Source of the DNA: a virus
IMG/VR virus record: IMGVR_UViG_3300012202_000008
Coordinates: 1 to 31,301 of that record
Strand: one strand, 5' to 3'
Length of the DNA: 31,301 nucleotides
Shown here piece after piece: positions 1 to 31,301 of this stretch. The notes beneath the pieces were generated by a model. That model had not been told where the DNA came from, did not search any database, and saw nothing but the letters and a program-made list of their open reading frames with translations. Each line of letters begins with the position of its first letter. Within the stretch, counting starts at the first letter, position 1. The position numbers were made by a program, and so were the translations under genes.

Positions 1-519
1 CTTGACGAACGTGCCGCCAGCGGCACCGGCCGTCGTGTCGCCTGCCGCGAAGTTGTAGAGGCCAGGAGAGGTCGAGCCGACGCTGTACTTGCCCGTCGCC
101 TCGTTGCCCGTCGACACCCGCTGGAACGGCAACCCGGTGTTGACGTAGGTGATGCCGAGGTCCGCGTCGAAGGTGAGGGACGACCCGACCTGGACCGCGG
201 CCGTCGACGCCGTGGACAGCGTGAACGTCGACCCGATGTTCCATGCGATCTGGTTGGTCGTCGATTCGGCGTTGCCGTAGAACAGCGCGGACCAGGCCAG
301 CCCGCTGATGACCGCCGACTTGAACTTGCCCGTGCCCTTGATGGTGCCGCGGGCGACGGCGAGGGGCCACTGGTTCTGTCCGAACAACTCCTTGATGGTG
401 CCGGTGGCGTCGATGGAGAACTCTTGGACGAACCCGACGTTGACCGGGGAGGGTATGGTGATATCAGTCCGGCTGGCGATCAGGATGCCTGGACCGAAGA
501 CGGCGAGCGGCGTGGACAT
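1..519 (-). CDS. Tail tube-like structural protein (3' end outside window)
   Basis: An open frame starts with ATG at 519 and runs off the left edge without a stop (173 codons visible). An AGGGGG Shine-Dalgarno sequence lies a few bases upstream. The N-terminus MSTPLAVFGPGILIASRTDI is followed by a beta-rich sequence with short repeats (GTIKELFG, GTIKGTGKFK), then NIGSTFTL and a segment rich in Gly, Thr and Ser. Its place directly after a tail terminator-like gene, its beta-rich composition and its N-terminus fit a tail tube or major tail protein, which forms the tail shaft by hexamer stacking. The family call is inferred from context and style; another tail structural protein is possible. Confidence 0.6.
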   Translation of the reverse strand, partial: MSTPLAVFGPGILIASRTDITIPSPVNVGFVQEFSIDATGTIKELFGQNQWPLAVARGTIKGTGKFKSAVISGLAWSALFYGNAESTTNQIAWNIGSTFTLSTASTAAVQVGSSLTFDADLGITYVNTGLPFQRVSTGNEATGKYSVGSTSPGLYNFAAGDTTAGAAGGTFVK

Positions 520-600
520 GGCACCCCCTGGGCGGTGACGGGTGCCTTGTTATTTACAGCCAGCGGTAAGCCGCGGAAATTCATGTGCGCGCACAGTATA

Positions 601-626
601 GGAAAGGCCGCCCCGAAGGATGGCCT
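601..626 (-). terminator. UUCG-tetraloop hairpin between tail terminator and tail tube genes
   Basis: Read on the minus strand, AGGCCATCC-TTCG-GGGCGGCCT forms a 9-bp stem with one A-C mismatch and a UUCG loop, then a short U run (TTCC). It lies in the 176-base gap between two tail genes. It may act as a weak terminator or attenuator, or as an mRNA-stabilising hairpin that sets the tail tube message apart. The rest of the gap (520-695) holds no convincing gene. Confidence 0.45.
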
Positions 627-695
627 CTGTTTGATGTAGAATGGATTGGAGCGCTCGGATTCGCAGGGCGGTGGTGCGGTTTGGCGCGCAACGCT

Positions 696-1223
696 TTAAG
701 GTATCACAATATGTATGGGCAATGTCAACATCCCTTGACCATTCGGAAAAATCTCACCCGTTAGCCAATGCGATTCGCCCTCTAACCACACATGGGACAC
801 CAGACCTCCAAGGGTGAGCGCGGCGTTGTCGAAGTCTACTTGGTTGAACACTCCCTCCACCGCCTCCACCAGCGGAGCGAAGATGGTCCCGCCCGACGGT
901 ACCGTCCCGTCCGGGCCGCTCGGCGTCCCCGCGCCGGGGAACTGCGCATAGACGACGATCGTGCGGTGCAGCACGCGCTTCGGCGGCATCCCGCGACCGC
1001 GCCGCTCGTACTGCGTCTTGCCGCCGCCGTAGCCGATCCCGTCGAACAGGAACAGCGCCGGCTGGCGGAACGGCAGCGTGATGTTGGTGCTAATCATCTG
1101 GTCGACCTGCTCCCACGGGATGATCCCGCGCGCCATATAGCGGAACGTGCCAGGGACAAGCGCATTCTGAAGAAGCGCTAGCAGCGCATTCATGATCGGT
1201 TCATAGGTGACGGAAGCGAGCAT
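696..1223 (-). CDS. Tail terminator-like protein
   Basis: This 175-residue protein begins MLASVTYEPIMNALLALLQN. The start is ATG at 1223, one base after the TGA of the preceding small gene (TGAcATG), with GGAAGG just upstream; the frame stays open further upstream but that part overlaps the neighbour. The protein has an N-terminal amphipathic helix, then a beta-rich body (RQPALFLFDG, HRTIVVYAQF, ending LTLPIHIVIP). Size, fold pattern and position between an HK97-gp10-like neck gene and a tail tube-like gene match tail terminator or tail completion proteins, which cap the tail tube and join it to the head connector. The role is inferred; no catalytic motif is expected. Confidence 0.6.
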   Translation of the reverse strand: MLASVTYEPIMNALLALLQNALVPGTFRYMARGIIPWEQVDQMISTNITLPFRQPALFLFDGIGYGGGKTQYERRGRGMPPKRVLHRTIVVYAQFPGAGTPSGPDGTVPSGGTIFAPLVEAVEGVFNQVDFDNAALTLGGLVSHVWLEGESHWLTGEIFPNGQGMLTLPIHIVIP

Positions 1224-1224
1224 G

Positions 1225-1461
1225 TCACCTTCCAGGAGTCGGCAAGTGAATACTGCCAGCCATCCCGCCAATCATGTGCAGGATCGGGATCACAACGTAG
1301 AACAGGATGATGGCCACGACGAGGACGATCAGCAATGCGTGGACAGCCTGATGAATGACCGGTGGCCCCGGGATCAGATGCACGAACTGCATCAGTGCCC
1401 AGTAAATGAATCCGGCAACGATCAGGGCAACGATGATATTGATCACGAAGTTGATGCTCAT
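1225..1461 (-). CDS. Small two-span membrane protein
   Basis: This 78-residue protein starts at MSINFVINIIV. ATG at 1461 is preferred because GAGG sits five bases upstream, although the frame is open to 1485. Two hydrophobic segments (about residues 4-25 and 40-62) are separated by a short loop containing LIPGPPVIHQ, so it should be an inner-membrane hairpin. It overlaps no known head-tail function yet lies between the neck and tail terminator genes, and its stop is coupled to the next start (TGAcATG). Size and topology would allow a holin, superinfection-exclusion or other membrane role, but nothing in the sequence decides this. Confidence 0.7.
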   Translation of the reverse strand: MSINFVINIIVALIVAGFIYWALMQFVHLIPGPPVIHQAVHALLIVLVVAIILFYVVIPILHMIGGMAGSIHLPTPGR

Positions 1462-1468
1462 CTGAACC

Positions 1469-1966
1469 TCACTTCCTCGTTCCAAGCCCGTCGCTAACCG
1501 CCTTGCGGATGGTGCTCTTGATCTCGCCGCTCATCGCCTCGAACGCGTTGTGCATGTAGTGGATGCCGGCAAAGCCCGGATGCATGACCCTCTTGAAGGC
1601 AACGTTCTTTCCCATCTTCTCCCAGAAGAAGTAGAGCGCCTTGGCGTTCCTTGCCTCGATCGCGTGGGCCTTCGTCCCGGACTCCAGCCACACTGGCAGC
1701 ATGAGGGGAGATTCGGTTGCGACGACCGACACGCGCCCGATGAGTTCCCGCGGGTTCTCGATCATCTCGGTGCGGACGCGGAGCCGACGCCTGCTCTTAA
1801 GTCCAACGTTGAGGTTGGCGTCCACCTGCGCGCCAAGGCGCTTCGTCAGTCCTATGATGGCGGGACGCAGGAAGTTCCGCACCGTGACGGGAATGCCGCT
1901 CGGGCCGAACTTCGAGAACACGTCCTCGTTTCCGACCTTCGGGGCGACGAACCTTACCGTCATCAT
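1469..1966 (-). CDS. HK97 gp10-like neck / head-tail joining protein
   Basis: This 165-residue protein starts MMTVRFVAPKVGNEDVFSKF. ATG at 1966 follows the previous stop in a TGAcATG arrangement; the open frame extends to 2020 but overlaps that gene. The middle carries LPVWLESGTKAHAI followed by ALYFFWEKMGK, then HPGFAGIHYMHNAFEAM, which is the order of conserved elements in HK97 gp10 / minor tail proteins (E-x-GT...H.I, HPG, C-terminal amphipathic helix). Such proteins act at the head-tail interface or tail completion. The Shine-Dalgarno sequence is weak, so translation probably depends on coupling to the upstream membrane-protein gene. Confidence 0.75.
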   Translation of the reverse strand: MMTVRFVAPKVGNEDVFSKFGPSGIPVTVRNFLRPAIIGLTKRLGAQVDANLNVGLKSRRRLRVRTEMIENPRELIGRVSVVATESPLMLPVWLESGTKAHAIEARNAKALYFFWEKMGKNVAFKRVMHPGFAGIHYMHNAFEAMSGEIKSTIRKAVSDGLGTRK

Positions 1967-1967
1967 G

Positions 1968-2156
1968 TCAGAACCACTTTTTGTGAGCCGACATTGCGGC
2001 AACAGCAAACAATGTCCCATTCACCAGCACTAGGAGAATACCCATCCACGTCTTGTCCATGCGAACGTAATCTGCGGCGATGACCAGGATCAACAATGCC
2101 CAACAGAACGCCGCAAGCCACTGCTTGATGTTCCGCGTTCTGATGAACTCGTTCAT
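1968..2156 (-). CDS. Small two-span membrane protein
   Basis: This 62-residue protein (MNEFIRTRNIKQWLAAFCWA...) has two hydrophobic spans, about residues 13-29 and 38-56, and a short charged C-terminus (HKKW). Its ATG overlaps the stop of the head-tail connector gene as ATGA. It resembles the 78-residue membrane protein two genes on only in size and topology, not in sequence. Such tiny membrane proteins are not part of the canonical neck module. Holin, exclusion or membrane-anchoring roles are all possible. Coding is supported by tight coupling on both sides; function is unknown. Confidence 0.65.
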   Translation of the reverse strand: MNEFIRTRNIKQWLAAFCWALLILVIAADYVRMDKTWMGILLVLVNGTLFAVAAMSAHKKWF

Positions 2157-2629
2157 ATGACGCTCCCTTCCGGCGCCGCCGAATCTGGCAGGCCGAACGT
2201 CTGGGTAGCTTCCCCCACAGGCGTAACTGGCAAACGATCATCGTGTTGCCCCCGCTGGAAGTCTGGCGGCGGCCTGTCCGGGTCCTGCTGGACGTTAATC
2301 TTGTCGGCGATGCTGACCGCGCCAGCGTAGGGCTGCGCGCTGATGTTGGCCAGCAACTTCATCTGTCGCGCCAGTGCCGCATACTGCTTCGATCGGTTGC
2401 TGAAGTTCGTCTTGAGCTCGCCCTGCACGACGTCGACCTGACGCGCGAGTTGAAACGCGAGGGAGTTCGCCATCTCGGCGGTCGCGCCGTAGATGTTCCA
2501 TCGGCTCAGCGACCACAGGATCTCCTCGTCCTGGACCTGGGCGTCGGACGGGAGAACATCCCCCAAAAGTCTGCGGACCTGCATCAGCGGGCTGGTGGTG
2601 ATCAGCGCTGGGTTGTATGTCCAAGAAAT
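2153..2629 (-). CDS. Head-tail connector (gp6-like adaptor), probable ATT start
   Basis: This protein is about 158 residues. The sequence after the proposed start reads SWTYNPALITTSPLMQVRRL, then GDVLPSDAQVQDEEILW and a helical segment. This is the typical opening of gp6-type head-tail connectors, which form a ring under the portal. In that position the codon is ATT, preceded by GAGGAGG and a five-base spacer. An in-frame ATG at 2671 would add 14 residues overlapping the upstream gene and has only a weak ribosome site. The C-terminal third (after about residue 110) is Pro/Asp-rich and unlike the usual family. The ATT start is inferred; a sequence error changing ATG to ATT is possible. Confidence 0.7.
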   Translation of the reverse strand: MSWTYNPALITTSPLMQVRRLLGDVLPSDAQVQDEEILWSLSRWNIYGATAEMANSLAFQLARQVDVVQGELKTNFSNRSKQYAALARQMKLLANISAQPYAGAVSIADKINVQQDPDRPPPDFQRGQHDDRLPVTPVGEATQTFGLPDSAAPEGSVI

Positions 2630-2639
2630 GTTAACCTCC

Positions 2640-2975
2640 TCAGGCGGGAGACACGCTAGGTGCGTGAGCATACAACACCAGCACCTGGTTGTCAGATGTA
2701 GTCGCCGTCATGGTTATCAGGTAGAGCACGGCCGCCTGCATCGTCGTGACCTGCTGAAGCACCGCCCGGTTCGCCCCGTTGTCCGACGGCGACGCCGCCA
2801 GTTGAGGGCTACCGAGCAGCCGACCGGCCGGACTTGCATCTGACCCCGAGAGGACGGAACACGCCGCTACGGGAGCAGAGATCGTGACACCGGTCCTGAG
2901 CATTGGCCCGAAGTCGAACGTCAGCGTCACCGTCTCGGCCGGGTTGATCTCTGAGAAGTCGTTCCCCTTTGGCAT
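2640..2975 (-). CDS. Fibre-tail adaptor-like protein
   Basis: This 111-residue protein starts with ATG at 2975 behind AGAGGAAAG. It reads as one beta domain: NPAETVTLTFDFGPMLRTG, then TISAPVAACSVLSGSD, a central loop (SPSDNGANRAVLQQVTTMQ) and a final strand pair ending QVLVLYAH. The pattern of an N-terminal L-x-F-D-F/W strand, a G-x-T-I strand, D-x-S/A-P and a final T-S-D-x-Q element matches small phage proteins annotated as fibre-tail adaptors. It sits immediately before the tailspike gene, as such adaptors do. Its stop TGA overlaps the Shine-Dalgarno of the connector gene. The assignment is by pattern only. Confidence 0.5.
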   Translation of the reverse strand: MPKGNDFSEINPAETVTLTFDFGPMLRTGVTISAPVAACSVLSGSDASPAGRLLGSPQLAASPSDNGANRAVLQQVTTMQAAVLYLITMTATTSDNQVLVLYAHAPSVSPA

Positions 2976-2987
2976 ATCATCTTTCCT

Positions 2988-4481
2988 CTAATCGTAAACC
3001 CAGCCGCTGCCGTTGCAAAAAACCGGCTGCACCGTGGCTCCTGTCGCGCTTACAGCCTGCCGATAGGTCGGAGAAGCAATACCATCCGTTATTGTAGCGC
3101 GCGCGCCAGCCATCCCTGTGCCAGCTGGAGGTAGACTTGCAATAGTGAACGGCCCAATCACGAACGGCTGGCGAACTGAGGATGTACCGTCAACGACATA
3201 TGGCAGTGGTACACCGACAGAAGTATTAGCTTCTATGGTATGACCAGTGGAACTACTCAGGAGCCTAACGCCAGTATTTACATTACCAATCCAATTACTG
3301 AAGTGTGTATTGTTAACGACGTTGCTGTTGTCTATACCAACGGTCGTCGTGGTATCTATCCCTGTAATTGTGTTTAATCCAATGAGATGATTCCCGTCCC
3401 CCGCAACAGAACCAACGGAATTGATCCCGGCAAAGTTTGCAGGGATGTTAACAACCGCATTGCCAAGGACCCGATTGCGCCTTGTATAGATTGCAAGGTT
3501 GATGCCATTAAATCCAGGGCCGTTCCCGGATGTTGGATCATTGACATTGTTCCAGCCGATGAAGCTGTTCTGAGTGCCGCCGTCAAATTGGATAGCGCCA
3601 CCGTTCAATACGCTGTAAACTATACGGCTATCGAAACAGCCGAGCATGTCTACAATGACGCCATAACTTACCGAGTTCTGCCACGAACAATTCCTACAGG
3701 CGCTAAATCCTACAGAAGCGCCCGTCGTTCCCCCAAAACCAGCCCTTACGATGACGTTGTCGAATGTGATGTTCTGACCGGCAAATACTTGGAGGGACTG
3801 ATCATTGGTCCCCAGGATGGTCATGTCGGAGATTTTGATATTCTGCGGCTGCGTGAGAAGGCGCTGGACCCTCGTTATAGTAGTACCCCCAAATGGAAGG
3901 TTCTCGCTTAGCGTAATGACGCCCGTGCCCGCGACAGCTGAAACGACTGTCGTGGTCCAGTCGGGATACCAGAAATTCGTACCATGAGTGTCGCCTGAAA
4001 TCAGGACGGTTTGCCCGGCCGCAAGGTTTCCGGCATCCGCATTCGTCGTCGTCTTGATCGTGTTCGCGCCTTCCGTCGGCGGATCGATCGGATAGGTAAT
4101 TGCGGTTCCGGTGAGATTGTCTAGATGGTTGCCTCCGGTAAACGTAGCAGCAATCACGAGCGACATATTAAGGGGGGCGGGACCAAGCCCAGCGCCCTTG
4201 ATGATCGTTACGTCTTTACCGGAGCCTTGATAGTTAACGCCGGAACTCGGCTGCAATGCCAATGACGTGAAATAGGTTCCGGCCGGAAAATATACCGCGC
4301 CGCCGCCAGCGGCGACCGCAGCTGCATCGGCTGATTTTATTGCCTGGAGATCGTCTGCTACGCCGTCGCCTTTTGCATTGTATGGCGCAGACTTGACATT
4401 TGCGATGAAGACATCCTGTTTCGCGGCGAAAGCAGCGTTCAGGTCGGCTGCTGGAAGTATCTGCCGCGTTGCAAATGACAT
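2988..4481 (-). CDS. Pectate-lyase-like beta-helix tailspike / depolymerase
   Basis: This 497-residue protein begins MSFATRQILPAADLNAAFAA, a short virion-attachment-like helix. Near residue 35 comes YNAKGDGVADDLQAI, followed by GGAVYFPAGTY, the hallmark opening of pectate-lyase-superfamily (Pectate_lyase_3) tailspikes. The body consists of repeated short strands with Asn ladders (ISDMTILG, ITFDNVIV, NRVLGNAVVN, NHLIGLNTIT), as in a right-handed beta helix, and ends in a small C-terminal beta domain. It probably binds and cleaves a host surface polysaccharide. ATG at 4481 is chosen over GTG at 4487 because an AGG lies five bases upstream. The DNA looks richer in A and T than its neighbours, suggesting recent exchange. 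Confidence 0.85.
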   Translation of the reverse strand: MSFATRQILPAADLNAAFAAKQDVFIANVKSAPYNAKGDGVADDLQAIKSADAAAVAAGGGAVYFPAGTYFTSLALQPSSGVNYQGSGKDVTIIKGAGLGPAPLNMSLVIAATFTGGNHLDNLTGTAITYPIDPPTEGANTIKTTTNADAGNLAAGQTVLISGDTHGTNFWYPDWTTTVVSAVAGTGVITLSENLPFGGTTITRVQRLLTQPQNIKISDMTILGTNDQSLQVFAGQNITFDNVIVRAGFGGTTGASVGFSACRNCSWQNSVSYGVIVDMLGCFDSRIVYSVLNGGAIQFDGGTQNSFIGWNNVNDPTSGNGPGFNGINLAIYTRRNRVLGNAVVNIPANFAGINSVGSVAGDGNHLIGLNTITGIDTTTTVGIDNSNVVNNTHFSNWIGNVNTGVRLLSSSTGHTIEANTSVGVPLPYVVDGTSSVRQPFVIGPFTIASLPPAGTGMAGARATITDGIASPTYRQAVSATGATVQPVFCNGSGWVYD

Positions 4482-4487
4482 CTCCAC

Positions 4488-7046
4488 CTACCCAAGGACG
4501 TCGTCGCCATCTAGCTGGCTTTGGTCGAGGGTGAAGATCGCTATCCTCACCTTTCTCGGTCCGATTGCCGTCAGCGTGACCCGCTGTTGCGGGTAGCTCA
4601 CCTCCAACAGCCTAGCAGCACCAGCCGTCACCGTCACGCGGCTTTGCGGGTAGGTGATGTAGTTCGGGTCGAGCCGGGCCAGGATTGGCGGCGGGACGAA
4701 AACGTAAATCGCATCCGTCCCCTGGTGCCCGACCATGATGGAGCCGGCACGCTCGAACCTAGGATGCGGCGGCTGGTAGGGTGGAATCTCCCAACCCATG
4801 TTGAACCACCTGATGAACCGCGCCTGGATGCCCTCGTCGCCGCGGACCACCGCCCCGAACTTCTCTGCCCGCGGATGAGAAGGTTGGAACGGTGCGATTT
4901 CCCAGCCCGCGTTGAACCAACGCATGAACGGGGACTGGATGCCGTCGTCGCCCTTGAAGATGGCCGCGGCCCTACGCTCTGGCGTTGGATGACGCGGTTG
5001 GAACGGCGAGATTTCCCAGGCAATTGTCGGAGGTGTGACAAAGATGTACTTGGCTTCGATGCCTGCCTCCCATGGCATGATGGCCGCGGCCTTCTCGGGG
5101 CGTGGATGGGGAGGCTGGAAGGGAGCGATCTCCCATCCGGAGTTGAACCAGCGAATCAACGGGAACTGGGTGCCTTCGTCGCCGCGCGCCAGAGCGCTCC
5201 ATCGTTCGGGTCGCGGGTGCGGCGGCTGCCAGGACTGGACCTCCCACGCGTCCGTGACGAACGGCGGAGGAACGAACTTGGCCTCGATCCCAGGCTCGTT
5301 TGTGATGACAGGTGCACCTCTCTCCGGGCGCGGATGAGGCGGCTGGAACGGAGGCAACTCCCAACCATAGGGCAGGAAGTCGAAGAACGCGAAGTCGCTG
5401 GTGCCCTCGATGCCGAAGTAGCGGGTTGATGTCTTCTGCCTGAGATGTGGCGCAGGGACGTCCCATCCCCATTTGAACGGCGGCACGAAGACATACTGCG
5501 CCTCGATGCCAGGCTCCCAGGGCATGATGGCACCCGCCCGCTCGGGTCGGGGATGAGAGGGTTGGAATGGCGGGATGATCCAGTTGTAGGGGATGAAATT
5601 GATGAGGGAGGCTTGCGTGCCCTGGTCGCCAATCTCCGGGTTGACGCGGCGCTGGTATCTGACGAACGGGGCCGCGATATCCCAGCCCCAGACGATCGTG
5701 ACAGGCACGTACTGAGCTTCGATGCCGGCCTCCGACGGCATGGTCGCGCCCGCCTTCTCGGGCCGCGGGTGCGGAGGCTGGAATGACGGGATCTCCCAGC
5801 CGGAATTCACCCACGGTGCATAAATCGCGGAAGTGCTTCTTCCCTTGATGCCGAAGTATTTCTGCTTGGTCGACGGGGAAGCCGGCGGTTGGAACGATTG
5901 TACTTCCCAGCCCCAGATGATCACCGTCGGAACGAACACCGCCTCGATCCCAGATTCCGACGGCATGATCATGGCCGCCCTTTCTGGCCTCGGGTGCGAC
6001 GGCTGGAATGGTGGGATATGCCAGTTGAAGTTGATCCTCCTGATGAATGGGAACTGGATGCCCTGGTCGCCGATGTCGGGGTTCTTGAAAACCTGATCCC
6101 GCGTCAGAGGTGGCGGAATCTCCCACCCATATGGCTGGAATGCGAAGGGCGGCGTCTCGATGCTGCCGAACGTCTTGAGGGCGCCAGACTTGGTCCGGTA
6201 CGATATGGCCGGAGGCTGGAACGGCTGGAAATTCCATCCCCAGTTCGTGGGCGCTGGCGGTACGAACTGCGCCTCGATGCCTGGTTCGCTGGTCGCGATC
6301 GCGCCTGCCCTCTCCGGTCGCGGGTGCGGGGATTGGAACGACGGTATGTCCCAGCCATAGTTGATCCAGGTCGAGAAGATCGGGAACTGGCTGCTGCCCT
6401 TGAGGCCGGCCAGGTTCGATCCACGATATCGCAGGTGCGTGAACGGTGCGTCTAGGAAGGTCGCTGGTGGGACGAAGACGTACTGGGCCTCTATCCCTGC
6501 CTCGGACGGCATGAACGCACCAGCGGCCTCCGGGCGAGGATGGCGGGGCTGTATGGGGGCAATCTCCCACCCGTAAGGAAAGAACCTGATGAACGGCGCG
6601 TAGATGCCCTCGTCGCCTTTTATCAGGCCGCCGAAACGTCCATCGGGTTGCGGCGGGTGGGGCGGCTGGAACGGGTGCGTGTCCCAATCGTTCGGAAGGA
6701 ACCTGATGAAGCGCGCTTGAATACCTTCGTCGCCCCGCATGATCGCGCCGGCCCCAGGTTTCGGCCGATATGGTGGTTGGGGCGGATGCGTGTCCCAATC
6801 ATTGGGGAAAAAGCGAATGAACCGCGCCTCGGTGCCCTGGTTGCCGACCATGATGGCAGCAGCACGTTCGTGGCGCCGGCGCGGCGGCTGGAACGGCTGA
6901 ATCTCCCACCCCATAGGAAGCAGATTGGAGATTACGGCAAAACCACCCCTACCTCTCACGGCGGCACGTCTCTGGCTGACCGTGCGGTTGAACGGAGGAG
7001 GCTGGAATGGTGGGATCGCCCATCCCAAATCCGAAGCAGCCATCAT
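4488..7046 (-). CDS. Giant Trp/Pro-rich repeat protein (about 20 units)
   Basis: This 852-residue protein is built almost wholly from repeats of about 37 residues. Each begins with G/N/A-W-E/D-I/V-x-P-F-Q-P-P (for example GWEIAPFQPPHPRPEKAA) and continues into a second half of one of two types: GDEGIQARFIRWF or SEAGIEAQYVFVPP. I count 20 Trp-bearing units plus one degenerate unit. Several units (near the eighth, twelfth and fourteenth) use a variant first half such as GWDIAAPFVRYQ. The last 65 residues hold two YPQ-S/Q-RVTxTA repeats and a strand RVRIAIF-like tail. No enzymatic motif is seen. It lies between paralogous beta proteins and a tailspike, so a fibre, spacer or receptor-binding role is likely but unproven. 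ATG at 7043 is an equally good start. Confidence 0.8.
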   Translation of the reverse strand: MMAASDLGWAIPPFQPPPFNRTVSQRRAAVRGRGGFAVISNLLPMGWEIQPFQPPRRRHERAAAIMVGNQGTEARFIRFFPNDWDTHPPQPPYRPKPGAGAIMRGDEGIQARFIRFLPNDWDTHPFQPPHPPQPDGRFGGLIKGDEGIYAPFIRFFPYGWEIAPIQPRHPRPEAAGAFMPSEAGIEAQYVFVPPATFLDAPFTHLRYRGSNLAGLKGSSQFPIFSTWINYGWDIPSFQSPHPRPERAGAIATSEPGIEAQFVPPAPTNWGWNFQPFQPPAISYRTKSGALKTFGSIETPPFAFQPYGWEIPPPLTRDQVFKNPDIGDQGIQFPFIRRINFNWHIPPFQPSHPRPERAAMIMPSESGIEAVFVPTVIIWGWEVQSFQPPASPSTKQKYFGIKGRSTSAIYAPWVNSGWEIPSFQPPHPRPEKAGATMPSEAGIEAQYVPVTIVWGWDIAAPFVRYQRRVNPEIGDQGTQASLINFIPYNWIIPPFQPSHPRPERAGAIMPWEPGIEAQYVFVPPFKWGWDVPAPHLRQKTSTRYFGIEGTSDFAFFDFLPYGWELPPFQPPHPRPERGAPVITNEPGIEAKFVPPPFVTDAWEVQSWQPPHPRPERWSALARGDEGTQFPLIRWFNSGWEIAPFQPPHPRPEKAAAIMPWEAGIEAKYIFVTPPTIAWEISPFQPRHPTPERRAAAIFKGDDGIQSPFMRWFNAGWEIAPFQPSHPRAEKFGAVVRGDEGIQARFIRWFNMGWEIPPYQPPHPRFERAGSIMVGHQGTDAIYVFVPPPILARLDPNYITYPQSRVTVTAGAARLLEVSYPQQRVTLTAIGPRKVRIAIFTLDQSQLDGDDVLG

Positions 7047-7074
7047 CTACTCCATGTTTTGCAGGCCACTGGAC

Positions 7075-7767
7075 TCACCATTCGTCCTCCACGAACCCAA
7101 GTATCCCAGCTGATGGCGCGACACCGCCGCCAGCCGCGGCAGCCTTGAACGCCATCACCGCGACAAGGCACGTCGCCGTGGAAGGAGAGCAGCCGAACGT
7201 CGCCGCTATGGACCCGTGGGCAGATTGCACCTGACTCTCGTCTGCCATGCAGATGACGAGGCCAACGCCGCTTCCGTTGTTTCCTATGGTAAAGCCGGAG
7301 CCAACAGTCAGCGTGGTGTCGCTTCCTCCGGCGGCGTCGCATGAACCATAGATCAGATCGCCGTCAACGGTAGTCGTTATGTTGCCCGATGAGACGGTCG
7401 CCCCGCTGGTCTGCTGGATGGTGTGACCGTCAAGCGGCGTGGTGATCACCACACCAGACCACTCCTGCACTTCGATCCTGGTCCCTGTGGTGCTGGCGCT
7501 GAACGTGGCAATGATCGAGGTCGGGGCACCGGATATGTTGGGAAAATAGAACGTAGCCATGGACTTGGCGTCGCCAGCATCATCCAGGTTGTCCACGATG
7601 TTGTAAGTGACGCCATTGTTGTCCTTAACGTTGCTCAGGGTCTGTGGGTCCGTCCATGTGACTGACCCGCAAATCAGGTTCCCCGCCGCACCCGCCGAAA
7701 TGGTGACGGTGACTGTCGTCCCCGAGCCGCCGTCGGCAGATATGTTTTTTTGGACAAATGTCGGCAT
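7075..7767 (-). CDS. Beta-rich virion-associated protein, Gly/Trp C-terminus (paralog 1)
   Basis: This 230-residue protein has no known catalytic motif. It is beta-rich, with Thr/Ser/Gly strands, a central IEVQEWSGVV segment and a C-terminal CLVAVMAFKA strand before a Gly/Ala linker. It ends GILGFVEDEW, a decapeptide signature shared with the 220- and 486-residue neighbours. The general layout (a strand with VKDNNGVTYNIV, then a W-containing EEW/EWSG strand, then a VGSGFTIG-type strand) also matches them, so the three genes look like duplicates. Its ATG overlaps the previous stop as TGATG. It is probably a fibre-associated or adhesin domain protein. Confidence 0.7.
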   Translation of the reverse strand: MPTFVQKNISADGGSGTTVTVTISAGAAGNLICGSVTWTDPQTLSNVKDNNGVTYNIVDNLDDAGDAKSMATFYFPNISGAPTSIIATFSASTTGTRIEVQEWSGVVITTPLDGHTIQQTSGATVSSGNITTTVDGDLIYGSCDAAGGSDTTLTVGSGFTIGNNGSGVGLVICMADESQVQSAHGSIAATFGCSPSTATCLVAVMAFKAAAAGGGVAPSAGILGFVEDEW

Positions 7768-8066
7768 CAGGGCAGTCCTATGACGGCCATATCCACGCCC
7801 GCGCCGATCCCATAAGAACCGACCGTGGACATGGACAAAGAACTGCTGGACACGGTAACACCGATAGCCACTGGGAACACGATCGAGTCCGTCGCGCCCT
7901 GGACCACGGTTTTGGACATGACCACGCCGGCCACCACGATCCAGAAAGTCACCGTTTCGATGCCCTGAGCATTGTCAATCGAGACGCCGGTCGCGACCAA
8001 AAGGATCGCATCGTAGTTCAGGTTCACCACGCAGCCATCGGAACTCCCAAGGAACCTTGTGGCCAT
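7767..8066 (-). CDS. Small hydrophobic beta-rich protein
   Basis: This 99-residue protein (MATRFLGSSDGCVVNLNYDA...) is rich in Val, Ile, Ser and Gly and is probably all-beta. It is coupled by TGATG overlap to the gene that follows. It lacks the GxxG...EW terminus of its neighbours. It sits inside the beta-protein block and is most likely a small virion or fibre component. I recognise no family. Confidence 0.55.
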   Translation of the reverse strand: MATRFLGSSDGCVVNLNYDAILLVATGVSIDNAQGIETVTFWIVVAGVVMSKTVVQGATDSIVFPVAIGVTVSSSSLSMSTVGSYGIGAGVDMAVIGLP

Positions 8067-8076
8067 TGATTCCGCC

Positions 8077-8739
8077 CTACCATTCTGAAGTCACGGCGCC
8101 GACGATGCCGCTGGATGCCGATGCCGGTGGTGATGAACCTCCGTTGATGGCGAACGCCGGACCCCAGAAATGATTGGTCTGCGTCGCAAGGTCCATCGTC
8201 ACCGACCCAGGCGACGACTGTATCCCCCACTCCGAGCACCTCGCCGTTCCGTTTCCTGTGCCGAGGTTGAAGCTCGTACCATGGGTCGATGTCCCGCTAC
8301 TCATCGCCACCGCGTATACGAGGTCGTCGGACAAGCTGGTGCTGAAGCTAGCGAACGATGTGCCAGCCGAGTTGGACGTCTGTGACGATCCGTCGACGCT
8401 GACGGCTGTCGCCCCGGTGGGCGGCTGAAATTCGTCCTGCACCATCCACTGATTGCCGGTCGCCCCCGAGAAATTATAAGTCAGAATTTTGGGGCCGTTG
8501 GTCAGGAAACCGTTTGATCTAAAGGCGACGGTGTACAGGCTGCCGTCATCGTGCGAATCGAAAACCGTGTAAGCGTTGCTCTTGTCGTCCGTGACCGACG
8601 TCAGGGTGAATGCTGCATCCAATAGCACCGCACCGACGACGATGTTGCCGTTGGCGATGGTTGACGCGAACGATTCATTGACTGTGGTGACCCCGCCAGC
8701 CGTGTTCACGACTCCTTGGATTTGCGTCCAGTCGGTCAA
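8077..8739 (-). CDS. Beta-rich virion-associated protein, Gly/Trp C-terminus (paralog 2)
   Basis: This 220-residue protein has the same layout as its neighbours: an N-terminal strand set (LTSVTDDKSNAYTVF), a central W-containing strand (QWMVQDEF), a Ser/Thr-rich loop region, and an Ala/Ser/Pro linker before the terminal GIVGAVTSEW. The shared terminal motif and strand order indicate duplication from a common ancestor with the 230-residue protein and with each half of the 486-residue protein. No active-site residues are evident. A role as a fibre or decoration adhesin is inferred from its place among tailspike and fibre genes. Confidence 0.7.
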   Translation of the reverse strand: MTDWTQIQGVVNTAGGVTTVNESFASTIANGNIVVGAVLLDAAFTLTSVTDDKSNAYTVFDSHDDGSLYTVAFRSNGFLTNGPKILTYNFSGATGNQWMVQDEFQPPTGATAVSVDGSSQTSNSAGTSFASFSTSLSDDLVYAVAMSSGTSTHGTSFNLGTGNGTARCSEWGIQSSPGSVTMDLATQTNHFWGPAFAINGGSSPPASASSGIVGAVTSEW

Positions 8740-8748
8740 CCATTCCTC

Positions 8749-10209
8749 CTACCAATCACACGATGCCATACCGATCACGCCAAACGGCACCGATGGCGCT
8801 GCCGCTGGGCCAGGCAGTATCTCTAAGGCAAGGGAGTTGACGCCGCTCGTGACACCGGGGGCGAGGAACGTCCACGAGCAGTTCTGCAAGGTCGTCGGCT
8901 GGTTGTAGGCGTGAGCCCAACCATCGCCCGACGAATAGGCCGTCCCATCTATAAACCCCGTGAAGCTGAGAATGTCGCTGAGCACGTCCGTCCCGGACGG
9001 GCTCGTCAGCGCCGTGACGGGACCGTTGCCGTCCGAAAGAAGATAAATGCAAAGACTGTTGTTGGCCGACGGGGTGAAGTCGGGCTGGTGCTGAATGGAA
9101 GTTTGCGAAGAGGTAATGACCGTGCCGTCTACATGGACCACGGCACCGATCGGACTCGTCAGATGCGCGCCGGCGATGTCGTAGAGGGTGAAGTGCGCTT
9201 GCTGCGACTGCGGACTCGTCTCATGAAGAGTGACCGTCAGGTTCGGGTTGGGAGACGCATTCTTGAAATAGAAGACCGGCAGTGCCCCTGCCTGCATCTG
9301 CGCGTTGGTGAACAGGCTCGTCCAAGTGTTGCCTTCTGAATCGGTAACTGAAACAGGCGGTTCAAGATTGAAAACATTGGTCGTGATCAGCATCCTGAAT
9401 GTGCCGACCGTCGGGAACTGCACGGGCCATGTGGCGATCTCTAGCGCTATGAACATCGGATGGAAGCCGACCAGGCGCACGCCAGCGCCGGGGACCGTTC
9501 CAGCGCCTGGCGAGAGCTTCAGCGCGACGGCGACACAGTTAAATGCGTCCGTGGTGTCGTTGGTAGGCGACATGCCGGGGTTGACCGCGGCACTGGTCGC
9601 CTGGACCTGATAGGCGGAAGCGTGCGGAGTTCCCTGGTTCTGCCAACCATTTTGGCCATTCTTCAGCGTGAAGCCGCTGGATGGCGAGAACGACAGCGTG
9701 GGAACATTCGCCGACGCACCGCCATCGAACTGGAAGTACGACAGGATCAGGTTGCCGCCGTTGGCGTCGTTGTTGCCCGGCGTGAATGACCCGCAGCCAA
9801 TCGGCGTAGTGCCCCCAAAGACTTGGCTGGCCGCGCTCGACGTGCCGTTGGCCGGACTCGAAGTGGCGATGCCGGCCCACTCCTCCCACACGAAGATCGG
9901 GTTGGGATTCTGGGTCCCGGTGAACACGATAGTCAGCTTCGCCTTCCCGGATCCGGAGTTGGGAAATAGGAAGATGGCCGTCTTGGAGTTGGCCCCCGTG
10001 ACGGTGACCGCGGGAGTCGTCGACCAGCTGCCGTTGATGGTGTCGGAGATGGTGGAGATCGTCGCCGTGGCGACGTACGACATCACGAGGACGAGACAGT
10101 TGCCAGCATTAACCCGCCGCTCGTTTAACACATAGTTGTTGCCGCTGGTGCCGTCGACGCCAATCGGGTCGCCGCAAGTAAAGATTCCCTGGACGAGCGT
10201 CGCGTTCAT
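8749..10209 (-). CDS. Two-domain beta-rich protein, Gly/Trp C-terminus (paralog 3)
   Basis: This 486-residue protein contains two copies of the neighbours' domain. Copy one spans about residues 1-255, with the strand ISTISDTINGSW, then FVWEEWAGIA, and ends near GVRLVGFHPM. Copy two spans about residues 256-486, with VSVTDSEGNTWTSLF, FTLYDIAG and a final GVIGMASCDW. The Gly-Val/Ile-x-Gly motif thus occurs at the end of both halves. The stop-to-start gap to the next gene is short and its start overlaps the upstream stop, so it is one translation-coupled unit. The function is probably structural or adhesive. Confidence 0.7.
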   Translation of the reverse strand: MNATLVQGIFTCGDPIGVDGTSGNNYVLNERRVNAGNCLVLVMSYVATATISTISDTINGSWSTTPAVTVTGANSKTAIFLFPNSGSGKAKLTIVFTGTQNPNPIFVWEEWAGIATSSPANGTSSAASQVFGGTTPIGCGSFTPGNNDANGGNLILSYFQFDGGASANVPTLSFSPSSGFTLKNGQNGWQNQGTPHASAYQVQATSAAVNPGMSPTNDTTDAFNCVAVALKLSPGAGTVPGAGVRLVGFHPMFIALEIATWPVQFPTVGTFRMLITTNVFNLEPPVSVTDSEGNTWTSLFTNAQMQAGALPVFYFKNASPNPNLTVTLHETSPQSQQAHFTLYDIAGAHLTSPIGAVVHVDGTVITSSQTSIQHQPDFTPSANNSLCIYLLSDGNGPVTALTSPSGTDVLSDILSFTGFIDGTAYSSGDGWAHAYNQPTTLQNCSWTFLAPGVTSGVNSLALEILPGPAAAPSVPFGVIGMASCDW

Positions 10210-12395
10210 GGTTGAACAAATGGAGTGCCGGCATCAAAGCGAGCCTTCGCAGGGTTACCGGATCCGGCGCAACTATTTGCCTGGAACTGTGGAATCGCTG
10301 CTGGCGTCACCCACGGCCACGGATAGGTGCAGGAAGCCCCGGTGAAGAACGACGGTTTGACGGGCAAATAGAACGAATTAGGCAGGTTGTGATCCGGGGT
10401 GCCCGCATCGTACTGTATCGAGCTGTTGAAGTAATTGTAGTTGCCGTGACGGAACGTCCACGTCGTGCCGTTGGGGTCGACCGGCTGCGGGACAACGTCG
10501 CGCCAACCGAGCAGCCAGATCCCGGGATTCTGATTAGCTCCGTTGTTGGAAAACTGCGCGTTCAGTTGAAACGCGTTCCCGGCCACGGTCACACCCGACA
10601 CGCCGAGAACATTACCGACGAAGGCGTGCCAGTAATTGTACTCCTGCACCCCCGCGGCACGGAGGACGCCGCATCCGCTGCCGTTCCCGTTGCAGTTCGA
10701 CCCGGCCGAGTCGGTGATCGTGAAGCCCGAGTTGCTCTGACCGGAGAAGTAATAGAGGTAGGGACTTCGTATGGCGGTCCCAAGGTTACGGAACCTCGTG
10801 TGATAGAACGCCGACCCGTGAGTCGAATCGTCGTCCAGGTTGTGCGACCAGTTCCCCTCGAAGAGCATGTGGTGGCTCCCGGCGAGATGTGACCCGTTCG
10901 CCCCCAACTCGACGAACGTGGGGGGAACGCCCGGGATCATGTCCATGTAGTTGTAGGCCACGACGCTGCCCGCACCTCCGGCCTTCATCACCATGCCCTT
11001 GCCGTTGAGGACCGATATGTTGTTTACGATGTACGCCTCGGTTGTGGTCTGAAGGTTAATTCCGTACTCCGCCCCATTCGAGGCCGGATGAACATAATGG
11101 TGAATGAAGCTCTTGTTGATCTCGATCCTTGCCGAGTATGTCGATGACATGCCGCCACCGAACCACGTGTCCGACTCGACGCCCTTGGCCCAGCAGTAGG
11201 CGCACACGTTGAACACCACCCCGCCGCTGCTGGCACCGTGGATGGTCAAGTTCTCTATGCCGACGTTCTGCACGAACGCCAGCGGCGTCGGGGCATATAG
11301 GCGCGAGACGAGGGATGTCTGGAAGGCGATGGTCAGGGGGCTGTCGAAGGTGATCGTGTTCCCGTTTATCGCGATGATCTTTTTGATCTCGTTCACCACG
11401 TAACCGTCCGTGGTCGAGCATAGACTCTGGGTGTAGGCGCAGAACACGAAGCAGCTGGCGACGGTCCCGCACTCGTCTCCGGTTATGGTCGGGCTGTGGA
11501 GCTGCCACGCCAGCCTGTTGGTCGCCGACTGCTTCCCGTTGACCAGGCTGCTGCCGGTGCTGTTGAGAAAATCAGGCGAAGCATAGACCATCCCCCCGGT
11601 CGCGTACCCCGTGCCGGCTGCGGGATCGGTCTGGAAGGACGGATTGTTGCCCTGGTTGAGCAGGACCCACTGACCGACAGAGAACCCGCTCACGCTGGCC
11701 ACGGTGATCTTGGTGTCGCCCTGCGCCGCGTCCGCCGTCAGCGTCGTCGGCGTCGTCCAATTATTGTTGGCACTCTCGGGATAACCGAGCCCCAGCGTGA
11801 TGACGGGGTTCGGGACGCAGCCATTAAGATTGCATCCGTTGTTGGCAGCAATATTTGCCCCGCTGACCACCGCGCCCCAGGCGCTGGAATCTAATATCGT
11901 CGCGCAATACGGGCTTCCGGTGAAGTTGGCCCCCGTGCCGACGGTGCCGTTCGCAGAGGTGCCGGAGGAGGCGTTGCAGTCGTCTCCCATGGCCGAAGTA
12001 GCGCAGTTCGACGTCTGCGTGCAGCCGCGGATCGTTATGCCCTTCTCGACGTTCAGCGTCTCACTTTCGCCGATCAGGAACCTGCCGACTCCGAGCTGGA
12101 CGACCTGCCCCGGCGTGCAGTTGTTGATGGCCGTCTGGATCTGCGGTTTGTCATCCATTCCGCTACCGAGCGGAGTGAGCACAAGGCCGCAAATGGTGGT
12201 GCGGTTCGGGATGCCGTCCACAGACTGCATCCCCGCCATCCGCCAGTTGGCGTTCGCGTCGTTGTACAATGGCAGCACTCCGAACGTCGGGTTTCCGGAG
12301 AACACGGGCGGCGTCACCACGGGCTGCGCGTGGAGCGCGACAGCCATCGCCGCGGCAAGCGCGGCAAAGAGAACGGTTCCCAGCTTCTTCATCAT
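10206..12395 (-). CDS. Signal-peptide-bearing beta-helix protein (pectate-lyase-like fold)
   Basis: This 729-residue protein begins MMKKLGTVLFAALAAAMAVA, then LHAQ: a clear Sec signal peptide with a likely cut after Ala-His-Ala near residue 23. The mature part has the carbohydrate-active beta-helix entry DKPQIQTAINNCTPGQVVQL, then VGRFLIGESETLNVEKGITI. Later strands with Asn and His include VGIENLTIHGASS, IEINKSFIHHY, MLFEGNWSHN and EYNYWHAFVGN. It is unusually Cys-rich for a phage protein, consistent with disulfides in an exported protein. Phage tailspikes normally lack signal peptides, so this may be a moron-type secreted enzyme or a gene recently taken from a host. The start overlaps the preceding stop (ATGA). 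No exact catalytic residues could be assigned. Confidence 0.8.
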   Translation of the reverse strand: MMKKLGTVLFAALAAAMAVALHAQPVVTPPVFSGNPTFGVLPLYNDANANWRMAGMQSVDGIPNRTTICGLVLTPLGSGMDDKPQIQTAINNCTPGQVVQLGVGRFLIGESETLNVEKGITIRGCTQTSNCATSAMGDDCNASSGTSANGTVGTGANFTGSPYCATILDSSAWGAVVSGANIAANNGCNLNGCVPNPVITLGLGYPESANNNWTTPTTLTADAAQGDTKITVASVSGFSVGQWVLLNQGNNPSFQTDPAAGTGYATGGMVYASPDFLNSTGSSLVNGKQSATNRLAWQLHSPTITGDECGTVASCFVFCAYTQSLCSTTDGYVVNEIKKIIAINGNTITFDSPLTIAFQTSLVSRLYAPTPLAFVQNVGIENLTIHGASSGGVVFNVCAYCWAKGVESDTWFGGGMSSTYSARIEINKSFIHHYVHPASNGAEYGINLQTTTEAYIVNNISVLNGKGMVMKAGGAGSVVAYNYMDMIPGVPPTFVELGANGSHLAGSHHMLFEGNWSHNLDDDSTHGSAFYHTRFRNLGTAIRSPYLYYFSGQSNSGFTITDSAGSNCNGNGSGCGVLRAAGVQEYNYWHAFVGNVLGVSGVTVAGNAFQLNAQFSNNGANQNPGIWLLGWRDVVPQPVDPNGTTWTFRHGNYNYFNSSIQYDAGTPDHNLPNSFYLPVKPSFFTGASCTYPWPWVTPAAIPQFQANSCAGSGNPAKARFDAGTPFVQP

Positions 12396-13003
12396 GGCAC
12401 CGTGAAGATCGAGATGTTTATCGGGATATCACCCGTCGCCGTGAACAGGAACGAGACGTTGGTCCCGTTGGTCTCCGCCTGCGTCGGCACGTAATCATAT
12501 TGGCCGTTACCTAGGTTCGTCACGGTTCCCCCGCCTGCGCCCTGCGCACCGCCATCTTTGGAGACAAAGACCGAGACGGCGGCGCCCGTATCTGCAATTC
12601 CAGCCGTCGTCATCATCACGAAAGTGACGTGTTGGGTGGCGACTTGATTCTTGTGCAGGCCGCCCGTCAGGAACATCAGGTTCTCGGGAACGGCGCTGCT
12701 CGCCGTGATCAGGAAGCTGACGCAGTTCCCGTTGGTCTCCGCCTGGGTGGGGGCATAGTTGTAGACGCCGTTCCCGAGTTCGGAGAACGTCCCCGTGGTG
12801 GAAGCCTGGGCACCGCCATCTTTTGACGTGAACCCAACGATAGTGGCGCCTGTGAGCGCGTTGCTGTTCGTCACGTTGACGAGTTCGAACGTGAAGTTCT
12901 GGTTGGGAACGTTTTTCAGTAAGCTCATATCGCCCAGGTTTCCGGTCGGTGGCGGTACAAGAGAAAACGGATTCCTTGCTATCGGCCCGCTCGCAAAGGT
13001 CAT
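12392..13003 (-). CDS. Two-repeat beta domain protein (Ig-like, tail/fibre associated)
   Basis: This 203-residue protein begins MTFASGPIARNPFSLVPPPT, then two tandem repeats of about 72 residues. Both repeats contain SKDGGAQ, a short variable strand, LGNGxYxYxPTQAETNG and VSFL. This DGGA...ETNG module recurs in phage tail and fibre proteins and is probably an Ig-like sandwich. ATG at 13003 is chosen because it overlaps the previous TGA as ATGA; the frame is open upstream to a TTG at 13051. Its stop in turn overlaps the start of the beta-helix gene. It is likely an adhesive or spacer protein in the fibre block. Confidence 0.7.
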   Translation of the reverse strand: MTFASGPIARNPFSLVPPPTGNLGDMSLLKNVPNQNFTFELVNVTNSNALTGATIVGFTSKDGGAQASTTGTFSELGNGVYNYAPTQAETNGNCVSFLITASSAVPENLMFLTGGLHKNQVATQHVTFVMMTTAGIADTGAAVSVFVSKDGGAQGAGGGTVTNLGNGQYDYVPTQAETNGTNVSFLFTATGDIPINISIFTVP

Positions 13004-13686
13004 TGCGGGACCAGCGTTGCCGAGAGCCCCCAGTGTATGCCCGCGCAACAATCAACGGTGGGGAACGTGGCTGGCATGGCCCCGAACGTCTGTCCGGCCC
13101 ACTTGGCCTGACCAGAGGATTGATCGACGGGAAAACTCAGGTTGCTGCTGCTAGGCTCGTAGGCCAGCCAGTAAGTTCCTGCCGGGACCGGCACGTTGCC
13201 GACCGGCTGGGTGTTCCGGCCAGCGGTTGGCGTGAACGTCCCGGTCTGGACGACGATCTGGTTGTCCAACGTGTAAACGCCAAGGCGGAGCTGACCGGCA
13301 GGATTTGTCACGCAGAACGATAAACTCTTGAGCGTTCCGGCCTGCGCCAACGTCGCGGCTTGCACCAGGATCAAGCCGCCGTTGCCGCCGTCAGTGCCAG
13401 CGAGGTTGCACGATGTCTCGCCCATCGTGATCGTCATAGCGGGAGGCGGAGGAGGTGGAGGCGGTGAAGGCGGTGGCGGAGGAGGAGGCGGAGGAGGCGC
13501 ACCGCTACAATCAATATTTGGGTTTGCGGGACCTGAAAACGGTGCTGTCATCGCTGCTAGGGGAGGGGAGATCACCGTCCCGCCGGGCACAGGACACGAT
13601 TGCGAGAACGTAGGCTCGGTCCAATGCAGAAATGGAACCACACTTAGCAATATCGTAAAAACTACCTTCGGAACGTCGATGCGCAT
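13000..13686 (-). CDS. Exported protein with proline-rich linker and C-terminal beta domain
   Basis: This 228-residue protein starts MRIDVPKVVFTILLSVVPFL, a signal peptide or membrane anchor ending near TFSQS. ATG at 13686 is chosen for an AGGAGG nine bases upstream. After a short Cys-containing stretch comes a hinge of ten prolines, Ser and eight prolines, then a C-terminal domain of about 145 residues: beta strands, LSFCVTNPAGQLRLGVYTLD, GTYWLAYE and a Cys-Cys near the end. The plan (export signal, proline hinge, beta domain) resembles secreted carbohydrate-binding or adhesion proteins. The same frame continues upstream through a zinc-knuckle-like module (separate entry), so a longer membrane form is possible. 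Confidence 0.7.
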   Translation of the reverse strand: MRIDVPKVVFTILLSVVPFLHWTEPTFSQSCPVPGGTVISPPLAAMTAPFSGPANPNIDCSGAPPPPPPPPPPSPPPPPPPPAMTITMGETSCNLAGTDGGNGGLILVQAATLAQAGTLKSLSFCVTNPAGQLRLGVYTLDNQIVVQTGTFTPTAGRNTQPVGNVPVPAGTYWLAYEPSSSNLSFPVDQSSGQAKWAGQTFGAMPATFPTVDCCAGIHWGLSATLVPQ

Positions 13687-13832
13687 TGCCTTCATCCTCC
13701 TGGTGGCGGCCTTCAGATAAATCTTGTTATCAGACATCTTCGAGCACACTACGCACCGATCATTTGATGCGTAGCGCTCGGCAACGTGACCGTGACGGCA
13801 CGGATTCCCGGTGAAATATCGCTTTCCCCTCA
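13687..13832 (-). other. In-frame zinc-knuckle module upstream of the exported protein
   Basis: Between the stop of the glycosyltransferase fusion gene and the start of the exported protein, the exported protein's frame stays open and encodes RYFTGNPCRHGHVAERYASN followed by DRCVVCSK. This CxHGH...CxxC pattern is familiar from N-termini of phage HNH-type endonucleases. No ATG or TTG start precedes it; a GTG at 13878 inside the upstream gene would give a 292-residue membrane protein with a cytoplasmic zinc module. It may be a real N-terminal extension, a separate tiny protein, or a remnant of a lost homing endonuclease. Confidence 0.45.
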
Positions 13833-16244
13833 GACCGCGCTCAGGTCGTTTGCGACCCTCCTCACCAACTCGTCCCACTCGCCGACCTTCTGCTGCCTGT
13901 AAATCTTGACGCTAGGATACCACGGGCTGCGCTCGTTCCAAGGTGAGCCGGGACGCTCGGCCATCCAGTGCCACGACCCTGGCTCGGCCGAGTTCAGCAG
14001 CCATACGGGCTTGCCCATCGCGCCGGCGAGATGCACTACCGCCGTGTCAACAGAGATGACCAAGTCGAGGTTGGCGACCAACGCCGCAGTATCGTCCCAG
14101 GACGGTTTTTCTGGGAGAACATCCTCTGCCAATCTGTTTTGCGTGCGTTCTGGGCCAACTTGAAGCGATATGAAATCAAACCCATCTACATCAAGGAGCG
14201 GTTTCAGATCGTCGAAGTGCATCGACTTGCGCTTGCCATACCTCGCGATCCATAGTCCCTCACGGATGCCGGACGACCAGCACAATCCAACGCTCCGACA
14301 TCGTTCGCTCAACGGAAGACTTCTGCAGTACTTGGCAACGAGGTCAGGATCGGCGTGCAGGTACGGCCCGAACGACGGCACGGTGTCGACCTCCGTCCCG
14401 AACACGTGCGGGAGTTCGCCGATCGGGATGTGATAGTCGAACGCCTCGATGCCGATCGCGCCCGGATAGTCTATGGCCTGCGGGACCACCTTGACTCCTG
14501 GGAAGCTGCGCTGCATCAGGGACAGCATGTTCTCGTAGGCCTCGTAGCGAACGTCGTAGCCATCGTCGACCATCAGCTGGAGGTACCGCGCGCAACAAAG
14601 GTTGTCTCCGAACCCGGCCTCTGCGTGGACGTGGATGCGCGCCGGAGATTTCAGGTTCACGCAATCGTCGTTGCTCAGCGCTGGCTCACCGTTCCACATC
14701 GGCGAATCGAAGCGATTGACCGGCACGTACAGCGGCAGTTGTGTGCGCTCCACGGACCTCCAGGTGTGTTCCTTCCAGCCCTCTCTGTAGCGGCCCAGAG
14801 CGTGCAGCGACAGACTCTTGTTCCAGTGGCACGTCGCCGGCTCGCTGACGCCGGCCTCCAGGGCCTCGTCATAGAGCGCTATCGCGTCCTCGTGCCGCCC
14901 CTCGCGGTAGGCGGTGAAGGCCAGGGTCAGCGTCGCGTCACCATGGGCGGTGGGCGGTTCTTTGGTGAAGCGGACCTCGTGTGCCAGCCTCTCGGCTTCG
15001 GCGTAGACCTCTTTCGTCGGCTCGTCGTCGAACAGCGCCGAGATCATGTCCAACTTAGGTTCAACTGCGTCCGGGTCGACCTCCATAGCGCGCCGGAAGG
15101 CGGCCTTCGCCTCCTCCAGTTTCTCCGACCAGAGGTAGAGGCCGCCGAGCATGCGCCACGCATGAACGTTGTCAGGCTCGATGCGCGTCGCCACGATGGC
15201 CTCGTTGATCGCCCGGTCCCAGTGCCGCATCGGCCGCAATGTCTGCCCCACCATCTCCAGGATATACTCGACGGCGTCCGGGACACACTTGATCGCTTCC
15301 TGGTACCAGTCGAACGCCGTCCCCAGCTTCTTCTGGCTGGCCGCGATCTTCGCGAAGAAAAAACATGCCTCCCCGCGGGCGACGCGCTGCGCCGTGGTCT
15401 CTGGATTCTTCGTGATCGTGTAGATCAAGCGGAAGAGGTTGTTGGCGTCCAGGACGCGGCCGGCGTGGTAGTACCCGCTGGCCTGCGCCAGCAGATCCTT
15501 GAGGTTGACCGTATCGCTCGGGACGGGGGTCACCTCGACGGACGACACCATCCCAACCCAGCCAGCCTGGTAATGCTGGAACATCTGCTCGGCACCTACC
15601 TCCGCGGCATACCTCGCGACCAACCCACCCTTGCCGCCGACCTCGATGTAGGGGCAGTTCTCTAGGACGATCGGGGCGTCGTCGACCGCAACGAGCGTGT
15701 CCGGCCGCAGGATCGGCAACGCCGCCAGCAGTTCGTCGAGGTGGTGCTTCTGGGCCATAAGCGTCGCAGCCCAGTTCAGGTTCGATGCGTCGAGGTAGAG
15801 CAGGTCGATCGGAACGGAAGAAACATCGGCCGCCGCCTTCAGGTATTGAACGCTGTCGCCGCAGTGGATGTACGAGGAACCACATACCGCTCCCCTGCAC
15901 AAGTCGACGGAGGAGGCATCCGTGTCCACGGATTCGAACGATGACCCGGGATGTGTCCTCACGTACTTGTCGAACAGCAGCGTCGAGCACCCGTTGCCGC
16001 CCCAGCCATCATCGTTGAACCTCTCCGCGCAACCGGTCTCGACGATCAGCACTGGCCGGTCGAACCGGTCGAGGTGCTCGAACATCATGCGGAAGGTGTC
16101 GGCGCGGGTGTGATACGACGGGACGGGCCACGACTTGAGCCGCGGGATCGCGTGCTCCTCGTACCACTTCCAGAAATCTACGGAGTACCCTGGGCCACGA
16201 ACGGGTTGGGTCGTTCGTTTGTCATCGTGGGCGGTTCCATGCAT
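13830..16244 (-). CDS. Methyltransferase-TPR-glycosyltransferase fusion
   Basis: This 804-residue protein has three parts. About residues 50-230 look like a class I SAM-dependent methyltransferase: LIVETGCAERFNDDGWGGNG (motif I region), then VDTDASS, DLLYLDAS and VAVDDAPIV. About residues 250-480 form TPR-like helical pairs (HAWRMLGGLYLWSEKLEEAK, AFTAYREGRHEDAIALYDEA). About residues 500-804 match TPR-linked glycosyltransferases related to heptosyltransferase family 9: HVHAEAGFGDNL, SVGLCWSSG and LDLVISVDTAVVHLAGAMGK. Together they suggest synthesis or capping of a methylated glycan on a virion protein or host surface. Substrates cannot be read from sequence. The start lies inside the preceding gene (67-base overlap), and the ribosome site is moderate. 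Confidence 0.75.
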   Translation of the reverse strand: MHGTAHDDKRTTQPVRGPGYSVDFWKWYEEHAIPRLKSWPVPSYHTRADTFRMMFEHLDRFDRPVLIVETGCAERFNDDGWGGNGCSTLLFDKYVRTHPGSSFESVDTDASSVDLCRGAVCGSSYIHCGDSVQYLKAAADVSSVPIDLLYLDASNLNWAATLMAQKHHLDELLAALPILRPDTLVAVDDAPIVLENCPYIEVGGKGGLVARYAAEVGAEQMFQHYQAGWVGMVSSVEVTPVPSDTVNLKDLLAQASGYYHAGRVLDANNLFRLIYTITKNPETTAQRVARGEACFFFAKIAASQKKLGTAFDWYQEAIKCVPDAVEYILEMVGQTLRPMRHWDRAINEAIVATRIEPDNVHAWRMLGGLYLWSEKLEEAKAAFRRAMEVDPDAVEPKLDMISALFDDEPTKEVYAEAERLAHEVRFTKEPPTAHGDATLTLAFTAYREGRHEDAIALYDEALEAGVSEPATCHWNKSLSLHALGRYREGWKEHTWRSVERTQLPLYVPVNRFDSPMWNGEPALSNDDCVNLKSPARIHVHAEAGFGDNLCCARYLQLMVDDGYDVRYEAYENMLSLMQRSFPGVKVVPQAIDYPGAIGIEAFDYHIPIGELPHVFGTEVDTVPSFGPYLHADPDLVAKYCRSLPLSERCRSVGLCWSSGIREGLWIARYGKRKSMHFDDLKPLLDVDGFDFISLQVGPERTQNRLAEDVLPEKPSWDDTAALVANLDLVISVDTAVVHLAGAMGKPVWLLNSAEPGSWHWMAERPGSPWNERSPWYPSVKIYRQQKVGEWDELVRRVANDLSAV

Positions 16245-16618
16245 GGCGGTTCCGTTTCCTTTGGGTGGAGGCGGGTCCGCTCTTCGCCGATGTAGCCGTC
16301 GTCATAGAAGCGCACCCGAGACGTGCCGTAGCATCGATAACACATGCCGGCCTCTGGAGTGCTACCGCGCCCGCCACAGTCTGGGCAAGGCCGGTATTCG
16401 AAATTCTGCCATGGCGCGCCGTCTTTCTGCGTGACGGTGACGTGGATCTCGCCGAGGGAATGGGCGTTGCAGCCGAACTCCGGCGGGGTCTCGATGTTCA
16501 GCGCCTGGCACTGACCCTTCCCAGGAGCTGAGGTGGGTGTGAATATCTCAGACCCGTCGCTGTAGACGGTTTTCTTGCCCATGATCCAGTGGACGCAGTT
16601 GAAGCAATGGCCAGTCAC
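16178..16618 (-). CDS. Cys-rich zinc protein with DnaJ-like CxxCGGxG module
   Basis: This 146-residue protein has two Cys clusters. The first 60 residues hold CFNCVHW, CQAL and CNAH. Residues near 78-100 read CPDCGGRGSTPEAGMCYRCY, like one repeat pair of the DnaJ zinc domain (CxxCGGxG...CxxCxG). The GTG start overlaps the FkbM gene stop as GTGA, with GGAG upstream. The last 20 residues overlap the start of the glycosyltransferase fusion. It probably binds one or two zinc ions and acts as a small adaptor or chaperone-like protein; the target is unknown. Confidence 0.65.
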   Translation of the reverse strand: MTGHCFNCVHWIMGKKTVYSDGSEIFTPTSAPGKGQCQALNIETPPEFGCNAHSLGEIHVTVTQKDGAPWQNFEYRPCPDCGGRGSTPEAGMCYRCYGTSRVRFYDDGYIGEERTRLHPKETEPPCMEPPTMTNERPNPFVAQGTP

Positions 16619-17370
16619 GCTGCTTTCTCCATAGCCTTCAATGGTTCCATGATCACGTTCATACCATCAAAGACTCGGCAAGCGTAGCCATCACCGACAG
16701 CGGCAGCATAATCGTCTATGGCAAAGTTGTTTTCAGCCACGATGACAGGATAGCACCTTTCGATCGTCTCCCTGGCACCTTTAAGAACATCCAATTCCAT
16801 CCCCTGAACATCGATCTTGATAAAGTCGAGACGTGGCAACTTGAAATCGTCAATTGCTGCGGCGGTAATCTCGACCTCGCCAACGGACGGAGGTTGATCG
16901 TACCTGCCCCATCCGTTCAAAGATAACCCACCGAAGTTAGCCGGCTTTTGATGGTCAACTATCGGCACGACCATGATGCCGGATTGGGCGGCTGCCGCAG
17001 CCCACATCGCCCTCGCATTGAAGCAGTTGTTCATGGTGATGTTGCCGCACAGAGCATAATAAATGCGCTCTTGGGCCTCTATTGCGTAGACTTCTCCCCA
17101 CCCGTGCATTCTGATTGCCCACGCGATGGTATGGGTTCCTATGTTGGCACCAACGTCGAGAACAACCACGCCGTCGCCAAATTTCTCGCGTCTCGAACGA
17201 ATAACGTCGAAACAATCATCTATTTCCTGTCGAAAATATTCACCAGTCTCCATAAGATCGACGCCAACACCACGCCATCCATCACCGTTTGGGCGACGGA
17301 AATAATCGTAACGGTTGGCAAGCATCGGTCCAAAGTGGGTAGCGGTGATGACGAATGGATTGCGCTTCAC
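16615..17370 (-). CDS. FkbM-family SAM-dependent methyltransferase
   Basis: This 251-residue protein has motif I VLDVGANIGTHT near residues 70-81, an acidic residue in YAIEAQ near residue 98, and the FkbM-typical IKIDVQGMELDVLKGA near residue 185. The family O-methylates sugars or related hydroxyl groups. Its GTG start overlaps the previous stop as GTGA and is served by AGAGG, so it is coupled to the small gene upstream. It lies in the same operon as a glycosyltransferase fusion and a DUF115-like protein, so glycan methylation is the most likely role. The DNA looks A/T-richer than its neighbours, suggesting transfer. Confidence 0.85.
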   Translation of the reverse strand: MKRNPFVITATHFGPMLANRYDYFRRPNGDGWRGVGVDLMETGEYFRQEIDDCFDVIRSRREKFGDGVVVLDVGANIGTHTIAWAIRMHGWGEVYAIEAQERIYYALCGNITMNNCFNARAMWAAAAAQSGIMVVPIVDHQKPANFGGLSLNGWGRYDQPPSVGEVEITAAAIDDFKLPRLDFIKIDVQGMELDVLKGARETIERCYPVIVAENNFAIDDYAAAVGDGYACRVFDGMNVIMEPLKAMEKAA

Positions 17371-17675
17371 CCGTCACGACCTCTTTGCAGGGTCGCAATG
17401 ATCGTAGCAGCTGATAAATCAATCCCAGCCTTTTGCAGCAAAACCCCATTCTCTGGAGAGAACTCTGCAAAGTGGCCACTCACGTCCAATCCAATTGGAT
17501 TCGGTGCGGGAGTGCCGCCTATGGTCACAGTGCCAGCCACAACTTCGATCACGAGGATTCTGTCACCACCTTTTGCGGCCGGAACTTGTACTTGCCTGTA
17601 GGGACCGACATTTGGAGGAACACTGTCAACTTCAGGCAAGCCAAGAAAAACTGTGACGATGGTTGTAATTGCCAT
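17367..17675 (-). CDS. Small beta-rich protein of unknown function
   Basis: This 102-residue protein begins MAITTIVTVFLGLPEVDSVP and includes GDRILVIEVVAGTVTIGGTP and a C-terminal helix (GVLLQKAGIDLSAATIIATL). ATG at 17675 lies two bases after the previous stop, behind a GGGGAG ribosome site. It is probably a small structural or decoration protein given its place after the capsid genes. No family is recognised. Confidence 0.6.
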   Translation of the reverse strand: MAITTIVTVFLGLPEVDSVPPNVGPYRQVQVPAAKGGDRILVIEVVAGTVTIGGTPAPNPIGLDVSGHFAEFSPENGVLLQKAGIDLSAATIIATLQRGRDG

Positions 17676-17677
17676 GT

Positions 17678-17953
17678 TTAGAACTCCCCGAGATTGCCAT
17701 AGAACTTGCTGCGGAAGACGGCCTCATCAATATCGCACTTCTTGAGCCACGTCTTGCAGGGTCTGCCGGCACATCCCAGACAAACCTCTTCCATACATGT
17801 CCGGCAGAAGTCGATGTAGTCCGTCATCTTTCTCAGGGACGGGAACTCGGTGACGTGCTGACAATGAGAGCACGTCGACGAGTGCATCTCGACGCACGTC
17901 CAACCGTCGCTGCGGAACGTGACCCCGCCAGGCTTGAAGTTCTGTAGCTTCAT
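17678..17953 (-). CDS. Small Cys-rich zinc-finger protein
   Basis: This 91-residue protein starts MKLQNFKPGGVTFRSDGWTC. Nine cysteines are arranged as TCSHCQHVT, then FCRTCMEEVCLGCAGRPC and a final KKCD, consistent with two zinc sites. ATG at 17953 overlaps the previous stop (TGATG) and has GCGAGG upstream. Similar small Cys-rich proteins occur in phage structural operons without a known role. It may stabilise a virion part or bind nucleic acid. The long frame extending upstream to 18283 is a shadow of the neighbouring gene. Confidence 0.7.
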   Translation of the reverse strand: MKLQNFKPGGVTFRSDGWTCVEMHSSTCSHCQHVTEFPSLRKMTDYIDFCRTCMEEVCLGCAGRPCKTWLKKCDIDEAVFRSKFYGNLGEF

Positions 17954-18450
17954 CAGGCCTCGCCGAACGCGATCGTCCCGATGCCGGAGAACGCCTGGGC
18001 GCCGCCTGGACACAGCATGCGGATGGCGAGACCGTTTTGCGAGACGGACGGGACGATGATGTTGTCGCCGTCGTCCAGGGCGCGCCACCTGTTGAACCCG
18101 CGCTGGTTGATGGGCCAGCTGTATATCGACAGGCCGTTGCCCTGGGTGGTTACCACCGCCTCCGTCGTCGCGAGGTTGGAGTAGGTCGAAAGCGCCGCTG
18201 AGCTGGCCGTGCCGTCCAACGGGTTTGGCGTGACCAGGGTGGAGGCAAGGGACGCGCTGGCCCCGATCCGCGACACGTCCCACAGCATCGAGGTGTCGGT
18301 GTTGGCGTAGGCGGCCGCCACCTGCCCGACGTTGGCCTCGTACAAGTTGATCCTGCGGGTCGATGCCGCCGCGGTCGAGACGTAGATGACGCCGGCCGAG
18401 CGGAACGCGACGCCGACCGAGCCGAGAAGTTGGACTCCGAAGTTTGCCAT
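17953..18450 (-). CDS. Virion-like structural protein, unknown family
   Basis: This 165-residue protein (MANFGVQLLGSVGVAFRSAG...) is Ala, Ser, Thr and Asn-rich. Motifs include STRRINLYEANVGQVAAAYA and NRWRALDDGDNIIVPSVSQN. AAGAGGAG precedes the ATG. The Ala/Gly-rich, low-charge, beta-type sequence is common in phage head or tail accessory proteins. It sits in the same run of small proteins that follows the capsid gene. No function can be assigned. Confidence 0.65.
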   Translation of the reverse strand: MANFGVQLLGSVGVAFRSAGVIYVSTAAASTRRINLYEANVGQVAAAYANTDTSMLWDVSRIGASASLASTLVTPNPLDGTASSAALSTYSNLATTEAVVTTQGNGLSIYSWPINQRGFNRWRALDDGDNIIVPSVSQNGLAIRMLCPGGAQAFSGIGTIAFGEA

Positions 18451-18465
18451 GACGTTGATCTCCTC

Positions 18466-18750
18466 TTAGGTCGATGCGACGTTGATTCTGAAGCCCGTCG
18501 ACACTGCGAACGGTTCGCCAATCCCCATTGCTGGAAGATGAAAGGAGTTGGTCGCTGTTGGCGTCGTGGCGGTGCTCGTCGAGTTGAGGCAGATGAACGA
18601 ACCAACATCAGAGTTCGCACGGATATACTTCGTTCCCGCCCCCGGGAACGGAGCCGTGCTAGCTGACGACAGCGAGTAGGAGACGATAGCCGCCTTTCCT
18701 GGCTGCCTCGGGTTGGCGTCGCTGACGTGCTCGCTGACGTAGACCGTCAT
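18466..18750 (-). CDS. Small virion-like protein
   Basis: This 94-residue protein (MTVYVSEHVSDANPRQPGKA...) is mostly polar beta-type sequence with TKYIRANSDVGSFICLNSTS. GGAG precedes the ATG, and the start follows the previous TGA by four bases. It resembles small baseplate, head or decoration proteins in style only. No family is recognised. Confidence 0.6.
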   Translation of the reverse strand: MTVYVSEHVSDANPRQPGKAAIVSYSLSSASTAPFPGAGTKYIRANSDVGSFICLNSTSTATTPTATNSFHLPAMGIGEPFAVSTGFRINVAST

Positions 18751-18753
18751 CGG

Positions 18754-19650
18754 TCACTCCGGGTGATCGCCGCTGTTGCCCTTCGTCCTGGGCACCAGGA
18801 GACCGCTGGGAAGCTTTTCAGCGTCCATGCCGGCAGGACCAAGGCCATCAGGAACACGCACGGGCGCGGTCCGCACGGGCGCTGCGGTCGTACCTTTCAT
18901 CTCCGCGGTGTTCATCTCGGCTGGAGCCGCGTCCAACTCTGCGTCATGCTCGCCGTCGACGAACGTGCGGCGCACATACTGGATGGCCTCCAGCGCGCCC
19001 TCGTAGTGTTTCACCAACTCGGAATGATGCCTGATCACCTCGCGATGGTTTGCCAACGCCGCCTTAATCTCCAGCTCCCTCACGAAGAGCTTGCGTCCCA
19101 TCCGCGTCGCTTCGGCGTAGCCGTACAGCGGCGGCGGGCTGGCGAGGCAGGACTCCAGCGGCACGGACACCTTGATCCCGCGCTCGTTGGCCAGCCACAT
19201 CATGTTGAGGCAGCCAGACTTCTGCGCGCCGTAGGCCTCCTCCGTTGCCGCCATGTCGACGCCGTAGATGCCGATCTCCGTCGCCTTGAGATGCATGGCG
19301 TAGCCGATCATCCACGAGATCGACGACGTGAAGTTGTTGCGCCCGAAGGAGCCGAACTCCCTCAGCAGCGCGTCGCGCGGGAAGACTTTCGCCTGCGGCA
19401 GCAGGGAGTTCGGCTCCTGCATGTACACGGGGAACGACTGCGTCTTCAGCCAGTCGAAGTATGGCCCGCGCCACTCATTGTTCTCGGGGCCATACATGTC
19501 GATGACGCCGTGGATCTCGAACCACCGCGTCACCCGCGGGATCACGCCGCCGCGGTTGCCGGGGGAGCACACCCAGATCTCCCACGTGTCGTCATCGAAC
19601 GGGGCGAGCATCTTGGACGTGGGGACGGTTCCTAGTATCGCGACCTTCAC
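18754..19650 (-). CDS. DUF115/Rossmann-like protein, possibly glycan-active
   Basis: This 298-residue protein starts with GTG at 19650 (MKVAILGTVPTSKMLAPFDD), behind AAAGGA; the frame extends upstream but has no good start there. The first strand-loop resembles a nucleotide-binding Rossmann fold. Later TSSISWMIGYAMHLKATEIG then IYGVDMAATEEAYG resembles the I/L-x-G-V-D-M-A element of DUF115-type and related sugar-linked enzymes. A C-terminal helix (LFVRELEIKAALANHREVIR) and a Pro/Ala tail follow. It is encoded in the same operon as an FkbM methyltransferase and a glycosyltransferase. A role in glycan handling is plausible but unproven. Confidence 0.5.
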   Translation of the reverse strand: MKVAILGTVPTSKMLAPFDDDTWEIWVCSPGNRGGVIPRVTRWFEIHGVIDMYGPENNEWRGPYFDWLKTQSFPVYMQEPNSLLPQAKVFPRDALLREFGSFGRNNFTSSISWMIGYAMHLKATEIGIYGVDMAATEEAYGAQKSGCLNMMWLANERGIKVSVPLESCLASPPPLYGYAEATRMGRKLFVRELEIKAALANHREVIRHHSELVKHYEGALEAIQYVRRTFVDGEHDAELDAAPAEMNTAEMKGTTAAPVRTAPVRVPDGLGPAGMDAEKLPSGLLVPRTKGNSGDHPE

Positions 19651-19700
19651 TGGCGGTATCCTTTCGATGGCTAAGTCGCGTTTCCTAGCACGAATTTCTC

Positions 19701-20138
19701 TTAGCTGCTCGCGCTCATGCCAGCCGTGCCGACGGTGCTCGGCCACACGCCCAAGTTGGCCCATTGTGCCGTCGAGATGCCGACCAAGACCATCGCTCCG
19801 GCAACGCCAGCCGTCGTGCTGACCTTCCAAAATGAGTTGACGCCGTCGAAGAACACGACGCCCGTGCTGTTCGTCTTGATGGTCAATCCACCAATCGTTG
19901 ACATGGTCGTGACAACAATCGTCTTCTCGATCCCAGGCTCGGGCGCGGCAAGGACCAGAAGCTGTGTCGCGCTGCTAGTTTTGACGATGCTGACTCCGTT
20001 GTTCGGCAAAGTGGAACCAGGCGTCACGCTGGCGTCCACTACACCGTAGATGTACTCGTTGACGCCGCCCTTGCCGATGAAGACGTTGTCGGCCTGGGCC
20101 TTGCCCTTGATGCGTTGGACGATGCCGCTGACACCCAT
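19701..20138 (-). CDS. Virion-like beta protein after the capsid genes
   Basis: This 145-residue protein begins MGVSGIVQRIKGKAQADNVF and continues with Val/Thr/Gly-rich strands (IEKTIVVTTMSTIGGLTIKT, STGVVFFDGVNSFWKVSTTA, MVLVGISTAQWANLGVWPST). GAGGAG lies about nine bases before the ATG. Composition and place two genes after the major capsid protein suggest a head accessory, decoration or tail protein. No family is recognised. The 50 bases between it and the next gene carry only that gene's ribosome site. Confidence 0.65.
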   Translation of the reverse strand: MGVSGIVQRIKGKAQADNVFIGKGGVNEYIYGVVDASVTPGSTLPNNGVSIVKTSSATQLLVLAAPEPGIEKTIVVTTMSTIGGLTIKTNSTGVVFFDGVNSFWKVSTTAGVAGAMVLVGISTAQWANLGVWPSTVGTAGMSASS

Positions 20139-20151
20139 TGTCGGGTTCTCC

Positions 20152-20517
20152 TCAGTTCGACTTATCGTCGCCCTTGCCGTTCGCCGGCAGCGGCTTTCCC
20201 GCCAGTAGGTAGGCGGACTCCCTGTCGAGCGCCTGCTCGTTGAGCCTGCGGCCCTCGACCACGTTGTAGCGGCCGAACCCGCAGTTCACGACGTGGCGCT
20301 CCTGCGGCTCCAATGAGTGCTGGACCTGCTGGGCGACCGCCTCCATCGGCCATATGGCCAGGTAGCCGCGGTCGATCAGCGAAGACCGGTTCGACGTGCG
20401 GATCGACCGCACCTCGTCGCCTGTGAGCACCGTACCGCGCGGCAGCGTCTTGTCGCCCATCCGGAACGGACGCTCGACCTTGCCGCCGCCGATGTGGGTG
20501 TGGTGGATGGGGATCAT
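20152..20517 (-). CDS. Small protein following the major capsid gene
   Basis: This 121-residue protein (MIPIHHTHIGGGKVERPFRM...) has a charged, mixed alpha/beta sequence with DKTLPRGTVLTGDEVRSIRT and a Lys-rich end. It follows the capsid gene by about 40 bases, a slot often used for head completion or stabilisation proteins. A weak AGGTAGAG precedes the ATG. No family is recognised. Confidence 0.6.
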   Translation of the reverse strand: MIPIHHTHIGGGKVERPFRMGDKTLPRGTVLTGDEVRSIRTSNRSSLIDRGYLAIWPMEAVAQQVQHSLEPQERHVVNCGFGRYNVVEGRRLNEQALDRESAYLLAGKPLPANGKGDDKSN

Positions 20518-20558
20518 GTCGATTTTCTCTACCTACTTGTTGGTCGCAATTATCGACA

Positions 20559-21575
20559 TCAGACCGTCGTGATGGCTGACCAGAAGAACCCGAGGTCGGC
20601 CCCGACCACCTGCATGTCGAACGCCATCTCGGCCTCGTTGCGGATCGTCCCGAGCCCCAGCCAGTTCATCGGGATCTGCGACACGCGGATGCCAAGCGAG
20701 TTCAGGCCGGTGAACGCCTGCCAGCCGAAGGTGTAGCCGCTCGACGGGATCATCAGCCCGGGCTGGCCCGGCACATAGAGCAGCAGCGCGTTCTTGCCGG
20801 CGACGAACGCCATCGACGCGCTCAGGTTCTCGGCCGCGGTGTTGTAGACGGCCTTCGACACCACGATGCGGTCGATCGCGAACGCCTGTGCGAGGAGCTG
20901 CGGCGTGATGGTCCCGGCGAACGCGGGGTTCGTGTACTTTATGCGGTCGATCACCAGCGGGTGCTTGCGCAGCGCCTGGTAGACGTTCCACGAGATCAGG
21001 AACACGTTCGGCAGGAAGCCGGTGTTCGTCAGGATCGTCGTCTGCCCGAACGCGATGTCGGTGAACGGGTCCGAGTTCGCGTCGTCGTCCCAGAACACGG
21101 GAGAGAACGTCCCGGGGGTGCCGAGCGCCGCGGTGGTGCCGGTGGCGTCACCGCCTCCCAGCGTGTTCCAGACGCCCGTGATCATGTACTTCGACATGAA
21201 GAATCTATCACGGCGTATCATCAATTTTTGCATCAACTGCCTAGTGCTCACTACGTCGATATCGATCGCCGGATCCTGGTTGGCGCGGACCTGCGGACCG
21301 ACGTCCTGATGCAATGCCCAAACTTTGGCGCTGTAGGTCTGCGTCGTCAGGTTGACGCCGGTGCCCGCCGACTCCGACGCGTCGGCGCGGACCTGCGCCT
21401 CGTCGCGGAAAAAATCAGCCTTCGACCAGACGAAATACACATCCGTCTGGTGCTGGACCGGCACCATCGGAAACACCTTGTCCGCAACGTAGTTGTCGTC
21501 GCTCTGGAAGTAGGCGACCGCGATTTGTGTCAGCGCCGCTGCCACATGAACATCGCCGAAGGTCGGCTGGGGTAT
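20559..21575 (-). CDS. Major capsid protein, probable ATA start
   Basis: The family-consistent N-terminus PQPTFGDVHVAAALTQIAVA is encoded from position 21572. The codon before it is ATA at 21575, with TAGGAGG and a five-base spacer upstream. There is no ATG, GTG or TTG between the in-frame stop at 21587 and GTG at 21545, and using that GTG would delete the conserved T-F-x-D-V-H-V segment. Downstream, VADKVFPMVPVQHQTDVYFV, KVWALHQDVGPQVRAN and MIRRDRFFMSKYMITGVWNT match an HK97-fold phage capsid family. The 338-residue product forms the icosahedral shell. The start codon call is inferred from family knowledge plus the ribosome site. Confidence 0.9.
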   Translation of the reverse strand: MPQPTFGDVHVAAALTQIAVAYFQSDDNYVADKVFPMVPVQHQTDVYFVWSKADFFRDEAQVRADASESAGTGVNLTTQTYSAKVWALHQDVGPQVRANQDPAIDIDVVSTRQLMQKLMIRRDRFFMSKYMITGVWNTLGGGDATGTTAALGTPGTFSPVFWDDDANSDPFTDIAFGQTTILTNTGFLPNVFLISWNVYQALRKHPLVIDRIKYTNPAFAGTITPQLLAQAFAIDRIVVSKAVYNTAAENLSASMAFVAGKNALLLYVPGQPGLMIPSSGYTFGWQAFTGLNSLGIRVSQIPMNWLGLGTIRNEAEMAFDMQVVGADLGFFWSAITTV

Positions 21576-21581
21576 GGCAAC

Positions 21582-21599
21582 CTCCTATTTAGCTAGGAG
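21582..21599 (-). promoter_or_regulatory. Hairpin covering the capsid ribosome-binding site
   Basis: On the minus strand CTCCTA-GCTAAA-TAGGAG forms a perfect 6-bp stem whose 3' arm contains the AGGAG of the capsid Shine-Dalgarno sequence. If it folds, the capsid start would be masked. Together with the ATA start it could tune capsid expression or be opened by a translating ribosome or protein. Alternatively, the inverted repeat is chance created at the junction with the inserted HNH gene. Confidence 0.4.
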
Positions 21600-21692
21600 A
21601 ACAGCACGCTGGACGCGGCTTTCTCGTGTTGCGCTGTTGCCTACGTGAACATTCTGTGCGTAGGCTTTGGTGGACAGGACAGGAGAACAACC

Positions 21693-22301
21693 ATGCCAAG
21701 CCGGGTCAGAGTTGATCGCGAGCCTATTTTCAAAATGCTCGATGAGACTGAGGGGAACATCCCTGAGACAGCGAGACGTCTCGGACTGCATGTGAACACC
21801 ATTCGTCACATCAGTCGGGTGCGGAAAGGACTCTGCGCACGGTGTGAACGCCCATCTCAACCGGGACTGACCAAATGCAAGAATTGCGCGCAATGGGAAC
21901 GCAAACGCATTGCCGACAGTCGAGCGCGCTCCCGCAAACTTGGCAAGTGCTCGATGTGCCCAAAGAAGTTGCGCAAGGGATCGACGCTGTACTGTGAGGA
22001 ACACTACCAGCAAACGTTCAAACGCCAGCGAGTATTTCGCATCCTCGACAGACATGGACCAGAGGCGCTTGAGTTCCTCAACGCGACAGAGGATCGATGC
22101 CAAGCTTGCGGCGTAACCCGCGCTGAAAAGCGCATCGATCTTCACCATATCGACGGGGATCATGGGAACGATCATCCCACGAATTTCGCCGTCATATGTG
22201 TCGACTGCCACTGGATTGCTCATCGTCTGCTTCTATCGCGCGACCGTAAGGCGCTGATCTCCTGGTTCGAGAAAACATATCCTGCGCACGTTCTCCGTTA
22301 G
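21693..22301 (+). CDS. HNH homing endonuclease with HTH and zinc fingers
   Basis: This 202-residue protein starts with ATG at 21693 behind AGGAG. Order of parts: a helix-turn-helix near residues 18-40 (GNIPETARRLGLHVNTIRHI), a zinc finger CARCERPSQPGLTKCKNC, a second Cys/His finger CSMCPKKLRKGSTLYCEEH, and a C-terminal HNH nuclease with CQACG near residue 136, DLHHIDGDHGN, then VICVDCHWIAH. It is encoded on the strand opposite to all head genes and sits between decoration and capsid genes, so it is a free-standing mobile endonuclease rather than part of the structural operon. Its stop overlaps the decoration gene stop tail to tail. Confidence 0.9.
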   Translation: MPSRVRVDREPIFKMLDETEGNIPETARRLGLHVNTIRHISRVRKGLCARCERPSQPGLTKCKNCAQWERKRIADSRARSRKLGKCSMCPKKLRKGSTLYCEEHYQQTFKRQRVFRILDRHGPEALEFLNATEDRCQACGVTRAEKRIDLHHIDGDHGNDHPTNFAVICVDCHWIAHRLLLSRDRKALISWFEKTYPAHVLR

Positions 22302-22888
22302 AAGCTCGACGCGATCTGAACGCCGCCCACGAAGGCGGTGAACACTGCACCGACGCTGAGCGCGTTCTCGATTGCGATGCCGACCGCTCTGCCATTACCG
22401 CTAGCCCACGGAACAACTGCGCCGGATGATGTGGATGATGCTTGCAGCAATGATCCGCCAGCGATTGCAGTGGATGCTGACACCACCTTCGTGAAGCCAA
22501 AGATACCGACGTCGACCGCATCACCAGCTCGTGGCTTGTTCTGACAGACGCCATACACTGATTGGGCCGACGACAAATTGATCATCGTCGACGTGAACAG
22601 GGTGATGGTGCGACCGGTGCTGAGCGTGACTAGCAAAAATTGACCACTGCCGCTCGGTCCCGAGAGGGTCGTTCCTGTCAGCGTCGAGTTGCGGAAGTCC
22701 TGGCCAGTCGACAGAATAGTCTGCGACCCGTCGTGGATGAGCGGCGACTCCGTCGCCTGCTGCTGCTGCACCGGACGGCCCTTGGCGCGCTGGATGAACC
22801 CGCGGCGCTTGATGCCGAAACCGCCGTCCGCCCGGCGTTCCAGCTCCATGAAGGCGCGGCCCTGGCCGATCTCTTTCTCGAAGTACAT
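22298..22888 (-). CDS. Capsid decoration protein (DUF2190-like)
   Basis: This 196-residue protein has a basic N-terminus (MYFEKEIGQGRAFMELERRA...) with GGAGGAG upstream of the ATG, a Gln-rich stretch, and a C-terminal domain from about residue 110. That domain contains QNKPRAGDAVDVGIFGFTKV, AIAGGSLLQASS and GRAVGIAIENALSVGAVFTA. The GDAVDVGIFG / AVGIAxENA pattern resembles DUF2190-type decoration and lambda gpD-like proteins that stabilise expanded capsids. Position between scaffold and major capsid genes agrees. The longer N-terminal extension is unusual. The stop codon shares bases with the convergent HNH stop. Confidence 0.75.
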   Translation of the reverse strand: MYFEKEIGQGRAFMELERRADGGFGIKRRGFIQRAKGRPVQQQQATESPLIHDGSQTILSTGQDFRNSTLTGTTLSGPSGSGQFLLVTLSTGRTITLFTSTMINLSSAQSVYGVCQNKPRAGDAVDVGIFGFTKVVSASTAIAGGSLLQASSTSSGAVVPWASGNGRAVGIAIENALSVGAVFTAFVGGVQIASSF

Positions 22889-22926
22889 GGCTACTGCTCC
22901 TCCGTGGAACGGATGTCGTGCCTGGC

Positions 22927-24342
22927 TCAGGCGGCGTGGGACCGGCCGTGGATCTTGGCCATGCGCGCGTCGGCCTCGGCCTGGCGCAGCTTGACGTTGG
23001 CCGGATCGTTGTAGGCCTTGTCGAACGCCTGGGCCTCGGTGAGGGACGGGTCCTTCTCGCGCAGCGCCTTGGCCATCGTGGTGATGGAGTCCATCGCGGT
23101 GGCACCTTCGCCCTCCGGCGAGCCTGTATGTCCGAGTTCATCGAACGCGCGGCTGGACTTCTCGAACGCCTTCTTGGACTTCGCCAACTCGGCGACCATG
23201 CCCTCGTACTTCTTGATCGCGTCCTTGTCGCCGCGGCGCATCTTCATCAGCACCTCGCCGGCGTCGGTCTGGGTGAACCCGGAGTCCTTCGCGTCCTGCT
23301 TGGCGATCTTGAGGTCGCGCTCGTCGTCCATGGCGTCGAGGCGCTTCTTCAGATCTGCGTTCTCGGCCATCAAACCCTTGACGATCGGATCGTCGGACAG
23401 ACGCTTTTTCGTCTTGTCCATCTCGCCGTCGCGCGCATCGGGCGACATGTCACGGAACTTCTTCTTGTCCGCGTCCGACCCCAGGTTGTCGTGGTAGGTC
23501 TTCTGGGCGTCGCTCATCTTCGAGACGACGAGGTCGTCGAGGAGTTTGTTGATCTTCTCCTCGCTGGAAGCGGTGGCGGCGGCGACTGCCTTGGCGACCG
23601 CCTCATCCATCATTTTCTGAACCTGCGGGCTGAGAGCGGGAGTGGTCATGTCGTCGTCCCTCTTGCTGGTGTCGTCGTCGTCCGCGTCGTCCTCAAGGCC
23701 GAGGCTGGCGATGTGATCCTTGAACTGGTTGTAGCTGGTGGTGATCGACGGGACCTTGTCGGTGATAGCCTCGTCGCAAAGGATGGACTGTATCGAGCAA
23801 TCGAGAGCGCACATCGCGTCGCGGACGGCGCACATGAGTTCCGACGCGTCCTCTGCCGTCTCCATGGCGTCTGCCATGTCGCTGAAGTCCTTCGCCGCCT
23901 TGCACACCCTGGCGAAGGCGTTGCGCTCGGCGATCAACTCCACGTCGGCTTTGGTGAGTTTCTTGCTCCAGGAGTCCGGCAGCATATCTGACGCGCCGAG
24001 CGCAGAAGCGCGCGCCTTGATGTGCGCCTTAGCCTTCGCCGGATTCTTCGCGCGGCCGATCGCCTGGATGGCGTTGCCGAGGTCTTCCTTGGTCTTGATC
24101 GGATAGGACCCATCAGGCAACGCGGCCCCACTGTCCGCGGCCGACTGACGCTCCTTGCCGCTGAACTCGCGCTTCAGATACTCCGCCACTTCCTCGGAAA
24201 GGTCCGCGATCTCGTCAGGCCCCATGGACTCGTACAACGAAGGCATGTTGCGCTTCGTGAGGACCACCTTGACGCCGCGGCCAGCGCCGACATCAACCGA
24301 TGATACGTCATCGATTCGTAAATTTCTCAGAACGCGTGCCAT
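22927..24342 (-). CDS. Scaffold-like capsid assembly protein with DUF6582-like region
   Basis: This 471-residue protein begins MARVLRNLRIDDVSSVDVGA then GRGVKVVLTKR, a common opening of capsid-assembly proteins. Residues 74-125 (ALPDGSYPIKTKEDLGNAIQ...) match the DUF6582 pattern. An acidic stretch (residues 217-231) leads to a long coiled coil (about 330-410) and a helical C-terminus, typical of scaffolding proteins. ATG at 23649 (residue 232, MTTPALSPQVQKMM) is preceded by AGAGG nine bases away, so a nested shorter scaffold may also be made. It is the first head gene after the GIY-YIG insertion. Its own upstream site is weak. Confidence 0.75.
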   Translation of the reverse strand: MARVLRNLRIDDVSSVDVGAGRGVKVVLTKRNMPSLYESMGPDEIADLSEEVAEYLKREFSGKERQSAADSGAALPDGSYPIKTKEDLGNAIQAIGRAKNPAKAKAHIKARASALGASDMLPDSWSKKLTKADVELIAERNAFARVCKAAKDFSDMADAMETAEDASELMCAVRDAMCALDCSIQSILCDEAITDKVPSITTSYNQFKDHIASLGLEDDADDDDTSKRDDDMTTPALSPQVQKMMDEAVAKAVAAATASSEEKINKLLDDLVVSKMSDAQKTYHDNLGSDADKKKFRDMSPDARDGEMDKTKKRLSDDPIVKGLMAENADLKKRLDAMDDERDLKIAKQDAKDSGFTQTDAGEVLMKMRRGDKDAIKKYEGMVAELAKSKKAFEKSSRAFDELGHTGSPEGEGATAMDSITTMAKALREKDPSLTEAQAFDKAYNDPANVKLRQAEADARMAKIHGRSHAA

Positions 24343-24416
24343 TCATGGGATTTATCACTGGGCTGTTTCACTGTATATTCATGAGTGCGCGCGCAATATG
24401 AAGGGGAGTCAGCAGG

Positions 24417-25223
24417 TTGAAAGCATCAGGACCGCCATATGGACTTGTATACAAAATCACGTGTCTGGTTTCAGGGAAAAGCTACATTGGAGTGACGATA
24501 CGGAAGTTGAAAAGACGCTGGCAAGCGCACCTTCTGAGTGTCGGAAATGGGAAGGGTCATGCCATACACGCTGCGATCGCTAAGTACGGTAAAAACCAGT
24601 TCGTCATCGAAGAGGTCGCCTGTGCCATCGACAGGAACTCGCTCATGATCGCAGAACGGGAAATTATCTCCCAAGAAAATACGATCTCTCCTAACGGTTA
24701 CAATTTGACTGCCGGCGGTGAAGGAATGTTTGCACCAAGCGCTGAAACGAGACTCAAAAAGCGCAACGCTCTACTTGGGAAAAAGCAATCTTTAGAACTA
24801 ATCGAGAAACGTATTGCTTCTCGACGAGGACAGCCAAGAGACCGCGCTGCTGTGGAACAAAGTAGACTTAAGCAATTAGGAACAAAACGCAAAAGCTGGG
24901 GCAGACATACCCAGGAATCCATTCTTAAGATGAAAGAAAAATGCAAGGGTAGGAGACCCAGTCCCGCAACAACTCAAGCCGCCATTGCTGCTCTTACAGG
25001 CAGGCCACAAAGCATCGATTCTAAAATCAAGCGAAGCGTGTCCCTGAAAGCTTTCTACGCCAGCAATGAGGGAAAGGCGCTTGCTACACTAAGAGCATCA
25101 CAAAACAAGGGTCGGGTCGTCTCTTCCGAGACTAGCCTGAAAATAAGCCGAGCACTGCGAGGGAAAGTTAAACGCATTCGTGGAAAGTGCTCAAGCAGTC
25201 CAGCCCAACTTTCTCTATGGTAA
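24417..25223 (+). CDS. GIY-YIG homing endonuclease with NUMOD-like DNA-binding repeats
   Basis: This 268-residue protein starts at a TTG with GGGGAG upstream. The nuclease core runs over about residues 8-95: GLVYKITCLVSGKSYIGVT (the GIY and YIG elements), the Arg-bearing KLKRRWQAH and the Glu of IAEREIIS. Residues after about 100 are Lys/Arg-rich with repeated NUMOD3-like segments (KKRNALLGKKQSLELIEK, IKRSVSLKAFYASNEGKAL, SLKISRALRGKVKRIRGK). Such proteins cut specific sites and promote their own spread. It lies opposite to the head genes and looks A/T-richer than its neighbours, so it is a later insertion. It overlaps the next gene by 7 bases. Confidence 0.9.
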   Translation: MKASGPPYGLVYKITCLVSGKSYIGVTIRKLKRRWQAHLLSVGNGKGHAIHAAIAKYGKNQFVIEEVACAIDRNSLMIAEREIISQENTISPNGYNLTAGGEGMFAPSAETRLKKRNALLGKKQSLELIEKRIASRRGQPRDRAAVEQSRLKQLGTKRKSWGRHTQESILKMKEKCKGRRPSPATTQAAIAALTGRPQSIDSKIKRSVSLKAFYASNEGKALATLRASQNKGRVVSSETSLKISRALRGKVKRIRGKCSSSPAQLSLW

Positions 25224-25570
25224 ACGTCATGTCCCACGCGATGAAAGACTACCGGCAGCGCCGGGGGTACTCTGGAAGCAACGGGAGAATCCCTACCATA
25301 TCGCTCAAGGTCGGCAGCATCATGCTTACGGAGCGGGACAAGAAGCACTGGGGCTGGGAGATCGCCAAGCGGGTCGGGACGTCGCCCACCTCGGTATCTC
25401 AGATATTCCGCAGCTTCGAGCGCCGGGGCTGGGTCCGGTGCCACCATGAGAAAGTTAACGCCGCCACGGAATACAGGCCACCCAGGGTTCTATATGACCT
25501 CACCGCTGACGGCGTCGTCGCGATCCGCGACGCACTCATTCCGTTCCAGCATGCGCCGGTGTCAACTTAG
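25217..25570 (+). CDS. Winged-helix DNA-binding protein (PadR/MarR-like)
   Basis: This 117-residue protein contains IMLTERDKKHWGWEIAKRVG then TSPTSVSQIFRSFERRGWVR, a clear helix-turn-helix. It continues with YRPPRVLYDLTADGVVAIRD, the beta wing and C-terminal helix of PadR/MarR-type regulators. ATG at 25217 overlaps the GIY-YIG stop, so the two genes are co-transcribed; later Met codons are possible starts. Its stop TAG lies within the first of a set of 18-bp repeats. It could regulate the inserted cassette or host or phage genes; the target is unknown. Confidence 0.75.
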   Translation: MVNVMSHAMKDYRQRRGYSGSNGRIPTISLKVGSIMLTERDKKHWGWEIAKRVGTSPTSVSQIFRSFERRGWVRCHHEKVNAATEYRPPRVLYDLTADGVVAIRDALIPFQHAPVST

Positions 25571-25584
25571 TCGGCGGCTCGCTG
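25567..25584. repeat. 18-bp direct repeat, copy 1
   Basis: TTAGTCGGCGGCTCGCTG is found here and identically at 25863-25880. A diverged third copy lies at 26025-26040. Copies 1 and 2 bracket the 80-residue gene. Copy 1 includes the stop of the winged-helix gene. Confidence 0.8.
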
Positions 25585-25604
25585 ACGAGCGCTTGTCGAA
25601 CCAC

Positions 25605-25626
25605 AAGCCTACCGTGAGGTAGGCTT
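25605..25626. terminator. Hairpin between convergent genes
   Basis: AAGCCTACC-GTGA-GGTAGGCTT is a perfect 9-bp stem with a 4-base loop. It lies between the convergent winged-helix gene and the 80-residue gene and spans the latter's stop codon. No U-tract follows on either strand, so it is a weak bidirectional terminator or an mRNA end-protecting hairpin. Confidence 0.45.
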
Positions 25627-25851
25627 CCGAAGGTCCGCCCTTTCAACATAAACGCTGGTGACGTGGCCTTCGGGATTGATCGTAATCTCGATATCAACAC
25701 CACCCGCGTGCATCTCTAGATGGAGGCCGCCATCAGAACAGGGAACAGGCGTCATATTGTCGGCCGTATCGATGGCCGCTGACGTGATGGCCTTGCTTTT
25801 AGGCCCATGCCAGCCGTCGGCAAGGGCTTTGAGTTCTTCCAGGGTTGACAT
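25609..25851 (-). CDS. Small acidic protein of a widespread unknown family
   Basis: This 80-residue protein begins MSTLEELKALADGWHGPKSK. It has a pattern seen in many small bacterial proteins: L-x-x-L-x-D-G-W-x-G, then a helix, then PVPCSDGGLHLEMHAGGVDI and EITINPEGHV. ATG at 25851 is preferred because AAGGAAGG precedes it; the frame extends to 25986. The gene is bracketed by exact 18-bp repeats. Function is not known; the family often occurs in mobile or plasmid-like contexts. Confidence 0.7.
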   Translation of the reverse strand: MSTLEELKALADGWHGPKSKAITSAAIDTADNMTPVPCSDGGLHLEMHAGGVDIEITINPEGHVTSVYVERADLRKPTSR

Positions 25852-25862
25852 TGCACCTTCCT

Positions 25863-25880
25863 TTAGTCGGCGGCTCGCTG
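25863..25880. repeat. 18-bp direct repeat, copy 2
   Basis: This is an identical copy of TTAGTCGGCGGCTCGCTG. Read on the minus strand, its end abuts the ribosome site (AAGGAAGG) of the 80-residue gene. Confidence 0.8.
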
Positions 25881-26024
25881 CAAAGCCTAGAACATGGGCC
25901 ACCTTCCCAGCGACATTTGGCACGCTTCTCTGCCGATGGCGGAAGGCCAGCGCCATCATCACAAGCGCAGCTCGGCACGCGTTCAAAGGGTAGATTGCAT
26001 TCTTCCACGTATCACTTCTCTTTC

Positions 26025-26040
26025 AGTCAGCAGCTCGCTG
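26025..26040. repeat. Diverged direct repeat, copy 3
   Basis: AGTCAGCAGCTCGCTG matches copies 1 and 2 over 16 bases with two mismatches. It lies about 160 bases from copy 2. Confidence 0.5.
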
Positions 26041-26204
26041 CCCGAATCGTGCATGGGCGAGGCGTGTTAGATCATCCGGCAGCCATCTGTTCGGTCTGTT
26101 TGGTCCGGACCACACCGCACCGCTGGCGTTTGGCCCCCTATCGAAAGGGCGTTACGTGAGGCGCGCGCCGCCTCATGCCTCTCCACACCACTGCGCCCAT
26201 ACAC

Positions 26205-26218
26205 GAAGTCTAGACTTC
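26205..26218. promoter_or_regulatory. Perfect 14-bp palindrome
   Basis: GAAGTCTAGACTTC is a perfect inverted repeat with no spacer in an intergenic stretch. It could be an operator for a dimeric regulator such as the nearby winged-helix protein, but no promoter elements could be placed with confidence. Confidence 0.35.
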
Positions 26219-26528
26219 AGTCGGCGATGGCCACTCTCACCACGGCGGATGAGAGCAGTCCGCGAGCGAGCCGCCTAGCTTTAGTTCCTCGCGGGCCGGG
26301 CGCTGATCCGGCTCGGCATGCCTGGGCGCCACCTTTCGGTCGCAACGCTTACAAACTCCGACGCTCTGTTAACGCTGCGTGGCTACACGCTTCCGCGAGA
26401 ATAGCCACCGGCGTGCCGGAGGCTAAGAAAAACAGGCGACGATTTCAACACGCCGCCTGAAAGTCAATTGCTTCGATCTGGACGGACGCAGTGTCCGTAC
26501 AGTACTGCCAGCTATAGCATTTGAGATG

Positions 26529-26568
26529 CCAAAATCAAATCGGGCCTCCAGTGTGGCGGGAGGCCCGA
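26529..26568 (-). terminator. Rho-independent-like terminator after the polyprotein gene
   Basis: On the minus strand TCGGGCCTCC pairs perfectly with GGAGGCCCGA (10 bp, 9-base loop), followed by ATTTGATTTT. It is about 90 bases downstream of the prohead protease polyprotein stop. It probably ends that transcript and separates it from the accessory stretch and head genes. The 26569-26655 spacer holds nothing else convincing. Confidence 0.75.
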
Positions 26569-26655
26569 CTTCGCTCTCTGAGAGGGGATCTCTGAGATGT
26601 TGCAATTCAGGGAGGAATTCCAACCTGGTCACGCTGTCACGTCCTTGCCATGAGG

Positions 26656-29643
26656 TCAAGCGTCGACTGTTTCCCGCCTCGCCTTCCCGCCGATGGAGAA
26701 CTCCGGCAACTCGCCAGCCTTGATGCGCTTCCATACTCCTGGATCATCCACGCGAAAACCGATCCACCATCCTGTGAGTCCAAGATCGACGCCTAGCGCC
26801 TCCTGCTTCTGCTTCGTGAACATCATGGACTCGACCAGCCGGCCAACGCCCATTCGCTCGTGCATGTCGCCCTGCTGGCGGCAGTAGAGGGCGAAGTCGT
26901 AGGCGGCCTTCTCCAGCTCGTCCTCCGGGATGATGTCGTCCTGCTTGTCCACAACATCCTCGCCACCGATCGAGCAAATCGACGCCCAGCCGAACACGAG
27001 CTGCTGGTCCTCGTCGGTCTTCCGGACGTCGAACTCGATCTCCATGTCGGGTGCCTTGTTCACGGGTTCGCCCTTGCTGCCTTGATTTTCATCGGTGTGG
27101 ACGCGCGGATCGTAATCCTCGATATCGAGGTACTTGACCGTGACCGTCTTGACGCCGCTGAGCTTCGCGGCCGTCAACCTGTGGTGTCCGTCGACGATGC
27201 AGTAGCGCCCCGGGCCAATGCGCACCACAACAGGGCGCTTCTCCGTGGCGCCCTCGATCATCGACTGTATTTTCCCCGGGTCGACCCGGTCCTGGACGGC
27301 TGACAGCATGGATAACGGGATCTCCCGCTCCTCCAGCGAATCCTGGTCCGTCAGCGCCGCCAGCACCCGCTCCTTCTGATCGTTGCGCAGATCGGAGAAG
27401 AAATACTGGTCGTACGGGAACGGCGACCTCGCGTTCTGGTCGTCCAACGGGATGAGCTGGAGCGATACGTTGACCTGGTCCGTTGGCTTGGCGATGGACG
27501 ACGTGCTACCCCCCAGTTTGGCCAGTTCCGCATCGAGGAACTCGTGGACGCCGTCCGACTCCAGCCATGTCTTGCGCATCCAACCGTCCTTGGTCTTGCT
27601 CCATCCGTTCTTGACGGCGGTCCATGCCTGCCGGATAGCAGATTTTTCGGACTGCCCCGCCTTGATGCGGTCGTTCGCCACCTTCCTCCAGACGGTCTGC
27701 GCCTCCTGCGGCAGGACGTTCCTGACGCCGTCCGGGAGTTCGGCGTTGCTGCCCAACACCTTGCCGACTTTCGCCTCTCCATGGTCTTCCTTGGCGCTCC
27801 TGAGGGCATTCTGGAGTTCGTCGGTGCTGAATTCCATTTCCACGAAGTCGCCGGGGTCCTCGCCAGCCTTCATGAACTTTTTGGCGTCGACCGTCCCGTC
27901 CGGACGCATCGCCGCGAACAGGCGCTCGTTGCGATGATGGGAAACAACCAGCATCTTCTTCTTGCCCGCCTTCTTGATGTGGCTCAGCATCGCCTGCGCG
28001 GCGCGCGCCTTGAACGTGTTGAACGACTCGCCGCCGTCCACCATCTCGTCCGGGTTCTCGACGTGCTCCAAAATACCGTCATGGGCCTCGTCCGTCGTCT
28101 GCCCGGTGAACTTGCCGAGGTTCCACGGCCGCATTCCGTAGTCATGGATGGGTTTGATCCCAACCGCCTTGCCGACGAGCTTGGACGTCTGGATGGCGCG
28201 GCCAAGATCAGAGCTGACGATGTAGCCGATGTCCTGCTTCGCCAGTTTCTCGCCGGCCTTCTCGGCGTCCTCGATGCCCTCCGCCGTCAGCGGGACGTTG
28301 TTCCAGGATCGCACCCGGTCCTTGCTCATATCGGTCTGGTTGTTGAACCGGGTCGGGCCGTGGCGCATGAACAGCACTGAAACAGTGCGCTTGCTGAGTT
28401 CGTCCCAATCCACCTTGGCTAGAACTGCATTTCCAAGCGCGGTCACAAAGTCAATGGTCGCCGCACTGGCAAGCGCATCGGCCTTGATCTTCTCCAGCGC
28501 CTTGCCGAAATCCATGGCTGGGACCGCCATGACGCGCGCACCCTTGATCTCCCCGATGGTGGTCAGGAAGTCCTTCGCCTTGCGCTTGTTGGGAGGCTGG
28601 TTGCCTAGCGCGGTGGTCGCGTGGACATCGCCGACGGTCATGTTCTTGCCCACCCTATGGATGCCTGACGCAGACAAGTGCTGCTCGATCCTCGCCATCG
28701 CGTCCCCCGTGGCTTGGTGCAGATCGCTGAGATGTTGGTGAAGCTCGACAGCCGCCTCTGCCGCCGTCTTCTGGGCAGCCACCGCAGCACTCTCAAGCTC
28801 AGGATCCTGCTCTCCGTGGTTGTCTTGATGCTCCTGGGCCACTTCCTCAGCGTAGCTAGCCTCGGTCATGGCTTGATCGAGCGTCTGGTGGGCATCATCC
28901 ACCTTGCTGGCGTGGCCAGCTATGTCGTTACCTTCGACAGCACCGTGGATATTGGCTGCTGTGCCAGATGATATCCCGCCACCCTCCGACGTCCACATCC
29001 CCTTCGCGTCCCGCGGCTCGTCCGGACTGTACGCCTTGTGCGCGGATTGCAAGCTCTGGAGATCGTCCCGCGCCTGCTGGAGCATCCGGTGGACGCCCCA
29101 GTAGAGATCCTCGCTCTTGTCCTGGCTGTGCTCACTAAGTTGACGCTGGAGGTCGTCCACCTTTTGCTGGGCATCCTTCATCTGCTTTTCGTCGCGGGCC
29201 TGCTGGCGCTCCTCCCGGCGAAGCTCAGCATCGAGATAGGTGCTCACTGATTGGCCGCGCCGACCAGCAATCCTGCCACCGGTCCTGCCGCTTTGCCTCG
29301 TCGTACCCTGGCCAGCGCCAGACCCGGTCGTCCACTTGCCCTGGTTGTCGCGGGCCTCGTCCGGAGGGCCGTCCTTCAGCACCTCGGCGAAGGACTTAGC
29401 CTTTCCGATAGCCGCGCGCGCCCTGGCGTTGGGATCGAGGGGTTCATAGTCATCGCAGTAGCCGTGGGAAGCTATCGGAGGCGCGACGTGGGTGCACGCC
29501 GGCGGGTTGCCATCAACGAACATCGAGCAGCCGGAGCACCGCTTGTCGCCGTTGGGATGGTCCTGGTAGCCGACCTTGGCGTGGGACTTAAGCTTGCGGA
29601 CTACCTGAAGTTCTATCGCCTTCGTGAAGTTGATCGCCATCAT
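26656..29643 (-). CDS. Prohead protease polyprotein (HiPIP-like, phosphatase, ChaB, ParB, XkdF)
   Basis: This 995-residue single frame has, in order: a Cys module at residues 36-63 (CSGCSMFVDGNPPACTHV...GYC) like high-potential iron-sulfur proteins; a linker with DEARDNQGKWT (95-105); a Glu/Gln-rich coiled coil (140-320) interrupted by DEPRDAKGMWT (208-218); a histidine phosphatase with FMRHGPTRFN (425-434), SSDLGRAIQTS (477-487), DGGESF (536-541) and VVSHH (566-570); a ChaB-like helix region (635-690); a ParB-like domain (723-845, with IVDGHHRLTAAKL at 816-828); and an XkdF/S78-type prohead protease (865-990, likely catalytic His in DMHER and Ser in EFSIGG). Proteolysis at the RDxxGxWT linkers could release cargo. 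It follows where a portal gene would be. The start overlaps the preceding gene. Confidence 0.85.
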   Translation of the reverse strand: MMAINFTKAIELQVVRKLKSHAKVGYQDHPNGDKRCSGCSMFVDGNPPACTHVAPPIASHGYCDDYEPLDPNARARAAIGKAKSFAEVLKDGPPDEARDNQGKWTTGSGAGQGTTRQSGRTGGRIAGRRGQSVSTYLDAELRREERQQARDEKQMKDAQQKVDDLQRQLSEHSQDKSEDLYWGVHRMLQQARDDLQSLQSAHKAYSPDEPRDAKGMWTSEGGGISSGTAANIHGAVEGNDIAGHASKVDDAHQTLDQAMTEASYAEEVAQEHQDNHGEQDPELESAAVAAQKTAAEAAVELHQHLSDLHQATGDAMARIEQHLSASGIHRVGKNMTVGDVHATTALGNQPPNKRKAKDFLTTIGEIKGARVMAVPAMDFGKALEKIKADALASAATIDFVTALGNAVLAKVDWDELSKRTVSVLFMRHGPTRFNNQTDMSKDRVRSWNNVPLTAEGIEDAEKAGEKLAKQDIGYIVSSDLGRAIQTSKLVGKAVGIKPIHDYGMRPWNLGKFTGQTTDEAHDGILEHVENPDEMVDGGESFNTFKARAAQAMLSHIKKAGKKKMLVVSHHRNERLFAAMRPDGTVDAKKFMKAGEDPGDFVEMEFSTDELQNALRSAKEDHGEAKVGKVLGSNAELPDGVRNVLPQEAQTVWRKVANDRIKAGQSEKSAIRQAWTAVKNGWSKTKDGWMRKTWLESDGVHEFLDAELAKLGGSTSSIAKPTDQVNVSLQLIPLDDQNARSPFPYDQYFFSDLRNDQKERVLAALTDQDSLEEREIPLSMLSAVQDRVDPGKIQSMIEGATEKRPVVVRIGPGRYCIVDGHHRLTAAKLSGVKTVTVKYLDIEDYDPRVHTDENQGSKGEPVNKAPDMEIEFDVRKTDEDQQLVFGWASICSIGGEDVVDKQDDIIPEDELEKAAYDFALYCRQQGDMHERMGVGRLVESMMFTKQKQEALGVDLGLTGWWIGFRVDDPGVWKRIKAGELPEFSIGGKARRETVDA

Positions 29644-29911
29644 GCACCCGATCGCAGACCCACCACCCGTGGGGGTCCTTGCCGATGCGACGATACACCA
29701 AAACCTCCCCGTCCAGCGAGAAGGTGATCGTCTTCTGGATACTGTTTACGTTCATCCAGCCGAAACCGATGCTCAGGTTATGGATGTCGATGATGATGCG
29801 GTCTGGACGTTCGGAGCTGGAGAAATGATGGACGCCGTCGTCGTCTCGGCTGACGATGATAGTCCCTGGCGATTTGTATAGGGTACTTTCCATCAATCTG
29901 ATGAGGGTCAC
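29588..29911 (-). CDS. Small protein of unknown function upstream of the polyprotein
   Basis: This 107-residue protein starts with GTG at 29911, behind GGAG (spacing eight). It includes SPGTIIVSRDDDGVHHFSSS, ITFSLDGEVLVYRRIGKDPH and GWWVCDRVHDGDQ. Its end overlaps the polyprotein start by 56 bases in a different frame, so the last 18 residues may be non-conserved. No family is recognised. Confidence 0.5.
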   Translation of the reverse strand: MTLIRLMESTLYKSPGTIIVSRDDDGVHHFSSSERPDRIIIDIHNLSIGFGWMNVNSIQKTITFSLDGEVLVYRRIGKDPHGWWVCDRVHDGDQLHEGDRTSGSPQA

Positions 29912-29921
29912 TTGCGATGCT

Positions 29922-29954
29922 CCGGCGGCAGAACAAATTGGCGGAAGCCGCCGG
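29922..29954 (-). promoter_or_regulatory. Inverted repeat upstream of the 107-residue gene
   Basis: CCGGCGGC and GCCGCCGG are exact complements separated by 17 bases, with the ribosome site GGAG at the inner edge of the 3' arm. It may influence translation of the downstream gene or be chance. The rest of 29912-30100 holds no convincing gene. Confidence 0.3.
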
Positions 29955-30100
29955 GTTTTACCTGACCTGTGGCGTTTACCCGGTCTCTGCTACGTCCTCA
30001 CCGAATCCATCCCAGAGCGAAGGCGCGTCATCGGATCACAGGACGGTCAGGCTGGTTGCCCATACAGGATTTCGCAGGTTCGGCGTCGAGGCTCAACCCC

Positions 30101-30478
30101 TTAGCCGCTAGTCCCAAGAGCGCGACTTCCGCCACGAGCATTAGCACGCATGGCGCGTTTCGTCACTGGGCCCGTCCGCAGCGGCCTGAGGGTGAGTTGA
30201 TCGACGGACATCTTCGCGTCCTTGCGGATCACCTTGTCCTCGATCCAGCGCGCGAACTCGACATCACCTTCCGAACTGTTGTACGCCGGTGCCGGATAGA
30301 AATCGCCGTCCCGCTCGATCGGCCCTCGCCCGCGCTGGAACTGGTTGAGGCAGAACGCGATGTCCAGGATGCGGTGCGCGTTGCCAATCGCCGCCTTAGC
30401 CAAGGGTCCGAGACGGTCGTAAAGTCTCATCTCGGCGTTGCTATACTGGACTACGTTCGAGCTGTCTGAAGGCAACAT
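30101..30478 (-). CDS. Small protein of unknown function
   Basis: This 125-residue protein has a helix-rich core (MRLYDRLGPLAKAAIGNAHR, ILDIAFCLNQFQ) and a basic Ala/Arg-rich end. The ATG at 30478 lies six bases after the tRNA-like element; ATG at 30430 (residue 17) is an alternative start. Both have weak ribosome sites. No family is recognised. Confidence 0.5.
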   Translation of the reverse strand: MLPSDSSNVVQYSNAEMRLYDRLGPLAKAAIGNAHRILDIAFCLNQFQRGRGPIERDGDFYPAPAYNSSEGDVEFARWIEDKVIRKDAKMSVDQLTLRPLRTGPVTKRAMRANARGGSRALGTSG

Positions 30479-30483
30479 GGCAG

Positions 30484-30566
30484 TGGACCTTGAAGGATTC
30501 GAACCAACGTTTCCGCCGGGCTCGATAGCTGGGCGACGGCGTCCTCAACCACTAGACGAAAGGCCC
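30484..30566 (-). tRNA. tRNA-like element with enlarged anticodon arm (possible pseudo-tRNA)
   Basis: Read on the minus strand, GGGCCTT pairs with AAGGTCC as a 7-bp acceptor stem, followed by TC, a Glu/Gln-like D arm GTCTAGTGGTTGAGGAC, and a T loop TTCGAAT. The anticodon arm CCGTC...GGCGG has a 17-base loop, ten more than normal, so no anticodon can be read. The T stem (GTTGG/CCTTC) has two mismatches. The total is 83 bases, no CCA encoded. It may be a decayed tRNA, an element with a small insertion, or an unusual phage tRNA. Confidence 0.45.
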
Positions 30567-30702
30567 CCGAGTGAGGGTTCCAACCCCGAGGTGTCACCCA
30601 CAACCGGCGTCTCCGTCCGCCCGGAGCAAGCCTACTCACCCATCAACGATACGCGACCTATTCGCGGTCGTTTCTCTCCGGGCTTTCGCACGGGATTATA
30701 CC

Positions 30703-30870
30703 TCAGGAGTGCGGGAGTCGCCGCCTAAGGGACCTGATTTTATCAAGTTCATCACGAACATCTGGAGAGACCAAGGCCAGGATAATCTCAACTTCTCCAT
30801 CGGAGATCGGTTCAGGCAATATCAAAACACCTGTGCCTTCTTCAGTCGGAAGGACGCCACCGTTCGCCAT
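30703..30870 (-). CDS. Small protein of unknown function (55 residues)
   Basis: MANGGVLPTEEGTGVLILPE is followed by PISDGEVEIILALVSPDVRD and a basic helix. The frame extends upstream to 30975, but that part overlaps the membrane-protein gene in another frame. ATG at 30870 has only a weak ribosome site. The sequence looks protein-like, but its role is unknown. Confidence 0.45.
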   Translation of the reverse strand: MANGGVLPTEEGTGVLILPEPISDGEVEIILALVSPDVRDELDKIRSLRRRLPHS

Positions 30871-30902
30871 GTTAAGCCACTTGCGCCCCTGCTGTGCCGA
30901 AT

Positions 30903-31013
30903 TTATCCTGGCGAGTGGGATGTAAACCACCAAACGCCAAACATAAACAATCCTGTCGCACCAATGACGCTCCAAAATCCTACAAGATGCTGGACGAAAT
31001 CGTCACACATCAT
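30903..31013 (-). CDS. Tiny single-span membrane protein (36 residues)
   Basis: MMCDDFVQHLVGFWSVIGAT then GLFMFGVWWFTSHSPG has one hydrophobic span of about 20 residues. ATG at 31013 overlaps the upstream stop as ATGA, and AGGTGG lies just before it, supporting translation. A lysis- or membrane-related role is possible given the coiled-coil gene directly upstream, but this is only inference. Confidence 0.5.
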   Translation of the reverse strand: MMCDDFVQHLVGFWSVIGATGLFMFGVWWFTSHSPG

Positions 31014-31301
31014 GCCACCTGCGCATTGATCGTCCGCGACTCCCTCAAAGCAGCGACGTGCCCACGTTGTGCATGGTCAACGTTCTGCCGCGCCTTGGCT
31101 GTTCTTTGCGTGGCGCGCGTCTCGTTAGCCTCGGCGTCGGACAGTTCCAGGTTGGCTAACGTCAGGTTGATGTGGGCGTCCTGGAGCGCGCTGCCCATGC
31201 CCTTGACTTGGACGCGCATGACGTTGATGCGCTTTTCCCGGACAACCTGGCGGGCCAACATCTGTGCATGCTCGGCGCGGGTGAGCGCGGCCTCGGCGTC
31301 C
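31010..31301 (-). CDS. Coiled-coil protein, 5' part beyond the window
   Basis: The frame is open to the right edge and ends with TGA at 31010. About 96 residues are visible: DAEAALTRAEHAQ at the edge, QVVREKRINVMRVQVKGMGS, then LTLANLELSDAEANETRATQ and a basic end. The sequence is alanine, arginine and glutamine-rich and probably helical. An internal ATG at 31261 is an alternative start. It could be a spanin-like, scaffold-like or virion internal protein; the visible part does not decide. Confidence 0.55.
   Translation of the reverse strand, partial: DAEAALTRAEHAQMLARQVVREKRINVMRVQVKGMGSALQDAHINLTLANLELSDAEANETRATQRTAKARQNVDHAQRGHVAALRESRTINAQVA

Follow-up and report, generated by a model that had tools for sequence, protein, structure and literature searches.

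Probable AUA initiation of a viral major capsid protein gene and the association of weak start codons with strong Shine-Dalgarno sequences in its family

The major capsid protein gene of a soil phage, IMG/VR record IMGVR_UViG_3300012202_000008 (positions 1 to 31,301; this whole stretch of 31,301 nucleotides is called the window), most likely starts at an AUA codon at which ordinary initiator fMet-tRNA would genuinely initiate, the weakness of the codon being compensated by a strong Shine-Dalgarno (SD) sequence. We assign this reading a probability of roughly 0.88 on comparative sequence grounds. Below, we document the anatomy of the site, the conservation of codons 2 to 11, the recurrence of AUU and AUA starts in the capsid family, and the association of SD strength with the start codon.

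The features concerned are listed in Table 1. On the minus strand, the start region reads 5′ to 3′ ...CTCCTAGCTAAA TAG GAG GTT GCC ATA CCC CAG CCG ACC TTC GGC GAT GTT CAT GTG GCA..., with the in-frame TAG at 21587-21585 and the spacer TTGCC at 21580-21576. As claimed in a preliminary description of this DNA, ATA lies five bases after TAGGAGG and is the sole start-like codon in the interval from the in-frame stop to the conserved N-terminal segment: GAG, GTT and GCC are all the codons that separate TAG from ATA, none of them being ATG, GTG or TTG, and the first canonical start codon 3′ of ATA is GTG, as codon 11. No interruption occurs in the 338 codons of the frame, which ends at 20559. Its product is an HK97-fold major capsid protein, known here from the gene sequence and a structural model. 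It gave a full-length match to the PHROG 1005 major head protein profile (E = 2.7 × 10−71, residues 6-334), and the AlphaFold model, built from 53 homologues (pLDDT 84.8), retrieved 3bjq (E = 1.9 × 10−18) and HK97 1ohg (E = 6 × 10−10) in a Foldseek search, the former also being matched by the capsid sequence (E = 6 × 10−22).

Table 1. The capsid gene, its start site and neighbouring genes, in window coordinates
Feature	Position	Strand	Remarks
Major capsid protein gene (HK97 fold, PHROG 1005)	20559..21575	-	Proposed start ATA; 338 codons + stop
Putative ATA initiation codon	21573..21575	-	Sole start-like codon from in-frame stop to conserved N-terminus; aligns with homologue ATG/GTG/TTG/ATT starts
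Shine-Dalgarno TAGGAGG, strong	21581..21587	-	5 nt from ATA; its TAG doubles as in-frame stop
GTG alternative start	21543..21545	-	Codon 11 with ATA as codon 1; rejected
HNH endonuclease gene	21693..22301	+	phrog_8048/24252 HNH; ATG at 21693, AGGAG upstream; divergent insertion just upstream of capsid gene
Upstream head gene, scaffold/decoration-like	22298..22888	-	phrog_673; ATG start
Downstream gene (control)	20152..20517	-	ATG start; 76 orthologues, all with canonical start
Upstream gene (control)	22927..24342	-	ATG start; 80 orthologues, all with canonical start

A second contig, IMGVR_UViG_3300012923_000140 (loci L054/L209), carries ATA too and is 99.99% identical to the window over 10,096 bp, with a single mismatch. 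This contig continues past the window and so does not merely duplicate the window contig; it may nevertheless come from the same site. The agreement of two assemblies makes a random base error in one of them unlikely. L002, whose protein is 99% identical, and L004 are the nearest relatives, and their start column holds GTG, which places ATA two substitutions away and not one. It is very improbable, in our estimate, that ATA represents a dead or damaged start, whether a point mutation of ATG or GTG or a sequencing error, in one population. The GTG of the nearest relatives, the finding of ATA in two assemblies only, possibly from one site, and the fact that virus populations can harbour defects would be in keeping with such damage, but the two assemblies concur with one mismatch in 10 kb, the reading frame is undamaged, ATA is two base changes from the nearest GTG relative, and ATT stands at the same column in seven relatives, most of which share the SD architecture. 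The non-canonical start is therefore not private to the window contig.

The codons downstream of ATA bear on where translation begins. Compared with L002, L003, L004 and L005, codons 2 to 11 of the window showed 7, 7, 8 and 9 synonymous differences and 1, 0, 0 and 0 nonsynonymous ones, respectively. Differences so nearly confined to synonymous sites indicate purifying selection at the protein level, and thus this segment must be translated. These data scarcely leave room for a start at the GTG further downstream that would turn the codons before it into an untranslated leader, a reading that could appeal to GTG being a common start and to codon 11 being the first canonical codon. Apart from the purely synonymous variation against L003, L004 and L005, codon 11 is GTA or GTC, never GTG, in L002 to L005, the strong SD sequence lies far upstream of the GTG, and the homologues L120 and L179 have no canonical start codon at all within their first 30 codons. 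The GTG had been set aside already in the preliminary description, and these comparisons bear that out; likewise, the alignment of capsid homologues proposed there placed ATA in the column of ATG, GTG, TTG and ATT starts. Of the candidate starts, this AUA is the one with the best support.

In all eight ATT/ATA loci, an in-frame stop is found 3 to 16 codons upstream, and no canonical start lies between this stop and the ATT or ATA. Might translation instead enter from upstream, by TAG readthrough or frameshifting, with ATA being an internal isoleucine codon? The in-frame TAG lies just three codons upstream, and N-terminal extensions occur in the distant homologues L035 and L038 as well as in L006, L008 and L009; yet the in-frame ORF that lies upstream in the window runs antisense to the HNH gene, the stop varies by locus (TAG, TAA or TGA), and the alternation of ATG, GTG, TTG, ATT and ATA is not what an internal isoleucine codon would show. 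Moreover, 103 of the 131 internal isoleucine codons in the eight ATT/ATA capsid genes are ATC while the start is never ATC (P = 4 × 10−6), and hence the codon is more than an isoleucine codon inside a longer protein. We regard upstream entry as most improbable. The close relatives L006, L008 and L009 (82-85% identical) have no SD sequence, and before their ATG-CCG-CAG the frame stays open for tens of codons and contains an ATG; the capsid protein of these loci may have a longer N-terminus, or their leader may have been rearranged.

Weak starts recur across the capsid family. We compiled 122 distinct loci from IMG/VR and three bacterial metagenome-assembled genomes (MAGs), with two isolate records included, and aligned the start column by anchoring on the conserved VH. 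The column held ATG in 84 loci, GTG in 9, TTG in 7, ATT in 7 (L003, L120, L165, L179, L198, L205 and L222) and ATA in 1; in ten further loci the codon was one for lysine, and almost all of these had an ATG in frame some few codons before it, while a small number of loci were shifted. Since L205 and L222 were found only through a pattern demanding GGAG and ATH, the statistics are also given without them. One locus with ACG at the start column and an odd AGGTAGG leader (L252) was left out of the non-canonical count because upstream in-frame GTG/TTG codons are present. On a maximum-likelihood tree of 119 proteins, a quick one in which L205 and L222 sit on long branches, the ATT/ATA distribution needs at least 7 changes, 7 being forced by well-supported branches (6 without L205/L222). 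ATT/ATA thus recurs on the tree but persists in no single lineage, the nearest relatives of the window having GTG. Non-canonical starts occurred in 8 of 121 capsid genes versus 0 of 156 orthologues of the flanking genes (p = 0.001), and in 6 of 119 when the pattern-found loci were removed (p = 0.006). Among 12 isolate phages examined, all were annotated with ATG or GTG and none with ATT or ATA. General use of ATA/ATT across the window ORFs was considered and rejected, as genes at candidate positions such as 19638 and 29694 start with ordinary GTG/ATG.

The strength of the SD sequence was strongly associated with the start codon. GGAGG was present within 18 nt upstream in 21/24 non-ATG loci versus 4/84 ATG loci (p = 2 × 10−15), or in 19/22 non-ATG loci without L205 and L222 (p = 3 × 10−14), and every non-ATG homologue with GGAGG had an SD-to-start spacing of 5 to 7 nt; two of the eight ATT/ATA loci, L120 and L198, lack GGAGG. 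These counts cover related phages, and comparisons independent of kinship gave only p = 0.016 to 0.03: among 11 phylogenetically independent pairs, SD and start changed together in 6.7 on average and in the opposite sense in 0 (sign test p = 0.016; p = 0.03 without the two pattern-found loci). The contrast is illustrated by L163 (ATG, AGGAG) and L165 (ATT, AGGAGG), whose proteins are 97% identical. The combination of an ATA, ATC or ATT codon with a correctly spaced GGAGG also goes beyond chance: it occurred at 0 of 1,800 other in-frame codon positions in the vicinity of homologues that start with ATG, GTG or TTG, against 6 of 108 at the start column.

From these data, we propose that initiator fMet-tRNA would initiate the capsid gene at AUA, where the third-base mismatch should weaken P-site pairing and leave the complex open to rejection by IF3, and that the near-maximal SD helix (TAGGAGG with a 5-nt spacer) would hold the 30S subunit long enough to compensate. 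The virion peptide expected from this start is PQPTFGDVHVAAALTQ, with Met removed, or MPQPT at the N-terminus. Across the family, the start codon repeatedly shifts among AUG, GUG, UUG, AUU and AUA and SD strength shifts in the opposite direction, and selection may hold total capsid output, of whatever size, in a useful range that is perhaps sensitive to IF3. AUA and AUU starts with an extended SD in Staphylococcus aureus give about 10-30% of AUG output (PMC13009471), and it is paradoxical that an abundant capsid protein should come from a start that yields about a tenth of AUG output elsewhere.

A further layer might be added to this explanation, namely, that AUA serves as a deliberate IF3-sensitive regulator that keeps capsid synthesis low until late infection or until IF3 becomes limiting. 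The start class is the one against which IF3 discriminates, as the factor reduces in vitro products from an AUU/CAU mismatch (PMC10158994), and the recurrence of AUU/AUA in the capsid family points the same way. Candidate hosts were sought through capsid relatives, which we found in MAG contigs labelled Asaia, Acetobacteraceae and Elstera, labels that may include binning errors. We examined infC, which encodes IF3 and is the classic gene under IF3 control, in these three MAG genomes and 30 genomes from the family of one of them, an Acetobacteraceae-type family (n = 33; loci L320-L352). The aligned infC start, tallied by reading the alignment listing, was ATA in 27, CTG in 4 and ATC in 2, with ATG, GTG or TTG in 0, and AGGAG-type SD sequences lie upstream; in many of the 33, a canonical codon follows within a few residues, and in seven none occurs before the conserved core. 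These aligned starts suggest that hosts of this kind, as identified through the relatives in MAGs, probably use AUA initiation for IF3 as a matter of course, a point in favour both of AUA initiation in the capsid gene and of the IF3-sensitive layer.

Set against regulation, drift at constant output explains the compensating SD strength equally well, and the start region has no conserved RNA structure: a local stem can fold over the SD in the window's own upstream region (z = −1.8) but is not conserved, and pairing was no higher than in shuffled sequences, so that a conserved SD-sequestering hairpin was rejected. Neither the window nor the further pieces of sequence that were examined contained a tRNA gene, as the idea of a tRNA with an altered anticodon would call for. 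We thus consider a regulatory role unlikely, though it is a contender to be taken seriously, and plain compensated initiation, with the weak codons reached repeatedly by drift or by tuning of capsid dose, is the most likely reading. The fuller proposal that the capsid family repeatedly evolved AUU/AUA with a strong SD to gate capsid synthesis by the host IF3:ribosome balance, as the host itself controls infC, is doubtful.

The surroundings of the gene showed several features of their own. The upstream head gene is separated from the capsid gene by the inserted HNH endonuclease gene; the DNA match between the window and L002 restarts exactly at 21590, at the capsid SD and past the HNH insert, and L004 has only about 47 nt at this place. 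A GIY-YIG homing endonuclease gene (NUMOD3; 24417-25223, plus strand) lies upstream of the gene at 22927-24342 and in the opposite orientation, giving the head module two homing-type genes. A 995-aa ORF (26656-29643, minus strand) fuses a histidine phosphatase domain, ChaB and an XkdF-like protease domain (Pfam), an unusual combination, and an FkbM methyltransferase and a TPR/heptosyltransferase-like protein are encoded at 13830-17370 (minus strand) inside the phage structural region.

AUU and AUA starts are generally seen as uncommon devices that restrain regulatory genes; that they arose repeatedly in a viral capsid gene, together with compensating SD sequences, provides a natural experiment on the trade-off between start codon and SD. 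Gene callers limited to ATG, GTG and TTG cut such starts short or overlook them, a blind spot that here affects a viral hallmark gene. With infC of the candidate host family apparently starting at AUA-type codons, the link to IF3 can be tested directly, and, if IF3 gating were true, a virus would be tapping the initiation-fidelity feedback of its host to control the timing or dose of the protein it makes most of. AUA/AUU starts as such are a known kind of site; in the open-licence papers searched, we found no report of one in a phage capsid gene, nor of such starts recurring in a viral major capsid gene along with a measurable trade-off against the SD.

The preliminary description had called AUA initiation very rare in bacteria. 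Rare it is, yet it is an established bacterial start, used by S. aureus infC, ccpN and citZ (PMC13009471). Like the capsid gene, S. aureus ccpN and citZ (AUA) and cvfC1 (AUU) combine a non-canonical start with an extended SD motif, and in ccpN and cvfC1 the weak start is conserved; these, however, are regulatory or metabolic Firmicute genes (PMC13009471). The major head proteins (PHROG 1005) of the isolates Pseudomonas phage KPP23 and Roseobacter phage RDJL Phi 2 are homologous to the capsid protein of the window and are encoded in a comparable setting of head genes; their capsid genes, unlike that of the window, start with ATG. A close parallel in design is offered by infC, which likewise has an AUA/AUU start and a strong nearby SD, and whose use of a weak start is conserved. 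In Escherichia coli, infC is autoregulated, a known case of feedback on a cellular regulator. Whereas infC thus encodes a cellular regulator under feedback, the capsid protein has a structural role that calls for hundreds of copies.

Follow-up and report, generated by a model that had tools for sequence, protein, structure and literature searches.

A phage prohead protease chain with apparently exchangeable N-terminal enzyme modules and a peptide resembling the major capsid N-terminus

Why should a phage encode a histidine phosphatase, a ChaB domain and a ParB-like domain in the same reading frame as its prohead protease? The question is raised by an IMG/VR virus record from a soil phage, analysed here over a stretch of 31,301 bases that is referred to as the window. 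The gene, read on the minus strand from 29643 to 26656, begins with ATG and encodes 995 amino acids in a frame of 1029 codons from stop to stop, with no internal stop. From the N-terminus to the C-terminus, the product carries a HiPIP-like Cys4 domain, two coiled coils, a histidine phosphatase, a ChaB domain, a ParB-like domain and, in last position, an XkdF (S78_2) protease (Table 1). The original prediction, made from the letters alone, proposed one open frame joining these domains into a five-module polyprotein. The single intact gene and the modular layout stand, whereas the count is better given as seven blocks; the domain calls were upheld by Pfam, PHROG, NCBIfam and phmmer, and both the phosphatase and the XkdF protease matched above the curated Pfam cut-offs.

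The full architecture also occurs in independent IMG/VR contigs (L002/L003, L004, L005 and L006), so that homologues with the same domain order do exist. Identity ranges from 63 to 86% (67% for L002/L003 and 82% for L004), and the catalytic residues are kept. The more diverged relatives L018 (861 aa) and L019 (663 aa) retain most of the architecture; ChaB was not found by Pfam in the latter. Pairwise dN/dS values span 0.01–0.33 over the folded modules, where measurable: 0.02–0.2 for the HiPIP-like domain, 0.07–0.12 for the phosphatase, 0.05–0.33 for ChaB, 0.01–0.15 for ParB and 0.06–0.31 for XkdF. These values are well below 1 in all folded modules, which indicates that each of them is under purifying selection. 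An assembly join or frameshift, which the original prediction had named as fatal to it, has a practically negligible chance of explaining the fusion, given the open frame, the contigs of other samples with an identical domain order and the low dN/dS.

Table 1. Features of the polyprotein gene and of the neighbouring head genes in the window
Feature	Position	Strand	Basis
995-aa polyprotein gene (HiPIP-like, coils, histidine phosphatase, ChaB, ParB-like, XkdF protease)	26656..29643	(-)	ORF and profile searches
HiPIP-like Cys4 domain, aa 16-66	29446..29598	(-)	phmmer, NCBIfam, alignment
Cassette linker 1, SFAEVLKDGPPDEARDNQGKWT, aa 84-105	29329..29394	(-)	sequence comparison
Coiled coil 1, aa 134-201	29041..29244	(-)	AF2 model
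Cassette linker 2, PDEPRDAKGMWT, aa 207-218	28990..29025	(-)	sequence comparison
Coiled coil 2, aa 235-325	28669..28941	(-)	AF2 model; swapped between relatives
Major-capsid-N-terminus-like motif and basic stretch, KNMTVGDVHATTALGNQPPNKRKAKDF, aa 333-359	28567..28647	(-)	PSSM, AF2 (disordered linker)
Histidine phosphatase (branch 1), aa 420-612	27808..28386	(-)	Pfam, alignment, Foldseek
ChaB domain, aa 636-691	27571..27738	(-)	Pfam
ParB/Srx-like domain, aa 735-848 (DGHHRLTAA at 818)	27100..27441	(-)	PHROG, AF2
XkdF-type (S78_2) prohead protease, aa 870-990	26674..27036	(-)	Pfam, alignment
Scaffold-like ORF after protease	22927..24342	(-)	profile search
Major capsid protein, N-terminus IPQPTFGDVHVAAALTQ with motif common to polyprotein; start codon ATA	20559..21575	(-)	profile search, alignment

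The XkdF domain scores 72.6 bits in Pfam (Peptidase_S78_2/XkdF, aa 873–990, E 4e-20) against a cut-off of 24, and its H928 (in MH) and S983 (in FSIGG) are kept in 90% or more of the homologues aligned; M927, H928, S983, G985 and G986 are nearly invariant in an alignment of 14 proteins. XkdF proteins have the assemblin fold. The ParB-like domain is matched by several PHROG ParB families (E 4e-6 to 1e-4) and, over aa 801–845, by Pfam ParBc_2 (E 0.005, under the curated cut-off), and its DGHHRLTAA supplies the GxHR-type motif of ParB/Srx-like nucleases or nucleotidases. ChaB is recognized by Pfam at 37.2 bits versus a cut-off of 27 (E 5e-9).

The phosphatase is matched by Pfam His_Phos_1 over aa 423–573 (E 7e-29), and in a Foldseek search its model fell among histidine phosphatases of known structure (best E 3.5e-9, target TM 0.67). 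RHG, R482, GES and the second His are invariant in relatives down to 44% identity; the fold, RHG, Arg and second His expected of branch 1 are thus all present. The usual LRE motif, which provides the Glu proton donor, is replaced by RPW in the polyprotein. This substitution bears on the claimed activity and leaves membership of the fold untouched; the invariant Glu of GES could act as a substitute donor, and the module is likely to be active.

At the N-terminus, C36, C39, C50 and C63 are invariant in an alignment of seven relatives. The four Cys follow the HiPIP spacing, and the cluster resembles PioC 6xyv (phmmer E 6.5e-7) and the NCBIfam iron oxidase (Iro) model (E 9.6e-7, under that model's curated cut-off). 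Pfam HIPIP was not reported for the polyprotein at E values up to 1, and elsewhere in phage records the module gave just one weak Synechococcus phage match. Since the AF2 model of this module is poor (pLDDT 54), its HiPIP identity is a sequence-level call only. For the whole chain, AF2 (input alignment of 14 sequences, consisting of the window and IMG/VR locus proteins only) gave a mean pLDDT of 61.7 and separate folded blocks for the two coils, phosphatase, ChaB, ParB and XkdF. The stretches of low confidence between the blocks (62–133, 202–235, 325–417, 692–728 and 848–873) are probably disordered.

How such a chain may have been put together is suggested by its linkers. The two similar sequences that had been placed at module boundaries, RDNQGKWT (aa 98–105) and RDAKGMWT (aa 211–218), do lie at boundaries, but they bound the N-terminal modules only: in the window, neither separates phosphatase, ChaB, ParB and protease from one another. 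Both are members of a wider joint of about the form DEPRDxxGRWTxGG. In L005, whose N-terminal stretch differs and whose contig ends there, two additional copies of the joint flank an inserted second ParB_N domain, and L006 has an additional cassette after the HiPIP-like part. Identity is uneven along the chain. The coils are its least conserved part, and coil 2 is 22–30% identical between relatives whose adjoining phosphatase is 93–96% identical; window and L004 share 30% in coil 2 and 96% in the phosphatase, and L002 and L005 share 31% in coil 1 and 66% in coil 2. These module identities, together with the inserted cassettes, show that modules have been exchanged at the joints. L001 and L101 have the same joint, with a ParB/Srx-like cassette, in MuF, their minor head protein; at exactly that place the MuF protein of L002 has no cassette. 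Linkers of the DEPRDxxGRWT type thus delimit cassettes that relatives have gained, lost or exchanged, MuF included, and the two linkers of the window mark recombination joints. RDxxGxWT is at least a cassette joint and, as a protease cut site, putative; no known cleavage consensus was found. A tblastn search of the linker against phage records returned three weak matches, one of them in a Nocardia phage ‘capsid maturation protease’, with a query too short to gauge its spread.

The setting is that of head genes: scaffold and major capsid follow the protease, and a MuF protein lies upstream in L001. In the Rhizobium phage RHph_TM3_3_9 the scaffold-like ORF is directly joined to the protease. In the window the gap between the two (24343–26655) holds, on the opposite strand, a GIY-YIG/NUMOD3 endonuclease-type ORF (24417–25223, +) and a small winged-helix regulator (25187–25570, +). 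The corresponding gap of L002, L004 and L005 contains the regulator but not the GIY-YIG ORF. A group I/II intron or other RNA in this gap was discarded, as Rfam gave no match up to E 1. An HNH-like endonuclease-type ORF (HTH plus Cys/His; 21645–22301, +) adjoins the capsid gene. The major capsid gene itself apparently starts with ATA (21575–21573, −) behind a strong AGGAGG, a non-standard start on what should be the phage's most abundant protein; at the same place L005 has ATT, L003/L004 have GTG, and L018 and L022 have ATG. Past the window's end, the nearly identical phage L001 encodes at 1492–2559 a di-haem oxidoreductase (DHOR, E 4e-27) with CxxCH motifs, located between the minor head and polyprotein genes and unusual next to a HiPIP-like domain. 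Minus-strand genes further away include an 852-aa protein of approximately 30-aa repeats (GWEIPPFQPPHPRPERAGA...) that has no Pfam match (4488–7046) and, in the tail/late region, a methyltransferase–TPR–glycosyltransferase 9 fusion (13830–16244) and an FkbM methyltransferase (16615–17370). An Rfam tRNA match at 30484–30566 (−), also seen in L001, scores 39.6 bits, above the cut-off, and was not called by ARAGORN.

How would the chain reach the inside of the head? A candidate answer lies in the predicted disordered stretch between the coils and the phosphatase, where a motif of the pattern xPTxGDVHxxxALxN resembles the N-terminus of the phage's own major capsid protein. A PSSM built from 27 distinct capsid N-termini was applied to every ORF of 100 aa or longer in the loci retrieved. 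Scores of 10 bits or more were reached by 14 of 84 protease ORFs and, among the 2131 remaining ORFs that are not capsids, by 5; the two highest of these five come from a single phage type (L037/L038), in which they are the scaffold ORF. When the capsid of the same phage or clade was excluded, 9 of the 11 proteases tested outscored all 1000 shuffles (p at most 0.001). By eye, the motif is seen in approximately 22 related proteases, near the N-terminus in short ones. These counts and shuffle tests show that the motif is real and that internal head proteins share it with the N-terminus of the capsid protein. Co-variation of the motif with the capsid of the same phage was set aside as evidence, being weak and confounded by relatedness (12 phages, p 0.034). 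The RHph proteases are devoid of the motif, which is therefore not essential to the XkdF protease family.

Two roles come into question for the motif: docking to the shell, or processing at a site that both proteins have in common. A cleavage site common to major capsid and polyprotein would account for the occurrence of one motif in both, and for its position in the disordered stretch that separates the coils from the phosphatase; moreover, in L038 it sits in the scaffold, a usual substrate. However, the motif of the L024 protease begins at residue 2–3, where a cut would bring little gain, the capsid of Arthrobacter phage Salgado begins almost at the motif (VPEHIDALLTN), and the scaffold of the window does not contain it. 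The cut-site reading, which is compatible with the overall explanation favoured below, therefore falls short of an even chance, and the Salgado capsid and the L024 protease incline us towards a docking role. A bolder extension would be that a copied capsid N-terminal arm, with the adjacent basic stretch, docks the chain inside the growing shell. Whatever cassette was inserted at a PRDxxGRWT joint would then be carried in the head, released by the protease and injected; this scenario is rather unlikely.

Other head proteins bear comparable fusions. The same type of phosphatase is located at the C-terminus of Phage_portal_3 portals (L103, L104 and L106), and L105 encodes a free phosphatase with a C-terminal HiPIP-like Cys cluster. 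No paper on portal–histidine phosphatase fusions was found in the literature, and a scan of named genomes for prophages with the phosphatase yielded nothing but a Ligilactobacillus phosphatase that is unrelated to it. In Arthrobacter phage Salgado, gp18 has a 2H phosphoesterase N-terminal to XkdF; the gene (L093, 1592–2713) is annotated as RNA ligase, an annotation under which Salgado's XkdF protease is hidden. XkdF is further fused to a MuF domain (L031), to ChaB and DUF5824 (L077) and to TUDOR and DUF2188 (L079). Taken together, the portal, XkdF and MuF fusions suggest that head proteins repeatedly carry enzyme cargo in these phages. An uncut, late multi-enzyme protein that works in the infected cell, its protease domain serving only to anchor the chain in the head-gene operon, would agree with such a frequency of domain fusions and with cleavage being a prediction only. 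Yet the cassettes with the same linker in MuF and the phosphatase on portals are attached to structural head parts, and the conserved MH and FSIGG argue for an active protease, which leaves this alternative improbable.

Sequence comparison establishes the fusion, its conservation, the purifying selection, the cassette exchange at joints and the capsid-like peptide, and the modular layout with a C-terminal protease that had been foreseen is supported by the predicted disordered linkers, the terminal XkdF and the head-gene setting. The original prediction had not anticipated the capsid-like motif, the exchange of cassettes or the counterparts in MuF and on portals; its idea of a packaged polyprotein appears reasonable for the 995-aa chain. 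We infer entry into the procapsid, linker cutting and delivery of modules as follows. The XkdF serine protease, which is predicted to build and mature the head, would bring in the fused N-terminal HiPIP-like, coil, phosphatase, ChaB and ParB/Srx-like parts; the protease/scaffold part of the chain, together with the capsid-like peptide, would give it access to the procapsid. At maturation the protease would cut the disordered linkers; some of the freed modules, such as the phosphatase and the ParB-like domain, would stay in the head, leave with the DNA at ejection and act on host phospho-signals, nucleotides or DNA. This polyvalent prohead protease, with a C-terminal XkdF and variable N-terminal cargo that is incorporated, cut and partly delivered, has a slightly better than even chance of being the right description.

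The modules could instead be lost at maturation. The N-terminal part would then consist of propeptide-like assembly pieces, concerned with protease dosage, timing or scaffold contacts; after cleavage they would escape from the head, and the host would receive no enzyme. Propeptides usually exit the head (PMC10052503), and the mass spectrometry list of virion proteins of the distant phage KPP23 contains the major capsid but neither the homologous protease nor the scaffold (PMC4031330). Because of these observations, loss is a serious rival to delivery, and the poorly conserved coils, structural in look, would suit it. On the other hand, the phosphatase preserves its main catalytic residues (RHG, Arg and His) across 44% identity and occurs also on portals and alone, neither of which is needed for a mere spacer. 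Loss of all modules is on balance unlikely, though far from fanciful.

The occurrence of a capsid-like peptide in an enzyme-bearing protease chain suggests a way of loading enzymes into the virus head. The prohead protease gene would serve as a dock onto which interchangeable enzymes are loaded; its joints are defined by sequence, and it shares with the capsid a peptide that is a candidate for recognition of the shell. If confirmed, partial delivery of the cargo would explain how enzymes enter the host in phages without large sets of internal proteins and would provide testable cut and docking sites for the little-studied XkdF protease family. Histidine phosphatases, borne by proteases and portals, would become a class of phage-delivered effectors, perhaps directed against phosphorylated or nucleotide alarm signals.

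Phage T4 has a capsid targeting sequence, and its gp21 processes internal proteins. As in T4, a short peptide is proposed here to carry cargo into the prohead, followed by protease trimming; unlike in T4, the peptide looks like the N-terminus of the capsid protein of the phage itself, and the comparison with T4 is one of arrangement. Propeptide targeting in T4 is mentioned in PMC10052503, along with the SPN3US prohead protease, which trims head proteins that are later ejected. Phage 7-7-1 was rejected as a direct precedent, its protease being of the HK97 type.

The closest named phage protein is the ParB–XkdF protease of RHph_TM3_3_9 (EVB39_052), with 33% identity over aa 730–986. It has the same order of ParB-like domain and XkdF, with the scaffold ORF next and a related major capsid, but it is only 245 aa long and lacks the HiPIP, coils, phosphatase, ChaB and motif. 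Salgado gp18 likewise places an enzyme N-terminal to XkdF, although the cargo is a single domain and a different enzyme. The L103, L104 and L106 portals carry the same type of phosphatase on a head protein, the carrier being the portal instead of the protease.

The nearest described class is that of the polyvalent proteins, defined in 2017 by Iyer et al., in which assemblin-like peptidases are always C-terminal and probably serve virion assembly (PMC5512222). The 995-aa protein fits this class, since it combines several functionally unrelated domains with a peptidase at the C-terminus; packaging and transfer into the host are predicted. Shared traits are the many unrelated enzyme domains per chain, the head-gene setting, ParB-like domains and the C-terminal peptidase, for which a role in maturation has been proposed there. 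The original claim that no such set was known was consequently too strong, but it retains some ground, as XkdF, ChaB, phosphatase and iron-sulfur domains, and linkers too, go unmentioned in that text, and neither the capsid-N-terminus-like peptide nor the PRDxxGRWT joints were found described in it. What is new is the combination of HiPIP-like, histidine phosphatase, ChaB and ParB modules on an XkdF protease, the cassettes bounded by DEPRDxxGRWT, with the same linker and ParB-like cassette in MuF, the fusion of the same phosphatase to the portals of other phages, and the look-alike of the capsid N-terminus in the disordered linker of the protease.
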